A stretch of DNA of 64,000 nucleotides from an uncultured Bacteroidales bacterium. Lineage in GTDB: Bacteria > Bacteroidota > Bacteroidia > Bacteroidales > UBA932. Every line of letters starts with the position of its first letter. Positions within the stretch are counted from its first letter, which is position 1. A program made the position numbers and the translations under genes. Location: assembly GCA_900318445.1 (NCBI GenBank), contig ONKO01000001.1, forward strand, positions 124,001-188,000. The letters are read 5' to 3'. Of this stretch, positions 1 through 64,000 are shown piece after piece. Below the pieces are notes generated by a model, which saw only the letters and a program-made list of their open reading frames with translations, made no database searches and was not told where the DNA came from.

Positions 1-1
1 A

Positions 2-793
2 GGCGTCAAGACCTTCTCCAGCGTAAGCCTCCTCTACGGCCGGGCCAGCCAGGGTTTTGACGTGAAGGTTGTCTCCGACACCCTGAAGCCCGCACCCGTG
101 AAGACCGTGGGCGAAGGCGGAGCCACCTTACTCACCTGGACGTTCCCGCGGCCGGTAGAGAAAGCAACCCTCCGTATCTCCGGCAGCGCCGAGATTTATG
201 CTGTCGGGGCCGATGGCAGTTCCGGCGTGGCTGTGGACAACATCCCGCTGAGAGGCTGCTCGGGCACCATTTTCCACCGCATCTCCAAGCCGCTGATGAC
301 AGACTGCTTTGCCCTTACGGACACGCGCCTGATCATCCTTCAGTTTGGCGGCAACTATATGCCCGTAGCCCGTAACACAAAGGTCATCGAGCAGTATCAG
401 GAGCAGATTGCCCGCGAAATCCAGTATTTCCACGAGGTGGCTCCCCAGGCGAAAATCCTGTTCATCGGCCCGTCCGACATGGGAAAGAGCGTGAACGGCC
501 GCATCGTCACCTGGCCCAACCTGCCCACGCTGGTAGACTCCCTGCGGTCTACGGCCCTTTCGAACGATGCCGCCTACTGGGACCTCTTCCGCATGATGGG
601 AGGAGAGAATTCCATGGTTCAGTGGGTCAAGCACCGTCCTGCCTATGCCGGGCCGGACTACATCCACTTTACCTCGGAGGGCGCCAGGAAGGTGGGAGAT
701 GCGCTCAGCCAGTCCATTCTCACCTGCTACAATTTCTATGAGCTCAGAAAAACCTATCCCGCAAGAAAGGTGGAGGAGGCCATGCATCCATGA
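2..793 (+). CDS. SGNH/GDSL-family hydrolase, 5' end cut by window
   Basis: The frame is open from base 2, so the N-terminus and the first SGNH block lie outside the window; the GTG at 62 is only an internal codon. The visible part has a beta-rich stretch with the sequence VDNIPLRGCSGT, then a block-III-like LQFGGN, the sequence LFIGPSDM, and the block-V Asp-x-x-His in DYIHFTSEGA near the C-terminus. These are hallmarks of the SGNH hydrolases that Bacteroidota encode beside MBOAT acyltransferases. The stop overlaps the next start by 4 bp (ATGA), so the two genes are translationally coupled. Inference: a periplasmic esterase or acyltransferase acting on a surface glycan. The substrate cannot be read from the sequence. 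Confidence 0.8.
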   Translation, partial: GVKTFSSVSLLYGRASQGFDVKVVSDTLKPAPVKTVGEGGATLLTWTFPRPVEKATLRISGSAEIYAVGADGSSGVAVDNIPLRGCSGTIFHRISKPLMTDCFALTDTRLIILQFGGNYMPVARNTKVIEQYQEQIAREIQYFHEVAPQAKILFIGPSDMGKSVNGRIVTWPNLPTLVDSLRSTALSNDAAYWDLFRMMGGENSMVQWVKHRPAYAGPDYIHFTSEGARKVGDALSQSILTCYNFYELRKTYPARKVEEAMHP

Positions 794-1971
794 AAAAGCG
801 GCTTCTCCTTTGCCTTATAACCCTTCTTGCGCTGGTTCCCGCCGGGGCCCGCGTGCCGCATTATCCGTTTGTGAGAGGAGACCTCAACACCCTGGAAATG
901 CCCGCCGGAGCATCCCCTACCTATAACCGTTTCCTGCGCAAGCTGGACACGCTCATCGCAACGGGAGGAGTAGACGTGCGCGTCCTGCATGTGGGCGGAT
1001 CGCACGTCCAGGGCGGCACCTGGAGCGACCGTCTTCGCCGTAACTTCCTGAGCCTCAGGTATGGGGCCGATGGCGGCCGCGGCCTGGTCTTCCCCTTTTC
1101 GGCCGCCGGCACCAACACCCCCTCGAGCTACAGCAGTTCCTATGCCGGCAACTGGGAGGGCGTCAACTGCCTCAAGCCCCACGATGTCACGCTGGGACTC
1201 ACCGGCATGGCCGTGACGGCCCGGGATACATCGGCCCGGGTAGTGATAGACCTTCTGCCCCGCGAAGCACATCTCCTGCAGCAGCGCTACACCTTCAACC
1301 GGGTGGACGTGCTGGGAGAAGGCACGCTGGAACCCGTCCTGCTTCTGGGCAAAAAAGATACTTTAAGAGGCGTCAAAGGCCATTTCGTGCTCCCCTTCTA
1401 TACCGACTGGGTACAACTGGGCTTTGAAGGGAAAGGCTACTACACCCTTCGCGGCCTGTACCTGGACAAGCCGGGCCAGGGCTTCAGCCTCATGGAAGCG
1501 GGCGTGAACGGCGCTTCCACCACCGCCTGGCTCCGCTGCGAGCTGTGGGAGCAGGACCTCCGGCGCGTGATGCCAGACCTTGTCATCTTCTCCATCGGCA
1601 TCAACGATATTCAGGGGGCCGATTTTGACGTGCACCGCTTCAAGGAGCACTACCGGGAACTCATCAAGGCCGTGCGCCGCGTAAACCCCTACTGCGCCAT
1701 CCTCTTCAGCGGCATCAACGACAGCTGGCGCCGCCGGGACGTGAACAGCCACACGGAGGCGGCAGAGAAAGCCTTCCGGGAACTGGCCAAAGAGTGCGCC
1801 GGGGTGTTCTGGGACTGGTACAAGGTCATGGGAGGCTATGGCTCCATGGCCCGCTGGCAGGAAGCCGGCCTGGCCCAGGCAGACAAGGTACACTTTACTC
1901 CGGCCGGCTATAAACTGGTGGCAGACCTTCTGTTTGACGCTATCATCGACAGTTATCACAAACGCAGATGA
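790..1971 (+). CDS. Exported SGNH/GDSL-family hydrolase or acyltransferase
   Basis: 393 aa with an N-terminal signal peptide (hydrophobic core LLLCLITLLALVPAGA). Block I reads HVGGSHVQ near residue 70: the serine is kept but the usual Asp of GDS is Gly. Block III is SIGINDIQG (GxND) and block V is DKVHFTPAGY (Asp-x-x-His), so the catalytic Ser-Asp-His set looks complete. A middle segment with GVNGASTTAWL is typical of the type found in pairs with MBOAT proteins. Start ATG overlaps the previous stop by 4 bp and its own stop overlaps the MBOAT start by 4 bp. Inference: it works in the periplasm with the MBOAT partner, transferring or removing acyl groups on a polysaccharide. Confidence 0.82.
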   Translation: MKKRLLLCLITLLALVPAGARVPHYPFVRGDLNTLEMPAGASPTYNRFLRKLDTLIATGGVDVRVLHVGGSHVQGGTWSDRLRRNFLSLRYGADGGRGLVFPFSAAGTNTPSSYSSSYAGNWEGVNCLKPHDVTLGLTGMAVTARDTSARVVIDLLPREAHLLQQRYTFNRVDVLGEGTLEPVLLLGKKDTLRGVKGHFVLPFYTDWVQLGFEGKGYYTLRGLYLDKPGQGFSLMEAGVNGASTTAWLRCELWEQDLRRVMPDLVIFSIGINDIQGADFDVHRFKEHYRELIKAVRRVNPYCAILFSGINDSWRRRDVNSHTEAAEKAFRELAKECAGVFWDWYKVMGGYGSMARWQEAGLAQADKVHFTPAGYKLVADLLFDAIIDSYHKRR

Positions 1972-3806
1972 GCATGTGGGATGTCATACGGGATTTCCTT
2001 GTGAACCTGTTCTCCTTTGACCAGGCTCACCCGCTGCTCTTTACCCAGTTCTACTTCTGGGCATTCTTTGCACTGGTGTTCGCCGTGTTCTCGCTGTTCC
2101 ACAGCAAGGCACTCCTCAGAAACGGCTACCTGTTTGCGTGCTCGCTCTTTTTCTACTACAAGACCAGCGGCGTATTCCTCGCGCTCCTTGTCTTTGTCAT
2201 TGTCTATAACTTCTTCGCAGCCAAAGGCTTAGGGAAACTGAAGAGCAATAAGGCGCGGAGCGTTCTCACCGCCGTAAGCGTTGTCGTGGACCTGGGCATC
2301 CTGGCCTACTTCAAATACGCCTACTTCCTCACGGACTTTGTGAACAGCCTCCTGGGCACGTCCTTCGAGGTCCATGACGTCCTGGGTGAACTTCTCAACT
2401 CCCTCACCGGGGCCGATATCTTCCGGGTAGACGCCATCATCCTGCCGGTTGGCATCTCCTTCTTCACCTTCCAGGCCGTGAGCTACATGGTAGACGTGAA
2501 GCGGGAAAAAATTGCGCCCGTGGAGAACTTCCTGGACTTTGGCTTCTACCTGAGTTTCTTCCCCCAGCTGGTTGCCGGCCCCATCGTGCGGGCCGTGGAG
2601 TTTGTTCAGCAGCTTCACAAGCCCTATAACCTGAGCCGCCGCTGGTTTGGCATTGCCATCTTCTGGATCATGAACGGTCTTCTGAAAAAGCTCATCCTGG
2701 CCGACTACCTGGCCGTGAACTTCGCAGACCGCGTCTTTGAGAATCCCCTCCTGTACAGCGGCTTCGAGAACCTGAGCGCCCTGTTCTGCTATTCCCTGCA
2801 GGTATATGCCGATTTCTCCGGCTACACGGACATCGCAACGGGCGTCGCCATGCTCTTCGGCTTCTACCTGCCCCAGAACTTCAATTCTCCCTACAAGGCG
2901 GTGAATACGCAGCAGTTCTGGCGCCGCTGGCACATGACCCTGAGCCGCTGGCTGCGGGACTACCTGTACATCCCCCTCGGCGGAAACCGGAATGCATCGG
3001 CCGGCACCTATATCATCATTGCGGCGGTGGCTGTGTTCGGTTCCTTCCTCAGCGGCAGCTGGTGGGTAGCCTTCGGCGTAGCGCTTCTGGCGGCGGGCAT
3101 CGGCCTATGGGCCTGGAAAAAGCCCGGAGACCGCAAGCTCATCACCACCAACATCAACAGCATGAACACCATGCTCCTCGGCGGTCTGTGGCACGGTGCC
3201 AGCTGGAATTTCATGATCTGGGGCGGCCTCAATGGCATTGGCATGGTCATCTATAAGATCTGGACCAAGCGTTCCCTGGGCGGGAAGCTGCTGATCATCG
3301 GCCTCACCACGGCCCTTTGCGGCACGCTGTCCTTCACGCTGCATTACCCGGTGTGGAACATGTTCTTCGTATGGACGCTCATCATCCTTGTGGGAACGCT
3401 GGTGGAGTGGATCTTCAAAATCAAGAAAACGACGGCCTGGGACATCTTCCAGACCTTCGTTTTCATCACCTTCACGCGCCTTTTCTTCCGCAGCGGTTCC
3501 AACCTGGACCCTGCCCTGGCCAACGAAGAAGCCTGGAACACGGCCAAGAACATGGTGAACCAGATTGGCGGGCCCTGGGACCTGAACCTCATCCCCGACA
3601 TGGCCGCCGCTCACTGGACGGTGCTGCTGCTGTTTGTGGCGGGAATGATCATCCACTGGCTGCCGGAGCGCTTCAAGCGCTGGTACCGGCTCAATTTTGC
3701 CCTTATGCCGCTGGGTGTCATGGCCGTAGTGGTGGTGCTCATCATTGTCTTTATCTACCAGTTCATCACGGCAGACCTCCAGAGCTTTATCTACTTCCAG
3801 TTCTAG
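1968..3806 (+). CDS. MBOAT family membrane O-acyltransferase (AlgI/DltB/PatA-like)
   Basis: 612 aa polytopic membrane protein. It shows the family signatures in order: FFPQLVAGPIVR around residue 200, the QFWRRWHMTLSRWLRDYLY block, PLGGNR, and the catalytic-histidine motif GGLWHGASWNF. Members move acyl groups (usually acetyl) across the membrane to a periplasmic acceptor or partner SGNH protein. It is the third gene of an ATGA-coupled run with two SGNH proteins, the arrangement expected for an O-acetylation machine. The acceptor (alginate-like polymer, peptidoglycan, other glycan) is unknown. Its TAG stop shares the palindrome CTAG with the stop of the convergent rsmA. Confidence 0.9.
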   Translation: MSMWDVIRDFLVNLFSFDQAHPLLFTQFYFWAFFALVFAVFSLFHSKALLRNGYLFACSLFFYYKTSGVFLALLVFVIVYNFFAAKGLGKLKSNKARSVLTAVSVVVDLGILAYFKYAYFLTDFVNSLLGTSFEVHDVLGELLNSLTGADIFRVDAIILPVGISFFTFQAVSYMVDVKREKIAPVENFLDFGFYLSFFPQLVAGPIVRAVEFVQQLHKPYNLSRRWFGIAIFWIMNGLLKKLILADYLAVNFADRVFENPLLYSGFENLSALFCYSLQVYADFSGYTDIATGVAMLFGFYLPQNFNSPYKAVNTQQFWRRWHMTLSRWLRDYLYIPLGGNRNASAGTYIIIAAVAVFGSFLSGSWWVAFGVALLAAGIGLWAWKKPGDRKLITTNINSMNTMLLGGLWHGASWNFMIWGGLNGIGMVIYKIWTKRSLGGKLLIIGLTTALCGTLSFTLHYPVWNMFFVWTLIILVGTLVEWIFKIKKTTAWDIFQTFVFITFTRLFFRSGSNLDPALANEEAWNTAKNMVNQIGGPWDLNLIPDMAAAHWTVLLLFVAGMIIHWLPERFKRWYRLNFALMPLGVMAVVVVLIIVFIYQFITADLQSFIYFQF

Positions 3807-4573
3807 GCCAGCAAATTGGTGAGCGCCACAAAGTCCTCCACGGAGAGCTGCTCCGGGCGCTGGGAGAAGATGTCCTCAGAGAGAACATCGGCCTTGCCGC
3901 GAGCGATGGCAAGGGGCTTCAGGGGATTGCGCATCATCTTGCGGCGCTGCCCGAAGGCCGTTTTCACAACGGTCTTGAAGAGGGCTTCGTCGCAGCCCAG
4001 TTCCGTGCGGGTGTTGCGCGTGAGGCGAATGACGGCGCTTTCCACCTTGGGCGGCGGGGCAAAACAGCCAGACCCCACGGTAAAGAGGTACTCGATGTCG
4101 TACCAGGCCTGCAGAAGGACGCTCAGGATGCCGTAGGTCTTGCTGCCGGGTTTTTCGGCTATTCGCTCGGCCACTTCCTTCTGCACCATGCCCACTACCT
4201 CGGGGATGTTGTCCTTGTAGTCCAGCACCTTGAAGAAGATCTGGGAAGAGATATTGTAGGGGAAATTGCCGATGATGGCGAACTTTTCCGGGAAAAGCTT
4301 TTCCAGCTTAAGTTTGAGGAAGTCCCCTTCCATGAGGCGTCCCTGCATACCCTGGAAGTGGGTGAGAAGGTACTCCACACTCTCCGAGTCGATCTCGATA
4401 AGCCTGAGGTCAATGTCTTCCCGCTCCAGCAGGTACTGGGTAAGAACGCCCATGCCGGGACCCACTTCCAGGGTGGGAAGGCCGCCGTGAAGGGCGTCAA
4501 CAATGGCGCGGGCCACCTTCTGGTCCGTGAGGAAATGCTGCCCGAGGGCTTTCTTTGCGCGTACTTCTGTCAT
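3803..4573 (-). CDS. rsmA: 16S rRNA (adenine1518/1519-N6)-dimethyltransferase RsmA (KsgA)
   Basis: 256 aa starting [15 protein letters not shown], the conserved KsgA/RsmA N-terminus, then the SAM-binding [10 protein letters not shown] and the adenine-binding motif NFPYNIS. It dimethylates two adjacent adenines in helix 45 of 16S rRNA during 30S maturation. An open frame continues upstream, but the start at 4573 gives the family N-terminus and lies 5 nt after a TACCTTTG -7 box, so the mRNA is probably leaderless or nearly so. It is divergent from aspS and convergent with the MBOAT gene, overlapping it by 4 bp at the stops. Confidence 0.96.
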
Positions 4574-4578
4574 ACTTG

Positions 4579-4586
4579 CAAAGGTA
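4579..4586 (-). promoter_or_regulatory. Bacteroidota -7 box for rsmA
   Basis: TACCTTTG on the minus strand fits TAnnTTTG and ends 5 nt before the rsmA ATG, implying almost no 5' leader. Confidence 0.65.
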
Positions 4587-4621
4587 AAGGAAAAATACGT
4601 AAAAACCTCGCGAGAAATTGC

Positions 4622-4629
4622 TATCTTTG
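4622..4629 (+). promoter_or_regulatory. Bacteroidota -7 box for the aspS operon
   Basis: TATCTTTG fits TAnnTTTG and lies 29 nt before the aspS ATG at 4659. It is divergent from the rsmA box about 40 bp away. It is the likely promoter for aspS, murB, murA and the following lysine/DAP genes. Confidence 0.6.
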
Positions 4630-4658
4630 TAGGTTGGAAAGTAAATGTAAACCTACAT

Positions 4659-6431
4659 ATGTACAGAACACACACTTGCGGAGAACTCCGCATTGAGAAC
4701 AAAGGCCAGAAGGTAACGCTGGCAGGATGGGTGCAGAAGGCCCGCAAACTGGGCGGCATGACATTCATCGACCTGCGTGACCGCTATGGCATCACCCAGC
4801 TGGTGGTAGAGGCCGATGCCCCCGCCGCCCTGGTGGAGACCGCCACCTCCCTGGGCCGTGAATACGTGATCCAGGCAACCGGCGAAGTGGTGGAACGCAG
4901 CGCCAAGAACGCCAAGATGCCCACCGGAGACATCGAAATCAAACTGGAAGCCATCACCATCCTCAACAAGAGCGTAACGCCTCCCTTCACCATCGAGGAA
5001 GAGAGCGACGGCGGTGAAGACCTCCGTGCCAAATACCGCTACCTGGACCTTCGCCGCGGCCCGCTCCAGCGCGCCCTGGCCCTGCGCCACAAGGTAGCCC
5101 ACGAAGCCCGCAACTACCTCGACAGCCTGGGCTTCATGGAAATCGAGACCCCTTACCTCATCAAGTCCACCCCGGAAGGTGCCCGTGACTTTGTGGTTCC
5201 TTCCCGCATGAACCCCGGCCAGTTCTACGCCCTGCCGCAGAGCCCCCAGACCTTCAAGCAGCTCCTGATGGTAGCCGGCTACGACCGCTACTTCCAGATT
5301 GTGCGCTGCTTCCGTGACGAGGACCTCCGCGCAGACCGCCAGCCGGAATTCACCCAGATTGACTGCGAAATGTCGTTCGTGGAACAGGAAGACGTTCTCA
5401 ATACCTTCGAAGGGATGATGCGCACCCTGTTCAAGAACGTTCTCAATGTAGATATCCCCAACCCGCTTCCCCGCATGAGCTGGTACGACGCCATGGACTT
5501 CTATGGCTCCGACAAGCCCGACGTGCGCTTTGGCATGAAGATCCACGAGATCACCGAGGTTGCCAAGGGCAAGGGCTTCAGCGTGCTGGACGAGGCCGCT
5601 TACATCGGCGCCATCTGCGTTCCCGGTGCCTCCGAGTACACCCGCAAGCAGATTGACGAGCTCACCGAGTGGGTCAAACGCCCGCAGGTGGGTGCCAAGG
5701 GCCTCATCTACATCAAGGTCAACGCCGACGGAACCTACAAGAGCTCCATCGACAAGTTCTACACGGCCGAAGACCTCCAGAAGATTGCCGCCACCGCCGA
5801 GGCTCAGCCCGGAGACCTCATCCTCGTGATGAGCGGCGCCGCCAAGCGCAAGGTCCAGACCATGCTGGGCGTCCTGCGTCTGGAGATGGGCGGCCGTCTG
5901 GGCCTTCGCAACCCCAAGGAGTTCGCTCCCCTGTGGATTGTGGACTTCCCGCTGCTGGAGTGGGACGACGAAACCCAGCGTTTCTACGCTATGCACCACC
6001 CCTTCACCGCTCCCAAGCCGGAGCACGAGAAATGGTTCTACTCCGACAAGAAGGAAGATCTGGAGCGCGTCTGCGCCAACGCCTACGACTTCGTGCTCAA
6101 CGGCAACGAGCTGGGCGGCGGCTCCATCCGTATCCACAACGCCGACATGCAGAAGCGCATGTTCGAGGTGCTGGGCATCGGCCCTGAAGAAGCCGAGTAC
6201 AAGTTTGGCTTCATCATCAACGCCTTCAAGTTCGGTGCTCCGCCGCACGGAGGTCTGGCCTTCGGATTTGACCGCGTTTGCGCCCTCATGGGCGGCCAGG
6301 ACACCATCCGCGACTACATTGCGTTCCCCAAGAACAACCAGGGCCGCGACGTCATGATCGATTCCCCGTCCCAGATTGACCAGGAACAGCTGGATGAACT
6401 TCAGATAGCCCTGAACATAAAGCAAATGTGA
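4659..6431 (+). CDS. aspS: Aspartyl-tRNA synthetase
   Basis: 590 aa class II synthetase of bacterial type. The N-terminal OB anticodon-binding domain ([11 protein letters not shown]) is followed by [13 protein letters not shown], class II motif 2 ([18 protein letters not shown]), the bacterial GAD insertion at about residues 280-420, and motif 3 ([10 protein letters not shown]). It charges tRNA-Asp. The frame is open further upstream, but [11 protein letters not shown] at 4659 matches the family N-terminus and follows a promoter. The stop overlaps the murB GTG start by 4 bp, so this housekeeping gene heads a cell-wall/lysine gene cluster. Confidence 0.97.
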
Positions 6432-7462
6432 TCCGTCACTTATCATATGATTTGAGTGCGCGGAACACATTCGGTATGAAAGTGTCCTGCGCACTTTATT
6501 TAGAGGTGGAGTCTGAACAGGAACTGCACACGCTGGACTGGGACGCCCTGCCCGGGCCCGTCATGGTCCTGGGTGGCGGAAGCAACCTTCTTTTCACGAA
6601 GGATTTTCCCGGAACGGTGCTGCACATCGCCCTCCGCCACTGCGAGCGAAGCGAAGAATTCTGGACCCTCGGCGCCGGCGTCGTCTTTGACGATTTCTGC
6701 GCCCAGGCGGCGGCAGAAGGCCTCTGGGGCCCGGAGAATCTCTCGCTCATCCCGGGGGAATGCGGCGCATCGGCCGTCCAGAATATCGGCGCCTACGGCG
6801 TGGAGGTCAAAGACATCCTGGCCGATATCCGGGCCTACGACCGGGCAGAAGGCCGATTCGTCCACATCGACCCCGCCACCTGCGGCTACGGCTACCGCAC
6901 CTCCAAGTTCAAGACCGAGTGGAAAGGCCGATACATCATTACCGCCGTCACTTACCGCCTCTCCAGGGAGCCCAGGCCCGTCCTGGACTACGGCGGCATC
7001 CGCAAAGCACTGGAGAATAGATCCTTCGGCCTTCGGCCTCAGGATGACAATAATTGTCATTCTGAGCAAAGCGAAGAATCTCTTACCCCGCAGGTGATCC
7101 GCGACACCATCATCGGCATCCGGAGAGAGAAACTCCCGGACCCGGCGGTGACGGGAAGCGCCGGAAGTTTTTTCTGCAACCCGGTGGTCTCTGAGGAAGT
7201 CTTCCGCCGCATCGAGGGCAATCCGCCGCACTACGAGGTAGCAGGCGGCATCAAAATCCCGGCCGCGTGGCTCATCGAGCAGTGCGGCTTCAAGGGCGTC
7301 CGCCTGGGCGGCGCGCAGGTGTACCCGCGGCAGCCGCTGGTGATTGTCAATGCGACGGGAAAGGCCTCGCCGCAGGAGATCATCGGCCTGGAAAAGCAGG
7401 TAATCGATGCCGTCCGGGAAAAGTACGGAATAACCCTTCATCCAGAAGTAGAGCATGTCTAA
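6428..7462 (+). CDS. murB: UDP-N-acetylenolpyruvoylglucosamine reductase MurB with repeat-derived insertions
   Basis: 344 aa. It reduces UDP-GlcNAc-enolpyruvate to UDP-MurNAc with NADPH and FAD. FAD-binding VLGGGSNLL (residues 47-55) and PENLSLIPG are present. The catalytic set looks intact: Arg157 in YGYR, Ser247 in GSAGSFF, Glu340 in HPEVE. The GTG start overlaps aspS by 4 bp (GTGA) and the end overlaps murA by 8 bp. Oddity: residues 198-220 ([20 protein letters not shown]...) are the translation of a palindromic dispersed repeat, and residues 71-77 (HCERSEE) look like a second related repeat. Both sit between conserved blocks, so the enzyme is probably still active. Confidence 0.95.
6638..6662 (+). 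repeat. Degenerate CATTCTGAGCGAAGCGAAG-type repeat inside murB
   Basis: The sequence CACTGCGAGCGAAGCGAAGA and its next bases share a GAGCGAAGCGAAGAAT core with the two other copies in this window. It is read in frame as HCERSEE in a normally variable strand of MurB. From memory, CATTGCGAGCGAAGCG-type repeats are common in bacterial genomes; here the match is partial. Confidence 0.55.
7019..7081 (+). repeat. 63-bp palindromic dispersed repeat inserted in frame in murB
   Basis: The left arm begins AGATCCTTCGGCCTTCGG at 7019 and ends in AGGATGACA at 7049. A 5-nt loop ATAAT follows. The right arm, 7055-7081, begins TGTCATTCTGAGC and ends GAAGAATCT. The arms pair imperfectly (AGAT...ATGACA with TGTCAT...ATCT). 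The right arm differs from the copy at 9178-9204 by one base. All of it is read through as MurB residues 198-218. Confidence 0.8.
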
Positions 7463-8762
7463 ATATATCATCGAAGGAGGGCATAAGCTCTCCGGTACCA
7501 TAACCCCACAGGGCGCAAAAAACGAAGCCCTGGAGGTCATAAGCGCGGTGCTTCTCACCAGCGAACCCGTCACCATCAGTAACGTCCCGGAAATCCTGGA
7601 TGTCAAGAACCTCATTGCGCTGTTGCAAAACATGGGCGTAAAAGTGACGCGCCACGCAAAGGGAACTTACACCTTCCAGGCCGATGCCGTAGATACGTCC
7701 TACATCGAGACGCAGGAATTCATTGACAAATGCGCCGAGCTCCGCGGCTCGGTGATGATCGTGGGCCCGCTCCTTACCCGCTTCGGGCATGCGTGGTTCG
7801 CCAAGCCCGGCGGCGACAAGATTGGCCGGCGCAGGGTGGACACCCACCTGGACGGCATGATGAAGCTGGGGGCCGACATACAGTACGACGCCTCTCGGCA
7901 TGCTTTCCGCCTCACCTCCAAGGACCGCCTTACGGGCCGATACATGCTCCTGGACGAGGCTTCCGTCACCGGCACGGCCAACATCCTCATGGCGGCGGTA
8001 CTGGCCAAGGGAACCACTACCATCTACAACGCGGCCTGCGAGCCCTATATCCAGCAGCTGTGCAAGATGCTGGGCCGCATGGGCGCCTTCATCGACGGAG
8101 TGGGCAGCAACCTCCTCCGCATTCACGGTGTAGAGGCCCTGCACGGCACGCAGCACAAGATTCTCCCGGATATGATCGAGGTGGGCTCGTTCATCGGCAT
8201 GGCCGCCATTTGCCGCAGTTCCATTACCATCAAGGACGTATCCTGGTACGACCTGGGCATCATTCCCGATGCCTTTCGCCGCCTGGGCATCAAGCTGGAG
8301 CAGCGGGGAGACGACATCTTCATCCCCGAGCAGGACAGCTACGAGATAGAATCCTTCCTGGACGGCTCCATCATGACCCTCGCCGATGCCCCCTGGCCCG
8401 GCCTCACGCCCGACCTCCTGTCGGTAATGCTGGTGGTGGCCACCCAGTGCAAGGGAAGTGTCCTCATCCACCAGAAGATGTTCGAGAGCCGCCTGTTCTT
8501 TGTGGACCGGCTCATCGACATGGGCGCCCAGATTATCCTGTGCGACCCGCACCGCGCGGTGGTCATCGGCCACGACCATCGCATCAACCTCAGACCTGCC
8601 CGGCTGGTGTCCCCCGACATCCGTGCCGGCATTGCCATGCTGCTCGCCGCCATGAGCGCCAGCGGCACCTCCACCATTGACAACATCCAGCAGATTGACC
8701 GCGGCTACGAGGACATCGAAGGCCGCCTCAACGCGCTGGGAGCCCATATTACCCGTGCTTAA
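7455..8762 (+). CDS. murA: UDP-N-acetylglucosamine 1-carboxyvinyltransferase MurA, Asp-type
   Basis: 435 aa EPT/RTPC-like enzyme that transfers enolpyruvate from PEP to UDP-GlcNAc, the first committed peptidoglycan step. GAKNEALE near residue 20 and GGDKIGRRRVDTHL near residue 120 align with the family. Where E. coli has the catalytic Cys115 this protein has Asp121 (PGGDKIG). Cys-to-Asp at this site is known to confer fosfomycin resistance, so intrinsic resistance is predicted. Start overlaps murB by 8 bp; 1 bp separates its stop from the next gene. Together murB and murA provide UDP-MurNAc beside the DAP genes. Confidence 0.94.
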   Translation: MSKYIIEGGHKLSGTITPQGAKNEALEVISAVLLTSEPVTISNVPEILDVKNLIALLQNMGVKVTRHAKGTYTFQADAVDTSYIETQEFIDKCAELRGSVMIVGPLLTRFGHAWFAKPGGDKIGRRRVDTHLDGMMKLGADIQYDASRHAFRLTSKDRLTGRYMLLDEASVTGTANILMAAVLAKGTTTIYNAACEPYIQQLCKMLGRMGAFIDGVGSNLLRIHGVEALHGTQHKILPDMIEVGSFIGMAAICRSSITIKDVSWYDLGIIPDAFRRLGIKLEQRGDDIFIPEQDSYEIESFLDGSIMTLADAPWPGLTPDLLSVMLVVATQCKGSVLIHQKMFESRLFFVDRLIDMGAQIILCDPHRAVVIGHDHRINLRPARLVSPDIRAGIAMLLAAMSASGTSTIDNIQQIDRGYEDIEGRLNALGAHITRA

Positions 8763-8763
8763 C

Positions 8764-10692
8764 ATGGACTACAACAGATTTTTCTCGGCCGATGTGCCTT
8801 CATTCCTACGCTCTCCGGTAAGGGAGATTTTCCGGAAGGTAGACCTCAGTGCCATCTGCTCCTTCGCCGGAGGATACCCCGCCGCCGACACTTTCCCGGT
8901 GACCGAAATCCCCGGCCTTGCCGCCGCCGTGCTGGAAAAGTATGGCACCAAGGCGCTGCAGTACGGTGCAACGCAGGGCGTGCCAGAACTGCGCGAAGCC
9001 ATTGCCGCCCGCTACGGCGTGCCCGTGTCGCAGGTACAGATCACCACTTCTTCCCAGCAGGGCATCGACGTGTGCACCCGCGTCTTCGTGGACCCCGGAG
9101 ACGTGGTCCTGGCCGATAACCCGGTGTATCTGGGGGCACTGCAGAGTTTCAGGGCCTACCGCGCCAAGGTAATGGGATGTCATTCTGAGCGAAGCGAAGA
9201 ATCTGAAGTCAAATTCATCTACGTCATCCCCGACTTCAACAACCCCTCCGGCAAAACCATGACCCTGGAGGAACGGAAAGAGCTGGTGCGGCTTGCCCGG
9301 GAACTTGACTGCCTCATTGTAGAAGACAGCCCCTACCGCGAGCTTCGCTATGAGGGGGAGCCGGTCACGCCCATCCGAGAACTGGCCCCGGAGCGCACGC
9401 TGCAGCTGGGAAGCTTCTCCAAGATCTTTGCTCCGGGCTTCCGGCTGGGATGGATCATCGGCCCGGAAGAACTCCTGGAGCAGATTTACGTTTGCAAGCA
9501 GTGCCTGGACCTGTGTCCGCCGGTTTTTGACCAGTACTTGGCCGCAGAATTCCTCACCAGCGGTGCGCTGGACCGCAACTTACAGAAAACCTTAGCATTA
9601 TACAGGCACCGGAGAGACTTGATGGTGTCCCTGCTGGAGAAATACATGCCGGCCGGAGTGAGCTGGACCTACCCGGAAGGGGGCCTTTTCCTGTGGCTAA
9701 CCCTGCCGGAGAGCATTGATACCGTGGCGCTGTATGACCGTGCACTGGCATCCGGCGTGGCCTACGTAGCGGGCTCGTTCTTCTACACCGACGGCAGCCA
9801 CCGCAACACCATGCGCCTGAACTTCTCCTTCATAGACGAAGCCAAGATGGAACCTGGCATCAAGCTCCTCTCAAGCGTGATGAACAACATCCACATCACG
9901 CTATACAAGTTCACCGGGGCAGGCAATGACTTTGTCTTGCTGGACGGGCGCCAGGGAGGGGTGGACGATTTCCGCCAAAAGGAGACCATCGCCAGACTGT
10001 GCCGGGAATACCGCACCGACGGCATGATGATCCTGGATCAGGCACCCGGCTACGACTTTGCCATGGAATTCTACAACCCCGACGGAAGCGGCGGCATGAT
10101 GTGCGGCAATGGTGGCCGATGCATCGTGGCCTTTGCCGATTACCTGGGCCTGAAGCCCGCCTCGCCGGACGGAGTATGGAACTTCCTGGCACCGGACGGC
10201 CCGCATACAGCCGAGATCCTCCAGAAAGAGGACGGCCTGTGGACCGTTAAGCTCAAGATGATTGACGTAGACGGAGTAAAGCCCGTCCTGGACGGCTACT
10301 TCCTCAACACCGGCACCCGTCATTTTGTGAAGTTCGTGCCCAGTGTCGAAGCCCTGGACATGGAAAAAGACGGCCCGGAATACAGATGGGCCGATGCCTT
10401 CCAGCCCGAAGGCACCAATGCCAATTTTGTGGAGGCAGCGCCCGACGGCCTGCATGTCCGCACCTTTGAAAAGGGTGTGGAAGGCGAAACCCTGGCCTGC
10501 GGAACCGGCCTCACGGCCAGCGCCATCGCGGCCTATGCCGCCGGCGTCATTCCCGGCCGGGCCGGGGATCCCATCCGCCTCCAGTGCCGCCGCGGCGACT
10601 GGCTGGAGGTTAGTTTCAAGGCCGCCGGAGAACACTTCACCGACGTGTTCCTCACCGGCCCGGCCGAATGGATTGAAAACAAAGCACACTAG
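8764..10692 (+). CDS. dapF: Fusion: PLP aminotransferase (probable DapC role) + diaminopimelate epimerase DapF
   Basis: 642 aa in one uninterrupted frame. Residues 1-372 are a fold-type I PLP aminotransferase of the LysN/MocR-catalytic type (AGGYPAADTFP, ALQYGATQG, PDFNNPSGK, PLP Lys220 in SFSKIFAPGFRLGW). Residues 373-642 are a complete DapF (FTGAGNDF) with both catalytic cysteines, Cys447 in MMCGNGG and Cys579 in LACGTG. Internal ATG codon 373 could also start DapF alone. DapC is the only step of the succinylase pathway with no separate gene here, so the aminotransferase domain probably makes N-succinyl-LL-DAP. Oddity: repeat-derived CHSERSEES (139-147) replaces the roughly 25-30 residue segment usually found before the NPSG motif. 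Confidence 0.88.
   Translation: MDYNRFFSADVPSFLRSPVREIFRKVDLSAICSFAGGYPAADTFPVTEIPGLAAAVLEKYGTKALQYGATQGVPELREAIAARYGVPVSQVQITTSSQQGIDVCTRVFVDPGDVVLADNPVYLGALQSFRAYRAKVMGCHSERSEESEVKFIYVIPDFNNPSGKTMTLEERKELVRLARELDCLIVEDSPYRELRYEGEPVTPIRELAPERTLQLGSFSKIFAPGFRLGWIIGPEELLEQIYVCKQCLDLCPPVFDQYLAAEFLTSGALDRNLQKTLALYRHRRDLMVSLLEKYMPAGVSWTYPEGGLFLWLTLPESIDTVALYDRALASGVAYVAGSFFYTDGSHRNTMRLNFSFIDEAKMEPGIKLLSSVMNNIHITLYKFTGAGNDFVLLDGRQGGVDDFRQKETIARLCREYRTDGMMILDQAPGYDFAMEFYNPDGSGGMMCGNGGRCIVAFADYLGLKPASPDGVWNFLAPDGPHTAEILQKEDGLWTVKLKMIDVDGVKPVLDGYFLNTGTRHFVKFVPSVEALDMEKDGPEYRWADAFQPEGTNANFVEAAPDGLHVRTFEKGVEGETLACGTGLTASAIAAYAAGVIPGRAGDPIRLQCRRGDWLEVSFKAAGEHFTDVFLTGPAEWIENKAH
9178..9204 (+). repeat. 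Half-copy of the palindromic repeat inside the aminotransferase domain
   Basis: This 27-nt copy begins TGTCATTCTGAGCGAAGCG and ends GAAGAATCT. It differs from the right arm of the murB repeat by one base. It is read in frame as CHSERSEES. The paired left arm is absent. Confidence 0.75.
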
Positions 10693-10694
10693 AT

Positions 10695-11564
10695 ATGGAC
10701 AAAATATTCAAAGGATGCGGCACGGCACTGCTTACTCCCTTCAAGGGAGGCGAAGTAGATTATACGGCGTTTGCCGCCACAGTGGACTGGCAGGTGACGG
10801 CCGGCATGGATTTCCTGGTGCCGCTGGGAACCACCGGCGAAACGCCCACGCTCACGGAATCGGAAAAACTCCAGGTGCTGGAGGTAGCCCTGCAACATGC
10901 CGCCGGAAAACCGGTGGTGGCCGGTGTGGGTACCAACAGCGTAACCGGCACGCTGGCCAACATGCGCCTGCTGCAGGATGCCGACGCCTACCTGATTGTG
11001 GCACCGTTCTACAACAAGCCGCCGCAGCGGGGTATCTACGAATACTTCAAGGAGCTGGCCCAGAGCACGGACAAGCCCATCGTCCTGTACAATGTGCCCG
11101 GCCGTACGGGCTGCAACATTGAGGCGGAAACCACCCTGGCCCTGGCACGGGACATCCCCAACATCGTAGGTGTCAAGGAAGCGTCCGGCAACATCGGCCA
11201 GATTCAGGCCATCCTGGACGGCCGTCCGGATGGGTTCTCGGTGCTCAGCGGCAACGACGACCAGACCTTCGAGCTCATGCAGAAGGGGGCCGATGGTGTC
11301 ATCTCCGTAGCTTCCAACGTGTTCCCCAGCGCCATGGCAGACTTTGTACATGCACTGCAGGCGGGCAAGTTCGAAGAGGCAAAAAAGATGGACGACCGCC
11401 TGAATCCCCTGTTCAAGGCGCTCTTCGTGGAGCCCAATCCCATCCCCGCCAAGGCCGCCATGGCCCAGCTGGGACTCATGGAAAACAGCCTGCGCCTGCC
11501 GCTGGTGCCCGCCACAGAAGCCACCGAGACGCTCCTGAAGCAAACCCTTAAAGAATTGTTTTAA
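10695..11564 (+). CDS. dapA: 4-hydroxy-tetrahydrodipicolinate synthase
   Basis: 289 aa TIM-barrel aldolase condensing pyruvate with aspartate semialdehyde. The Schiff-base Lys161 is in VGVKEASG, the proton-relay Tyr132 in VLYNVPGRTG, and GTTGETPTL holds the conserved Thr-Thr. It starts 2 bp after the dapF fusion and its TAA shares one base with the dapD start (TAATG), so it is co-translated with both. Confidence 0.97.
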   Translation: MDKIFKGCGTALLTPFKGGEVDYTAFAATVDWQVTAGMDFLVPLGTTGETPTLTESEKLQVLEVALQHAAGKPVVAGVGTNSVTGTLANMRLLQDADAYLIVAPFYNKPPQRGIYEYFKELAQSTDKPIVLYNVPGRTGCNIEAETTLALARDIPNIVGVKEASGNIGQIQAILDGRPDGFSVLSGNDDQTFELMQKGADGVISVASNVFPSAMADFVHALQAGKFEEAKKMDDRLNPLFKALFVEPNPIPAKAAMAQLGLMENSLRLPLVPATEATETLLKQTLKELF

Positions 11565-12340
11565 TGGAAATTACAATACAAGAGTTTAACGAAGTCATAG
11601 AAGCCCTGGAAAAGGGAGAACTCCGCGTTGCCCGGAAGGCAGACGGCGTATGGCAGGTAAACAAGCACGTGAAGGAAGTAATTCTTGCCGGCTTCAGGCT
11701 GGGCGCCATCACAGACATGAGTGAAGGTCAGTTTCCCTTCTTTGACAAGGATACTTACCCTGTGAGGAAGTTCAGCGCAGAGGACGGCGTCCGCATCGTC
11801 CCCGGCGGGTCCAGCATCCGGCGCGGTGCTTTCGTAGCCAAAGGCGCCATTGTCATGCCCCCTTCCTATATCAACGTAGGAGCCTATGTAGGCGAAGGTA
11901 CCATGGTGGACAGCCATGTCACCGTGGGGTCCTGCGCGCAAATCGGCAAAAACATTCATCTGTCGGCCTGTGCCCAGATTGGCGGCGTGCTGGAGCCGGC
12001 GGGCGCCCTTCCCACCATCATTGAAGATGGCGCATTCGTGGGCGGCAACTGCGGCATCTATGAGGGAACCATTGTGGAAGAAGGCGCCGTCATTGCTTCG
12101 GGCGTTGTCATCACCGCCTCTACACCGCTGTTCGATGCCACCACGGGCAGTTTCGTACCCCGTAACGCCGACGGCCGCGTGGTCGTTCCCCGCGGAGCCG
12201 TGGTGGTGAGTGGTTCCAAGCCCATCGTGCGGGACGGAAAACCCCTCGAAAGCGGCGTACATCTATACTGCCCCGTCATCGTCAAATACCGCGACGAAAA
12301 AACCGCCGGCAGTGTTCATCTCGAAGATTTATTAAGGTAA
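11564..12340 (+). CDS. dapD: 2,3,4,5-tetrahydropyridine-2,6-dicarboxylate N-succinyltransferase
   Basis: 258 aa with a left-handed beta-helix of hexapeptide repeats (PPSYINVGAYVGEGTMVDSH onward) and the DapD signatures GGVLEPAGALPTIIED and GGNCGIYEG. It uses succinyl-CoA to open and acylate tetrahydrodipicolinate. Its presence marks the succinylase branch. This is notable because Bacteroides are known to use the one-step DapL route. The C-terminal part binds CoA in characterised members. Confidence 0.95.
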   Translation: MEITIQEFNEVIEALEKGELRVARKADGVWQVNKHVKEVILAGFRLGAITDMSEGQFPFFDKDTYPVRKFSAEDGVRIVPGGSSIRRGAFVAKGAIVMPPSYINVGAYVGEGTMVDSHVTVGSCAQIGKNIHLSACAQIGGVLEPAGALPTIIEDGAFVGGNCGIYEGTIVEEGAVIASGVVITASTPLFDATTGSFVPRNADGRVVVPRGAVVVSGSKPIVRDGKPLESGVHLYCPVIVKYRDEKTAGSVHLEDLLR

Positions 12341-12346
12341 TATAAA

Positions 12347-13336
12347 ATGAAAGTTGCAGTAGTGGGAGCCACTGGCCTCGTAGGCTCCAAAATGTTAGAA
12401 GTACTTCAGGAAAGGAATTTTCCTGTAACCGAACTGTTACCAGTCGCCTCCGAACGCTCCTGGGGTAAAAAGGTAACCTTCCAGGGAAAGGAATGGACCG
12501 TGATGAGTGCCGATGAGGCCATTGCGAAGAAACCGGCCCTGGCACTGTTCAGCGCCGGCGGCGCCGCTTCCGGCGAGCTGGCCCCCAAATTCGCCGCCGT
12601 GGGTTGCTACGTGGTAGACAACTCCTCCTTCTGGCGCATGGATCCTTCTGTGCCGCTGGTCGTTCCGGAAATCAATGCCGATGTCCTCACCCCCGGGGAC
12701 CACATCATCGCCAACCCCAACTGTTCCACCATCCAGATGGTGCTGCCCCTGGCCCCGCTTCACAAGGCCTACGGCATCAAGCGCATTGTGGTGAGCACTT
12801 ACCAGAGCGTTACCGGCGCTGGCCAACGCGGTATTGAGCAGCTAGAGGCCGAGCGTGCCGGCGGCAGCGGCAGCAAGTTCCCCCACCCCATCGACCTCAA
12901 CATCCTTCCCCATATTGACAGCTTCCTCCCCGACGGTTACACTAAGGAAGAGATGAAGATGGTGAACGAAACCCGCAAGATCCTGCGTGACGACACCATC
13001 GCCGTGTGCCCTACCACCGTGCGTGTACCGGTCAAGGGCGGCCACTCCGAGAGCGTGAACCTGGAATTCTGCAAGCCCTTCGACCTGGACGAGGCCCGTA
13101 AACTGATGGCCGACATGCCCGGTGTAGTGCTGCAGGACGACCCCGAAAACAACGTCTATCCCATGCCGCTTAACGCCTGGGGCAAGGACGAGGTGTTCGT
13201 GGGCCGCATCCGCCGCGACTTCTCCGTAGAGAACGGCCTCAACATCTGGTGCGTGAGCGACAACCTGCGCAAGGGTGCCGCCACCAATGCCGTCCAGATT
13301 GCCCAGGTGCTGCTCGCCAAAGGCTGGCTTCAGTAG
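12347..13336 (+). CDS. asd: Aspartate-semialdehyde dehydrogenase
   Basis: 329 aa. N-terminal Rossmann GATGLVGSKM, catalytic Cys126 in NPNCSTIQM, then VSTYQSVTGAGQRG. It reduces aspartyl phosphate to the semialdehyde that feeds dapA and, through homoserine dehydrogenase, threonine and methionine. It starts 6 bp after dapD and its stop is 1 bp before dapE. Confidence 0.96.
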   Translation: MKVAVVGATGLVGSKMLEVLQERNFPVTELLPVASERSWGKKVTFQGKEWTVMSADEAIAKKPALALFSAGGAASGELAPKFAAVGCYVVDNSSFWRMDPSVPLVVPEINADVLTPGDHIIANPNCSTIQMVLPLAPLHKAYGIKRIVVSTYQSVTGAGQRGIEQLEAERAGGSGSKFPHPIDLNILPHIDSFLPDGYTKEEMKMVNETRKILRDDTIAVCPTTVRVPVKGGHSESVNLEFCKPFDLDEARKLMADMPGVVLQDDPENNVYPMPLNAWGKDEVFVGRIRRDFSVENGLNIWCVSDNLRKGAATNAVQIAQVLLAKGWLQ

Positions 13337-13337
13337 T

Positions 13338-14318
13338 ATGAACTGGCACTTCTTTCAAGACCTTTTGAGCATCGATTCCACTTCCGGCAAGGAGCGGGAA
13401 GTGGCACTGTGGCTGCATGACACGTTGGAAGCTCCGCAGAAAAAACTCATGGAAGTGGGAGACGGCACCCTCAACCTCCTTCTGTCATGGGGCACGCCCA
13501 AAGTGGTGTTCTGCTCCCACATGGACACCGTTCCGCCTTACATTCCCCCCACCTTTGAAGAGGGCGTGGTGAAGGGACGCGGCTCCTGCGACGCCAAGGG
13601 CCAGATCTTCGCCATGTACTCGGCCTGCAAGGAGTTGGAAGCAGAAGGGCGCACAGACTTTGGCCTCCTTTTGGTCTCCGGGGAAGAAACCGGTTCCTGG
13701 GGCGCCAAGGCCTTTTCCAAGACCGGCTTCGAAGCCCCCTTCCTCATTGTGGGAGAGCCCACGGAGAACAAGATGGTATCGGCCTCCAAAGGTACTCTCT
13801 CCTACGACCTCTGCTTCACAGGGAAGGCGTTCCACTCCGGCTATCCGCAGTATGGCGTGAGCGCCGTGGACCTTTTCAACGCGTTCTACAACCAGCTCAA
13901 GGCACAGGACTTCGGCGAGGACCCGGAACTGGGAGAGACCACCTTCAACATCGGCCTTCTCCATAGCGACAATCCGCAGAATATCTTATCGGCCCAGCTT
14001 ACCTGCCGGCTCTACTTCCGCACCACGTTCGTCTCGCATGAGGCGGTGCAGCGCTGGATGTCGGCCATCCCCGAAGCGTCCCTGCGCGCCCCGGGGGACA
14101 CACCCGCGCACTACGTGACGCTGCCCGGGTTTCCATCGGCCCCGGTGGCCTTCGGCAGCGACGCCCCGCACCTCACCGGTTTCGGCCACAAGATCATCTG
14201 CGGGCCCGGCACCATCCGCGTAGCCCATCGGCCCGAAGAACACATCCTGGTCCGGGACCTGGAAACCGCCGTGGAACAATACATCGCGCTTTTTCACAAC
14301 CTACTCAGTGACAGCTAG
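13338..14318 (+). CDS. dapE: M20-family deacylase, probable succinyl-DAP desuccinylase
   Basis: 326 aa di-zinc M20 peptidase. Metal ligands and catalytic residues are visible: HMDTVP, GRGSCDAKGQ, GEETGSWG, VGEPTENK, and a C-terminal His in RVAHRPEEH. ATG 13338 gives the normal N-terminus and lies 1 bp after asd; a longer frame runs into asd and is rejected. Length is short for DapE (about 375 aa). By sequence alone it could also be an ArgE-type acetyl- or succinyl-ornithine deacylase. Its place between asd and dapB, with dapD upstream, favours DapE. Confidence 0.8.
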   Translation: MNWHFFQDLLSIDSTSGKEREVALWLHDTLEAPQKKLMEVGDGTLNLLLSWGTPKVVFCSHMDTVPPYIPPTFEEGVVKGRGSCDAKGQIFAMYSACKELEAEGRTDFGLLLVSGEETGSWGAKAFSKTGFEAPFLIVGEPTENKMVSASKGTLSYDLCFTGKAFHSGYPQYGVSAVDLFNAFYNQLKAQDFGEDPELGETTFNIGLLHSDNPQNILSAQLTCRLYFRTTFVSHEAVQRWMSAIPEASLRAPGDTPAHYVTLPGFPSAPVAFGSDAPHLTGFGHKIICGPGTIRVAHRPEEHILVRDLETAVEQYIALFHNLLSDS

Positions 14319-14323
14319 TTAAC

Positions 14324-14359
14324 TTTTTCTCTTTAGGCCGATCAGCCTAAAGAGAAAAA
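14324..14359. terminator. Bidirectional hairpin terminator between dapE and dapB
   Basis: Perfect 15-bp inverted repeat, TTTTTCTCTTTAGGC at 14324-14338 and its complement at 14345-14359, with a 6-nt loop. The arms end in T5/A5, so either strand gives a U-tailed hairpin. It separates the aspS-to-dapE run from dapB and the lysC fusion, and may act as an attenuator or a partial terminator. Confidence 0.65.
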
Positions 14360-14396
14360 CACAAGTACTTAACACACAGCAAATTACAAAGATTCG

Positions 14397-15059
14397 ATGA
14401 TACAGGTTATAATCAGTGGCTACGGGAAAATGGGCCACATGGTGGAGAAAGTGCTCCGGGAAAGGGGCATAGAACTGGTGCAGGCCACCGACGACGTGCA
14501 GAGCGTAGATCCCGCCCTCGCGAAGGCGTGCGTGTGCATCGACTTCACCACGCCGGACGCTTTCCGGGCCAATTATCCCTTCATCGCGCAGCACTTCAAG
14601 GCGGCGGTGGTGGGCACCACGGGCTGGAATGATATCCGGGCCGATGTCACCCGCGCCTTCGAAGCCGCCGGTACACCCATGGTGCACGCTTCCAACTTTT
14701 CGCTGGGGGTGAACGCGCTGTTTGCCGCCGTGAGCCGCGCATCGGCCATCCTGAAGGGAGCGGGGTACAAGGCCGATATCGAAGAAATCCACCACATCCA
14801 CAAGCTGGACGCTCCCTCCGGAACGGCCAAGACGCTCGCCAGTCTGGTAGAAGAAGGACTGGGCACAAAGCCGGAAATCACCTCCATCCGCGAAGGAGAG
14901 GTGCCCGGCATCCATACACTTACCCTGGAGTCGGCCTGTGACAAACTCACCTTCCGGCACGAAGCCTTCTCCCGCGAGGGTTTTGCCCAGGGAGCCGTCA
15001 CCGCCGCCCTTCTCACGGAAGGACTGCAGGGCGTTCATGAATTCAGCGAGTTGTTGTAA
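14397..15059 (+). CDS. dapB: 4-hydroxy-tetrahydrodipicolinate reductase
   Basis: 220 aa. N-terminal dinucleotide-binding ISGYGKMGHMV, CIDFTTPDAF, and the catalytic/substrate motif EEIHHIHKLDAPSGTA with its His pair and Lys. It reduces the DapA product to tetrahydrodipicolinate. It is short against the roughly 270 aa E. coli enzyme but within the range of compact family members. The stop shares a base with the next start (TAATG). Confidence 0.95.
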   Translation: MIQVIISGYGKMGHMVEKVLRERGIELVQATDDVQSVDPALAKACVCIDFTTPDAFRANYPFIAQHFKAAVVGTTGWNDIRADVTRAFEAAGTPMVHASNFSLGVNALFAAVSRASAILKGAGYKADIEEIHHIHKLDAPSGTAKTLASLVEEGLGTKPEITSIREGEVPGIHTLTLESACDKLTFRHEAFSREGFAQGAVTAALLTEGLQGVHEFSELL

Positions 15060-17116
15060 TGTACAGAGTCCTGAAATTTGGCGGGTCGTCGGTTGCATCG
15101 GCAACGGCCATGTCCCGCGTGCTGGATATCGTGGAGGCCGAGGCAGCCAAAGGCTGTGTCATCCTCGTAAGCAGCGCCATCAGCGGCTGCACCGATTCCC
15201 TCCTCAGCGAGGACGATGCAAGGTGGGCCGATATGGAGCGCCGCCATCAAAGCATCGTTAAACGCCTTTTCACCGGTGCCGACCGGGAAGTGCTCCAGCA
15301 AAAACTGGATGCCCTCTTCCAGGAGATGCGGCAGGCACCGCAGGAAGAGAAAGTCACCTTTGGAGAGCTTTTCTCCACCACCATCCTCGCCGCCAAACTC
15401 GACAGCGAAGGCTACAAAACCGTATGGCTGGACTCCCGCGACCTGGTGGTCAAGGATAACGAGCCGCTCACCTACGAGCGAATCCAGAAGGTCATCCAGG
15501 AAAAACAGGCCGATGTTTTCGTCGCACCCGGGTTCATCTGCCGAGACCAGGCAGGCAACATTTCCACTCTGGGCCGCGGCGGCTCGGACTACACGGCAGC
15601 CCTCTATGCAGCGGCCGTCGGAGCCGGAAGCCTGCAAATCTGGACCGACGTTCCCGGCATCATGACCGCCAATCCCAAGGAGGTTCCGGCCGCCCGGACC
15701 ATCCCCCGCATGTCTTATGCCGCAGCCCTGGAAATGGCCTCCCATGGAGCCAAGGTGCTCTATGCACCCACAGTAGCTCCCGCCATGGCCGCAAAAATAG
15801 ATATCGAAATTCGTAACACCTTTGTTCCGGACGGGAAATTTACGGTGGTAAATGCCCAAAAAGATGCCTCACAGTGGGTTGGAGTGGCATCTGAAGGAGA
15901 AACAATCCGGTTAGTGGGCACCCGCGAAGCCGCCGAGGCAAAAGAGACCATTTTCAACGCTTTACAGGAAGAAGGCATACAAGCCAGAAGCATCCAGAAA
16001 GATGGAAACAGCTTTGTTATCTGCGTGCGGAAATCCGTGCTGGAACAGGCGCTCAAAGCCATCCACCGGGCCTTTTTCCAGGATTTGCCCGTAGCAGAAG
16101 TGAACCTTTTCCTCTGCGGAGACGGCGCTGTGGCTCAGGCACTTATCCAGATGGTACAGCAAAGCGCCTCCACCGTGAAGGAGCGCACCGGAAAATCGCT
16201 TCGCATCGTGGGGCGGGCTAACAGCCGCCAATATGGAATAGACCTGGGCGGGCACCCGGTCATCGGCACGGAGGGAGACTACATTGACGCCCTCCTCAAA
16301 GTGGCGCCCAAAGGGTCTGTCTTTGTGGACGCCACCAACAGTAAAACGCTCTATAAACGATACGTAGACCTTCTTGAGGCCGGTATAGGCATTGTGTCTT
16401 CCAACCGCCGCTCCTTTGCCGTTCCTTACGCCGAGTACGCCGCCATGCATGCCGCCGCCCGGGAAAACGGTGTCATCCTCCGTTACGAGACCACCGTGGG
16501 AGCTGCCCTCCCCATCCTGGAATCCATCTCCCGCGGCACCAACAGCTGCGACGAGGTGCTGTCCATCGAGGCCGTGGTCTCCTGCACCCTCAACCAGATT
16601 CTGAGCGAGTACCAGCCCGGCGGGGAATCCCTTGCCAGCCGGGTAAGGAAGGCGGCCGAAGCAGGTCTCACCGAGCCCGACCCCCGCGTAGACCTGGGCG
16701 GGCAGGATGCCCTCCGGAAGCTGCTCATCCTCGCGCGCGAAGCCGGTGTACGGCTGGAGGAGGCGCAGGTGGAAGTGACGCCTGCCGTACCCGAGACGGT
16801 GATGCAGGGAAGCATCGGCCAATTCTATGAAAAACTGGAGGCCTACGAACCCACCTGGGCTGCACATGCCCGCGAAGCCGCTGTGCAGGGCTTCCGCCAA
16901 CGCTTTGTGGCCTTCCTGGAGAAAACTCCCCACGGCTTCCGCGCCGGTATCGGCCTCAGGAACGTGCCGCCTGTGCACCCCGCCTACTACCTGAGGGGCA
17001 CCGAGAACGCCATCATCGTGCGCAGTGCCTTCCACCCGTATCCCCTGGTCATCCAGGGCCCCGGCGAAGGCGCCCGCGAAGCGGCCAGCAGCGTTTTGAA
17101 CGATATTCTTAGATAA
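15059..17116 (+). CDS. Bifunctional aspartokinase / homoserine dehydrogenase
   Basis: 685 aa. Residues 1 to about 260 are an aspartokinase (KFGGSSVAS, GRGGSDYTAA, IWTDVPGIMT). About 265-345 is a single ACT-like regulatory region. From about 350 is homoserine dehydrogenase (LFLCGDGAVAQAL, VSSNRRSFAVP, SIEAVVSCTLNQIL, DLGGQDALRKLLILARE). The fusion provides both the entry to the aspartate family and the branch to threonine/methionine. ThrA/MetL-type proteins are about 810-820 aa; the missing length is mainly in the ACT region, so feedback control is probably different or reduced. It follows dapB by TAATG overlap. Confidence 0.92.
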   Translation: MYRVLKFGGSSVASATAMSRVLDIVEAEAAKGCVILVSSAISGCTDSLLSEDDARWADMERRHQSIVKRLFTGADREVLQQKLDALFQEMRQAPQEEKVTFGELFSTTILAAKLDSEGYKTVWLDSRDLVVKDNEPLTYERIQKVIQEKQADVFVAPGFICRDQAGNISTLGRGGSDYTAALYAAAVGAGSLQIWTDVPGIMTANPKEVPAARTIPRMSYAAALEMASHGAKVLYAPTVAPAMAAKIDIEIRNTFVPDGKFTVVNAQKDASQWVGVASEGETIRLVGTREAAEAKETIFNALQEEGIQARSIQKDGNSFVICVRKSVLEQALKAIHRAFFQDLPVAEVNLFLCGDGAVAQALIQMVQQSASTVKERTGKSLRIVGRANSRQYGIDLGGHPVIGTEGDYIDALLKVAPKGSVFVDATNSKTLYKRYVDLLEAGIGIVSSNRRSFAVPYAEYAAMHAAARENGVILRYETTVGAALPILESISRGTNSCDEVLSIEAVVSCTLNQILSEYQPGGESLASRVRKAAEAGLTEPDPRVDLGGQDALRKLLILAREAGVRLEEAQVEVTPAVPETVMQGSIGQFYEKLEAYEPTWAAHAREAAVQGFRQRFVAFLEKTPHGFRAGIGLRNVPPVHPAYYLRGTENAIIVRSAFHPYPLVIQGPGEGAREAASSVLNDILR

Positions 17117-17122
17117 AATCAT

Positions 17123-17130
17123 TATCTTTG
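17123..17130 (+). promoter_or_regulatory. Bacteroidota -7 box for cdaA
   Basis: TATCTTTG fits TAnnTTTG. The cdaA ATG at 17139 begins 8 nt after its last base, so the transcript would have little or no leader. It starts a new unit (cdaA-mutS2-yraN). Confidence 0.6.
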
Positions 17131-17138
17131 TGCTCGTG

Positions 17139-17960
17139 ATGAAGAGCCTTGTCTCCATATTCGGTTTTCTCAGCTTTGGCTGGGCCGACGTTCTGGACAT
17201 CCTGATGGTGGCCACCATTATCTTTTTCCTCATCCGCAGCATCCGGGCCGACTCCACCGTCCTCAACATCGTGCTGGTCCTGGTGGCCCTCCTGGTGCTC
17301 CAGGGCGTTGTGAGCGCCCTCAACATGCGCATGATGACGGTGCTCCTCAACACTCTCCTGGACGTGGGCGTACTGGCCCTCATCATCCTCTTCCAGCCGG
17401 AAATCCGCCACATGCTCAACCGCCTGGCGGTGCAGAGCGGCCTCACCCGCCGAACCGGCGAACTGTTCAACCGCATCATGGGTATCAAGGAGGAGAAGAT
17501 GGGCTCCGAGAGCGCCGAGGAACTGGGAGAAGCCGTCCGCGCCATGTCGGCGGAGAAAACCGGTGCGCTCATCGTACTCCAGCACAAGAGCTCCATGGAG
17601 GAATACATGAACACCGGAGACCGCTTTGAGGCAGACATCAACCGGCGTCTCATCACCAATATCTTTTTCAAGAACTCCCCGCTGCACGACGGTGCCATGA
17701 TCATCATCGGAGACCACATCGCCGCCGCCCGCTGCCAGCTGCCCATGACCAACCGCACGGACATCCCCGCTCACTACGGCATGCGGCACCGCGCTGCCAT
17801 CGGCCTCACGGAAGATACCGACGCCGACGTCCTGGTGGTGTCGGAAGAGACCGGCAACGTGAGCTTCGTGCGCGGAGGGGAAATTACTACCGTAAATGAC
17901 GTAAAGGAGCTCCGGCAGCTGCTGAGCTCCCTGATGATGACCGACGAGGAGGGAGATTAA
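17139..17960 (+). CDS. cdaA: Diadenylate cyclase CdaA (c-di-AMP synthase)
   Basis: 273 aa. Three N-terminal hydrophobic helices (about residues 15-90) precede a DAC/DisA_N domain with the catalytic HDGAMII and RHRAAIG motifs. It condenses two ATP into c-di-AMP, which in many bacteria controls osmotic and cell-wall homeostasis. GTG 17130 is an alternative start but overlaps the -7 box, so ATG 17139 is preferred. mutS2 follows after 1 bp. Confidence 0.95.
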   Translation: MKSLVSIFGFLSFGWADVLDILMVATIIFFLIRSIRADSTVLNIVLVLVALLVLQGVVSALNMRMMTVLLNTLLDVGVLALIILFQPEIRHMLNRLAVQSGLTRRTGELFNRIMGIKEEKMGSESAEELGEAVRAMSAEKTGALIVLQHKSSMEEYMNTGDRFEADINRRLITNIFFKNSPLHDGAMIIIGDHIAAARCQLPMTNRTDIPAHYGMRHRAAIGLTEDTDADVLVVSEETGNVSFVRGGEITTVNDVKELRQLLSSLMMTDEEGD

Positions 17961-17961
17961 T

Positions 17962-20475
17962 ATGGACGAGAGACTGGAGGCGAAACTGGGATTTGACAAG
18001 GTACGTGCGGCCATTGAAGGCCGATGCTCCACCGACTACGCGGCAGCCCGCGTGGCCGGTGAGGAGTTTTCTACGGACGCCGGTGAAATTCACCGCCGGC
18101 ACCTGCTCACGGACGAAATGCGTCTCATCCTCATGTTCGAGGACAGCTTCCCCACCGCCGGATACATAGACGCCATTCCTTTCCTGGAGCCCATCGGCAA
18201 GAATGCCTCCATCGACCTGCTTTCCCTGGGAAAGCTCCGGACGCTCCTCGACACCCTTCGCAAGGCCCTGCACTTCTTCCATACCGTGAAGGAGGGCATC
18301 TACCCCAACCTGCAGCACCTGGCGGCCAGCGTGAACGCGCCCGCAGAGGTGATGCAGCGAATAGACTCCATCCTGGACCGTCACGGAGAGATCAAGGACA
18401 CGGCCTCCGACGAGCTGTACCGCATCCGGAAGAGCATCAAGGAGAAGGAGATCAACGTGTCCCGCCGCATGAACGCCATCCTCCGGCAGGCCCAGCAGGA
18501 CGGCCTGGTGGAGGCCGATGCCAGCGTGAGCATCCGGGACGGCAAGATGCTCATTCCGGTGGCATCGGCCAAGAAACGCCAGTTCCAGGGCTTCATGTAC
18601 GACGAGAGTGCGACGGGAAAGACCGCCTTCATGGAACCCGCCGAGATTGTCGCGCTCCAGAACGAGATTGCCCAGCTCTATTTTGACGAGACGCGGGAGA
18701 TTAACCGCATCCTCTACGAGTTCGCCGAGTTCCTGCGCCCGTTTGTGCCGGAGCTCATCGAAGGCGCCGCATTCGTGGGAGAACTGGACTTCAACATGGC
18801 CAAGGCCCAGGTGGCCCTGGACTACATTGCCGGCATGCCGGTGGTTTCGCTCGACGGCTCCCTGAGCCTCCGCAAGGCCCGGCATCCCCTCCTCGAGAAA
18901 TCTCTCCGCAGGGAGAAGAAAGCCATTGTGCCGCTTACGGTGACCCTCACCCCCGAGAGGCGCATCCTCCTCATTTCCGGCCCCAACGCCGGAGGAAAGA
19001 GCGTGTGCCTGAAGACGGTGGGTCTCCTTCAGTATATGTTCCAGTGGGGCATGCTCATACCCACGTCCGAGACGTCGGAGCTGCCCGTTTTCGACCGCAT
19101 CATGGTCTCCATCGGAGATGACCAGTCCCTGGAGAACGACCTCTCCACATACAGCTCCTTCCTCACCGACATGAAGGCCATGCTGGAGGAGGCCGACGGG
19201 CGCACGCTCATCCTCATCGACGAGTTCGGATCGGGCACGGAGCCCGCAGCCGGCGGCGCCATCGCCGAGGCCATCCTCCACGAGCTGGACACCCGCGGTG
19301 CCTACGGCGTCATCACCACCCACTACACCAACCTCAAGCTCTACGCTTCGTCGGCCGATACCGGCGTAGTGAACGGCGCCATGCAGTTCGATGCCCAGAC
19401 GGTCACGCCCCTCTTCCAGCTGGAGATGGGCCTCCCGGGCTCGTCCTTCGCCTTTGAGCTGGCCCGCAAGATGGGCCTCCCGGAGCCCCTGGTCCACGAT
19501 GCCGAGGAACGTGCCGGCGAGCAGTTCGTGGGCATCGAGCGCAACCTCCGCAAGATTGCGAGGAGCCGCCGCCAGCTGGACGAGAAACTCACCCGCATCC
19601 GCGCCACCGACAAGACGCTGGAAGGCCTTACGGACCGTTACGAGAAAGAGCTGGAGGACATCAAGGAAATGCGCCGGCGGATCCTGGACGAAGCCCGTGC
19701 CGAGGCCGAGAAGATTGTGCGGGACGCCAACAAACGCGTGGAAAGCACCATCCGCACCATCAAGGAGGCCCAGGCCGACAAGGAGCAGACCAAAGAGGCC
19801 CGGGCAGAACTGCAGGGCTTCCTGGGCGCCCTCGCCGAGGGCCGCTCCAAGCGCGACGCCTACATAGAGGAAAAGCTGCAGACGGTCAAGGAGCGCAAGG
19901 AGCGCGAACGGGCCCGGAGGCGCAAGCGGGCCGATGGCGAAACCCTGCGCCAGATGGAGCAGCAGGAGGCCGAGGCCCAGAAGATGGCCGCCTTCCGCAC
20001 CGCCCCGCTCAAGGTGGGCGAAAAAGTGCGCATCAAGGACAACGGCATGGTGGGAGAAGTGGCCAAGGTGAGCACCAAGGCCGTGAGCGTGGTTGTGGGA
20101 AGCATTACCACCAAACTGCCGCTGGACCGCGTGGAAAGAATTACAGCCAATGAATACAAGGCCGTTGCCAAGACGGTGGACAACCGTCCGCGCCAGGTTT
20201 ACGACACGGCCATGACCGAGCGAAAAGCCCGCTTCAAACTGGAGCTGGATGTCCGGGGAGAACGGGTGAACGACGCCCTTGAAATTGTGATGCGCTATAT
20301 TGACGATGCCATCATGCTGGGCGTTCCCTCGGTGCGAATTTTGCATGGGAAAGGAACGGGCGCCCTCCGCGAGGAGATCCAAAAATACGTACGCACGGTG
20401 CCCGGCGTCACATCTGCCTCCGACGAACACATCCAGTTTGGCGGGTCAGGCGTGACGGTAGTAAAATTTGAATAA
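17962..20475 (+). CDS. mutS2: Endonuclease MutS2
   Basis: 837 aa. The N-terminal core and clamp lead to the MutS ATPase with Walker A SGPNAGGKSV, Walker B LILIDEFGSGTEP and the TTHYTNLK switch. A charged coiled coil follows at about 520-660. A C-terminal Smr nuclease domain has LDVRGERV and ILHGKGTG. There is no MutS mismatch-recognition domain. MutS2 proteins act on recombination intermediates and, in Bacillus, on collided ribosomes. yraN starts 2 bp after the stop. Confidence 0.95.
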   Translation: MDERLEAKLGFDKVRAAIEGRCSTDYAAARVAGEEFSTDAGEIHRRHLLTDEMRLILMFEDSFPTAGYIDAIPFLEPIGKNASIDLLSLGKLRTLLDTLRKALHFFHTVKEGIYPNLQHLAASVNAPAEVMQRIDSILDRHGEIKDTASDELYRIRKSIKEKEINVSRRMNAILRQAQQDGLVEADASVSIRDGKMLIPVASAKKRQFQGFMYDESATGKTAFMEPAEIVALQNEIAQLYFDETREINRILYEFAEFLRPFVPELIEGAAFVGELDFNMAKAQVALDYIAGMPVVSLDGSLSLRKARHPLLEKSLRREKKAIVPLTVTLTPERRILLISGPNAGGKSVCLKTVGLLQYMFQWGMLIPTSETSELPVFDRIMVSIGDDQSLENDLSTYSSFLTDMKAMLEEADGRTLILIDEFGSGTEPAAGGAIAEAILHELDTRGAYGVITTHYTNLKLYASSADTGVVNGAMQFDAQTVTPLFQLEMGLPGSSFAFELARKMGLPEPLVHDAEERAGEQFVGIERNLRKIARSRRQLDEKLTRIRATDKTLEGLTDRYEKELEDIKEMRRRILDEARAEAEKIVRDANKRVESTIRTIKEAQADKEQTKEARAELQGFLGALAEGRSKRDAYIEEKLQTVKERKERERARRRKRADGETLRQMEQQEAEAQKMAAFRTAPLKVGEKVRIKDNGMVGEVAKVSTKAVSVVVGSITTKLPLDRVERITANEYKAVAKTVDNRPRQVYDTAMTERKARFKLELDVRGERVNDALEIVMRYIDDAIMLGVPSVRILHGKGTGALREEIQKYVRTVPGVTSASDEHIQFGGSGVTVVKFE

Positions 20476-20477
20476 CG

Positions 20478-20852
20478 ATGAATGTACTGAAAACCAGCAA
20501 GATCGGGCAGAACGGAGAGGAAATAGCCTGTGATTTCCTACTCTCCCGGGGGCACCAGATTCTGGACAGGAACTGGCGCTCCGGCCACCTGGAACTGGAC
20601 ATTGTGTCAGAGGACCAGGAGGGACTGCACTTCGTGGAAGTGAAAGCCAGGACGGCGCCTGTCACCTCCACCCTCACCGACCAGGTAAACCCGATCAAAC
20701 AAAAGCGCATCAGCGCGGCCGCCCTTCAATACCTCAACAAGAAACATCTTGTGGGACAGGAAGTCTTCTTCGACATTGTCTCGGTACTGTTCGACGGGCA
20801 GGAGACGGTGGTCCGGTATTTCCCGCATGCCTGGATCCCCATGTATGTCTGA
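20478..20852 (+). CDS. yraN: YraN/UPF0102 family nuclease-like protein
   Basis: 124 aa. GQNGEEIACDFLLSRGHQIL, an acidic ELDIVSED and the FVEVKAR motif match the UPF0102 (YraN) family, which has a restriction-endonuclease-like fold. The motif pattern (E, D, ExK) is complete. Biological role is poorly known; the genomic link to mutS2 suggests DNA or RNA processing. Confidence 0.88.
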   Translation: MNVLKTSKIGQNGEEIACDFLLSRGHQILDRNWRSGHLELDIVSEDQEGLHFVEVKARTAPVTSTLTDQVNPIKQKRISAAALQYLNKKHLVGQEVFFDIVSVLFDGQETVVRYFPHAWIPMYV

Positions 20853-20888
20853 ATTAACCTAACCTACTCAGAACTAACTAAGTAACCT

Positions 20889-21662
20889 ATGAGTCAACAA
20901 CACAGATACTGTGTCATCATGGCCGACGGCAGCGGCTCTTCCAAACAATATCGGCACACATACGAGCGTTTCCTCAAAGTCGTTCCTTCCCGGAACATCC
21001 TCGTGGTCACCCTGGCCTCCTTTGCGGCCGACGCCCGGAGGGAACTCCCCGAACTTCCGGAAGAGAATCTCCTGCTGGAACCATCGGCCCGAAAGACAGC
21101 CCCCTGCATGGCCCTTGCGGCCTACACCCTTTTATCCCGTGACCCGGAGGCCGTGATTGTGGCTACGCCCTGGGACCTTGTCATCCGGGATGAGGACCTC
21201 TTCGTGCGCACGCTGGACGAGGCTTTTGCCTATGTGGAGGAGAATGACGTTCTCATGACCCTCGGCATCGTACCCAAGAGCCCCGACGTCAACTTCGGCT
21301 ACATCCAGGTGAAGGAAGGGCGCAACGCCCACCTGATGGCCGGGCCGCTGCAGGTGAAGACCTTCACCGAGAAGCCTTCCATGGAGCTGGCCGAGGTTTT
21401 TGTCCGCACCGGCGAATTCTTCTGGAACAGCGGTATCTTCGTCTGGAAGGCGGCGACCATCGCCTCCGAAATGGAGCGGTATCTCCCGGAGGTGACGGAA
21501 CTCTTCCGCGGCTGGCAGAGCCACATCACCGAGCCCGCCTTCATCGAGAGAGCCTACGCCGAGTGCCCCAAGGTGTCGCTGGACTACGGTGTCATGGAGC
21601 ACACAGACCGCGCCTGGCTGTACCCCGCCCGCTTTGGCTGGGCCGACATTGAACGGCTGTAA
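20889..21662 (+). CDS. Shortened mannose-1-phosphate guanylyltransferase-like protein, probably inactive
   Basis: 257 aa related to ManC/GMP-type nucleotidyltransferases (normally about 350-360 aa). Recognisable blocks: HRYCVIMA, ELPEENLLLEPSARKTAPC, FGYIQV, FTEKPS, FWNSGIFVWK, VSLDYGVME, FGWADI. The N-terminal signature GGxGSRxWPxSR...PKQ is missing: the protein runs from VIMADGSGSS almost straight to YERFLKVVP, as if about 25 residues were deleted. The C-terminus stops right after GWADI. These losses remove nucleotide-binding residues, so catalysis is doubtful. It may be a decaying paralog, or a protein with a new role. It lies between yraN and secDF. Confidence 0.75.
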   Translation: MSQQHRYCVIMADGSGSSKQYRHTYERFLKVVPSRNILVVTLASFAADARRELPELPEENLLLEPSARKTAPCMALAAYTLLSRDPEAVIVATPWDLVIRDEDLFVRTLDEAFAYVEENDVLMTLGIVPKSPDVNFGYIQVKEGRNAHLMAGPLQVKTFTEKPSMELAEVFVRTGEFFWNSGIFVWKAATIASEMERYLPEVTELFRGWQSHITEPAFIERAYAECPKVSLDYGVMEHTDRAWLYPARFGWADIERL

Positions 21663-21688
21663 CTATTGTATAAATGCGAAAAATATCG

Positions 21689-21696
21689 TATTTTTG
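21689..21696 (+). promoter_or_regulatory. Bacteroidota -7 box for secDF
   Basis: TATTTTTG fits TAnnTTTG, with an upstream ATTG at 21665-21668 (20-nt spacing) as a possible -33 element. The secDF ATG is at 21734, giving a leader of roughly 30 nt. Confidence 0.6.
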
Positions 21697-21733
21697 CGGG
21701 CTAATTTGCAATATTAATTAAAACTATAACAAA

Positions 21734-24658
21734 ATGCAAAGTAAAGGTTGGATCAGATTCGTAGCTATCTGCCTGGCCATCGCCAGCATTTGGCAGCTTT
21801 CCTTCACGGCTATCACCCGTATTCAGGAGAATAAGGCTGCCAAGTATGCTCAGGAGCAGGCCCTGCAGTTCGTAGAATCAAACAATGTTGCCGCCGATGT
21901 CCGCGAATTCGTGCAGGACTCCGTGGCAGCTGTCCGTAACAGAGCCTACATTGACTCTGTCAACAATGAAACCGTATTCCTGGGCTACTCCTTCAAGAGC
22001 GTGAAGGAGAAGGAAATCAACCTGGGTCTGGACCTCAAGGGCGGTATGAACGTCATGCTGCAGGTTCAGCTGGAAGATCTCGTGAAGGCCCTCTCCGGCA
22101 ACAGCTCGGACCCGGACTTCGTGGCCGCCATGGCTCAGGCCAAGGCCGGAAACACCAACTCCAGCGCAGACTTCATCGGCCTGTTCGAGCAGGCTTGGGA
22201 GCAGGTTGCCCCCCAGCGTCGCCTGGCCGAGATTTTCGCCACCTACGAGCTGCGTGAGAAAGTGGCCAACGACGCCACCAACGCCCAGGTCATCAGCGTT
22301 ATCCGCCAGGAGGCCAAGAGCGCCATTGACAACTCCTTCAATGTGCTCCGCAACCGTATCGACCGCTTTGGCGTTACCCAGCCCAATATCCAGCAGGTTG
22401 GCAACTCCGGCAAGATTCTCATCGAACTGCCGGGCGTGAAGGACCCTGAGCGTGTGCGCAAGCTCCTGCAGGGTACCGCTTCCCTGGAATTCTGGCCCAC
22501 CTACCAGGGCAACGAGATAGACCTCTATGCCGTGGATGCCCGCGTGGCCGAAATCCTGAACAACCTGTCCGACTCCACCACCGTGACCAATCCCCTGCTC
22601 CGCGTGCTCTCTCCTTCCGGTTGGAACAACGCCTGCATCGGTTTTGCTTCCGGCGTGGATACCGTTACCGTGAACCAGTACCTGGCCATGGCTGCAGATG
22701 TTCTGCCGGCCGGCTTCAAGGGCATGTGGTCCGTAAAACCCTCCGACCTCGTCAAGGGTAACAACCTCTACGAGCTGGTTGCCATCAAGGCCAACTCCCG
22801 TGACGGCAAGGCTCCCCTCGACGGCGGTGTGGTGACCGACGCCCGCGTCAACTTCAACGGCGCCCAGCAGGGCGGCAACGGTGCTCCTTCCGTGTCCATG
22901 ACCATGAACGCCGAGGGTGCTTCCATCTGGGCCCGCCTCACCAAGGACAACATCGGCAAGCAGGTTGCCATCGTCCTGGACGGCCTCGTATATTCCTATC
23001 CTACCGTGAACACCGAGATTACCGGAGGCTCCTCCGAGATTACCGGTAACTTCGACGTACAGGAAGCCGAAGACCTTGCCAACGTGCTCAAGTCCGGTAA
23101 GCTCCCCGCCCCTGCCACCATCATCCAGGAGCAGGTTGTGGGTCCTTCCCTGGGTAGCGCTTCCATCAAGGCCGGTCTCATCTCCTTCCTTATCGCCTTC
23201 TGCCTGGTACTCATTTACATGGTATTCTTCTACCAGGGTGCCGGTCTCATCGCAGACGTTGCTCTGCTGTGCAACGTGCTGCTGCTGTTCGGCGTGCTCG
23301 TGAGCTTCGGCGCCGTCCTTACCCTGCCCGGTATCGCCGGTCTGGTGCTGACCATGGGTATGGCCGTGGATGCCAACGTGATCATCTATGAGCGCATCAA
23401 GGAAGAGCTGGCCGCCGGCAAGGGCTTCTCGCTGGCCGTACATGACGGTTACAAGAACGCTTACAGCGCCATCATCGACGGTCAGGTGACCACCCTCCTC
23501 ACCGGTGTCATCCTCTATGCGTTCGGTTCCGGTCCTGTGCAGGGCTTCGCCACCACCCTCATCATCGGTATCATCACTTCCGTTCTTACCTCCATCTTCA
23601 TCACCCGCATCATCTTCGATGACCGCATCAAGGCTGGCAAGAACGTGTCCATGTCCAACAAGCTCACCGCCGGTTTCCTCAAGAATACCAAGGTTGACTT
23701 CATCGGCCTCAAGAAGTGGTCTTATATGATTTCCGGTGCTCTCATCGTCATCTCCATCCTGTCCATCGCCTTCAAGGGCTTCAGCTACGGTGTAGACTTC
23801 ACCGGTGGCCGTACCTATGTGGTCCGCTTCGACAAGAGCGTCACCGCTGAGGAAGTGCGCGCTTCCGTTGAAACCACCTTCGAGGAAGCTGCAAAGGCTG
23901 CCGGCATCGACCAGTATTCCGTTGAGGTGAAGCAGTTCGGTGGAGACGCCCAGATGAAGATCACCACCCAGTACAAGAACGACAGCGAAAGCACCGAGGT
24001 AGACGCCGAGATCGAAGCCCTGCTGTTCAATGCCCTCAAGCCTTTCTACGCCGAGGACATCCAGCTCTCAGACTTCACCTCCACGCTGGAGAACCCCAAC
24101 GGTATCATCTCCTCCGACAAGGTTGGTCCTACCATCGCCCGCGATATCACCCGCAGCGCATTCATCGCCGTATTCCTGGCCCTCATCGTGATCTTCGGCT
24201 ACATCGCCATCCGCTTCAAGGGCTGGACCTGGGGTCTCGGTGGTGTTGTCTCCCTGGCTCACACCGCCCTCATCGTGATTGGCTTCTTCTCCCTGTTCAA
24301 CGGTATCCTTCCGTTCAACCTGGATGTTGACCAGACGTTCATCGCCGCTATCCTTACCATCATCGGTTACGCCATCAACGATAACGTGGTTATCTTCGAC
24401 CGTATCCGTGAGCAGCGCGGCCTGCACCCGAAGGAGGACTTCCGCGACACGGTGAACACGGCTCTGAACGCCACCCTCACCCGTACCCTCAACACCTCTG
24501 TGTCCACCCTGCTCCCGATGCTCGCCATCGCTATCTTCGGCGGTGAAAGCATCCGTGGTCTGGCCGTGGCCCTCTGCCTGGGTGTTATCATCGGTACCTA
24601 CGCTTCCATCATGATTGGTACTCCGGTCATGTACGATGCTACCATGAAAAAGAAATAG
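21734..24658 (+). CDS. secDF: Protein translocase subunit SecDF (fused)
   Basis: 974 aa. SecD half: one N-terminal membrane helix, GLDLKGGMNV, a large periplasmic region and five further helices around residues 480-640 (MAVDANVIIYERIKEE). SecF half from about 655: GVDFTGGRTY and YAINDNVVIFDRIRE. It uses the proton motive force to pull exported proteins through SecYEG. The fused form is usual in Bacteroidota. It has its own promoter, and the stop is 5 bp before a 107-bp palindromic element. Confidence 0.97.
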   Translation: MQSKGWIRFVAICLAIASIWQLSFTAITRIQENKAAKYAQEQALQFVESNNVAADVREFVQDSVAAVRNRAYIDSVNNETVFLGYSFKSVKEKEINLGLDLKGGMNVMLQVQLEDLVKALSGNSSDPDFVAAMAQAKAGNTNSSADFIGLFEQAWEQVAPQRRLAEIFATYELREKVANDATNAQVISVIRQEAKSAIDNSFNVLRNRIDRFGVTQPNIQQVGNSGKILIELPGVKDPERVRKLLQGTASLEFWPTYQGNEIDLYAVDARVAEILNNLSDSTTVTNPLLRVLSPSGWNNACIGFASGVDTVTVNQYLAMAADVLPAGFKGMWSVKPSDLVKGNNLYELVAIKANSRDGKAPLDGGVVTDARVNFNGAQQGGNGAPSVSMTMNAEGASIWARLTKDNIGKQVAIVLDGLVYSYPTVNTEITGGSSEITGNFDVQEAEDLANVLKSGKLPAPATIIQEQVVGPSLGSASIKAGLISFLIAFCLVLIYMVFFYQGAGLIADVALLCNVLLLFGVLVSFGAVLTLPGIAGLVLTMGMAVDANVIIYERIKEELAAGKGFSLAVHDGYKNAYSAIIDGQVTTLLTGVILYAFGSGPVQGFATTLIIGIITSVLTSIFITRIIFDDRIKAGKNVSMSNKLTAGFLKNTKVDFIGLKKWSYMISGALIVISILSIAFKGFSYGVDFTGGRTYVVRFDKSVTAEEVRASVETTFEEAAKAAGIDQYSVEVKQFGGDAQMKITTQYKNDSESTEVDAEIEALLFNALKPFYAEDIQLSDFTSTLENPNGIISSDKVGPTIARDITRSAFIAVFLALIVIFGYIAIRFKGWTWGLGGVVSLAHTALIVIGFFSLFNGILPFNLDVDQTFIAAILTIIGYAINDNVVIFDRIREQRGLHPKEDFRDTVNTALNATLTRTLNTSVSTLLPMLAIAIFGGESIRGLAVALCLGVIIGTYASIMIGTPVMYDATMKKK

Positions 24659-24663
24659 TTTGC

Positions 24664-24770
24664 GTGGCGCTTAAGCGCCTGACTAGCAACGCTTTAGAGT
24701 AACTGACGGGTGCCGTTTTGGCACCCGTCAGTTACTCTAAATGGCTTATGGTGAACGACTTAGCCGCCAC
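24664..24770 (+). mobile_element. 107-bp palindromic MITE/REP-like element, copy 1
   Basis: It begins GTGGCG and ends CGCCAC. The centre is a perfect 22-bp inverted repeat (TTTAGAGTAACTGACGGG... at 24693-24714, complement at 24720-24741) with a 5-nt loop GTTTT. The left end also holds the 14-bp palindrome GGCGCTTAAGCGCC. The copy at 28587-28693 is the same element in inverted orientation, differing at 8 of 107 positions. It has no coding capacity and no T-run, so it is not a classic terminator. Confidence 0.8.
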
Positions 24771-24807
24771 GAATAAACATTTTTGCCCAGATTCGGAGAA
24801 GAATTCG

Positions 24808-24815
24808 TATCTTTG
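24808..24815 (+). promoter_or_regulatory. Bacteroidota -7 box for dnaE
   Basis: TATCTTTG fits TAnnTTTG, with TTTG at 24782-24785 (22-nt spacing) as -33. The dnaE ATG begins 7 nt after the box, so the mRNA is probably leaderless. Confidence 0.65.
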
Positions 24816-24821
24816 TTCTCT

Positions 24822-27800
24822 ATGAATTTCGTTCACCTGCATGTCCACACCCAGTACTCCATCCTGGACGGACAATCCTCTATAGAAAACCTATTCAACC
24901 GGGCCGAAGAGCTGGGGATGCCGGCGCTGGCTATCACCGATCACGGCAACATGTACGGCGTAAAAGAGTTCTTCAAGTACGCCAAGAAGCATCCGAATGT
25001 AAAGCCTATCATCGGCTGTGAGATTTACGTTTCCAAAGGGGATCACCGGGTGAAGGAAAAGGGCTATTACCACCTTATCCTTCTGGCAAAGAACTATGCA
25101 GGATATCTCAACCTGGTCAAGATTGTCTCCGAAGGCCACATCAACGGCATGTACTACAAGCCGCGCGTGAGCCACGAGGTCATTGAGAAGTACCACGAGG
25201 GCCTTATCTGCTCATCGGCCTGCATGGCGGGCGAAGTGCCCCGCGCCATCCTGGCGCACGACGACAAGGCGGTGGAAGAGGCCATCCTGTGGCACAAGCG
25301 CGTGTTCGGAGAGGATTACTACCTGGAGGTGATGAAGCACAAGACGGAGGTTCCGGGCCTGGACAACGACCTGTACCAGAAGCAGTGCTACTACACCGAC
25401 GAAATCTTCAAACTGGCAGAGAAATATGGCATCAAGGTCATTGCAACCAATGACGCCCACTTCGTGAACAAGGAGGACGGCCCCGTACACGACCGCCTTA
25501 TCTGCCTCACTACCAATGCCTACATCGACGACCCGGACCGCCTTCGCTATACCCAGCAGGAATACATCAAGACGGAGGAGGAGATGCTCTCCTTGTTCCC
25601 GGACCATCCGGAGGCCCTTTCCAACACACTGGAGGTGGCCAATAAGATTGAAGTGTACTCCATCGACCGGGACCCGGTTCTTCCTGTGTACGAGATTGAC
25701 CCGGCCTTCATGGCCAACATTGACAAGTACCTGGAAAAATACAAGGATATCATTGATGCAGGCCGATGCGACAAGCACGGCACCTACCGCGGAGACGGTT
25801 TCTGCCATTCGGTAGCCTACCTTTGCCACCTCACCTACCAGGGAGCGCACCAGCGCTACGGAGAAACCCTCAATCAGGAGCAGGAGGAGCGCATTGACTT
25901 TGAGCTCAAGACCATCTGCCGAATGGGTTTCCCGGACTACTTCCTCATTGTGCAGGACTATATTGCAGCATCCCGCGCCATGGGTTCCATGGTGGGCCCG
26001 GGCCGTGGATCGGCTGCAGGTTCGGTGGTAGCCTACTGCCTCAAGATCACGAACCTGGATCCTATCCGATATCAGCTCCTGTTCGAGCGATTCCTCAATC
26101 CGGACCGTATCTCCATGCCGGATATCGACGTAGACTTTGAGGACCTCACCAAGGCGCACCAGTACGTGGAGGAGAAATACGGCACCAGCCACGTGTCCCG
26201 CGTAATCACCTTCGGCACCATGGCGGCCAAGAGCGCCATCAAGGATGTGGCGCGTATCAGCCGATTGTCCATCGACGAGAGCAATCGCCTCACCAAGATG
26301 GTCCCCGACCGCCTGAGCGAGAAAAAGGAGAAGGAATACCCGTTCAACCCCAAGCTGGACGAACTGAAACCCGGCTTCAAGGTGGTGGAGAAGGAAGTGG
26401 ACGGCGTCAAGAAAACCTACCAGGTGGGTATGGAAGACGTAGATGTCAAGATTACCCTTAAGAACTGCTACAGACTGGTTCCGGAGTTCATCGAGGAACT
26501 CAAGAACGGCCCGGAGATCAATAAGGAGGTGCTTAAGTACGCCCAGGCCCTGGAAGGCTGCGTACGCCAGGTGGGCGTGCATGCGTGTGCCACCATCATC
26601 GGCCGAGGAGACCTTACGGACTACCTTCCCATCTGCCTTTCCAAGGATAAGGAAACCGGAGAGGACGTCCGCACTTCCCAGTATGACGGTCACTACATCG
26701 AGGACGTGGGCATGCTCAAGATGGACTTCCTGGGTCTCATTACCCTGTCCATTATCCACAACTGCCTGGACCTTATCAGGGAGCATCACGGGGAAGACAT
26801 CGACATTGAGGCCATTCCCATTGACGACAAACCCACTTATGACCTGTACGGCCGCGGAGACACCACCTCCGTGTTCCAGTTCGAATCCGAGGGCATGAAA
26901 ACGTGGCTGCAGAAGCTGCGCCCGTCCCGTTTCGAGGACCTCATCGCCATGAACGCCCTCTATCGGCCCGGTCCTATGGATTACATTCCGGACTTCGTGG
27001 CCCGTAAGCTGGGCGAGCAGGCCATCGAGTACGACCTCCCCGAAATGGAGGAGTTCCTGGAGGACACTTACGGCGTTACGGTGTATCAGGAGCAGGTGAT
27101 GCTGCTGTCCCAGAAGCTGGCCGGCTTCACCAAGGGTGAGGCTGACAAGCTGCGTAAGGCCATGGGTAAGAAGCAGATCGACATCCTGAACTCCCTCAAG
27201 GACAAGTTCATGAGCGGCGGTCAGGCCAATGGCCACCCGGAGAAAGTGCTGGACAAGATCTGGAAGGACTGGGAGAAGTTCGCCCAGTACGCCTTCAACA
27301 AGTCCCACGCTACCTGCTACGCCTGGGTGAGCTACCAGACCGGCTGGCTTAAATGCCACTATCCGTCCGAGTTCTTCGCATCCTGCCTGGACTGTGCCAA
27401 GAGCATGGATGAGATTGTCAAGATCATGGACGACTGCAAGGGCCACGGCATCAAGGTGCTCAACCCGGATGTGAACGAGAGCGCCGCGCAGTTTACCGTG
27501 AACAAAAACGGAGACGTACGTTTTGCCCTGGGCTCCATCAAGGGTTTTGGCGCCAATGTGGTGGACGCCATCATCAAGGAACGCGAAGAGAACGGCCTGT
27601 TCACCGACATCTACGACTTTGTGGAACGTATGTCGGGCGCAGTGAACCGCAAGAGCTTCGAGAACCTTCTCAATGCTGGTGCCTTTGACAGTTTCGGGCA
27701 CAAACGCAGTATGTACTATCAGCCCGGCAAGGGCTCCAACGAGCTTTTCATCGACCAGATCACCCGCTACGGGGATCTCTATAAGAACGACACGGTCTCC

Positions 27801-28574
27801 AGCGCCGCTTCGCTGTTCGGCGACATGGAGGAAATGAAGCCCGAGCGCCCCGCCATGCCCGAAAACGAGGGCTATATGGATATCATGGAGGTGCTGCAGC
27901 GGGAAAAAGACCTGGTGGGCATGTACCTGAGCTCACACCCGCTGGACCGCTACGATTTCGAGATGCGCCACTTCGTGAGCTGCAAGCTGGCCGACCTTTC
28001 CAACCTCATCTCCGAATGCGAAGCGAAGAAGCAGACGCAGAAGGTCTATATTGCCGGTATAGTGACCGATTTTAAGCAGTTGACCACCAAGACGGGGAAA
28101 CCCTACTCCCGCACCGTTTTAGAGGATTACAGCGGCTCTTATGAGCTCGCGCTCTTTGGCAAGGACCACGAGGCGTTCATGCAGTACATGACGCCCAAGG
28201 CAACGCTGTTCCTGGAAGGCGAAATCGCCGAGAAATTCTTCCTGAAACCGGAGGAGCGCGCACAGGGCAAATCGGCCCCCTATTCCTTCAAACTGAAGAA
28301 GGTCACCCTGCTGGGCAACATCTCCGACGACCTCCTCACCGGTTTCAGCATGGATGTCACTACGCCCATGCTTACCCAGCAGTTCCGTGAAGACCTTGTG
28401 AAGGTGGTCAAGAAGCACAAGGGAAACATTCCCCTTACCCTCTTCCTCTACGACCCTGGCACCAAGTACCGCATCCAGTTCTACTCCAAGAAATTCCAGG
28501 TTGCCGTTACATCCGAGTTCATTCAGGATCTCACCCGCATTGGCGTAAACAAATACGAAGTGACAAGGCGGTAG
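24822..28574 (+). CDS. dnaE: DNA polymerase III subunit alpha
   Basis: 1250 aa, replicative polymerase of the DnaE class. The N-terminal PHP domain starts FVHLHVHTQYSILDGQ. Catalytic aspartates are in PDIDVDFED (residues 433-441). The helix-hairpin-helix region follows, and an OB-fold lies near 1060-1150 (VYIAGIVTDFK). ATG 24822 is chosen because it gives the canonical N-terminus and follows the -7 box; the longer frame from 24783 runs through the promoter. The gene is flanked on both sides by inverted copies of a 107-bp element. Confidence 0.97.
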   Translation: MNFVHLHVHTQYSILDGQSSIENLFNRAEELGMPALAITDHGNMYGVKEFFKYAKKHPNVKPIIGCEIYVSKGDHRVKEKGYYHLILLAKNYAGYLNLVKIVSEGHINGMYYKPRVSHEVIEKYHEGLICSSACMAGEVPRAILAHDDKAVEEAILWHKRVFGEDYYLEVMKHKTEVPGLDNDLYQKQCYYTDEIFKLAEKYGIKVIATNDAHFVNKEDGPVHDRLICLTTNAYIDDPDRLRYTQQEYIKTEEEMLSLFPDHPEALSNTLEVANKIEVYSIDRDPVLPVYEIDPAFMANIDKYLEKYKDIIDAGRCDKHGTYRGDGFCHSVAYLCHLTYQGAHQRYGETLNQEQEERIDFELKTICRMGFPDYFLIVQDYIAASRAMGSMVGPGRGSAAGSVVAYCLKITNLDPIRYQLLFERFLNPDRISMPDIDVDFEDLTKAHQYVEEKYGTSHVSRVITFGTMAAKSAIKDVARISRLSIDESNRLTKMVPDRLSEKKEKEYPFNPKLDELKPGFKVVEKEVDGVKKTYQVGMEDVDVKITLKNCYRLVPEFIEELKNGPEINKEVLKYAQALEGCVRQVGVHACATIIGRGDLTDYLPICLSKDKETGEDVRTSQYDGHYIEDVGMLKMDFLGLITLSIIHNCLDLIREHHGEDIDIEAIPIDDKPTYDLYGRGDTTSVFQFESEGMKTWLQKLRPSRFEDLIAMNALYRPGPMDYIPDFVARKLGEQAIEYDLPEMEEFLEDTYGVTVYQEQVMLLSQKLAGFTKGEADKLRKAMGKKQIDILNSLKDKFMSGGQANGHPEKVLDKIWKDWEKFAQYAFNKSHATCYAWVSYQTGWLKCHYPSEFFASCLDCAKSMDEIVKIMDDCKGHGIKVLNPDVNESAAQFTVNKNGDVRFALGSIKGFGANVVDAIIKEREENGLFTDIYDFVERMSGAVNRKSFENLLNAGAFDSFGHKRSMYYQPGKGSNELFIDQITRYGDLYKNDTVSSAASLFGDMEEMKPERPAMPENEGYMDIMEVLQREKDLVGMYLSSHPLDRYDFEMRHFVSCKLADLSNLISECEAKKQTQKVYIAGIVTDFKQLTTKTGKPYSRTVLEDYSGSYELALFGKDHEAFMQYMTPKATLFLEGEIAEKFFLKPEERAQGKSAPYSFKLKKVTLLGNISDDLLTGFSMDVTTPMLTQQFREDLVKVVKKHKGNIPLTLFLYDPGTKYRIQFYSKKFQVAVTSEFIQDLTRIGVNKYEVTRR

Positions 28575-28586
28575 GGCAGTTTGACC

Positions 28587-28693
28587 GTGGCGCCTAAGTC
28601 GTTCATTATAAGCCATTTAGAGTAACTGACGGGTACCGAAATGGCACCCGTCAGTTACTCTAAAGTGTTGCTAATCAGGCGCTTAAGCGCCAC
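28587..28693 (-). mobile_element. 107-bp palindromic MITE/REP-like element, copy 2 (inverted)
   Basis: Same length, same GTGGCG/CGCCAC ends and same central hairpin (28616-28637 with 28643-28664, one mispair, loop GAAAT) as copy 1, but in opposite orientation. It starts 12 bp after the dnaE stop and ends 9 bp before the convergent DUF4923 gene. Confidence 0.8.
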
Positions 28694-28702
28694 GCAGCAC
28701 AG

Positions 28703-29362
28703 CTATTTGCTCAGCTTGAAGCCCACCTTGAAGTTGTCATAACCATCGGCGAGCTTGGCGATGGCGCCGACGGAGCTGGAGGACTGGCCAATCTTGGCAG
28801 CGACCTTCTTGAGGAGGGCGACGGTCTTGTTGGCAGGGAAGAGCATCTTGGCACCGGTGAGACCGGATTCCAGGACGCCCGTCATGCAGAAGTACTGCAT
28901 GGTCTTGCCGAAGGTGAGAGTAACGGTCTTTTCAGCGTCTCCCACCTTGTAGGTGCCGGACAGAGGAATGGAGCCCACGTTCATGACAAAGGTGTTGTCG
29001 GCCGAGTTGAAGGTGAACTTCACGACGCCGGGAACGATACCCACCTTGGCCAGGTATTCATCGGCCTTGGTCTCGATACCGGAAGTGACGGCGGAGCCGG
29101 CCAGGTTGGCCACGATGCCACCCTCGGAGCTGGTAGCCGATACGGCGATACCATTGTAGTTATACATTCCGTTCAGGCTCACGGGTGCGGAATAAACCGT
29201 GCCGGCCAGTCCGGAAACCACGTTGGTGATAGCCGATACAGTGGAAGCGGCCTTGGAAGACTGGCCGCCCTGATTGCTGAAGAGAACCTCCATGAGGCTC
29301 TGAGCCGAGACTGCGCCGGAGAAAGCGACAGTCATTGCAAGAACAGTAAATAATTTCTTCAT
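28703..29362 (-). CDS. DUF4923 (lipocalin-like) exported protein
   Basis: 219 aa. A signal peptide (LFTVLAMTVAFSGAVSAQ) precedes a low-complexity Ser/Val/Ala stretch and a beta-rich body (VKFTFNSADNTFVMNVGSIP, LSGTYKVGDAEKTVTLTFG), which resembles the DUF4923 lipocalin-like family of Bacteroidales. Function unknown, probably periplasmic or outer-membrane associated. It lies 26 bp downstream of the ThiL-like gene on the same strand and may be cotranscribed. The end faces the inverted 107-bp element. Confidence 0.75.
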   Translation of the reverse strand: MKKLFTVLAMTVAFSGAVSAQSLMEVLFSNQGGQSSKAASTVSAITNVVSGLAGTVYSAPVSLNGMYNYNGIAVSATSSEGGIVANLAGSAVTSGIETKADEYLAKVGIVPGVVKFTFNSADNTFVMNVGSIPLSGTYKVGDAEKTVTLTFGKTMQYFCMTGVLESGLTGAKMLFPANKTVALLKKVAAKIGQSSSSVGAIAKLADGYDNFKVGFKLSK

Positions 29363-29388
29363 AGTACTTGGTTATTGAGTGTTAAACA

Positions 29389-30387
29389 TTATTCTTCGGG
29401 CCATCCCTGCGCCTTCACCGGAAACTCCACGCCCTCGGGGGTGACCAGTACCGTCCCGGCCTCGGGCTGCGCCAGATGGCCGATAACGTCGAACGTCTGG
29501 AACTCCCGGCGGAACTTCTCCAGGTGCAGGATGGGGATCACAAAGAGCAGGCGGTTGTCGTCTCCTCCGTTCATGGCAGCCGAAATGGGATCCATGTCCA
29601 GTTCCTTTCCCAGCTGGAAGCTGTTGCCTTCGAAGGGGATTTTGTCGGCATACACCTTGGCACCCAGGCCGCTGTCCCGGGAAAGACGCTTCAAGGTGTC
29701 GGAGAGGCCGCGGGTAACAAAGTAACCGTACGAAGGATAGATTTCCTGATCCTCCAGACGGTCTACAACCGACGCCTCGAGCTCCGGACGCAGATACGCG
29801 CCCACCAGCATTTTGTACTGGCTCATATCCGGCTGCTCACCGCTCTGTTCAAACTTCCTGGCGCCCCTCTCCATCACCTGCAGACCCAGGAAAGCCGCAC
29901 CCAGGGAACCGGAAACGCAGATGAGATCCTTGGACTTGGCCGCCATGCGGCGCTTGTCGGTGAGAAGGGACGTCTCTCCCGTCGCGCTCAGGGACACGAA
30001 GAGACCGTTGTTCGACGGCTGAAGGTCCAGGTTCACGGCCTCGAAGCCATGTTCCTTGGCCGCCACCGTAATTCCCATCCAGAGTTCCTGGATTTGCGGG
30101 AAATCCAGTTTGGCCGATATCCCCAGCACCACGTTCAGGAGCTTGGGACGGGCCAGCGAGGCATAAAGCTCTCCCACCACACCCACGACGCATTTGTATC
30201 CCAGGTGCTTGAAGGGGAAGTAGACCAGGTTAAAGTCAATTCCCTCCAGATACATACGGGCCGCCGTGATGATACGGCCACCCTTGGAAGAGATGTACGA
30301 AAGGCCGGAAACAGGAGAATAGGCAGAAAGCCTGTACAGCTGCTCGATAGCCTCTATTTTTCCAATTTCGGAGAAAGATTCTGCCAT
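29389..30387 (-). CDS. AIR synthase/ThiL-like protein lacking metal-binding aspartates
   Basis: 332 aa starting MAESFSEIGKIEAIEQLY. Its layout follows the thiamine-monophosphate kinase / PurM fold (EGIDF, PFKHLGYKCVVGVVGEL, IQELWMGITVAAKEHG, a C-terminal NGGDDNRLLFVIP). However, the Mg-ATP ligands of ThiL are changed: the GDDAAV position reads like VSGLSY, the TxD before EGxxF is TAA, the SD of NLSDIAAMG is absent, and GGDT is NLDL. It resembles the AIR-synthase-related proteins of Bacteroidales and is probably not a kinase. The frame stays open far upstream, antisense to the next gene. ATG 30387 was chosen because the -7 box at 30408-30415 would put transcription start at or after the earlier ATG (30405). 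Confidence 0.7.
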   Translation of the reverse strand: MAESFSEIGKIEAIEQLYRLSAYSPVSGLSYISSKGGRIITAARMYLEGIDFNLVYFPFKHLGYKCVVGVVGELYASLARPKLLNVVLGISAKLDFPQIQELWMGITVAAKEHGFEAVNLDLQPSNNGLFVSLSATGETSLLTDKRRMAAKSKDLICVSGSLGAAFLGLQVMERGARKFEQSGEQPDMSQYKMLVGAYLRPELEASVVDRLEDQEIYPSYGYFVTRGLSDTLKRLSRDSGLGAKVYADKIPFEGNSFQLGKELDMDPISAAMNGGDDNRLLFVIPILHLEKFRREFQTFDVIGHLAQPEAGTVLVTPEGVEFPVKAQGWPEE

Positions 30388-30407
30388 TGAGTAACGATTA
30401 ATCATTG

Positions 30408-30415
30408 CAAAAATA
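30408..30415 (-). promoter_or_regulatory. Bacteroidota -7 box for the ThiL-like gene
   Basis: TATTTTTG on the minus strand fits TAnnTTTG and lies 20 nt before the chosen ATG. The divergent DUF4838 gene has only a poor match (TATCTTGC) before its start. Confidence 0.5.
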
Positions 30416-30441
30416 GCAAATTTTAGTATCTTGCACAAGAT

Positions 30442-32646
30442 ATGAAAAAAGCAGTCCTGTCCGTCCTGATCCTGCTTTCCCTTGGCAGCCAGGCCCAAAA
30501 CGTCACCTTCAGCAAACACTCCCGCATTGTAAAAACCGCCGATACCCCCGAGATGGCAACGGCCGCCGGCATTCTCCGGCGCTATCTCTCTGAGGCCACC
30601 GGCTTCACATTCCCCGAAAGCCAGTCCCCCTCCGCGAGAAAAGGAGACATCCTCCTCAGGGACTTCAAAGGCCTCCCGGAAGACAGTTTCCGCATTGGTA
30701 CGGAGAACGGCGCCGTGGTGCTGGAGAGCACCGGAAAGGGGCTCATCTACGCCGCCTGCGACTTCCTGGAGCAGGAAATGGGCATGGACTACTGGGGAGA
30801 CGGAGAGTACTTCCTCCCTAAGGGAGCATCGGCCCAAATCAACGCCCGCACGGAGGTCCCCGCCTTCCGCTATCGGCAAACCAGCCATTACAGCCTCCGC
30901 AACGGCAAGGTGGCCACCTCCGACAATGGAGTGGACAAGGAGCACCGGGCCGATGACCTCTACCGCTACTGGTACCGCCTGGAAGAACCGCACCAACTCT
31001 TCGTGGACAACCTGTGGGTACACACCTGCAACAAACTCCTGCCTGCCTCCCGGTACGGGAAAGAGCACCCCGAATACTACGCCTTCTTTGACGGAAAACG
31101 CCATCCCGGCAGTGCCAGCCAGTGGTGCATGAGCAATCCCGAAGTCCTGGAAATTGTCTGCGGAACGCTCGACAGCCTGTTCCACGCCCACCCGGAGCAG
31201 ACCATGATTTCCATCTCCCAGAACGACGGCTCGGACACCTACTGCCGCTGCGAGGCCTGCCAGGCCATCATGGACGAGGAAGGAAGCCCCTCCGGCCTCT
31301 TCCTCCGCTTTGTCAACGCCGTAGCCCGCCGCTTCCCCGACAAGGAAATCTCCACCCTGGCCTACCTGTTCACGGTAAAGCCTCCCAAGGTTACGCGCCC
31401 GGAGAAAAACGTCTCCATCATGCTCTGCGACATTGACTGCCGACGCCAGACCGCCCTCACCGAGAACCCCTCCGGCCAGGAATTCATGGCCTGCCTGGAA
31501 GGCTGGAGCGCCATCTGCGACAACATCTTCCTCTGGGACTACGGCATCAACTTTGACAACTACCTCTCCCCCTTCCCCAACCTCCAGACCATCAAGGACA
31601 ACATGGTCATTTTCCAAAACCATGGCGTCAAGATGCACTTCTCCCAGATCAACAGCACCCTGGGAGGAGACATGGCAGAACTGAGGCCCTACCTCGTTTC
31701 CAAACTCATGTGGAACCCCGGGGCCAGCCTGGACTCCCTGGAACGGCATTTCTGTGAGCGCTACTACGGCGCCGCCGCAGAGAGCATCCTGCACTACATC
31801 CACACAATCGAAGGCGCGGCCGTCGGCACGGACGTAGACCTTTTCATCTACGACTCCCCCGTCTCCTACAAAGGCAATATCCTCAGACCCGCCCTTCTCC
31901 GGCGCTACAACGCCCTTTTTGACGCCGCAGAGGCGGCTGTGGCCGATGACACCGTGCGGCTGCAGCGCGTGCAGCGCACCCGTCTTCCCCTGCGGTATTC
32001 GTCGCTGGAAATAGCCCGCACAGACCCCGGGCGGGATTTCGCCGCCGTCGGAGAGGAACTGGACCGCTTTGAGGCCCAAATCAGGCGTTTTGGCATAGAA
32101 ACGCTGAACGAACGAGGCAATGATCCCCTCGCCTACTGCGAGATGTACAGAAGCCGTTATTTGCGCCGCGAAGAGAGTAATCTGGCCACACACTGCCCGG
32201 TTGTATTCCTGGAAGGCCCGCATCCCCGCTATGCCACCCTGGCCAAGACCGCCCTCACCGACGGCCTCTTTGGCGGCACCGGCTACGTGGAAAACTGGGT
32301 GGGTTGGGAAGGCTCCGACGCCGAGTTCGTCGTAGACCTGGGTTCCGTGAAACCCGTCCGCCGCGTGGGCGTAGACTTCCTCCGCCAGATTGGCGGCTGG
32401 GTGCTGGAGCCCATCGGCCTAAGCGTTTCTTTGAGTGCCGATGGTACCACGTACGAGACTTTGGGTGCCACTGAGAACCCCGAGAATCGCGACGGCACCA
32501 TTGGCTTCAAGAGCCTGGAAGTCGCAGGCGAAGGAACGGCCCGGTACGTAAAAATAAAAATATCCGGGCAGAAGATCTGCCCGGAATGGCACTACGGCGT
32601 TGGGAACCCCTGCTGGTTCTTCGCCGATGAAGTGTGGGTCTTTTAG
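30442..32646 (+). CDS. DUF4838 protein with C-terminal discoidin-like domain, predicted exported glycosidase
   Basis: 734 aa. A signal peptide (LSVLILLSLGSQA) is followed by an alpha-glucuronidase-type N-terminal domain (about 25-130). The DUF4838 region at about 170-440 includes SISQNDGSDTYCRCEAC and FLWDYGINFDNYL. A C-terminal F5/8-type-C-like fold at about 590-734 has VENWVGWEGSDAEFVVDLG. Such proteins are found among Bacteroidota carbohydrate-active genes, but the substrate is not known and I could not assign catalytic residues. Its 3' end overlaps the convergent tonB gene by 3 bp and also contains that gene's terminator hairpin. Confidence 0.78.
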   Translation: MKKAVLSVLILLSLGSQAQNVTFSKHSRIVKTADTPEMATAAGILRRYLSEATGFTFPESQSPSARKGDILLRDFKGLPEDSFRIGTENGAVVLESTGKGLIYAACDFLEQEMGMDYWGDGEYFLPKGASAQINARTEVPAFRYRQTSHYSLRNGKVATSDNGVDKEHRADDLYRYWYRLEEPHQLFVDNLWVHTCNKLLPASRYGKEHPEYYAFFDGKRHPGSASQWCMSNPEVLEIVCGTLDSLFHAHPEQTMISISQNDGSDTYCRCEACQAIMDEEGSPSGLFLRFVNAVARRFPDKEISTLAYLFTVKPPKVTRPEKNVSIMLCDIDCRRQTALTENPSGQEFMACLEGWSAICDNIFLWDYGINFDNYLSPFPNLQTIKDNMVIFQNHGVKMHFSQINSTLGGDMAELRPYLVSKLMWNPGASLDSLERHFCERYYGAAAESILHYIHTIEGAAVGTDVDLFIYDSPVSYKGNILRPALLRRYNALFDAAEAAVADDTVRLQRVQRTRLPLRYSSLEIARTDPGRDFAAVGEELDRFEAQIRRFGIETLNERGNDPLAYCEMYRSRYLRREESNLATHCPVVFLEGPHPRYATLAKTALTDGLFGGTGYVENWVGWEGSDAEFVVDLGSVKPVRRVGVDFLRQIGGWVLEPIGLSVSLSADGTTYETLGATENPENRDGTIGFKSLEVAGEGTARYVKIKISGQKICPEWHYGVGNPCWFFADEVWVF
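32555..32585 (-). terminator. tonB terminator embedded in the DUF4838 coding sequence
   Basis: On the minus strand TCCGGGCAG-ATCTT-CTGCCCGGA is followed by TATTTTTATTTTT, a classic intrinsic terminator 57 nt after the tonB stop at 32643. On the plus strand the same bases encode KIKISGQKICPE of the DUF4838 protein. A near copy of the hairpin terminates the second tonB at 33561-33593. Confidence 0.75.
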
Positions 32647-33332
32647 CGGAGCTGGAAGATCACAGGGAAGGTGTAACTCACTTTCACAGCGCGGTCACGC
32701 TGCCTGCCAGGCTTCCACTTGGGGGAGCTGGAAACAACACGGACGGCTTCCTTGTCCAGTGATTCATCCACGCCACGGAGTACGTGAACGTTGGATACGC
32801 GACCATCGGCCTCTACAGTGAACTGGAGGGTAACACGCCCCTGCACACCGTTCTCCTTAGCGATTTCCGGATAGACCAGACGGGAGTTCACCCACTTGGC
32901 AAATTCGTTGGCGTCTCCTTTGTTGAAAGAGGGCTTCTGCTCTACCACAAAGAAGGGGATGGCGTCCTCCTCTACTTCCTCCTCTTCTACCTCGGCCTCA
33001 CGATAACCCTGAATCTCGATAGCCTGGTTGTTTTCTTCCAGATGGATGAACAGGTCTTCCTCTACCATAATATCATCGTCTACAATGTTAAGGACATCGG
33101 AGAGATTGGGGAGAGAAGGAGCCTCGGGCGGAGGCGGAGGAAGGAAGGTCTGAATGGCGATGTAGTCATCGCACACAACCTGGGTAGTATCTTCCAGAAC
33201 CGCTACCCGCGTCTCCTTGGAAGACAGATTAAAGCCCAAATAGACAAACAGGAGGGCCACTACGAGACCACATTCCGTAAAGAGCACGCGCTTGTTCTCA
33301 AGGCTCTTGTTCTCAGATTTCTTGGTTTCCAT
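32643..33332 (-). CDS. tonB: TonB family energy-transducing protein, paralog 1
   Basis: 229 aa. An N-terminal membrane helix (LVVALLFVYLGF) precedes a proline stretch (PPPPPEAP), an acidic hinge (EVEEEEVEED) and a C-terminal TonB domain (YPEIAKENGVQGRVTLQFTV, VLRGVDESLDKEAVRVV). It couples inner-membrane proton motive force to TonB-dependent receptors such as SusC. METKKSENKS at 33332 is preferred to the upstream ATG because it aligns with the start of the neighbouring paralog. Tandem duplicate of the next tonB; the C-terminal halves are nearly identical. Confidence 0.9.
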   Translation of the reverse strand: METKKSENKSLENKRVLFTECGLVVALLFVYLGFNLSSKETRVAVLEDTTQVVCDDYIAIQTFLPPPPPEAPSLPNLSDVLNIVDDDIMVEEDLFIHLEENNQAIEIQGYREAEVEEEEVEEDAIPFFVVEQKPSFNKGDANEFAKWVNSRLVYPEIAKENGVQGRVTLQFTVEADGRVSNVHVLRGVDESLDKEAVRVVSSSPKWKPGRQRDRAVKVSYTFPVIFQLR

Positions 33333-33410
33333 AATACTGCGTTTTAAAGGGTTAATGCTATGATACATAAGTTCATACATTGGGCCATTATGCCACTTTT
33401 GGTACGGTAA

Positions 33411-33476
33411 GAATCTCGCATGCGTACCTGTAGAATCTCACAAAGCAGGGCTTCGCTTCTCGCAGTAGTATTATGC
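33411..33476 (-). promoter_or_regulatory. Repeated TGYGAGATTC motifs upstream of tonB paralog 1
   Basis: Plus-strand GAATCTCGCA (33411), GAATCTCACA (33433) and TTCTCGCAGTAG (33458) resemble GAATCTCGCAGTAG at 34391, upstream of the second tonB. They may be operator sites or leftovers of the tandem duplication. I saw no exact TAnnTTTG box for this gene; AATCTTTG on the minus strand near 33490 is the nearest. Confidence 0.3.
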
Positions 33477-33560
33477 TATGTCAAAGATTTTCAACACATT
33501 AAGAATATCGCGCCACTTTAAAATCTCTTTTTAGCAGAAAGAAATCTCCCACGGCAGGGC

Positions 33561-33593
33561 AAAAAAATATCCGGGCAGTTTTTCTGCCCGGAT
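33561..33593 (-). terminator. Intrinsic terminator of tonB paralog 2
   Basis: Minus strand: ATCCGGGCAG, 5-nt loop, CTGCCCGGAT, then a run of seven Ts, located 25 nt after the stop at 33618. The stem is the same as in the terminator of paralog 1, so the duplication included the terminator. Confidence 0.85.
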
Positions 33594-33617
33594 TTTAGCT
33601 TGAAAAGCCGCTTAATT

Positions 33618-34310
33618 TTAGCGGAGCTGGAAGATCACAGGGAAGGTGTAGGTAACCTTTACGGCGCGGTCACGCTGCTTGCCGGGCTTCCACTTGGGGG
33701 AGCTGGAAACAACACGGACGGCTTCCTTGTCCAGGGACTCATCCACGCCACGGAGTACGCGAACGTTGGTTACGCGGCCGTCGGCCTCTACCGTGAACTG
33801 GAGGGTAACACGGCCCTGTACACCATTTTCCTTAGCGATTTCCGGATAAACCAGACGGGAGTTCACCCACTTGGAGAATTCGTTGGCGTCTCCACCATTG
33901 AAGGAAGGTTTCTGCTCTACCAGCTGGAAAGGAATGGCTTCCTCTTCCACTTCCTCTTCTTCTACCTCGGCCTCACGATAGTCCTGAATCTCGACAGCCT
34001 GGTTGTTGTCTTCCAGGTTGATGAACAGGTCATCGTCCAGCTTGATGTCATCGTCCACGATGTCAATCTGGTCGGACAGGACAGGGATGGAAGGAGCCTC
34101 GGGCGGGGGCGGGGGAAGTTCGTTCTGGATAGCGATCATTTCTTCCTCGACCACGACCTGGGTGGTATCTTCCAGAACGGCAACCTGGGCGTCCTTGGAG
34201 GACCAGTTGAAGCCCAGATAGACAATCAGGAGAGCAACCACCAGACCGATTTCGGTGAAAAGCAGTTTCTTGTTTTCAAGGCTGGCTTTTTCGGATTTCT
34301 TGATTTCCAT
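33618..34310 (-). CDS. tonB: TonB family energy-transducing protein, paralog 2
   Basis: 230 aa with the same layout as paralog 1: basic MEIKKSEKAS, membrane helix LVVALLIVYLGF, PPPPPEAP, acidic EVEEEEVEEE, and a C-terminal TonB domain ending TYTFPVIFQLR. The two proteins differ mostly in the periplasmic spacer (IDIVDDDIKLDDDLF here). It has its own promoter and terminator, so the pair can be expressed separately. Different spacers may suit different receptors, but this is inference. Confidence 0.92.
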   Translation of the reverse strand: MEIKKSEKASLENKKLLFTEIGLVVALLIVYLGFNWSSKDAQVAVLEDTTQVVVEEEMIAIQNELPPPPPEAPSIPVLSDQIDIVDDDIKLDDDLFINLEDNNQAVEIQDYREAEVEEEEVEEEAIPFQLVEQKPSFNGGDANEFSKWVNSRLVYPEIAKENGVQGRVTLQFTVEADGRVTNVRVLRGVDESLDKEAVRVVSSSPKWKPGKQRDRAVKVTYTFPVIFQLR

Positions 34311-34344
34311 AATTGCTTTATTTTTGAGTTGTACTTTTCCGATA

Positions 34345-34352
34345 CAAAGGTA
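34345..34352 (-). promoter_or_regulatory. Bacteroidota -7 box for tonB paralog 2
   Basis: TACCTTTG on the minus strand fits TAnnTTTG, with TTTGACA 11 nt upstream. The leader to the ATG at 34310 is about 30 nt. The rest of 34353-34523 is AT-rich and shows nothing else I can name except one GAATCTCGCA motif at 34391. Confidence 0.6.
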
Positions 34353-34523
34353 AAAAGACTTGTCAAATACCCCAAAAAAAGCCCAAAAAAGAATCTCGCA
34401 GTAGGGTTATTGTAAACACTTTACAATCAATGCTTTACAAAAACACCAAAAATTCATTTTCTCTCACGCGTGTGGTTTTTGGTCGAATATCAGCAAAAAA
34501 CTGCTTTTTACCACCATTATTTT

Positions 34524-35378
34524 TTACCGCTCCAACTGCCCTAGAAGGAAATCCCGGTCCTCACTTCCAACATTTTTCAACCGCTCCTTAAGCCGGTAAA
34601 GACGGTTGTAAACGTAGGGCTTGTCCTTCTCCAGAAGAGTGGAAATGGTAGTGGAAGAGAAGCCGGCGACGGTAAACATATAGAGCAGATAGTCCTCTTC
34701 TTTAACCGTAGGAAGCGCTACTTTCAAGCGCTTCATGACATTGTCGCGGGATTCATTGAGAGACTTCTCCAATCCCTGACGGAGCTTGGAATTGCCGCGA
34801 AGACCCTCTACCAGGGTACGGACTTCCTTCAAGACTTTGGGCTGCAGATTGTCCGTTCCCTCGTAAACGTAATATTGTTCAAACAGGCGGTCCAGCATAT
34901 CCAGGCCGATATCCTGCCCCTTCTGGCGGCCCTGGAGCGCGCTGAGGCGGCTTTGCAGGTCTTCTGCAGCAGAAAGGATGCGCTCGTTCTCGGCCTTTTT
35001 CTGGAGGAGCAGCCGCTGTGTCTGGGATTTCCTGGCCCAGAAATACAGCACCAGCGTGGAGAGGATAGCCACCAGGAGCAGCGCCAGATTGGAAAGTCGC
35101 ATACGCTCGAGTTCCTTGTACTGGTAAGCGCGGGCCAGGGCGCTACTATGAGCGTCATCCAGGAAGAAATAGTTCCTGTAAAAGACCTCTGCGCTGAGGT
35201 AATCGTAGGTGGCTTTATCGTGGTTGGAGAGGCTGCTTCTGTCCAGGCTGTCCAGCCGATATAGTGCGCCCTCCGGATCCACGTCCATTTGGGCAGAGAT
35301 TTCCCGCAAAACAGCATTCTCCCGGTTGCAGGCAACTGGGAGAATGGCTAAAATGCAGAAAATCAGGAGATTTCTCAT
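34524..35378 (-). CDS. Membrane-anchored HTH (LuxR-like) regulator with short periplasmic domain
   Basis: 284 aa. The signal or lipoprotein-like N-terminus (LLIFCILAILPVAC) is followed by a short helical segment (about 25-95), a membrane helix (LSNLALLLVAILSTLVLYFWA) and a coiled coil (about 120-150). The C-terminal helical domain, EEDYLLYMFTVAGFSSTTISTLLEKDK to the end, looks like the DNA-binding part of Bacteroidota TPR-HTH membrane regulators. Those usually carry a long periplasmic TPR array; here only about 70 residues remain. It starts 2 bp after glyQS and is probably cotranscribed with it. Target genes are unknown. Confidence 0.6.
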   Translation of the reverse strand: MRNLLIFCILAILPVACNRENAVLREISAQMDVDPEGALYRLDSLDRSSLSNHDKATYDYLSAEVFYRNYFFLDDAHSSALARAYQYKELERMRLSNLALLLVAILSTLVLYFWARKSQTQRLLLQKKAENERILSAAEDLQSRLSALQGRQKGQDIGLDMLDRLFEQYYVYEGTDNLQPKVLKEVRTLVEGLRGNSKLRQGLEKSLNESRDNVMKRLKVALPTVKEEDYLLYMFTVAGFSSTTISTLLEKDKPYVYNRLYRLKERLKNVGSEDRDFLLGQLER

Positions 35379-35380
35379 GA

Positions 35381-36919
35381 TTAAAGATTACGGAGGAGGT
35401 TGGTCAGGGACACCTTCTTCTCAATCATGCTGCGAAGATCTTCGATCTTGACGCGCTCCTGCTTCATGGTGTCGCGCTCGCGGACGGTAACGCAGCCGTC
35501 CACCAGGGAATCGTGGTCCACCGTTACGCAGAAAGGTGTGCCAATGGCATCCTGACGGCGATAACGCTTGCCGATGGAGTCTTTCTCGTCGTACTGGTAG
35601 GAGAAGTCGTACTTGAGTTCGTCCACCACCTTCTGGGCCAGTTCCGGCAGACCGTCCTTCTTGACAAGCGGCATGACGGCCACCTTGATGGGGGCCAGCG
35701 GGGCGGGAATGCGCATCACGACGCGCTCCTCGCCGTTTTCCAGCGGCTCCACGGTATAGGAGTGGGACAGCACGGCCAGCACCATACGGTCTACGCCGAT
35801 GGAAGTCTCGATCACGTAAGGAGTATAAGAGGTATTCTCCTCAGGGTCAAAGTATTCGATCTTCTTGCCGGAGAACTTCTGGTGGTTGCTCAGGTCAAAG
35901 TTGGTGCGGCTGTGGATACCTTCCAGCTCCTTGAAGCCGAAGGGGAAGTTGAACTCGATGTCGGTAGCGGCGTTGGCATAGTGGGCCAGCTTCTCGTGGT
36001 CGTGGAAACGGTAGTTCTCGGCACCCATTCCCAGGTTCACATGCCACTTCATACGGGTCTCTTTCCACTTCTTGAACCATTCCAGCTCCGTGCCGGGCTT
36101 GATGAAGAACTGCATTTCCATCTGCTCGAACTCCCTCATGCGGAAGATGAACTGACGGGCAACAATCTCATTGCGGAAGGCCTTGCCAATCTGGGCAATA
36201 CCGAAAGGAATCTTCATGCGGCCGGTCTTCTGGACATTGAGGTAGTTCACGAAGATACCCTGAGCGGTCTCCGGACGCAAGTAGATGAGGTTGGCACCAT
36301 CGGCCGTAGAGCCCATGGAGGTGGAGAACATCAGGTTGAACTGACGGACATCGGTCCAGTTGCACGTACCGGAGATAGGGCACACGATGTTGCAGTCGAT
36401 GATAATCTGACGGTACTCGGCAAAGTCGTTGGCCTTCTCGGCGGCCACATAACGGTTGTGCACCTCATCCCATTTGGCCTTCTCGCGGAGGACGTTGGGG
36501 TTGGTGGCACGGAACTGGGCCTCGTCAAAGGAATCTCCGAACTTCTTGCGGCCTTTGGCCACTTCCTTCTCGATCTTCTCCTCGATTTTGCCCAGATAGT
36601 CCTCGATAAGGACATCGGCTCTATAACGCTTCTTGGAGTCCTTGTTGTCGATGAGAGGGTCGTTGAAGGCGCTTACGTGGCCGGATGCCTCCCAGATACG
36701 GGGATGCATGAAGATGGCCGAGTCAATACCCACGATGTTCTCGTTGAGACGGGTCATGGCCTCCCACCAATAGTTCTTAATGTTGTTCTTGAGCTGTACG
36801 CCCATCTGACCGTAATCGTACACTGCGGCCAGACCGTCGTAGATTTCACTGCTGGGGAAAATGAAGCCGTACTCTTTACAGTGGGCTACCAGCACCTTAA
36901 AAAGTTCATCTTGTGTCAT
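35381..36919 (-). CDS. glyQS: Glycyl-tRNA synthetase, one-chain (eukaryote/archaeal-like) type
   Basis: 512 aa class II synthetase: FIFPSSEIYDGLAAVYDYG at the N-terminus, motif 2 region FRNEIVARQFIFRMREFEQMEMQFF, GIHSRTNFDLSNH, motif 3 region SIGVDRMVLAVL, and a C-terminal anticodon-binding domain (APIKVAVMPL). This is the homodimeric form, not the alpha/beta GlyQ+GlyS form. It has its own -7 box, overlapping the folK stop. Confidence 0.96.
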   Translation of the reverse strand: MTQDELFKVLVAHCKEYGFIFPSSEIYDGLAAVYDYGQMGVQLKNNIKNYWWEAMTRLNENIVGIDSAIFMHPRIWEASGHVSAFNDPLIDNKDSKKRYRADVLIEDYLGKIEEKIEKEVAKGRKKFGDSFDEAQFRATNPNVLREKAKWDEVHNRYVAAEKANDFAEYRQIIIDCNIVCPISGTCNWTDVRQFNLMFSTSMGSTADGANLIYLRPETAQGIFVNYLNVQKTGRMKIPFGIAQIGKAFRNEIVARQFIFRMREFEQMEMQFFIKPGTELEWFKKWKETRMKWHVNLGMGAENYRFHDHEKLAHYANAATDIEFNFPFGFKELEGIHSRTNFDLSNHQKFSGKKIEYFDPEENTSYTPYVIETSIGVDRMVLAVLSHSYTVEPLENGEERVVMRIPAPLAPIKVAVMPLVKKDGLPELAQKVVDELKYDFSYQYDEKDSIGKRYRRQDAIGTPFCVTVDHDSLVDGCVTVRERDTMKQERVKIEDLRSMIEKKVSLTNLLRNL

Positions 36920-36939
36920 ATCTCAAAACAAATATCTTG

Positions 36940-36947
36940 CAAATTTA
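36940..36947 (-). promoter_or_regulatory. Bacteroidota -7 box for glyQS
   Basis: TAAATTTG on the minus strand fits TAnnTTTG. It overlaps the folK stop codon and leaves about 15 nt before the glyQS ATG at 36919. Confidence 0.5.
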
Positions 36948-37430
36948 CTGAAATAATTCGGGAAACGCTTCACGAATTTCGGGTTTCGATATCTCCAGCA
37001 GCGGTTTACGGGCAAAATCGCGCTCCGCAATGAGCGGATGCGGGATAATGAGGTTCTCCGTACAGATGGTAAACGCCCCATAGCAGAGAATATCGATATC
37101 GATGATGCGGTCGTGGTAGATGCGGTTGCCGCCGGCATCGAAAAGGGGTTCATCCAGGTTTCTTCCGAGCGCCTTCTCCACCTCTTTCACCTGACGGAGT
37201 ATTCCCGTGGCGTGTTCCTCCGGCGTGCCGGTGCGCGGCAAGCGGTACAGGACACAGAAGTTCAGGAAAGGCTGTCCGTCAAAGCCCCAGGCCGGGGTTT
37301 CGATGATGCGGGAAATGCGCTCGGGGTGCGTCCCGAAGGCCTCGTCCATCAGGTTCATGGCCTTCAGAAGGTTCAGCTCCCGGTTTCCCTGGTTGGAGCC
37401 CAGCCCCAGATATACATTCACCCTTTCCAT
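36945..37430 (-). CDS. folK: 2-amino-4-hydroxy-6-hydroxymethyldihydropteridine pyrophosphokinase
   Basis: 161 aa HPPK of folate synthesis. VYLGLGSNQGNRELNL at the N-terminus, TPAWGFDGQPFLNFCV, and the active-site blocks GRNLDEPLFDAGG and DRIIDIDILCYG. The IPHPLIAERDFA block is also complete. It begins directly after the sufT stop and is the last gene of the suf run. Confidence 0.96.
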   Translation of the reverse strand: MERVNVYLGLGSNQGNRELNLLKAMNLMDEAFGTHPERISRIIETPAWGFDGQPFLNFCVLYRLPRTGTPEEHATGILRQVKEVEKALGRNLDEPLFDAGGNRIYHDRIIDIDILCYGAFTICTENLIIPHPLIAERDFARKPLLEISKPEIREAFPELFQ

Positions 37431-37811
37431 CTAGTCTTCCAGTTTACCGTAATCGTCTTCTTCATAGTCCAGGCCCAGCTCCACGCGCGCTTCCTCAGAG
37501 AGCATGCTGCGGTCCCACTGGGGCTCGAAAGTAAGCTCAATATCACATTTGGTGACTCCGGGAACACTTTCCACGCCCTCTTTCACTTCCTGTAGCACCT
37601 GGTCTGCCATGGGGCAGTTGGGTGCCGTGAACGTCATGAGGATGGACACCTCGCGGGACTTGGAGATGGTGAGCTCGTACACCAGGCCAAGATCGTAGAT
37701 ATTCACCGGAATCTCCGGATCGTAAACCTCCTTGAGGGCCGATATCACCGCGGCATACAGCGGCTGCAGGGCCTTCACGTCCTCTGCTGTCAGAACTTCT
37801 TTATCTGCCAT
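37431..37811 (-). CDS. sufT: SufT-like (MIP18/DUF59) Fe-S assembly protein
   Basis: 126 aa. VYDPEIPVNIYDLGLVYE and FTAPNCPMADQVLQEV are the DUF59 signatures; the Cys in APNCP is the conserved one. Members help mature Fe-S proteins. The gene overlaps sufE by 11 bp and abuts folK, and it lies downstream of sufS and sufE, which supports a role in the SUF system. Confidence 0.9.
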   Translation of the reverse strand: MADKEVLTAEDVKALQPLYAAVISALKEVYDPEIPVNIYDLGLVYELTISKSREVSILMTFTAPNCPMADQVLQEVKEGVESVPGVTKCDIELTFEPQWDRSMLSEEARVELGLDYEEDDYGKLED

Positions 37812-38211
37812 TTTGCGCCACGGTTTTGATGGTTTCTATCATGGATACAAGACCGTTCGCCCGAGTGGGCGAAAGATTCTCCTTCAGGCCGATTTCCGCC
37901 ACGAAGCCAAAGTCATCGGCCGCAATCTCCGCAGGCGTACGCCCGGAGTAGACGCCGATAAGAAGGGAGATGATTCCTTTGGTGATGATGGCGTCACTGT
38001 CGGCCCGGAAATACAGCTTTCCGTCCTTTATCTCGTGGTCCAGCCACACGCGGGACTGGCACCCTTTGATGAGCCGGTCCTCGGTCTTCTTCTCCTCGGG
38101 GAAGGCCTCCAGGGACTTTCCCAGTTCAATCAGATACTCATATTTGTCCAGCCACTCGTCGTAGAGGGAGAAGTCATCTATGACCTGCTGCTTTTTCTCT
38201 TCTAACGTCAT
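37801..38211 (-). CDS. sufE: Cysteine desulfuration protein SufE
   Basis: 136 aa. Cys51 in LIKGCQSRVWL is the sulfur acceptor that takes persulfide from SufS. RADSDAIITKGIISLLIGVYSG is the usual core. The start overlaps sufS by 4 bp (ATGA). Confidence 0.95.
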   Translation of the reverse strand: MTLEEKKQQVIDDFSLYDEWLDKYEYLIELGKSLEAFPEEKKTEDRLIKGCQSRVWLDHEIKDGKLYFRADSDAIITKGIISLLIGVYSGRTPAEIAADDFGFVAEIGLKENLSPTRANGLVSMIETIKTVAQNGR

Positions 38212-39434
38212 ACTAACATATTAATGGCCCGGTTCAGGCACTCGATAAAGTATTCTGCCTCTTCCAGCGTGTTGTAAGGGGCAAAGGAAGCTCTGAGTAG
38301 GCCGGTGACGCCCAGGCGGTCCATCAGGGGCTCCGCGCACATCTGGCCCGAGCGCAGCGCTACTCCCATCTTGTCCATGATGAGGGCAAGGTCCTCGTGA
38401 TGGGCACCTTTCACGCCAAAGGAAAAGAGAGGAATTTTGGCCGATTTCTCTGTCCCGTACAAGACAATGCGCTCATCCTCAGTAATATTCGTGTAAACGT
38501 AATCCAAAATAGCCTGCTGTTCCCGCTCTACGGAAGCATCGGAGCGCATGGCCCTGACCATCTCGATGGCCGGAACCAGCGTAGGAGCCGCGTTGAAGTT
38601 CTGCGTGCCGGCTTCGAACTTCTCGGGAAGTGGAGCGTAGGTGGTGCCGCTAAAGCGGACGGTCTCGATCATCTCTCCCCCGCCCATGTACGGAGGCATG
38701 GCCTCCAGCCATTTTCTCTTTCCATAAAGGACCCCGGTTCCGGTGGCGGCATACAGCTTGTGACCGGAGAAGGCATAGAAGTCGCAATCCAGCGCCTGAA
38801 CGTCTACCGGCTCGTGAACAATGCCCTGCGCACCGTCCACAAGCACCGGAATGCCTTTACCGTGGCATATCTGAACGATTTCCCGAACCGGGTTTACAAG
38901 CCCTAACACATTGGAAATGTGTGAGATAGCTACAATCTTAGTACGCTCAGTAAGGAGTTTTTCCAAGTCTTCGACCGCCAGCACACCGTTTTCGCGAATG
39001 TCGAGCACTTTGAGAACGGCTTTTTTGCGCTCGCAAAGCAGCTGCCAGGGAACGATATTGCTATGGTGCTCCGCCACGGAGACAATAATCTCATCCCCCT
39101 CATGGACGAACGCCTCACCAAAGGAGAAGGCCACGAGGTTGATGGAAGCTGTTGCTCCGGAAGTGAAAATGATTTCTTCCCGGGCCGAAGCATGCAAGAA
39201 TTCCTTCACGGCGTCACGCGCGCCTTCGTAGGCGTCGGTCGCCTGAGCCGCCAGATGATGAACAGCCCGGTGGATGTTGGCATTCTCTTCCAGCGCCAGT
39301 TTCTGCCACAGACCCGTCACCGCCAGCGGCCGCTGGGCCGTAGCAGCATTGTCCAGATACACCAGGGGCTTCCCGTATACGCTACGGGAGAGGATGGGAA
39401 ACTGTGAACGAATCTCGGGTACAGACATACTCAT
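38208..39434 (-). CDS. sufS: Cysteine desulfurase SufS
   Basis: 408 aa group II PLP cysteine desulfurase. VYLDNAATAQRP, FTSGATASINLVA, the PLP lysine in FSGHKLYA, and the catalytic loop cysteine in RSGQMCAEPL are all present. It releases sulfur from cysteine for Fe-S assembly through SufE. An upstream ATG at 39449 lies inside the promoter, so ATG 39434 (or 39428) is preferred. I saw no sufBCD in the window. Confidence 0.93.
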   Translation of the reverse strand: MSMSVPEIRSQFPILSRSVYGKPLVYLDNAATAQRPLAVTGLWQKLALEENANIHRAVHHLAAQATDAYEGARDAVKEFLHASAREEIIFTSGATASINLVAFSFGEAFVHEGDEIIVSVAEHHSNIVPWQLLCERKKAVLKVLDIRENGVLAVEDLEKLLTERTKIVAISHISNVLGLVNPVREIVQICHGKGIPVLVDGAQGIVHEPVDVQALDCDFYAFSGHKLYAATGTGVLYGKRKWLEAMPPYMGGGEMIETVRFSGTTYAPLPEKFEAGTQNFNAAPTLVPAIEMVRAMRSDASVEREQQAILDYVYTNITEDERIVLYGTEKSAKIPLFSFGVKGAHHEDLALIMDKMGVALRSGQMCAEPLMDRLGVTGLLRASFAPYNTLEEAEYFIECLNRAINMLV

Positions 39435-39445
39435 TGGATAAGTCT

Positions 39446-39465
39446 GCAAATTTACATAAATTTGC
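39446..39465. promoter_or_regulatory. Palindromic back-to-back -7 boxes of sufS and ruvA
   Basis: GCAAATTTA-CA-TAAATTTGC is a perfect 9-bp inverted repeat. Each arm is a TAAATTTG (TAnnTTTG) box: 39447-39454 on the minus strand for sufS and 39457-39464 on the plus strand for ruvA. The boxes are 2 bp apart, so each promoter's -33 region lies inside or across the other gene's start. ruvA has TTGG at 39434-39437 as a possible -33. Confidence 0.65.
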
Positions 39466-39468
39466 GAT

Positions 39469-40056
39469 ATGATAGACTATATTAAAGGACAAATCGTGGA
39501 GCTCACCCCCACGGAACTCATTCTGGAAAACGCCGGAATTGGCTACAGCATTCTCATCTCCCTGCAAACCTATGAGGTCTTTCAGACGCAGACGCAGGCC
39601 GTAGCTTACATCCATCACTACATCCGGGAAGACGAAGAACTCTTCTACGGATTTGCCACCAAAGACGAGCGCGAACTGTTCCGCCTTCTCATCGGAGTCT
39701 CTGGCATTGGTGTGGCATCGGCCCGCATGATGCTCTCTACACTCACCGCCGAGGAAATCCGGCAGGCCATCCTGGCCGAAGACGTGAATAAAATCAAAAG
39801 CGTAAAAGGCATTGGTCTCAAGAGTGCACAGCGGCTTGTCCTGGAACTCAAGGACAAGATCGTGAAAGGCGAAGGCGCAGCCGACACTCCCCTCTTCAAA
39901 ACCGACAATTCCTCCCTTGTGGACGAGGCAACCACGGCACTTGTCATGCTGGGATTTTCCAAGGCCAACATTGGAAAAGTCATGCCTGCTATTCTCAAAG
40001 AGAACCCGGCAGCCAAGGTAGAAGACATAATAAAAGCCGCCCTAAAGCGGCTATAA
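39469..40056 (+). CDS. ruvA: Holliday junction branch migration protein RuvA
   Basis: 195 aa. An N-terminal OB-fold (MIDYIKGQIVELTPTELIL), two helix-hairpin-helix motifs (LIGVSGIGVASARMML, VKGIGLKSAQRLVLELKDK) and a C-terminal RuvB-binding domain. It targets RuvB to Holliday junctions. ruvB lies 13 kb away rather than adjacent. The ATG is only 4 nt after the -7 box, so the mRNA is probably leaderless. Confidence 0.96.
   Translation: MIDYIKGQIVELTPTELILENAGIGYSILISLQTYEVFQTQTQAVAYIHHYIREDEELFYGFATKDERELFRLLIGVSGIGVASARMMLSTLTAEEIRQAILAEDVNKIKSVKGIGLKSAQRLVLELKDKIVKGEGAADTPLFKTDNSSLVDEATTALVMLGFSKANIGKVMPAILKENPAAKVEDIIKAALKRL
40028..40052 (-). terminator. Possible mnmG terminator inside the ruvA 3' end
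   Basis: On the minus strand AGCCGC-TTTAGG-GCGGCT is followed by TTTATTAT, 25 nt after the mnmG stop. The stem is only 6 bp and the U-tract is broken, so it may be weak. The same bases encode the last residues of RuvA. Confidence 0.4.
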
Positions 40057-40057
40057 A

Positions 40058-40073
40058 TGTTCCACGTGGAACA
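40058..40073. other. parS: parS centromere site (ParB/Spo0J binding)
   Basis: TGTTCCACGTGGAACA, a perfect 16-bp palindrome close to the Bacillus parS consensus (TGTTTCACGTGAAACA), in the short gap between the convergent ruvA and mnmG. Confidence 0.75.
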
Positions 40074-40076
40074 AAA

Positions 40077-41939
40077 TCATCTTCCAAAGTACACGAGAAG
40101 CACCGAAATATCCGAGGGAGAAACCCCCGAAATCCTGGAAGCCTGAGCAATTGTCTCAGGCTTATATCTTTTCAGCTTCTGCCTGCACTCAATAGAAAGG
40201 CCATTCAACGCATCAAAATCGAAATCTGCGGGTATTTTAATGTATTCCAGCCGGTTATTTTTCTGTGCCTGGAGCTTCTCTCGCTCAATATAGCCGGCAT
40301 ATTTAATGGCAATTTCGACAGAAGTAACCACGTCGGAACTATAATTTGTTCCACGTGGAACAACTTCAAGAAGTTGAGAAAGGCTCAGCTCCGGACGGGA
40401 AACAAGCTCGTCCAAATGCTTGGATTCCGTTAAAGGAGTAGAACCTGCGGCTTCCAGAAGCGCATTCACAGCAGCGGCTTTTACCTTGTGATGCTGACAG
40501 AATTCGGTAAGTCGAGCCACCTCTTCCTGCTTTTTCATCATGGCCGCATAACGCTCTTCGGAGGCATAACCCACGGCATGGGAAAGCTCGGTAAGCCGGA
40601 AATCGGCATTGTCCTGCCGGAGAAGAATACGATACTCGGCACGGGAAGTGAACATGCGGTAAGGCTCATCTACGCCCTTATTAATAAGGTCATCAATGAG
40701 AACACCAATATAGGCCTGGTCACGACGAAGGACAAAAGGTTCCTGTTCCACGAGGAACAAATGGGCATTCATACCAGCAATGATACCCTGTGCGGCGGCT
40801 TCTTCATAGCCGGTGGTACCATTCACCTGCCCTGCCAGGAAGAGGTTGTCCACCACTTTGGAGCGGAGCGAATGATGCAGGTACTGCGGATCAAAGTAGT
40901 CGTACTCGACGGCATAGGCCGGCTTGAAGAAGACCGCGTTCTCCAAACCTTCGATGGCATGGACGGCATCCATCTGGATCTCCAGCGGGAGCGAGGAAGA
41001 GAAACCCTGCAAATAGTACTCGGGAGAGTTTACACCTTCCGGTTCCAGAAAGAGTTGGTGGGAGTCCTTCCCCGCAAACGTCCTCAACTTATCTTCAATG
41101 CTGGGACAGTAACGGGGGCCCTTGCCATGAATGAGTCCGGTGAAAAGAGGAGAACGGTCAAAACCGGAGCGAAGGATATCATGTACTCTCTCATTCGTAT
41201 GAAGAAGATAGCAGTCCATCTGCACTCCCCCACTCTGGACAGATGAAGGAACGTCCAGATAGGAGAAACGCTCAGGGTTCACATCCCCCTCCTGACGGAC
41301 AAGTCTGGAAAGGTCAATGGATCGGATGTCCAGCCGGGGAGGCGTTCCGGTCTTCATGCGCTCCATGGGAATTCCCATCGAAGCCAACTCGTCGGAAATT
41401 CCATAAGAGGCCTTCTCCCCTATCCTACCTCCTTCGAAGGAATGTTGGCCAATAAACATTTTACCGTTCAGGAAGGTTCCGGCAGTCAAAACAACGGCGC
41501 GAGCGTAAAAAATTGCCCCTGTAGTTGTACGAACGCCGGCGATTACGCGATTCTCAAAGAGAAAATCGGCCGCAAAATCCGCGTAAATGCTTAATTTATA
41601 GCAACTTAGCAATGTTTTAAGCCACTCGGCAGAAAACCGCTGTTTATCACACTGGGCGCGCGGACTCCACATGGCTGGACCCTTTGAACGGTTAAGCATG
41701 CGAAATTGAAGCGTGGCCGCGTCGGTCACCAAACCAGAGTAACCTCCCAGTGCATCAATCTCACGGACAATCTGTCCTTTGGCAATCCCCCCCACTGCCG
41801 GGTTACAACTCATCTTGGCAAGACCGTTCAGATCCGGAGTAAGAAGCAAAACCGAGGACCCCATCTTTGCGGCAGCCATGGCAGCTTCACAGCCGGCGTG
41901 ACCACCGCCTATCACAATCACATCAAAACGATTCATCAT
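40077..41939 (-). CDS. mnmG: tRNA uridine-5-carboxymethylaminomethyl modification enzyme MnmG (GidA)
   Basis: 620 aa. FAD-binding VIGGGHAGCEAA at the N-terminus, SCNPAVGGIAKGQ, GTFLNGKMFIG, GRIGEKASYG, and the C-terminal GidA domain (PETIAQASRISGVSPSDISVLL when read in parts). With MnmE it modifies U34 of several tRNAs. The start overlaps ybeY by 4 bp. The coding sequence contains one perfect and one near-perfect parS palindrome; the perfect one encodes VPRGT. Confidence 0.97.
   Translation of the reverse strand: MMNRFDVIVIGGGHAGCEAAMAAAKMGSSVLLLTPDLNGLAKMSCNPAVGGIAKGQIVREIDALGGYSGLVTDAATLQFRMLNRSKGPAMWSPRAQCDKQRFSAEWLKTLLSCYKLSIYADFAADFLFENRVIAGVRTTTGAIFYARAVVLTAGTFLNGKMFIGQHSFEGGRIGEKASYGISDELASMGIPMERMKTGTPPRLDIRSIDLSRLVRQEGDVNPERFSYLDVPSSVQSGGVQMDCYLLHTNERVHDILRSGFDRSPLFTGLIHGKGPRYCPSIEDKLRTFAGKDSHQLFLEPEGVNSPEYYLQGFSSSLPLEIQMDAVHAIEGLENAVFFKPAYAVEYDYFDPQYLHHSLRSKVVDNLFLAGQVNGTTGYEEAAAQGIIAGMNAHLFLVEQEPFVLRRDQAYIGVLIDDLINKGVDEPYRMFTSRAEYRILLRQDNADFRLTELSHAVGYASEERYAAMMKKQEEVARLTEFCQHHKVKAAAVNALLEAAGSTPLTESKHLDELVSRPELSLSQLLEVVPRGTNYSSDVVTSVEIAIKYAGYIEREKLQAQKNNRLEYIKIPADFDFDALNGLSIECRQKLKRYKPETIAQASRISGVSPSDISVLLVYFGR
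40347..40362. other. parS: parS site inside mnmG
   Basis: Second exact TGTTCCACGTGGAACA, about 290 bp from the first. The repeated exact 16-mer in a coding region suggests selection for ParB binding. Confidence 0.75.
40744..40759. other. parS-like site inside mnmG, one mismatch
   Basis: TGTTCCACGAGGAACA, one base off the palindrome, about 400 bp from the second site. It could be a weaker ParB site. Confidence 0.5.
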
Positions 41940-42355
41940 ACGTTGGGACGCTGGGACAGGTAGTAATTCTCCTTGGCACGCATCTGGGCAATGTCTTCTT
42001 CCGTGTGGTCGTCATAGCCAATCAGGTGAAGAAGACCATGGACAATCACACGGTTCAGTTCATCAGCGAACTCCGTACCATAGAAAGAAGCATTCTCACG
42101 GACAGAGTCTACAGAGATGAAAAGGTCTCCGGATAACTTGTTTCCCTCACAATAGTCAAAAGTAATGATATCTGTATAATAATCGTGTTGCAGATATTTT
42201 ATATTGACATCCAGAATATAATTATCGGAACAAAATATAACCGATATATCTCCAAGACGTTTGGCCTCACTCTCGGCGACAAACTTGAGCCAGCGGGATG
42301 TGAGACGCTTTTCCTTAAAGGGAAATTTAATATCTTCGGTAAAAAAAGAAACCAT
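41936..42355 (-). CDS. ybeY: Endoribonuclease YbeY
   Basis: 139 aa zinc-dependent RNase of rRNA maturation. The metal motif HGLLHLIGYDDH is complete, and YTDIITFDY is the usual upstream block. It lies between hflX (15 bp upstream) and mnmG (4-bp overlap), making a translation-related operon. The first half is more AT-rich than its neighbours. Confidence 0.95.
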   Translation of the reverse strand: MVSFFTEDIKFPFKEKRLTSRWLKFVAESEAKRLGDISVIFCSDNYILDVNIKYLQHDYYTDIITFDYCEGNKLSGDLFISVDSVRENASFYGTEFADELNRVIVHGLLHLIGYDDHTEEDIAQMRAKENYYLSQRPNV

Positions 42356-42370
42356 TGTTCTAAATAAAAA

Positions 42371-43555
42371 TTACCACAGAAAATTATTAAAGGGATACCT
42401 TCCCGCATGAATCTCCGCAACAATCTTGTACAAGTCGTTGCGGAGTTTTTCTATACCTATCTTCTCCCGGGCGCTAATGAAGATGCACGGGGTCTTTTCC
42501 TCTGCAATCCAGCTGCTCTTGAGCTCTTCAAGCGTACGGTTGACGGGCTGTTTGGGCTCCAGGGAGAACTCGTCATAAGGCTCATAAGTGTAGGCGTCTA
42601 CTTTGTTAAAAACAACGTAAACGGGCTTGTTGGCGGCGTTAATGTCCCGGAGAGTCTGTTCCACCACCTGCATCTGCTCCTCAAAGTCCGGATGGGAGAT
42701 ATCCACTACGTGTACCAGGACATCGGCCTCGCGGACCTCATCCAGCGTGCTCTTGAAGGCCTCTACCAACTGAGTAGGTAGCTTGCGGATGAATCCTACG
42801 GTGTCGCTCAGGAGAAACGGTACGTTCTCGATGACAACCTTCCTGACGGTGGTGTCCAGAGTAGCAAAGAGTTTATTCTCCGCAAACACGTCAGATTTGG
42901 CCAATAAATTCATCAAGGTACTTTTCCCTACATTGGTATATCCGACGAGCGCTAAACGCACGAGAGAGCCTCTATTGCCCCTTTGCGTGGCCATTTGCTT
43001 GTCCACTTTCTTGAGATCTTCCTTTAATTTGGAAATTCGCTGCTTCACGATACGGCGGTCAATCTCAATCTGGGTCTCACCCATGCCTCCTCGGGTACCC
43101 ATACCGCCCCGCTGACGTTCGAGGTGCGTCCACATGCCGGCAAGGCGGGGAAGCATATAGTTATAGTGCGCCAGTTCCACCTGCATTTTAGCATAGGAAG
43201 TCTTGGCCCGCTGGGCAAAAATCTCCAGGATAAGGCTGGTTCGGTCTATTACATCCGAGCACGCAATCACTTTCTCGATATTGCGCTGTTGCATGCCCGT
43301 GAGTTCATCGTCAAAGATGACGTATTCTATTTCGTTCTCTTCACAGTACTGCTTGATCTCGTCCAGTTTTCCCGGGCCGATGTACGTGGCCTTGTCGGGC
43401 CGGTCCAGCCGCTGGGTGAACATTTTGTCGGGAATGGCGCCGGCTGTCTCGGCCAGGAAAGCGAGCTCGTCCAGGTATTCCTGTACCTTGCGCTCTCCCC
43501 CTTTTTCCAGGATGACGCCTACAAATACTGCTTTGTTGGTCTTAAATTCACTCAT
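42371..43555 (-). CDS. hflX: GTPase HflX
   Basis: 394 aa ribosome-associated GTPase that rescues stalled ribosomes. The N-terminal domain has YIGPGKLDEIK and the ERQRGGMGTRGGMGETQIE glycine-rich linker. The G domain has GYTNVGKSTLMN (G1), DTVGFI (G3) and NKVD (G4). ATG 43555 gives the normal start and is 8 nt after a -7 box; a longer frame would run through the promoter. Confidence 0.95.
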   Translation of the reverse strand: MSEFKTNKAVFVGVILEKGGERKVQEYLDELAFLAETAGAIPDKMFTQRLDRPDKATYIGPGKLDEIKQYCEENEIEYVIFDDELTGMQQRNIEKVIACSDVIDRTSLILEIFAQRAKTSYAKMQVELAHYNYMLPRLAGMWTHLERQRGGMGTRGGMGETQIEIDRRIVKQRISKLKEDLKKVDKQMATQRGNRGSLVRLALVGYTNVGKSTLMNLLAKSDVFAENKLFATLDTTVRKVVIENVPFLLSDTVGFIRKLPTQLVEAFKSTLDEVREADVLVHVVDISHPDFEEQMQVVEQTLRDINAANKPVYVVFNKVDAYTYEPYDEFSLEPKQPVNRTLEELKSSWIAEEKTPCIFISAREKIGIEKLRNDLYKIVAEIHAGRYPFNNFLW

Positions 43556-43563
43556 ATCGGCTG

Positions 43564-43571
43564 CAAAGATA
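43564..43571 (-). promoter_or_regulatory. Bacteroidota -7 box for hflX-ybeY-mnmG
   Basis: TATCTTTG on the minus strand, ending 8 nt before the hflX ATG; near-leaderless. Confidence 0.6.
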
Positions 43572-43573
43572 CG

Positions 43574-43609
43574 AAAAAAAAGAGGTTGACTCAAAAGTGA
43601 GCCAACCTC
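43574..43609 (-). terminator. Terminator of the susC-susD operon
   Basis: Minus strand: GAGGTTGGCTCA, a 4-nt loop, TGAGTCAACCTC, then eight Ts. The stem has 12 positions with one mispair. It sits 18 nt after the lipoprotein stop, and its T-run is next to the hflX promoter. Confidence 0.85.
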
Positions 43610-43627
43610 GATTTTTAGTATTACATC

Positions 43628-44500
43628 TTATTTGCTGTCAGGAATGAAGAAGTCGTAGGCACCGCCGAAGTTTCCGGCGCTTACATACACGTGCAGGTAC
43701 AGGAAGACATTGTAATCTTCGTAAATACCTCCCTCATAACCTCCTTCGAAGATATAACCATCGTCACCATAGCGGTAACCATAGTCACGGACGCTCATGG
43801 CACCATAAGAGGCATGATTAAGGCCTGTAGCCTGAGCAGGAACGCGCAGGAAGGTATAGGTACCGTCAGCATCAGTAGCCGTATATTTGGGATAAGCTAC
43901 AACCTGAAGGTGAGATCCCTCCTTAAACAGATTCTTGAAACGATAGAGGGTCTTGTCGTCATCGCTCTGCTGCAGTAAAACACCTTCTTTAGAGGCACCA
44001 AGAACACCCTTGATAGCACTGCTGCCAAACTTATAAGTTCCGGTAGCCAGGGTATTCCATTTAATTCCATAGTACTCAGCGCTGGCAATATAGGAAGCAC
44101 CATTCTTGCCTACGGAAACAACGGAAATGAGGTTCTTTCCAAAGAGCTGAGGTATCAGAAATTCAGCACCGATAGAGCCATCAAATTCGCTCACGGTAGT
44201 GCTGGAAATCTTAGTTCCGTTTTTAATCACATAGTTGGCATACTCGGCCTCGGGAAGGTTACGGGCTTCCTTGGTAGCGACGGGCTCGGCAAAGTAGTAC
44301 ATTTCGCTGGTAACGTTGTTGGCCGCTACGCGCACGAAAGCATCACAGTCGGGATCGGCGGGGAGTTCCGGAGCATATACATTGACTACAACAAAGGGAT
44401 TGGAGTCATTTCCCGATACGGCGCCATATTTGTCTTTCTGGCAGGAAGCAACAGCGAGCACTGCCACAAGGCTTACAAAGAGAGAAATATACTTTTTCAT
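43628..44500 (-). CDS. SusCD-associated surface lipoprotein of unknown function
   Basis: 290 aa. Lipobox with Cys20 (LAVASCQKDK), so a lipoprotein. The rest is beta-rich with aromatic and glycine-rich C-terminal repeats (DYGYRYGDDGYIFEGGYEGG). It is the third gene after susC and susD, the place where SusE/SusF-type surface glycan- or ligand-binding lipoproteins are found. I recognise no named domain. Terminated by the hairpin at 43574-43609. Confidence 0.65.
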   Translation of the reverse strand: MKKYISLFVSLVAVLAVASCQKDKYGAVSGNDSNPFVVVNVYAPELPADPDCDAFVRVAANNVTSEMYYFAEPVATKEARNLPEAEYANYVIKNGTKISSTTVSEFDGSIGAEFLIPQLFGKNLISVVSVGKNGASYIASAEYYGIKWNTLATGTYKFGSSAIKGVLGASKEGVLLQQSDDDKTLYRFKNLFKEGSHLQVVAYPKYTATDADGTYTFLRVPAQATGLNHASYGAMSVRDYGYRYGDDGYIFEGGYEGGIYEDYNVFLYLHVYVSAGNFGGAYDFFIPDSK

Positions 44501-44521
44501 ACTGTAATTTCTTTAAGAGAT

Positions 44522-46198
44522 TTACCAGGTGTACTCATCGGAATCAGCCGTGGGCTTGATGGGAGTAGGATTCTGCTCACAACCCTTGTTGTAGTTGGTC
44601 TCGGTGCGAACAATGCAGAAGGTCATCCACTGGGGAGTTTCAGACGAGTTCCAACGGTTGTCGGCAGGGTGGTTGGTGTTGGGATAGCTGCGGATGATAC
44701 CCTTGTTCAGACGCTTGATGTCGAACATGCCGAAGCCTTCACCCCAAAGTTCTACGCGGCGCTGCCACCAGACTTCGTTCTGGAACAGGGAAGTGCTCTC
44801 GTTGTAATAAGCATCCGTGTGAGTGCCATAGGTGTAGGAAGCGTCACGGGTCTTGGCAAAGGTCTCCAGGAGAGCTTTACCGGCAGCCTCGTTCTGCATA
44901 CCGGCAGCCTCGGCCTCAATCAGGTACATTTCCTCCACACGCATGAGCGGAACAGCAACGGTAAAGGCCTTGTACTGGTCTGCGTGCTCACCATCCTTGG
45001 GACGGAACTTCACGGGCATGCCACCAACATACTGCTTGGTAGTAGAGATCTTGTAACCGGTATTATACAGACCGTCCGGAGCGTCGGAATACTCGGCCAG
45101 GGCGGCAACCTTGGCATCCTTGGAAGCCAGGTCATCGATGGCGAAATCTACCCAGCACTTCTTGCGGAAGTCGGTGGCAGGAATGGTCTGGAAGAGGTGA
45201 TAGTCGATACGCTTGGGACCTACATAGTTGGCGGAATAGCCGCAACCAGACTCAGACACTTCGATAATCATCTGGGAACCCCAGCAGGAGTCGGCATCGT
45301 TGATCAGGATGTTGGGATCGTCTGCCTTGAAGGTAAGGGCGAACATCCAGGAGCCGTTGGGCGTATTGAAACCGCTGGTCTGGCTCAGATACTGGTCTTT
45401 GTTCATGAGGGTGTATCCTGCCTGGGCCTTCTTGGCATAGGACTGAGCGTTGGCCCAATCTTCCATCACAAGATAGGCGCGGGCCTTCAGACCATACACG
45501 ACGGAGAGATCCGGGGTGTACTTGTCGGGGCGCTCGTAGTTCTTGATGTAACCCTCGGCGGAGTTCAGGTCTTCAATGATCTGGTCCCACATTACCTCGT
45601 TGGTAGCACGGGGATTGTTGGTGAGGGAGGAAGAAGGAGTGTCGTCCAGCACCAGGGGAACGGTGGGAGAAGACTTGTCAAGGCCATAGGTCTTGGGAGC
45701 GTACATACGGGCAAGGTCCATGTAGAACATGGCACGCATGGCATAAGCGATACCTACGCCGGCTTCCTTGTCCTCAGTGGGATCGGCCTTGTACATGGAA
45801 ATGACCACATTGCAGTTCTTGATCCACTTGTAGTAGTAGGTCCAGGGCATCTGGCAAACGGCATAGTCCGGGCCAAGGCCGGTACCGCAGGCATACCAGG
45901 TTGTATACCACTCGGAGCCGGAAGTCTCGGCTACGATATCGTTGCCCATCACGTCTCTCATGATAAAGAAAGACGGATAACCAAAGTCATAAGGATATTT
46001 GTTACTATCACCGCCATAGGTGAACTGGCCGGCCAGGGAGCTGGTGATGGCGTCTACGAAGTTGGCGTAGGCACCGGGAGCGGCAGCCGCCTGCGTTACG
46101 GTAACGGTGCTGCTCTGAGGAACGGTTTCCTTGATGCAACTGGTAGCAAATACAGTTGACGCAATTGCAGCAGTAAGAATGATATAGAATTTTTTCAT
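44522..46198 (-). CDS. SusD/RagB-type outer-membrane lipoprotein
   Basis: 558 aa. Lipobox with Cys21 (TVFATSCIKE). Helical TPR-like scaffold typical of SusD (AYAMRAMFYMDLARMYAPKTYG near residue 150, VYGLKARAYLVMEDWANA) and a C-terminal FDIKRLNKG segment. SusD caps the SusC channel and delivers ligand. It starts 18 bp after susC. No polysaccharide-degrading gene is adjacent, so the ligand could be a glycan or something else, such as a peptide. Confidence 0.92.
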   Translation of the reverse strand: MKKFYIILTAAIASTVFATSCIKETVPQSSTVTVTQAAAAPGAYANFVDAITSSLAGQFTYGGDSNKYPYDFGYPSFFIMRDVMGNDIVAETSGSEWYTTWYACGTGLGPDYAVCQMPWTYYYKWIKNCNVVISMYKADPTEDKEAGVGIAYAMRAMFYMDLARMYAPKTYGLDKSSPTVPLVLDDTPSSSLTNNPRATNEVMWDQIIEDLNSAEGYIKNYERPDKYTPDLSVVYGLKARAYLVMEDWANAQSYAKKAQAGYTLMNKDQYLSQTSGFNTPNGSWMFALTFKADDPNILINDADSCWGSQMIIEVSESGCGYSANYVGPKRIDYHLFQTIPATDFRKKCWVDFAIDDLASKDAKVAALAEYSDAPDGLYNTGYKISTTKQYVGGMPVKFRPKDGEHADQYKAFTVAVPLMRVEEMYLIEAEAAGMQNEAAGKALLETFAKTRDASYTYGTHTDAYYNESTSLFQNEVWWQRRVELWGEGFGMFDIKRLNKGIIRSYPNTNHPADNRWNSSETPQWMTFCIVRTETNYNKGCEQNPTPIKPTADSDEYTW

Positions 46199-46216
46199 TG
46201 TGCTGTCCTCCTTAAA

Positions 46217-49200
46217 TTAGAAAGTAAGTTGAACACCGCCGGAGATGGTCCGGACAGGAGAGTAAACAGCCACTCTGGTATTCTCCGTATAAGAGTAACG
46301 GGGATCCAGACCCTTGCGGGCCGACCAGAAGCCAAGGTTTTCACCGGCTACATAGACGCGGAGCTTCTGAATGTGTCTGAAGAGCTTCTTGGGCAGCGTA
46401 TAGCCAACCGTGAAGGACTGGAAGTTCAGATAGCTTGCATCGGTGAGGAAACGGTCGCTGGCAGCAGCGGAATACTGGTCACCATAGGTCCAGCGAGGGA
46501 GGGAGCTGGAGGTATTGTTGGGGTTCCAGGATTTAACCCAGTCTACGTGGAAGGTGGAACCGGCGTCGCCGCTGTCGGCCCAGGGAGACATGAAGCTGGC
46601 ATAACGGGTATCGTACACCTTACCGCCAATCTGATAGTCGAAGGTAAGGCTGATATCGAAGTTCTGGATACGGAAGTTGGTGCCGAAACCGCCGAAGAAC
46701 TTGGGAAGCAGGGTACCCAGTGCATAGTAGGATGCCACGTTGGGGTTGGTGGTGGTTTCATCCGTAAGGGTACCGGGACGGTCGGTCTTGCCCTTCAGGG
46801 AAGAGTCTACATAGTAGAGTGCTTCACCCTTTTCGTTCACACCGGCATATTTATGACGGAAGGCATTGTACAGGGGACCGCCAATCTGGTACCAGCGGCT
46901 GCTCTCGGTGAAACCGTTGAAGCCGTTTTCGGGATCTACCAGCTTGCTGTCGGGCAGGGACAGGATCTTGGTGCTGTTGTGGGCGATGTTCATGTCTACG
47001 CTCCAGTCAATGAGCTTGGTCTGGACCAGCTTACCGCTGAGGGCCAGTTCAACACCCAGGTTGCGGATATCGCCGGAGTTGCCGTAGTAACCACGGGCAC
47101 CTGCGCTTTCCGGAACAGACAGCCAGAAGAGCTGGTTGGTAGTGATCTTGTCATAGAAATCCAGGTTACCGGACAGACGGCCTTGGAAGAAGCTGAATTC
47201 GGTACCGATATTCATGTTCGTGGTGGTTTCCCAGGTGATGTCGGGATTACCCAGCGAAGAGAACGAAGGAGACATGGTGTAGGTACCGGAGTTGCTGAGG
47301 GTATAGCGGTCGATGTAGTTGTAGCTACCGATACCGTCGTTACCCTGCTGGCCAACAGAAGCCTTCAGTTTGAGGATATCCACCCAGGAAGCATTCTTCA
47401 TGAAGTTTTCCTTGGAGATGATCCAGGCACCGCCGACGGACCAGAAGTTACCCCAACGGTTCTGGGGAGCAAACATGGAAGTGGCATCACGACGGAAGGA
47501 AGCGGACACATAGTACTTCTGGTTGTAGTTGTACTGTGCGCTCAGGAAGTAACCTTCCACGTTGTATTCGGTCATGTAGCTGCTGGCATCGGCCTTCTTG
47601 GCAGCTGCATTGATTTCCTGGATTTCCGGGGAGAACAGGCCCTGGCCGGTAGCGCTCAGATAGTAGGTCTTGGCGTTGTAGTACTCGTGACCTGCCAGAA
47701 CGTTCACATTGTGCAGACCAAATTCCTTGTGGAAGGTAAGGGTCTGAACATTGTTGGTACGGAAGCCCGTGCTCTGATACTTGGTAAGTTCACCTCTGAT
47801 GCTCACCTTAGGACCATACAGGGCGTTGTCATAGTGGTGATACAGGGTGCTGCCCCAGTTCACGTTAGAAGTGATGTCCAGTCTGAGCCAAGGAGTGATG
47901 TCGGCATTGGCGGTGAAAGTACCGTTGAACTGGTTGCCAATGGTATAGTGCTTGTTGTAGCGGTTGCTGCCCAGCGGGTTACCCGTCTGGAGGAAAGCAC
48001 GGTTAACGGGAAAGTCCTTACCAGCCACACCGTAGTCATACTGCTCGTTGCCGTTGGCATCGGTGCGGATCACAGGATTGCCGTTGGCATCCAGTACGCG
48101 CACGAAAGCGGGATAGATAGGGGCAATCTGAGTAGTGTAGTACATCAGGTTGGTGGAACCCGAAGAAGTATCCATGTTAGGGTTGGACTCGGTGCGGGAA
48201 TGTACGTAGCCGATGTTGGCACCCAGCTTGAGCCAGCTCTTCACCTTGTAGTCGGCCTTGATACGGCCAGAGATACGCTCGTAACCGGAATACTGGATAA
48301 TACCGTCTTCGTTGAGGTAACCCAGGCTGGCATAGAAGGTGGCACGGTCGTTACCGCCGTTCACGCTCACGCTGTAATCCTTGCGGACAGCCTTCTTATA
48401 GGCCATTTCTTTCCAGTTGTCGGGCTGGAGCCAGTAGGTTTCAATCACCTTACCGGTAGAAGGATCTACTTCGGGAATGGCATAGCCCAGCTTGGCAGAA
48501 GGATCAATCTTGCCATTGAGGCCGATGAGCTGCTTGCCTGCATCAACGGTGTAGACCTGATAACCAAGATACTGGATCATATCTTCGTTGGCCTTTACGT
48601 TGGCGGCGGCAGCGGTCATACCGTCGTTGTAGTAATTTCTGTTAAAGAGCATGGCGTAGGCAGCCTCATAGTACTCTGCAGGGTCGGAGATAGTCTCGTA
48701 ATCCTGCATGCTGCGGCTGTTCACACCCCATTTGGCATCGAAGTTCACAATAGCATTGCCGGACTGGCTTCTGCGGGTGGTGACCAGGATAACACCGGCA
48801 GCACCACGGGCACCGTACAGGGCAGCGGAAGCAGCATCCTTCAGAACGGTAACGGATTCGATATCGCTCGTGGGGATGTTGGAAAGGCTGGCCGTATAGG
48901 GAGCGCCATCAACAATGATAAGGGGAGCCGTCTCTGCATACATGGAAGCAATACCACGGATATTCATGGAACCGCTACCTGCACCGGGAGCGCCGGAAGC
49001 GCCTCTCATCTGGAGACCGGCGACGTTACCTACGAGGGCATTGGCCACATTGGTAGTCTGACGCTTCTGAAGTTCCTCGGACTTGATCACCGAAGCAGAG
49101 CCCGTAAAGGCCTCCTTGGTGGTGGTACCGAAAGCAACCACGATGGTTTCATCCAGAAGCTGAGAATCCTCAACCAGAACAACCTTGATGTTCTTCTGAC

Positions 49201-49462
49201 CGGCGACAGGAACGTCCTGGGACACATAACCCAGGCTGCTCACCTCGAGAACACCATCGGAAGGAACATTCAGAGAGAAGTTACCTCCCACATCAGTCAA
49301 GGCATAGACAGTAGTGCTGCCTTTGAGCACTACGTTTGCACCGACGATAGCTTCGCCGGCACCATCGACCACATTACCTTTCACCGCGATATTCTGTGCG
49401 GAGAGGGCAAGTGCCGAAACCATCCATACCAGTGCCGAGAAAAAAACAGTAATTTTTTTCAT
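46217..49462 (-). CDS. SusC/RagA-type TonB-dependent outer-membrane transporter
   Basis: 1081 aa from ATG 49462 (an ATG 6 bp earlier is also possible). The signal peptide is followed by a carboxypeptidase-regulatory-like domain (VKGNVVDGAGEAIVGANVVL) and a TonB-box-like ETIVVAFG. The plug has VANALVGNVAGLQ, NIRGIAS and DAASAALYGARGAAGVILVTT, and a long beta-barrel ends VRTISGGVQLTF. There is no N-terminal STN domain, so it is not set up for anti-sigma signalling. It imports ligands captured by SusD with energy from TonB. Confidence 0.95.
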   Translation of the reverse strand: MKKITVFFSALVWMVSALALSAQNIAVKGNVVDGAGEAIVGANVVLKGSTTVYALTDVGGNFSLNVPSDGVLEVSSLGYVSQDVPVAGQKNIKVVLVEDSQLLDETIVVAFGTTTKEAFTGSASVIKSEELQKRQTTNVANALVGNVAGLQMRGASGAPGAGSGSMNIRGIASMYAETAPLIIVDGAPYTASLSNIPTSDIESVTVLKDAASAALYGARGAAGVILVTTRRSQSGNAIVNFDAKWGVNSRSMQDYETISDPAEYYEAAYAMLFNRNYYNDGMTAAAANVKANEDMIQYLGYQVYTVDAGKQLIGLNGKIDPSAKLGYAIPEVDPSTGKVIETYWLQPDNWKEMAYKKAVRKDYSVSVNGGNDRATFYASLGYLNEDGIIQYSGYERISGRIKADYKVKSWLKLGANIGYVHSRTESNPNMDTSSGSTNLMYYTTQIAPIYPAFVRVLDANGNPVIRTDANGNEQYDYGVAGKDFPVNRAFLQTGNPLGSNRYNKHYTIGNQFNGTFTANADITPWLRLDITSNVNWGSTLYHHYDNALYGPKVSIRGELTKYQSTGFRTNNVQTLTFHKEFGLHNVNVLAGHEYYNAKTYYLSATGQGLFSPEIQEINAAAKKADASSYMTEYNVEGYFLSAQYNYNQKYYVSASFRRDATSMFAPQNRWGNFWSVGGAWIISKENFMKNASWVDILKLKASVGQQGNDGIGSYNYIDRYTLSNSGTYTMSPSFSSLGNPDITWETTTNMNIGTEFSFFQGRLSGNLDFYDKITTNQLFWLSVPESAGARGYYGNSGDIRNLGVELALSGKLVQTKLIDWSVDMNIAHNSTKILSLPDSKLVDPENGFNGFTESSRWYQIGGPLYNAFRHKYAGVNEKGEALYYVDSSLKGKTDRPGTLTDETTTNPNVASYYALGTLLPKFFGGFGTNFRIQNFDISLTFDYQIGGKVYDTRYASFMSPWADSGDAGSTFHVDWVKSWNPNNTSSSLPRWTYGDQYSAAASDRFLTDASYLNFQSFTVGYTLPKKLFRHIQKLRVYVAGENLGFWSARKGLDPRYSYTENTRVAVYSPVRTISGGVQLTF

Positions 49463-49801
49463 AAGCATGAAAGTTAGTTAAACATTAAATATTGATACAA
49501 AAAGAATTATGCTATTAATTCGCTACCTCGAGCTCCTTTCAAGAAAGTAAACTCGGCTGCAAAAATGGAAAACATATTTCACTTTTGCAAGTACAAAAAA
49601 TACATTTTTTATACTATTTAGTAAGTAAATTATTCCAAAACCTATATTTTTATTCATTTTCAGACGTAAATTTAGTTAGAAATAATTACTTAACAATATT
49701 TTAAACTTATAAATCATAATAAAAAAATTTTTAAATAAAAAAATTACCCGGTTTAACTGAATAAAACCAGCTAAACCGGGTAATAAATATGAATATTATG
49801 A
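49463..49801. other. AT-rich intergenic region upstream of susC
   Basis: About 340 bp, strongly AT-rich against the GC-rich surroundings. It should hold the susC promoter on the minus strand; I find no exact TAnnTTTG. The nearest is TATTTTTTG (minus strand, 49594-49602), one base longer. The frdB terminator lies at its right end. No gene is visible. Confidence 0.6.
49737..49784 (-). terminator. Terminator of frdA-frdB
   Basis: Minus strand: ATTACCCGGTTTA, a 16-nt loop, TAAACCGGGTAAT, then a T-rich tract (TTTTTTTATTT). A perfect 13-bp stem about 18 nt after the frdB stop. Confidence 0.85.
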
Positions 49802-50545
49802 TTACTCGCTAAACCGTGCTTTCAAATATTCACGGTTCAGGCGGGCAATGTGATCAATAGTAACGTGCTTGGGGCACTCCATCTCGCAGGCGCGGGTGTT
49901 GGTGCAGTTACCGAAGCCCAGTTCGTCCATCTTGGCCACCATGGCACGGGCGCGGCGGGCAGCCTCCGGACGGCCCTGAGGAAGCAGAGCCAGGGAGCTG
50001 ACACGGGCGGCCACAAACAGCATGGCAGAACCGTTCTTACAGGTTGCAACGCAAGCGCCGCAACCTACGCACGCTGCAGCGTCCATGGAGAGCTCTGCAT
50101 CGTCATGCGGGATAAGCTGGGTGTTACCGTCCTGTGCACTGCCGGTACGTACCGTGATGAAACCACCGGCCTGCATGATCTTATCAAAGGCAGTACGGTC
50201 TACCACCAGGTCCTTGATGACCGGGAAAGCGCCGGAACGCCAGGGCTCCACGGTAATGGTAGCGCCGGGTTTGAAGTGACGCATGAACAGCTGGCAGGTG
50301 GTTACCTGGTCGTCCGGGCCATGGGCGCGGCCGTCCACATACAGGGAACAGGCACCGCAGATACCCTCGCGGCAGTCGTGGTCGAAAGCGATGGGCTCAA
50401 TGCCTTTGCGGATGAGCTGGTCATTCAGGATATCAAGCATTTCGAGGAAGGAGGCATCCTCCTCCACATCCGTAACGTGGTAGGTCTCGAAATGGCCTTT
50501 TGCTTTGGCGTTCTTCTGACGCCATACTTTTACATTATATTCCAT
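49802..50545 (-). CDS. frdB: Fumarate reductase / succinate dehydrogenase iron-sulfur subunit
   Basis: 247 aa. The [2Fe-2S] cysteines are in [10 protein letters not shown] and TTCQ. The [4Fe-4S] and [3Fe-4S] cysteines are in [11 protein letters not shown] and [12 protein letters not shown]. It passes electrons between the flavoprotein and the membrane quinone site. It starts 8 bp after frdA. In gut Bacteroidales this complex mainly reduces fumarate during succinate fermentation. Confidence 0.95.
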
Positions 50546-50553
50546 ACTCGGGA

Positions 50554-52503
50554 TTAGTCTTTATAGTTACGGGTTGCAATCTTGATGTTCTCGTACTTGA
50601 GTTCCTCCTTATGCAGCTCGGGAGCAACGCCCTCGCCCTTGTATTCCCAGGCGGCTACATACATGAAGTTCTCGTCGTCACGCTTGGTCTCGCCTTCCTC
50701 GGTCTGCATTTCCTCACGGAAGTGACCGCCGCAGGATTCACGACGGTTGAGAGCGTCGCGGGCCATGAGTTCACCAATATCGAAGAAGTCCACAAGACGC
50801 AGGGCTTTCTCCAGTTCCTGGTTGAATTCCTCGTTGGTACCGGGAACACGCACGGTCTTCCAGAATTCCTCGCGCAGCTTGCCAATTTCCTCGATTGCCT
50901 TCTTCAGACCTTCCTCATTACGGGCCATACCCACATATTCCCACATGATGTGGCCGAGTTTCTTGTGGATAGCGTCGACGGGTTCGGTACCCTTCACGGC
51001 GAAGAGCTTGGCAATGCGCTCCTTCACGGCCTTCTCTGCCTCGGCAAATTCGGGGGCATTGATGTCCGTCTTGGGCTCGGCAAACTTATGGGAAAGGTAA
51101 TCGCCGATGGTGTAAGGCAGCACGAAGTAACCGTCGGCCAGGCCCTGCATGAGGGCTGATGCACCCAGACGGTTGCCGCCGTGGTCGGAGAAGTTGGCCT
51201 CGCCGATGGCGTAGAGGCCGGGGATGGTGGTCTGGAGGTCATAGTCTACCCAGAGACCGCCCATGGTATAGTGGATGGCGGGATAGATCATCATGGGCTC
51301 TTCCCAAGGGGAAGTGGAGGTGATCTTTTCGTACATGTCGAAGAGGTTTCCGTAACGCTCTTGCACTCTCTGGTGACCCAGGCGCTGGATAGCGTCGGCG
51401 AAATCCAGGAACACGGCCAGGCCGGTCTCGTTTACACCGAAGCCGGCGTCGCAACGCTCCTTGGCGGCGCGGGAAGCCACGTCACGGGGAACGAGGTTAC
51501 CGAAGGCAGGATAACGGCGCTCGAGATAGTAGTCGCGGTCTTCCTCGGGAATCTGGGAAGCCTTGATCTCGTGCTTGCGCAGTTTCATGACATCTTCCTT
51601 CTTCTTGGGCACCCAGATACGGCCGTCGTTACGGAGCGACTCGGACATGAGGGTGAGCTTGCACTGCTGGTCACCGTGCACCGGGATACAGGTGGGGTGA
51701 ATCTGGGCAAAGCAGGGGTTGGCGAAGAAAGCACCCTTGCGGTAGGCCTGCATGGCGGCGCTGCCGTTGGAATTCATGGCGTTGGTGGAAAGGAAATAGG
51801 TATTGCCATAACCACCGGTAGCCAGTACCACGGCATGCGCACCGAAGCGCTCGATCTCACCGGTAACGAGGTTACGGGCAATGATACCCTTGGCCTCACC
51901 ATTGATGATGACGAGGTCCAGCATCTCATGACGGGGATAGCTCTTCACAGAACCTGCAGCAATTTCCTTGTTCAGGGAAGCGTAGGCACCCAGCAGCAGC
52001 TGCTGGCCGGTTTGTCCGCGGGCATAGAACGTACGGCTCACCTGCACGCCGCCGAAGGAACGGTTGGCCAGGTATCCGCCGTACTCACGGGCGAAAGGAA
52101 CACCCTGAGCCACGCACTGGTCAATGATGGCGGCACTTACCTCGGCCAGACGATAGACGTTGGCCTCGCGGGAACGGTAGTCACCACCTTTGATGGTGTC
52201 ATAGAACAGACGGTAAACGGAGTCGTTGTCGTTCTGGTAGTTCTTGGCAGCATTGATACCACCCTGTGCAGCGATGGAGTGTGCACGGCGGGGGGAGTCA
52301 CTGATGCAGAAAATCTTGACGTTGTATCCCATCTCGCCCAGAGAGGCAGCTGCGGATGCACCACCAAGACCAGTACCCACCACAATCACTTCCAGTTTCC
52401 GCTTGTTGTTCGGAGAAACAATACGGATTTCGGCTTTGCGCTTGGACCATTTGTCCTTGAGCGGTCCTTCCGGAATCTTGGAAATCAATTTAGGATCTGA
52501 CAT
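50554..52503 (-). CDS. frdA: Fumarate reductase / succinate dehydrogenase flavoprotein subunit
   Basis: 649 aa. FAD-binding [20 protein letters not shown], the His-FAD attachment region [30 protein letters not shown] and [12 protein letters not shown] in the active site. It has a promoter directly upstream. The cytochrome b subunit gene (frdC), which precedes frdA in Bacteroides, is not present here: upstream is an unrelated amidohydrolase. Confidence 0.95.
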
Positions 52504-52540
52504 ATAATTAAATTATTGTTGTGATTTTCCTTTAGATTTG

Positions 52541-52548
52541 CAAATATA
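52541..52548 (-). promoter_or_regulatory. Bacteroidota -7 box for frdA-frdB
   Basis: TATATTTG on the minus strand fits TAnnTTTG; leader about 33 nt to the frdA ATG at 52503. It shows that frdA is the first gene of its unit. Confidence 0.6.
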
Positions 52549-52577
52549 AGTATTTTTCGGGATTTATTTAGGACTTT

Positions 52578-53387
52578 TTATAATGTATAGGCTTTACAAG
52601 GCACCTTATCGGGTTTTCCCAGACTGGCCCACATGGTTTTTCCCTCAAATACGATTGCACACGAAGTGATGTCCCGCATGATGGGCGCACCGGAACAGGA
52701 AATGTTCCGGATAAGGAAGTCATGGTCCCATTCGCTCATGGGAACATCGGTAGAGGCAAGAATCCGGTGTGCCTTCACATAGCGATCCACGCCTTTGCGG
52801 TCCTCCACGCGGCCCGTGGTGGTAAAGTTGGTCACCACCCTGTACCCAAGCGGTTCGCGGTTTACGTCAAACTTAACCCAGCTGTGATTGTTCACCTCAT
52901 AATAGGCTGCCCCTCCGAACTCGTCGATGACGCCGAAGTTGGCTTCCACTCCCATCGGCCTCGAAAGGGTATCCAGATAATGCTCAAAGTCTTCCAGGCT
53001 GGAACATATTTCCAGCGCCCGGTACATGAACACGCCCTCCCTGTCCATCATTTCGGACGGGATGTCGTCATCTTTCAAATCATAGGTGGCCGTATTCATG
53101 ATGGCAAAGCCCGTCTCATTCTCTCCGGCCCAGGCTTCGCGGGTTCCCGGCGTCACCTTTGCCAGTGGATTCGTTCTCCAGTCGGCATTGACAAGGCACA
53201 TCATCCGATACTTTTCTCCCTGGAAGTATTCGACGGCAACGTCCTGACAGCTGGAATCCCGGTGCTTGAACATCACCGCCTTCCCGTCCCTAGTATAGTT
53301 TCCGCTTATTATGCATGAAGTACATGCAAAGGAAGGAACGCCGGCAAGCAGGAAAAGAAGAATGCTAAAAAAGTGAACCGCTTTCAT
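52578..53387 (-). CDS. Exported Ntn-hydrolase (C45/linear-amide C-N hydrolase-like)
   Basis: 269 aa. The signal peptide ends in GVPSFA and the mature protein would begin CTSCIISG...[11 protein letters not shown], the start pattern of N-terminal-nucleophile Cys hydrolases (carcinine hydrolase, acyl-CoA:6-APA acyltransferase, choloylglycine hydrolase relatives). [12 protein letters not shown] and [18 protein letters not shown] are further family-like blocks. Cleavage by signal peptidase would itself expose the catalytic Cys. A lipoprotein reading of that Cys is possible but the lipobox is poor. The start overlaps ruvB by 23 bp, so it is co-transcribed with it. Substrate unknown. Confidence 0.72.
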
Positions 53388-54405
53388 CGGAAGTGTATTT
53401 ACGTTGGTTGAGGTAGGCTTCCATGCCAAGATGCTGGTAGGCGAGTTCCGTCGCAACGCGTCCCCGCTGTGTACGTATGATGAATCCTTCCTTGATCAGG
53501 AAAGGCTCGTACACCTCCTCCAGCGTACCGGCATCCTCGCTCACGGAGGTTGCCAGCGTCCCGATTCCCACCGGACCACCCTTGAAGGTAAGGATGAGCG
53601 TACGGAGAATTTTGTTGTCTATGGCATCCAGGCCCCGCTTGTCTATCTTGAGTTTGTTCAAGGCAAAGCGGGTAATCTCCAGATTGATACGGCCGTCTCC
53701 GAGCACCTGCGCGAAGTCTCTCACGCGCTTGAGGAGCGCATTGGCGATACGGGCCGTTCCGCGGCTGCGGAGCGCAATCTCGAAGGCAGCGTCGTCGTCT
53801 ATCTCAAGCGCAAGGATACGGGCCGACCGGAGCACAATCTTCTTAAGGTCTTCCGTATCATAATACTCCAGCGCGCAGTTGATGCCGAACCGGTCCCGGA
53901 GCGGCGCCGTCAGAAGGCCGCTGCGGGTAGTGGCTCCCACCAGCGTGAAAGGATTGAGGGATATGCGCACCGACCGGGCACCGGGGCCCTTGTCTATCAT
54001 GATATCGATGACATAGTCCTCCATGGCGGAGTAGAGATACTCCTCCACTTCCGGCGACAGCCGATGGATCTCGTCAATGAAAAGCACGTCTCCCGTCTCC
54101 AGCGAAGTGAGCAGGCCGGCAAGGTCTCCGGGCTTGTCCAGCACCGGGCCCGACGTCACTTTCATGTTCACTCCCATTTCATTTGCAATGATATGGGCCA
54201 GGGTGGTTTTTCCCAGTCCGGGAGGGCCGTGGAACAAGACATGGTCCAGTGCCTCGGAGCGCATCTTTGCGGCTTTTATATAGATGCCAAGATTGGAAAC
54301 GATTTCCTGTTGACCGGTGAAGTCCTCCAGTCCCTGCGGACGGATTATTCCCTCAAATTCACTATCTTTGCGCTCTACTGTGTCGTGTGGATCGAAGTCA
54401 GACAT
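53365..54405 (-). CDS. ruvB: Holliday junction DNA helicase RuvB
   Basis: 346 aa AAA+ motor. Walker [18 protein letters not shown], Walker [21 protein letters not shown], sensor [18 protein letters not shown], and a C-terminal winged helix ([21 protein letters not shown]). It drives branch migration with RuvA. The start lies at the edge of the candidate origin region. Confidence 0.97.
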
Positions 54406-54651
54406 GCGGGCTTGGGTTCAAATTCAGATACAAATATAGTTTTTATTTTTTAGAAACTGATGATTTTTATATACTTGTTAAAAAGTTGAAAACTTAAATA
54501 AGTATCTAAGAATCAAAATTTTATAAAATTAAATAAGTGTTGAAAACCTTTTGATTCCGTGTGAACGGAGTGTTCATAGGCAGGGCACCGGAGAGGGGGA
54601 ATGGTTATCCACAGGGTTATAAACAGGTTTTCAACAGATAAAAAGAGGGAA
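54406..54651. other. oriC: Candidate chromosomal replication origin (oriC)
   Basis: AT-rich region between divergent ruvB and mfd. The right part carries clustered DnaA-box-like 9-mers in the same orientation: TTATCCACA (54605-54613, perfect consensus), TTATAAACA (54617-54625), TTTTCAACA (54628-54636). Inverted TGTTGAAAA (54538-54546) and AGTTGAAAA (54484-54492) lie further left. Between and left of them is an A/T-only-like stretch (54500-54535) that could be the unwinding element. Genes read away from it on both sides for many kilobases, and parS sites lie 14 kb away. No dnaA gene is in the window. Confidence 0.5.
54431..54438 (-). promoter_or_regulatory. Bacteroidota -7 box for ruvB
   Basis: TATATTTG on the minus strand fits TAnnTTTG; leader about 20 nt to the ruvB ATG at 54405. 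Confidence 0.55.
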
Positions 54652-57600
54652 ATGTTAATAAGTGAAAATTCCTCAGCGCTCCTGCAAAAAAAGCTTCAAA
54701 ATGGGAATGAAGTATTTTGCAGCGGGCTTTTTTTGTCTGCCCGCTGGGCGGTTCTTTCCCAGGTTGCGAAGACGGGAACCCATCTTGTGATTCTTCCTAC
54801 CCGCGAGTCGGCCGAGTACTGCAGCGCAGACCTTTACAATATGGTGGAAGGGGACTGTGTGTTTTTTCTTCCCGAGTCCGGAAAGAGCATAGAGCGCAGC
54901 AACTACAAATCCTCCCTCGGCGTGCAGCGTACGGCGGCGGTTGGAAAACTCCTCGGCAGCGACGGCTCCCTCCTTTATATAGTAACTTATCCGGAGGCCC
55001 TGGAAGAGAAACTTCCATCGGCCCAAAAACTCACCGGCGCCCTCCTGACGCTCAAGGTGGGAGATGAGATTTCCCACGACGCCCTTCGCACCCGGCTCAT
55101 CGAGGAAGGGTTTGAAAAGGTGGATTTTGTGAGCGCCCCCGGGCAGTTTGCCATGCGCGGGGCCGTCATAGACATCTTCTCCTATTCGCTGGAAAAGCCT
55201 TACCGCATCAATTTCTTCGGAAACGAGATAGACAAGATCAATACCTTCGACTGCAACACGCAGCTTTCGGTGGAGCAGGTCCCGTCGGCCGATATCTATC
55301 CGGACATTGCGGCACGGGAGGCCGATGGTGATGATGAGGAAGGAGAGAACCTCATCGGCCTTCTTCCTTCCGATACCACCGTCTGGCTGGATTCGTCGGA
55401 TATGTACAAGGACAGGGAGTTCTTTCCGTCGGCCCTCTCCTTCAGGCATGTTTTCCTCGATATACCTCTTCAGAAGCAGGACGTTCCTTCCGTCAAGTTC
55501 AACATTTCCCCGCAGCCGGTTTTCAACAAAAGTTTCGAACTGCTGCTGTCGGATATACGTACCAAGGTGGAAAACAGCTTCAAGGTATATATCTTCGGGG
55601 AAAAGGAAAGTCAGCTGGAGCGGCTTCGTTCCATCATGCTGCAGGAAGAAAATGCCGTCCTTCCCGAGTTTGTGAAGGGAAAAAACATCCATGCCGGTTT
55701 TGTCGATAACGAGGACAAGGTTTGCTGGTACACAGACCACGAGATATTTGACCGTTTTCACCGCGTGCGCATGCGGCGGACGGTGGAAAAGAGCGAGCAA
55801 CTTACCATTAACGACCTAAGCGCTTTCAACCTGGGAGATTTTGTGGTGCATATAGACCATGGCGTGGGCATATTCGGCGGCCTTGTGAAGATGAAAGACG
55901 ACTTTGGCCGGGTGCACGAGGTGGTAAAACTGATGTATTATGGGGGAGATGTGGTATTTGTTTCCGTCCACTCCCTGCATAAGATTTCCCGGTTCCGTTC
56001 CAAGGAAGGGGAGGCGCCCCGCATCAACAAGCTGGGTTCCAAAACCTGGAGCAACCTTAAGTCGGCCGCCAAATCCCGCGTAAAGGATATAGCCAAGGAA
56101 CTCATCCAGCTGTATGCGAAAAGAAGGTCGGCGCCGGGTTTTGCCTATTCGCCCGACACGTATCTGCAGGAAGAGCTGGAATCTTCGTTCATGTATGAGG
56201 ATACGCCGGATCAGGAGAGAGCGACGAAGGCCGTGAAGGAGGATATGGAGGATAACTGCCCCATGGACCGCCTCGTCTGCGGAGATGTAGGCTTTGGCAA
56301 GACGGAAATAGCCATCCGCGCGGCCTTCAAGGCGGCCTGCGATTCCAAGCAGGTGGCGGTGCTGGTTCCCACCACCATCCTTTCCCTGCAGCACTATGAG
56401 ACCTTCAAGGCCCGCCTTCAGAATCTCCCCTGCAATGTGGAATATGTAAGCCGGCTTCGCAGCGCCAAACAGATTGCCGATATCAAAAAGCGCCTGAAGG
56501 AAGGGTCTATCGACATTCTCATCGGCACGCATAAAATTCTGGGAAGCGGATTTGAGTTCAAGGACCTGGGACTCCTTATCATAGACGAGGAGCAGAAGTT
56601 CGGGGTGGCCGCAAAGGAAAAGCTGCGCCAGCTCAAGCACTCGGTCGATACCCTGACCCTTACGGCAACCCCCATTCCCCGTACCCTGCAGTTCTCGCTG
56701 CTCGGTGCAAGGGACCTTTCCATTATCCAGACTCCTCCGCCCAACCGTATTCCCATCCAGACGGAAATAATCCTTTTCAATGAGGAGGAAATCAAGAGCA
56801 TCATCAACTATGAGCTCAATCGCGGCGGACAGCTCTTTTTCATGCACAACAAAGTGGAAGAGCTGCCGGCTATCGCGGATATCCTGCACAGGCTGGTTCC
56901 GGACATGAAAATCTGTGTAGCCCATGGCCAGATGGAATCGGGGGAGCTGGAAGACCGTATGCTCTCCTTCATGCGGGGAGACTACGACATGCTGCTTTGT
57001 ACCACCATCATCGAGAACGGCCTGGATATTCCCAATGCCAACACCATCATCGTGAACCAGGCGCAGAATATCGGCCTCAGCGATCTGCACCAGCTGCGCG
57101 GACGGGTGGGCCGAAGCAACAGAAAGGCTTTCTGCTACCTTATCGTTCCTCCGCTCATTTCCCTGTCCGACGATGCCAGAAGGCGTCTGAAGGCCATTGA
57201 GGAATTCAGTGACCTGGGCAGCGGCTTCAACATTGCCATGCAGGATCTGGATATTCGCGGTGCAGGTAATCTCCTGGGTGCCGAACAAAGCGGTTTCATC
57301 TCCGACATGGGATATGAGACATACCAGAAAATCCTTTCGGAGGCCATGGAGGAACTGGGCATGGAAACAGGAATCCAACTGCGTCCGGGCACGGAAAAGT
57401 TTGTGGACGACTGCACCATCGAAACCGACAGGGCGGCCCATATTCCCGACGATTACATTGACATAACGGCGGAGAAAATCCGCATTTACAAGATGCTGGA
57501 TGCCCAGACCGACGACAAGGAGATTGACCGGATTGGTGCGCAGGTGCAGGACCGGTTCGGCCCGCTTCCGGATGAGGTGAAGAATCTTCTCACGGTGGTG

Positions 57601-57852
57601 AAAATCAGGAACCTGGGAACGCTTCTCGGATTTGAGAAGATTATTGTAAAGAACGGGATGCAGATTATGTTCTTCGTGAACAATCCGCTTTCGCCTTACT
57701 ACAAGTCCAAAGTATTTGAAAAGGTGCTTTCGAAGGTCAATGAAAACCCTTCGCTTTTCAAGTTCAATCAGGACGGAGGGCGCCTCAGAACCGTTTCCAG
57801 GGGAGTGAATTCACTGGACAAGGCCCTTTCAATTTTGAAAAGACTGCAATAA
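54652..57852 (+). CDS. mfd: Transcription-repair coupling factor Mfd
   Basis: 1066 aa. UvrB-like N-terminal modules (GAVIDIFSYSLEKPYRINFF), RNA-polymerase-interacting CarD-like domain (GDFVVHIDHGVGIFGGL near residue 400), then a RecG-like translocase. The motor has Walker A GDVGFGKTEIA, DEEQKFGV, TATPIPRTLQ and LRGRVGRSNRKAFCYL, and a C-terminal TRCF domain follows. It removes stalled RNA polymerase and recruits UvrA. The frame is open from 54601, but that stretch is the DnaA-box cluster; ATG 54652 has a purine-rich AGAGGGA just upstream and gives a normal length. Confidence 0.96.
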   Translation: MLISENSSALLQKKLQNGNEVFCSGLFLSARWAVLSQVAKTGTHLVILPTRESAEYCSADLYNMVEGDCVFFLPESGKSIERSNYKSSLGVQRTAAVGKLLGSDGSLLYIVTYPEALEEKLPSAQKLTGALLTLKVGDEISHDALRTRLIEEGFEKVDFVSAPGQFAMRGAVIDIFSYSLEKPYRINFFGNEIDKINTFDCNTQLSVEQVPSADIYPDIAAREADGDDEEGENLIGLLPSDTTVWLDSSDMYKDREFFPSALSFRHVFLDIPLQKQDVPSVKFNISPQPVFNKSFELLLSDIRTKVENSFKVYIFGEKESQLERLRSIMLQEENAVLPEFVKGKNIHAGFVDNEDKVCWYTDHEIFDRFHRVRMRRTVEKSEQLTINDLSAFNLGDFVVHIDHGVGIFGGLVKMKDDFGRVHEVVKLMYYGGDVVFVSVHSLHKISRFRSKEGEAPRINKLGSKTWSNLKSAAKSRVKDIAKELIQLYAKRRSAPGFAYSPDTYLQEELESSFMYEDTPDQERATKAVKEDMEDNCPMDRLVCGDVGFGKTEIAIRAAFKAACDSKQVAVLVPTTILSLQHYETFKARLQNLPCNVEYVSRLRSAKQIADIKKRLKEGSIDILIGTHKILGSGFEFKDLGLLIIDEEQKFGVAAKEKLRQLKHSVDTLTLTATPIPRTLQFSLLGARDLSIIQTPPPNRIPIQTEIILFNEEEIKSIINYELNRGGQLFFMHNKVEELPAIADILHRLVPDMKICVAHGQMESGELEDRMLSFMRGDYDMLLCTTIIENGLDIPNANTIIVNQAQNIGLSDLHQLRGRVGRSNRKAFCYLIVPPLISLSDDARRRLKAIEEFSDLGSGFNIAMQDLDIRGAGNLLGAEQSGFISDMGYETYQKILSEAMEELGMETGIQLRPGTEKFVDDCTIETDRAAHIPDDYIDITAEKIRIYKMLDAQTDDKEIDRIGAQVQDRFGPLPDEVKNLLTVVKIRNLGTLLGFEKIIVKNGMQIMFFVNNPLSPYYKSKVFEKVLSKVNENPSLFKFNQDGGRLRTVSRGVNSLDKALSILKRLQ

Positions 57853-57856
57853 TTGT

Positions 57857-57864
57857 TATTTTTG
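57857..57864 (+). promoter_or_regulatory. Bacteroidota -7 box for coaX
   Basis: TATTTTTG fits TAnnTTTG and ends 6 nt before the coaX ATG; near-leaderless. Confidence 0.55.
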
Positions 57865-57870
57865 TGGGCT

Positions 57871-58599
57871 ATGTCCAACTTGCTGGTAGAAATAGGAAAC
57901 ACCGCTCTCAAGGCTGCCTGGTCAGAGAAAATGACGCTGGGCAAAACCTTTCGCTATCAGGGGGAGAAGGTAATTGAATTCATTCTTTCCCTTACGCACC
58001 GGGAAAAACCGGAAGTGATGGTAGTTTCCTCGGTATCTCCTCTCTCCGCCCAGGATACAGAGGCGCTGGAGAAGGAGTGCACCCATCTTCTGGTGCTGGA
58101 CAGCGCTCACCGGGAGCCGCTTATCGGCCACGGGCTTCCCGCCTACCTTTCCTATGACAGGGCGGCGGCCATCCTGGCTGCCAGGTACCTCTTCCGCGGC
58201 CGGGGCTGCACTATTGTAGACTTCGGTACAACCCTTTCCGTGGATTTCACGGATAAGGAAGGCTTGTACATGGGTGGGAACGTTACGCTTGGTTTCCGTA
58301 CCCGTTTCAAGGCGCTCAGCCGTTATTCCCGCTCCCTGCCCCTCGTGGAAATTCCGGAAAATCCGGCTTCCCTGGGCCTTTCGGAGGTAAGTTCCATCGA
58401 GAGCGGAGTGGTTTCAGGCATTATATTTGAAATGGAGGGCTACCTGAATCTTTACCCGGAGAATATTGTTGTATTCACGGGCGGGGATGCAAATTATTTT
58501 GCAAAACGGATGAAAAGTTCCATCTTTGCAATTTGCAATTTAGTATTGATGGGTTTGGCTTTAATGGCTGACGAATATGTTCGGAAGAAAGAAAATTAG
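57871..58599 (+). CDS. coaX: Type III pantothenate kinase
   Basis: 242 aa ASKHA-fold kinase for coenzyme A synthesis. N-terminal LLVEIGNTALKAAW (phosphate 1 loop), YDRAAAILAAR, IVDFGTTLSVDF (phosphate 2 region) and GGNVTLGFRTRFKALSRYS. ATG 57871 gives the family N-terminus; an upstream TTG in frame lies before the -7 box. The 3' end overlaps the next gene by 23 bp. Confidence 0.94.
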   Translation: MSNLLVEIGNTALKAAWSEKMTLGKTFRYQGEKVIEFILSLTHREKPEVMVVSSVSPLSAQDTEALEKECTHLLVLDSAHREPLIGHGLPAYLSYDRAAAILAARYLFRGRGCTIVDFGTTLSVDFTDKEGLYMGGNVTLGFRTRFKALSRYSRSLPLVEIPENPASLGLSEVSSIESGVVSGIIFEMEGYLNLYPENIVVFTGGDANYFAKRMKSSIFAICNLVLMGLALMADEYVRKKEN

Positions 58600-59869
58600 T
58601 TGGATGGCTGCACTGCTGCTGTTTGCTGCCGTGGGAAGTGCGTCTGCACAGACCGACGGTACTTACGGCGGATTCTCTCCCTACTCCGTCTTTGGCGTGG
58701 GGCAGCTGCACCAGAGCGGAACGGCATGGAACCGGGGCATGGGTGGCGTAGGCATAGCCGCCCGCAACAACCGGTTCGTGAATATCATGAATCCGGCATC
58801 TGTCACTGCGAGAGACTCCCTTTCTTTCATGTCGGATCTGGGCCTGAACGGCCGCATTTCCGTTTTTCAGGAAGGCAGCAAGCGGGCCGCCAACACCATT
58901 TTCAATATCGATGATTTCGTCATTTCCTTCCCCATGTGGCAAAATACGGCTTTCATGACCGGTATTCGTCCCATGAGTGATGTAGGATACCGGATTTCCG
59001 CTTCGGAGGTTAACGTGGACACGGGTACCCAGACCTTCGTATCGGCCGGCAACGGCGGTATTTACGAATTCTTCGCCGCAGCGGGCATCACCCTGTGGGA
59101 CCGTCTGTCCCTGGGCGCCCAGTTCAACTACCATTTCGGCAATGTGAACAAGAAGGCGGCCCTTACCTATTCCGACGCATCGTACCGCTCCGCCAATTCG
59201 GGAGACTCGCTGCAAGTGAGAAGTTTCACTGCCAAGCTGGGTCTGCAGTATGTACAGCCGCTTTCAAAGTCCGCTTCCCTTACCTTTGGTGCAACCTATC
59301 AGTTCTCTTCTCCCATGAAGGGATACAGCATCCATTATCGGGAACTGGGGAGCTATGACCGCACCCGCTCATCGGCCACCCTGGACGAAAATGGTCTCCG
59401 CATGGGAGATGAGCTGGGCCTGGGCATTGCCTATAAGTTCGGTGACAAGTTCATGGCAGAAATCGACTACACCCGCGAGGGATGGGCCAATACCCGTCTG
59501 GACCAGGTGTCCGGCTTCTCAAACCAGGGAGACGTAACTTTCGCTCCCGGTGTGGGCCAGAGCTTCCGTCTGGGTATGGAATATACCCCCAACCGTTCGG
59601 ATATCCGCTATTATTTTCGCCGATGCACCTACCGGGCCGGCGCCTACTTTGACCAGTCGTACTATCTGGTGGACGGCGTCCACGTCAATTCCGTGGGCGT
59701 TACCCTGGGCATGACGCTTCCCGTCTTCCGCTGGTACAACGGACTCAGCCTGGGCGTAGACTTCGGACGCAGGGGCCTTGCAACGTCCCAGGTAAAGGAA
59801 AATTACTTTGGATTCAGCGTGGGCTTCAACGTGTTTGACATCTGGTTCCAGAAGCGCCCGTACGAGTAG
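58577..59869 (+). CDS. Outer-membrane beta-barrel protein (FadL/porin-like)
   Basis: 430 aa. The signal peptide (MAALLLFAAVGSASAQ) is followed by GFSPYSVFGVGQLHQSGTAWNRGMGG, read here in parts, and NRFVNIMNPASV, a start typical of Bacteroidota outer-membrane transport-type barrels. Alternating hydrophobic strands run to the end (YFGFSVGFNVFDIWF). Substrate unknown. It starts within the coaX end, and the same order (coaX, barrel, TPR, lptC, PpiD) suggests an envelope biogenesis cluster. Confidence 0.8.
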   Translation: MFGRKKISWMAALLLFAAVGSASAQTDGTYGGFSPYSVFGVGQLHQSGTAWNRGMGGVGIAARNNRFVNIMNPASVTARDSLSFMSDLGLNGRISVFQEGSKRAANTIFNIDDFVISFPMWQNTAFMTGIRPMSDVGYRISASEVNVDTGTQTFVSAGNGGIYEFFAAAGITLWDRLSLGAQFNYHFGNVNKKAALTYSDASYRSANSGDSLQVRSFTAKLGLQYVQPLSKSASLTFGATYQFSSPMKGYSIHYRELGSYDRTRSSATLDENGLRMGDELGLGIAYKFGDKFMAEIDYTREGWANTRLDQVSGFSNQGDVTFAPGVGQSFRLGMEYTPNRSDIRYYFRRCTYRAGAYFDQSYYLVDGVHVNSVGVTLGMTLPVFRWYNGLSLGVDFGRRGLATSQVKENYFGFSVGFNVFDIWFQKRPYE

Positions 59870-59912
59870 TGGTATGGTTGTTGAGAAATAAAAAACATAA
59901 AACAATATTAAT

Positions 59913-61262
59913 ATGAAAAAGTTAAGTGTACTCTTAGTAGCCGTTGCAGCCGTCTTTGCCGGTTCCTTCCAGAAGGCTTCCGCACAGGATGGCGACTGCG
60001 GTGTGTATGCCTCCTATTATCAGGAGTACTACAAGCAGAAGAATTATCAGGCAGCCCTTCCCAACTGGAGAAAGGCCTATGCCCTGTGCGCCAAGCATTA
60101 CAAGCAGAACATCTACATTCACGGCGCAAAACTCATGAATGATGAGATAAAGAAGAATATCCAGGCCAAGAACTTCGACCTGGCCAAGGCCCAGTATGAT
60201 ACCCTCCTGACGCTTCTGGACGAACGCCTCCAGTACTATCCTACGGCCAAGAAGGGTGGCGTGATCGTTGAGAACAAGGTGGAAGTGCTCAACAACAAGG
60301 GCACCTACATCTTCAACTACATCGCCCTCAATGACAACAACCAGAAGTACCTCTACGACATGCTCATGCCCATCGTAAACGAACTGGGCCCCGAGACGTC
60401 CTCCAAGGTGCTGGTGAACGCTTTCTCCGCCGCCGTGGCCCTGTACAGGGAGAATCAGATCAGTGCCGACGAAGTCATCGCCGTGTACGAACAGATTGCC
60501 GATGACATCGAAAAGTCTGAGGCCAAGAACGCTTCCGAGGAAGAGGAAAAGGGCAGGACCAAGGCTACCGTCGAGTCCCTCTTTGCCGACAGCAAGGTGG
60601 CTTCCTGCGAAAACCTCATCGCCATCTTCGGCCCCCGCTACGAGGCTGACCCGAACGACCTCGCCGTTGTGTCCAACATCGTTCGCCTGATGAACTCGGC
60701 CGACGACTGCTCCGACAACGACCTGTATCTGAATGCCGTTACTTCCATGCATAAGCTGGATCCTTCCTTCCGCAGCGCTTATGGTCTTTACAAACTCAAC
60801 TCTTCCCGTGGCAATGTGGCCGATGCTGCCGAGTACCTGCAGCAGGCTATTGACTCCGAGGAGTCCGATGCTGCCCTGGATGCCCAGTACAACTATGAAA
60901 TGGCCGCTTTCTGCTATAAGAACGGTCTGCGCAGCAAGGCTGTCGAGGCTGCTAAGAAGGCTGTGGAACTGGATAACGGTTTTGCCGGCAAGGCGTACCT
61001 TATCATGGGTAACATCTGGGCTTCCGCTACCTGCGGTGACACCGTGGACAAGTGGGCCCGTTACTGGGTGGCTGCAGACTACTATCAGAAGGCCCGTAGT
61101 ACGGATGCATCCCTCTCCGACGAGGCTGCTTCCTCCATCTCCAGCGTAGCCCGTTATTATCCCGAGGCATCCGAGGCCTTCATGTATGACCTCACCAAGG
61201 GCCAGAGCTACACGGTTTCCTGCAGCGGCATGACCGCTACCACCACGGTTCGCGTACAGTAG
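59913..61262 (+). CDS. Exported tetratricopeptide-repeat protein
   Basis: 449 aa. The signal peptide (LLVAVAAVFAGSFQKASAQ) precedes helical TPR-like units: YYKQKNYQAALPNWRKAY near 40, NIQAKNFDLAKAQYDTLL near 85, GNVADAAEYLQQAID near 305, GLRSKAVEAAKKAVELD near 340, ARYWVAADYYQKA near 390. It is probably a periplasmic scaffold. Neighbours point to outer-membrane or LPS assembly, but no direct function can be read. Confidence 0.82.
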   Translation: MKKLSVLLVAVAAVFAGSFQKASAQDGDCGVYASYYQEYYKQKNYQAALPNWRKAYALCAKHYKQNIYIHGAKLMNDEIKKNIQAKNFDLAKAQYDTLLTLLDERLQYYPTAKKGGVIVENKVEVLNNKGTYIFNYIALNDNNQKYLYDMLMPIVNELGPETSSKVLVNAFSAAVALYRENQISADEVIAVYEQIADDIEKSEAKNASEEEEKGRTKATVESLFADSKVASCENLIAIFGPRYEADPNDLAVVSNIVRLMNSADDCSDNDLYLNAVTSMHKLDPSFRSAYGLYKLNSSRGNVADAAEYLQQAIDSEESDAALDAQYNYEMAAFCYKNGLRSKAVEAAKKAVELDNGFAGKAYLIMGNIWASATCGDTVDKWARYWVAADYYQKARSTDASLSDEAASSISSVARYYPEASEAFMYDLTKGQSYTVSCSGMTATTTVRVQ

Positions 61263-61264
61263 CA

Positions 61265-61894
61265 GTGAAGCTTTGCAAAATACTTTCGACGACGGCAAGC
61301 GCTCTGGCGCTTGCTTTCGTCGTTTATTCCTGCAAATCCAATCTGTCCGAAGCCGAGAAGCTGGATCTCGAAAAAATCCCGCTTCAGACGGTGGATGACA
61401 TGTTCTTTGTGCAGTCGGAGAACGGTCTTCTGAAAATGCGGGTAGAGTCTCCCAGGATGGAGGTTTATGAGCACGATACGCTCTCTTATGACCTCTTTCC
61501 GAACGGAATCCGTGTGTATGCCTATGCAGAGGACGGAAGCCTGGAGACAACCATCGTGGCCCGCAAAGCCCGGCACGACAAGTATCCCGGCCGTGAAGAG
61601 AACGAAAAGTGGTCGGTCTTTGGCGATGTGGTTATCCGCAACATCATCAAGCAGGAGACCATGGAAACCGATACCCTTTACTGGGACAACAAGGCCCACG
61701 AAATATGGACCGACTGCTATATCAGGCTGTCGTCTCCGTCGGGATATATGCAGGGCGTCGGCATGCGCTCCGACGAAAAGGCCCGCAATGCCATCCTGCA
61801 TCATCCCTTCGACAATGAGTTCCTGATAGATAACGATACCACCAAAGTGGTGATAGACACGGTCAATTTTATCGGCCCTCTATTAAAAAAATAG
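61265..61894 (+). CDS. lptC: LPS export ABC transporter periplasmic protein LptC-like
   Basis: 209 aa starting with GTG 2 bp after the TPR stop. The N-terminus has a hydrophobic stretch ending VVYSCKSN, so a lipoprotein anchor may replace the usual membrane helix. The body is the LptC/OstA-like beta-jellyroll pattern (NGLLKMRVESPRMEVYEHD, GDVVIRNIIKQETMETDTLYWDN, WTDCYIRLSSPSGYMQGVGM). It should bridge LptB2FG and LptA in LPS transport. Confidence 0.88.
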   Translation: MKLCKILSTTASALALAFVVYSCKSNLSEAEKLDLEKIPLQTVDDMFFVQSENGLLKMRVESPRMEVYEHDTLSYDLFPNGIRVYAYAEDGSLETTIVARKARHDKYPGREENEKWSVFGDVVIRNIIKQETMETDTLYWDNKAHEIWTDCYIRLSSPSGYMQGVGMRSDEKARNAILHHPFDNEFLIDNDTTKVVIDTVNFIGPLLKK

Positions 61895-61916
61895 TGATTG
61901 TTTGGAAGAAAATTCG

Positions 61917-61924
61917 TATTTTTG
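61917..61924 (+). promoter_or_regulatory. Bacteroidota -7 box for the PpiD-like gene
   Basis: TATTTTTG fits TAnnTTTG; leader about 33 nt to the ATG at 61962. Confidence 0.55.
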
Positions 61925-61961
61925 CATCCCTTAAGCGAAAATTATAAAAAACAATAATAAA

Positions 61962-64000
61962 ATGGCAGCTCTCGAGACCATCAGAACTAAATTCGGCATT
62001 GGTGCTTCCCTCATCATTGCCTTCGGTCTGTTACTCTTCCTTGTGAACCCGTCCGACATCATCCAGACCATCCAGTCTGCTTCTACCAAGTACGATGTCG
62101 GCAAAATCAATGGAAAACGCATCAGCTACACGGACTTCGACCAGAAGGTGAAAGAATTCTCCGAGGTTCGTGAAATGCTTACCGGTTCCTCCGCTTCCAG
62201 CGAGGATATCCAGCGTCAGACCCGCGAAACCACCTGGCAGAACCTGGTGGATGAATATCTTGTCATCCCTACCATCGAAAAGGCTGGCGTACGTGTGGGC
62301 CAGGAGGAGCAGATCAACCTCGTCATCGGCGAAAGCATTTCTCCGGTGCTTCTTTCCATGGGTATCTTCACTGACGAAAACGGCAATTATTCCGTATCGG
62401 CCGCCCGCGAGTTCCTGGAGAACGCCGCAGCCGACGAAACCGGCCGCCTGGTGCTTCTTCGCAACTACCTGCTCAACGCCGTGCGTTCGGCCCGTTTCAA
62501 CGAGAAGTACAACGCCCTCTTCTCCGGCAGCTCCTATGTGAACTCCCTGGAGATGAAAAACGCCGTGGCAGAGAACAACACCACCGCTGACGTGAGCTTC
62601 GTGATGGCTCCCAACACCTACTATCCCATGGACTCCACCATCGTGGTATCCAACAAGGAGATCAAGAGTTTCTACGACGCCCATAAGGAGAATTTCAAGC
62701 AGAACGCTACCCGCGAAATCGAATATGTGGTGTATGAGGTTACTCCTTCCGCAGAGGATATCGCCGCCCAGAATGATGAGTTCGCTTCCCTCTATGAGGA
62801 GTTTGCTTCCTCTGAGAACGTGCGTGCTTTCCTGCAGCGCAACAGCGACCGTCAGTGGAGCGACGCTTGGGTGAAGGAAGGGGACCTTCGCAGCGTGAAC
62901 CGTGACGTGGATGCCTTCGTGGCCGCCAACAAGACGGGTGTTTCTCCGGTTTATACTTCCGGCGAAACCTTCTATGCCGCCCGTATCATGGAAAACGCCA
63001 ATGTGCCGGATTCCGTGTATGTCCGCCACATGATGTTCCAGGGCGCTGACGCCCGTCACCTGGCCGACAGCCTCATGGGTGTGCTCAAGAAGGGCAACTT
63101 CGCCGCTCTCGCTACCCTCTACTCCGCCGACAAGGGCAATGCCGCCGACGGTGAGCAGGGCAACATCGGCTGGATGACCCAGAATATGATGATCCCCGGC
63201 TTCGAGCCTGTTCTTACCGCCAAGGTGGGTGAGCCTTTCATCATCACCACCCAGTTCGGTACCCACATCGTTGAGGTGACCAAGGCTACCAAGCCCGTTG
63301 CCAAGAAGAAGGTGGCTGTCTTCGAGAAGGCTACCCTTCCCAGCAAGGAAACTTACGCTGCCGTGTACAACAAGGCTAATGTCCTGGCTGTCCGCGCTGC
63401 CGGCAAGTACAATAACTACAAGGCTGCCTGTGACTCCACCGGCACCTATTCCCGCTCCCTTACCGTGAACGAGGGTACCGATACGTACGGCACCATCGGC
63501 CACGCCAAGGAAGTGACCCGCTGGGCTTTCGACAATAAGCCCGGAAAGGTTTCCGGTATCATTACCGTTGACAACAACTACTTCTTCGTGGTGGCCGTGA
63601 AAGAGGCCCACAAGGAGGGTTACGCCAGCGTGAAGGAAGTGGCAGAGAACATCCGCACCCAGCTGTATCAGGAGAAGTATTCCCAGGCCCGCAAGGAGCA
63701 GGTCGCTGCTCAGATCGAGGGTCTTTCCAGCCTGGATGCCATTGCCGAGAAACTGGGCGCTACCGTGTCCAACGTGACCGACGTTACCTTCTCCACCAAC
63801 TCGGCTCCTACCACCGAGCCCGCCTTCGTGGGTGCCGTGGCTGCTGCCAAGGAGGGTGTTGTTTCCGGTCCTGTGGCCGGTATCATGGGCACCTATGTGT
63901 TCCAGGTGAATGGCCGCGAGACCGGCGCCTTCTATACGGAGGACGACGCCAAGGCTGCTCAGGCCCGCATGGAATCTTATCATGGCCAGATGCTGCTGCC
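61962..64000 (+). CDS. ppiD: PpiD/SurA-like periplasmic peptidyl-prolyl isomerase, 3' end cut by window
   Basis: At least 679 codons, still open at the window end. MAALETIRTKFGIGASLIIA and the next residues (FGLLLFLVNPSD) form a single N-terminal membrane anchor. A SurA_N-like chaperone region follows (TTWQNLVDEYLVIPTIEKAG). A parvulin (PpiC) domain lies at about 345-440 (VYVRHMMF, LYSADKGNAADGEQGNIGWM, FGTHIVEVT). A second C-terminal chaperone part follows. It likely helps fold outer-membrane proteins emerging from SecYEG. Confidence 0.92.
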   Translation, partial: MAALETIRTKFGIGASLIIAFGLLLFLVNPSDIIQTIQSASTKYDVGKINGKRISYTDFDQKVKEFSEVREMLTGSSASSEDIQRQTRETTWQNLVDEYLVIPTIEKAGVRVGQEEQINLVIGESISPVLLSMGIFTDENGNYSVSAAREFLENAAADETGRLVLLRNYLLNAVRSARFNEKYNALFSGSSYVNSLEMKNAVAENNTTADVSFVMAPNTYYPMDSTIVVSNKEIKSFYDAHKENFKQNATREIEYVVYEVTPSAEDIAAQNDEFASLYEEFASSENVRAFLQRNSDRQWSDAWVKEGDLRSVNRDVDAFVAANKTGVSPVYTSGETFYAARIMENANVPDSVYVRHMMFQGADARHLADSLMGVLKKGNFAALATLYSADKGNAADGEQGNIGWMTQNMMIPGFEPVLTAKVGEPFIITTQFGTHIVEVTKATKPVAKKKVAVFEKATLPSKETYAAVYNKANVLAVRAAGKYNNYKAACDSTGTYSRSLTVNEGTDTYGTIGHAKEVTRWAFDNKPGKVSGIITVDNNYFFVVAVKEAHKEGYASVKEVAENIRTQLYQEKYSQARKEQVAAQIEGLSSLDAIAEKLGATVSNVTDVTFSTNSAPTTEPAFVGAVAAAKEGVVSGPVAGIMGTYVFQVNGRETGAFYTEDDAKAAQARMESYHGQMLL

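Follow-up and report, generated by a model that had tools for sequence, protein, structure and literature searches.

Two facing REP-like hairpin units, very probably inserted in frame in murB of an uncultured Bacteroidales bacterium, belong to a dispersed repeat that recurs in protein loops

The stretch of DNA analysed here (64,000 nucleotides, hereafter the window) contains a murB ORF on the plus strand at positions 6428..7462, 344 codons long with a GTG start, which matches Pfam FAD_binding_4 and MurB_C as well as E. coli MurB (1mbb_A, E 9e-60). Positions 7019-7081 of this ORF hold a 63-bp insert made of two inverted, TGTC-tagged palindromic units of 31 and 27 bp: the left unit TGTCATCCTGAGGCCGAAGGCCGAAGGATCT (7019..7049, minus strand), an inverted variant whose inner stem, at 4 bp, is longer, and the right unit TGTCATTCTGAGCAAAGCGAAGAATCT (7055..7081, plus strand), which encodes CHSEQSEES and is one base off the 27-bp consensus TGTCATTCTGAGCGAAGCGAAGAATCT, the two facing tags being separated by the 5-bp spacer ATAAT (7050..7054). 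An earlier note, made from the sequence alone, had described an imperfect palindromic hairpin here, and the 63-mer indeed folds better than 200 of 200 shuffles, with z-scores for the two strands of -3.8 and -4.2 as DNA and -4.9 and -4.9 as RNA; an inverted-repeat search of the window returned no inverted pair at 7019-7081, because the arms are imperfect. The insert keeps the murB frame and, by ORF translation, is predicted to add 21 residues at 198-218, CHSEQSEES included as the note had it, but not over its longer span of 198-220. MurB is intact on both sides: the two Pfam matches flank the insert, one on each side, and R157, S247 and E340, which we take to be the catalytic residues of MurB, occupy columns of the MurB alignment that are invariant or nearly so. 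The AlphaFold model places both MurB loops discussed below in coil, a weak hint given a poor model with a mean pLDDT of 51. Two related sequences lie nearby on the plus strand, a decayed REP-like unit in loop A of MurB (6635..6661, RHCERSEEF; 15% mismatch against the nearest consensus tried) and a consensus 27-bp unit, read in frame as CHSERSEES, at 9178..9204 in the aminotransferase half of ORF 8677-10692, the next-but-one gene after murB. With up to 3 mismatches, the 24-nt core has 2 matches in the window against 0.00 expected from 100 shuffles. ORF 8677-10692 (671 codons) itself joins an aminotransferase and a DAP epimerase without a stop, an arrangement also present in the sister genome G028 (L114:2809-4752).

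Across copies the unit follows the hairpin consensus ATTCT-GA-GC-GNA-GC-GA-AGAAT, with a stem of 5 + 2 bp, a double GA/GA mismatch and a 3-nt GNA loop; d(GCGAAGC)-like mini-hairpins are very stable in DNA. The hairpin of the TGTC element is maintained by compensatory double changes. The search patterns fixed most element bases, and covariation could be counted only at the positions left free, one of them limited to C/T, where among 96 distinct copies the first pair is Watson-Crick in 95/96 (81 T-A, 13 C-G, 1 G-C, 1 mismatch; 14 double changes), the second pair in 94/96 (78 G-C, 16 A-T, 2 G-T; 16 double changes), and the free loop base is A in 67, C in 16, T in 9 and G in 4. A single 27-mer folds no better than its shuffles (tagged strand, z -0.1 as DNA and -0.5 as RNA), so the single-unit hairpin rests on the covariation, and folding energy was rejected as its proof. 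Regarding the borders, the first tag base is T in 97/97 copies, the pattern having fixed the GTC of the tag and the G and A of the GNA loop, and the base before the tag is a pyrimidine in 91/97 (C44, T47, A5, G1). The last base of the unit is T in 95 and C in 2 copies, and the closing CT is followed by A (50/97) and T (57/97). More than two bases away from the unit the flanks have no common sequence, and across these many unrelated surroundings the unit boundaries stay sharp. At one locus of the window genome (L001, ~1420-1530, minus strand), tandem half units TGTCATTCTGACATTCT lead up to a complete TGTC unit.

The repeat is dispersed, as the earlier note had supposed, with 20 core copies (up to 3 mismatches) in the own genome and none of a reversed control pattern. 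Within the genus, 32 of 61 genomes (own included) have a match, at 0-106 copies each and again with no match to the reversed pattern, and of 395 genomes sampled from the phylum 51 have the element, representing 32 of 171 genera, with up to 112 copies. The 21 relative loci matched by MurB come from Bacteroidales/Bacteroidia MAGs, the titles of which point to ruminant stomachs. The exact 27-mer is also found in 24 stretches of 23 IMG/VR viral contigs (L173-L196), which are possible carriers or misbinned host DNA.

Comparison with relatives shows the murB site with and without the insert. G028 aligns colinearly to window positions 1-7017 (88%) and 7082-13464 (81%) without the insert, has 4 bp where the window has 64 bp, and its MurB loop reads KALLEKTLTP versus a 29-residue stretch in the window genome, a net gain of 19 residues (57 bp) for a 63-bp insert. 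E. coli MurB likewise does without it, and L152 and L172, the nearest relatives on the MurB tree, have 7 residues in place of the window's 26 and carry no element in loop A or B. We therefore regard an in-frame insertion of a REP-like element into murB, as first proposed in the note, as very probable; most simply, it would have happened after the window species split from its sister, at a site where the variability of the loop makes the ancestral bases unreadable. Loop B is long in several relatives, as would be expected of an old MurB loop resembling the repeat by chance, but the short loops of L152 and L172, and DNA that differs from a dispersed repeat at a single position in 27, leave this reading with a negligible probability; it was rejected on the sister genomes and the repeat census, and a segment of the same length in all relatives, which the note had named as the sign of chance or age, is contradicted by the sister genomes. 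An assembly or binning artefact has to be considered for a MAG that is a draft of 32 contigs and 88% complete, yet it is very improbable for a short, in-frame insert between colinear unique flanks, the more so as the element in the L168 MurB ends at the same codon.

How the unit arrived is less clear-cut, since at murB and at four other sites compared with the sister the bases beside the unit have changed as well and there is no clean addition. For a 27-bp unit the net gain is +9 bp in the aminotransferase, +9 in dapF, +18 in the MBOAT gene and +19 at a gene boundary, and no target duplication was recognised at the five compared sites. Such net gains above or below the unit length at non-shared sites would fit replacement as well as insertion. 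The own dapF carries at window positions ~10545-10571 the sequence CGTCATTCCCGGCCGGGCCGGGGATCC, itself REP-like, at the place of a TGTC unit in G028. A serious rival can be built on these observations, in which existing repeats recombine, or the template is switched between them at replication forks, and loop segments are swapped for repeat-bearing ones without any transposition. It would account for the net changes that differ from the unit length, for the extra changed bases, for the different REP-like sequence in dapF, and for the failure to find a dedicated enzyme at 113 Y1 loci (see below), but it sits poorly with unit ends that stay sharp over unrelated flanks (T in 97/97, a preceding pyrimidine in 91/97), and overall we rate it as rather improbable.

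The same two loops of MurB have been altered repeatedly among relatives. We compared 49 MurB sequences (own plus 27 and 21 from two relative sets; L025, L026 and L030 as duplicates of the window, and also L152 and L163, were dropped beforehand), and at a threshold of ≤20% mismatch a CGTC/TGTC-type element lies in loop A (residues ~67-82; lacking in L052) of 11/49, own included, and in loop B (~195-221) of 3/49, namely own, L168 and L049, with borderline cases at 26-37% (L159 A, L162 A, L167 A, L036 B, L034 B) scored as negative. The alignment with relatives that the note had called for thus confines the element in loop B to three sequences. Mapped on a MurB tree built with the loop columns removed, the state changed at least 3 times in loop B and at least 8 times in loop A, on a quick tree with 21 of 46 inner branches open and long-branch warnings, in which gain and loss are not separable. 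Elsewhere among the relatives, these loops are occupied by different dispersed repeats and the quite distinct peptides they encode, or by no such peptide at all.

MurB is one of many host proteins. In the own genome, where 20 ORFs from 19 of the 20 loci were run against Pfam, 11 of 20 copies lie inside Pfam-supported genes, encoding an HI0933-like protein, riboflavin kinase/FAD synthetase, RmlD, MurB, an aminotransferase, DNA polymerase I, the citrate lyase ligase part and the CitG part of one ORF, an amidohydrolase (presumably hutI-like), a SpoU methylase and an NTP-transferase/HAD protein. In G028, 11 of 58 examined copies (of 68 counted) do so, in genes for a TilS-like protein, methionyl-tRNA synthetase, the citrate lyase ligase/CitG ORF (three copies), the amidohydrolase, riboflavin kinase, NTP-transferase/HAD, an MBOAT protein, DAP epimerase and an M20 peptidase; here the Pfam search took only the longest ORF across each copy (30 ORFs, for 32 of the 43 copies that had one, the 11 in short ORFs being left out), and a gene in another frame could have escaped it. 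The occurrence of the peptide in many unrelated proteins, which the note had put forward, is borne out by CHSERSEES insertions in unrelated Pfam families and by the spread over 32 of 171 phylum genera. By their flanking peptides, five positions are common to the two sister genomes, so that the 22 in-gene copies represent 17 distinct events; this count excludes copies whose ORF lacks any Pfam match (e.g. L006, L007, L241) and those at gene starts or ends (L001, L003, L014, L017, L019, L020, L238, L240). Fifteen of these events are read in the CHSERSEES frame, one as EILRxAQND and one as VILSEAKDL, a bias with p = 7e-8 under a null of one in four open frames. Some units also touch gene borders: they provide the stop codon of a tRNA-nucleotidyltransferase-like ORF (L001) and one at a G028 gene boundary (G028:C23:129-155), a possible GTG start of a formyl transferase (L014) and a possible ATG start of an integrase (L238).

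This bias, together with the repeated presence at the same MurB loops, could mean that CHSERSEES is positively selected, for instance as a metal, redox or interaction motif. Against such a function stand the unrelatedness of the host proteins, the finding that the corresponding loops of relatives hold unlike repeat-encoded peptides or no such peptide, and the plain fact that no other open frame is as hydrophilic as the favoured one (hydropathy -2.0, versus +0.7, +0.3 and -0.3 for the other three open frames). Copies common to both sisters, moreover, differ in amino acids (CHPEQSEES/CHSERSEES; CHSERHEES/CHSERSEES), residue changes as expected of filler, and a peptide function appears unlikely. 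The simplest reading of the frame bias would be survival of what a surface loop tolerates, and we consider it likely that the insertions survive by tolerance and not by function of the peptide, which would be mostly inert filler.

The TGTC unit shares these genomes with other repeats. One is structured, dispersed and some 100-120 nt long, with the core AGRGGGAGGGGCC..TGGGAGGGGYCG and a candidate pseudoknot CCCCC/GGGGG or CCCTC/GAGGG (L003 and L004 in the own genome, L059, L063, L118-L120, L156, L157, L160, L162, L164-L167, L170, L171, L197-L226). Its outer stem is copy-specific and yet self-complementary, with a median exact stem of 17 nt in 42 copies versus a median of 6 in 408 mismatched-flank controls, 8 of which reached 12 or more. 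Its 85 matches are spread over 22 of the 61 genus genomes (none for the reversed pattern), 11 of 50 murB loci carry it, and sequences from 10 sources gave no match to Rfam at gathering scores. The murB genes of L157 and L158, at 91.4% identity, are set apart by a clean insertion or deletion of 105 bp with GTGT at its borders; L159 was rejected as an empty site, a remnant of the repeat being kept there. Another is a second palindrome, GGCCGAAGGAATTT..AAATTCCTTCGGCCATCGCAA (noted at own L002, L004, L005, L011, L018 and at G028 C23, C24, C44, C49, C5, C15, C59, C63, C68, C56). It matches 14 sites in the own genome and 23 in G028; of the other 59 genomes, 4 gave one match each, at 2-3 mismatches, and 3 gave one match each to the reversed control. 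A TGTC unit is no more than 100 bp away in 5/14 own and 11/23 G028 cases, and the five own in-gene cases of the palindrome are read in one frame (..KNQIPSAIA..) within composite inserts of ~50 residues.

Looking for a RAYT-type transposase, as the note had suggested, we found four Y1-transposase-like genes in the own genome and no element within ~1.5 kb at any of the four. Across the genus, where 113 of 139 Y1 matches were scanned (303 kb), an element is present at 2 of 113 Y1 loci versus 2.3 expected from genome densities; no linkage was found, and a RAYT adjoining the element was rejected. A Y1 clade specific to high-copy genomes was rejected as well, as each of the two large clusters is also represented in genomes with no copy. 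The element is present in 30 of 46 genomes with Y1 and in 2 of 15 without (Fisher p 7e-4), with kinship and draft completeness uncontrolled, for which reason this co-occurrence is not used as proof. In the available part of Di Nocera et al. 2013 (PMC3733652), CGTC REPs are likewise without a transposase. The E. coli TnpA(REP), according to the accessible text, cuts at C|T on the 5' or the 3' side of the hairpin and depends on the stem mismatch (PMC8266576), and the units described here, with Y|T on the left, a C|T end and a double mismatch kept, favour a TnpA(REP)-like enzyme acting in trans as the leading but unproven candidate for the mover; a mover of the single-strand, Y1 type as such is plausible, at somewhat less than even chances. 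As separate observations, short stretches at window positions 14319-14360, 24661-24772 and 28577-28703 have several matches in the Y1 loci L021/L022 and elsewhere, and the 14-mers TTAGAGTAACTGAC (8x) and GGCGCAGGTTCCGG (6x) recur among the own loci and the window.

The reading that we prefer joins the directly supported features, i.e. dispersed repeat, presence and absence between sisters, compensatory pairing, open in-frame reading, repeated loop changes and frame bias: a tag-to-tag pair of short non-autonomous mobile hairpins would have landed between the FAD-binding and C-terminal domains of MurB, in a loop that is variable. Because the conserved features, the tagged hairpin, the double stem mismatch and the Y|T left and C|T right borders, are the anatomy read by TnpA(REP), we infer movement in the form of a folded single strand of DNA; a Y1/HUH enzyme whose gene adjoins none of the elements would carry it in trans. 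Landings would be more or less random, and a copy within a gene would survive only where the frame is kept, the loop is tolerant and the frame read is hydrophilic. Taken as a whole, from the pair moved folded in trans to its survival, this account seems probable to us. A broader proposal is tentative and rather doubtful, namely that in this genus several unrelated repeats, the TGTC hairpin, the composite palindrome and the pseudoknot-like repeat, regularly supply new in-frame protein loops by arriving repeatedly at identical sites in essential enzymes, borne as folded single-stranded DNA by an enzyme working in trans, and that the hydrophilic frame is a built-in safe peptide for a selfish element in essential genes. 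In-frame palindromes have mostly been described from Rickettsia and a few REP-rich genomes, and the gut lineage studied here makes the process countable, in repeated loop changes of one essential enzyme, in presence/absence pairs between sisters and in the frame bias. It also makes testable the mover of CGTC/TGTC REPs and the role of selfish repeats as raw material for protein loops, and repeat-encoded loops in MurB and other proteins can mislead annotation and phylogeny.

In a literature search that covered few subscription papers, no report of the CHSERSEES string or the TGTC hairpin element was found. As far as the available text of PMC3733652 goes, the element resembles the CGTC/TGTC REP superfamily, for which Bacteroidetes are among the phyla named, in its unpaired TGTC tag, a stem starting with AT, the size of 20-40 bp, face-to-face dimers, units within genes and the lack of a linked transposase. 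The superfamily, as described there, has a stem of 8-9 bp, a loop of 4-5 nt, a CCA-like tail and mostly HH dimers, whereas here the stem is 5 + 2 bp split by the conserved GA/GA mismatch, the loop is a 3-nt GNA, the end is CT(AT), although ATCC is common in other phylum members, and single units prevail (1 HH in 18 own, 3 in 62 in G028, no other inverted type); about half of the own copies lie in genes, again unlike the superfamily. Because stem, loop, tail and dimer use differ, the TGTC hairpin family, judged by sequence, would not be a strict member of the four CGTC families. With GTAG REPs/REPINs and their RAYT/TnpA(REP) it shares, in the parts of PMC8266576 and PMC6006769 at hand, a tagged single-stranded hairpin, a stem mismatch, inverted pairs and C|T borders, but the REPtron tag is GT[AG]G instead of TGTC, and a REPtron has its RAYT gene flanked by the repeat, versus no linkage in 113 Y1 loci here. 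Rickettsia palindromic elements (RPE) are, in the accessible portion of PMC10969869, likewise palindromes in frame in many unrelated protein genes, yet of ~150 bp compared with a unit of 27-31 bp and a pair of 63 bp in another phylum. Since in-gene REPs (PMC3733652) and RPEs (PMC10969869) are established in these sources, the type of event is not new; what goes beyond their descriptions, so far as these are available, and was less expected is the recurrence at identical loops of a single enzyme among members of a genus, together with the bias towards one reading frame.
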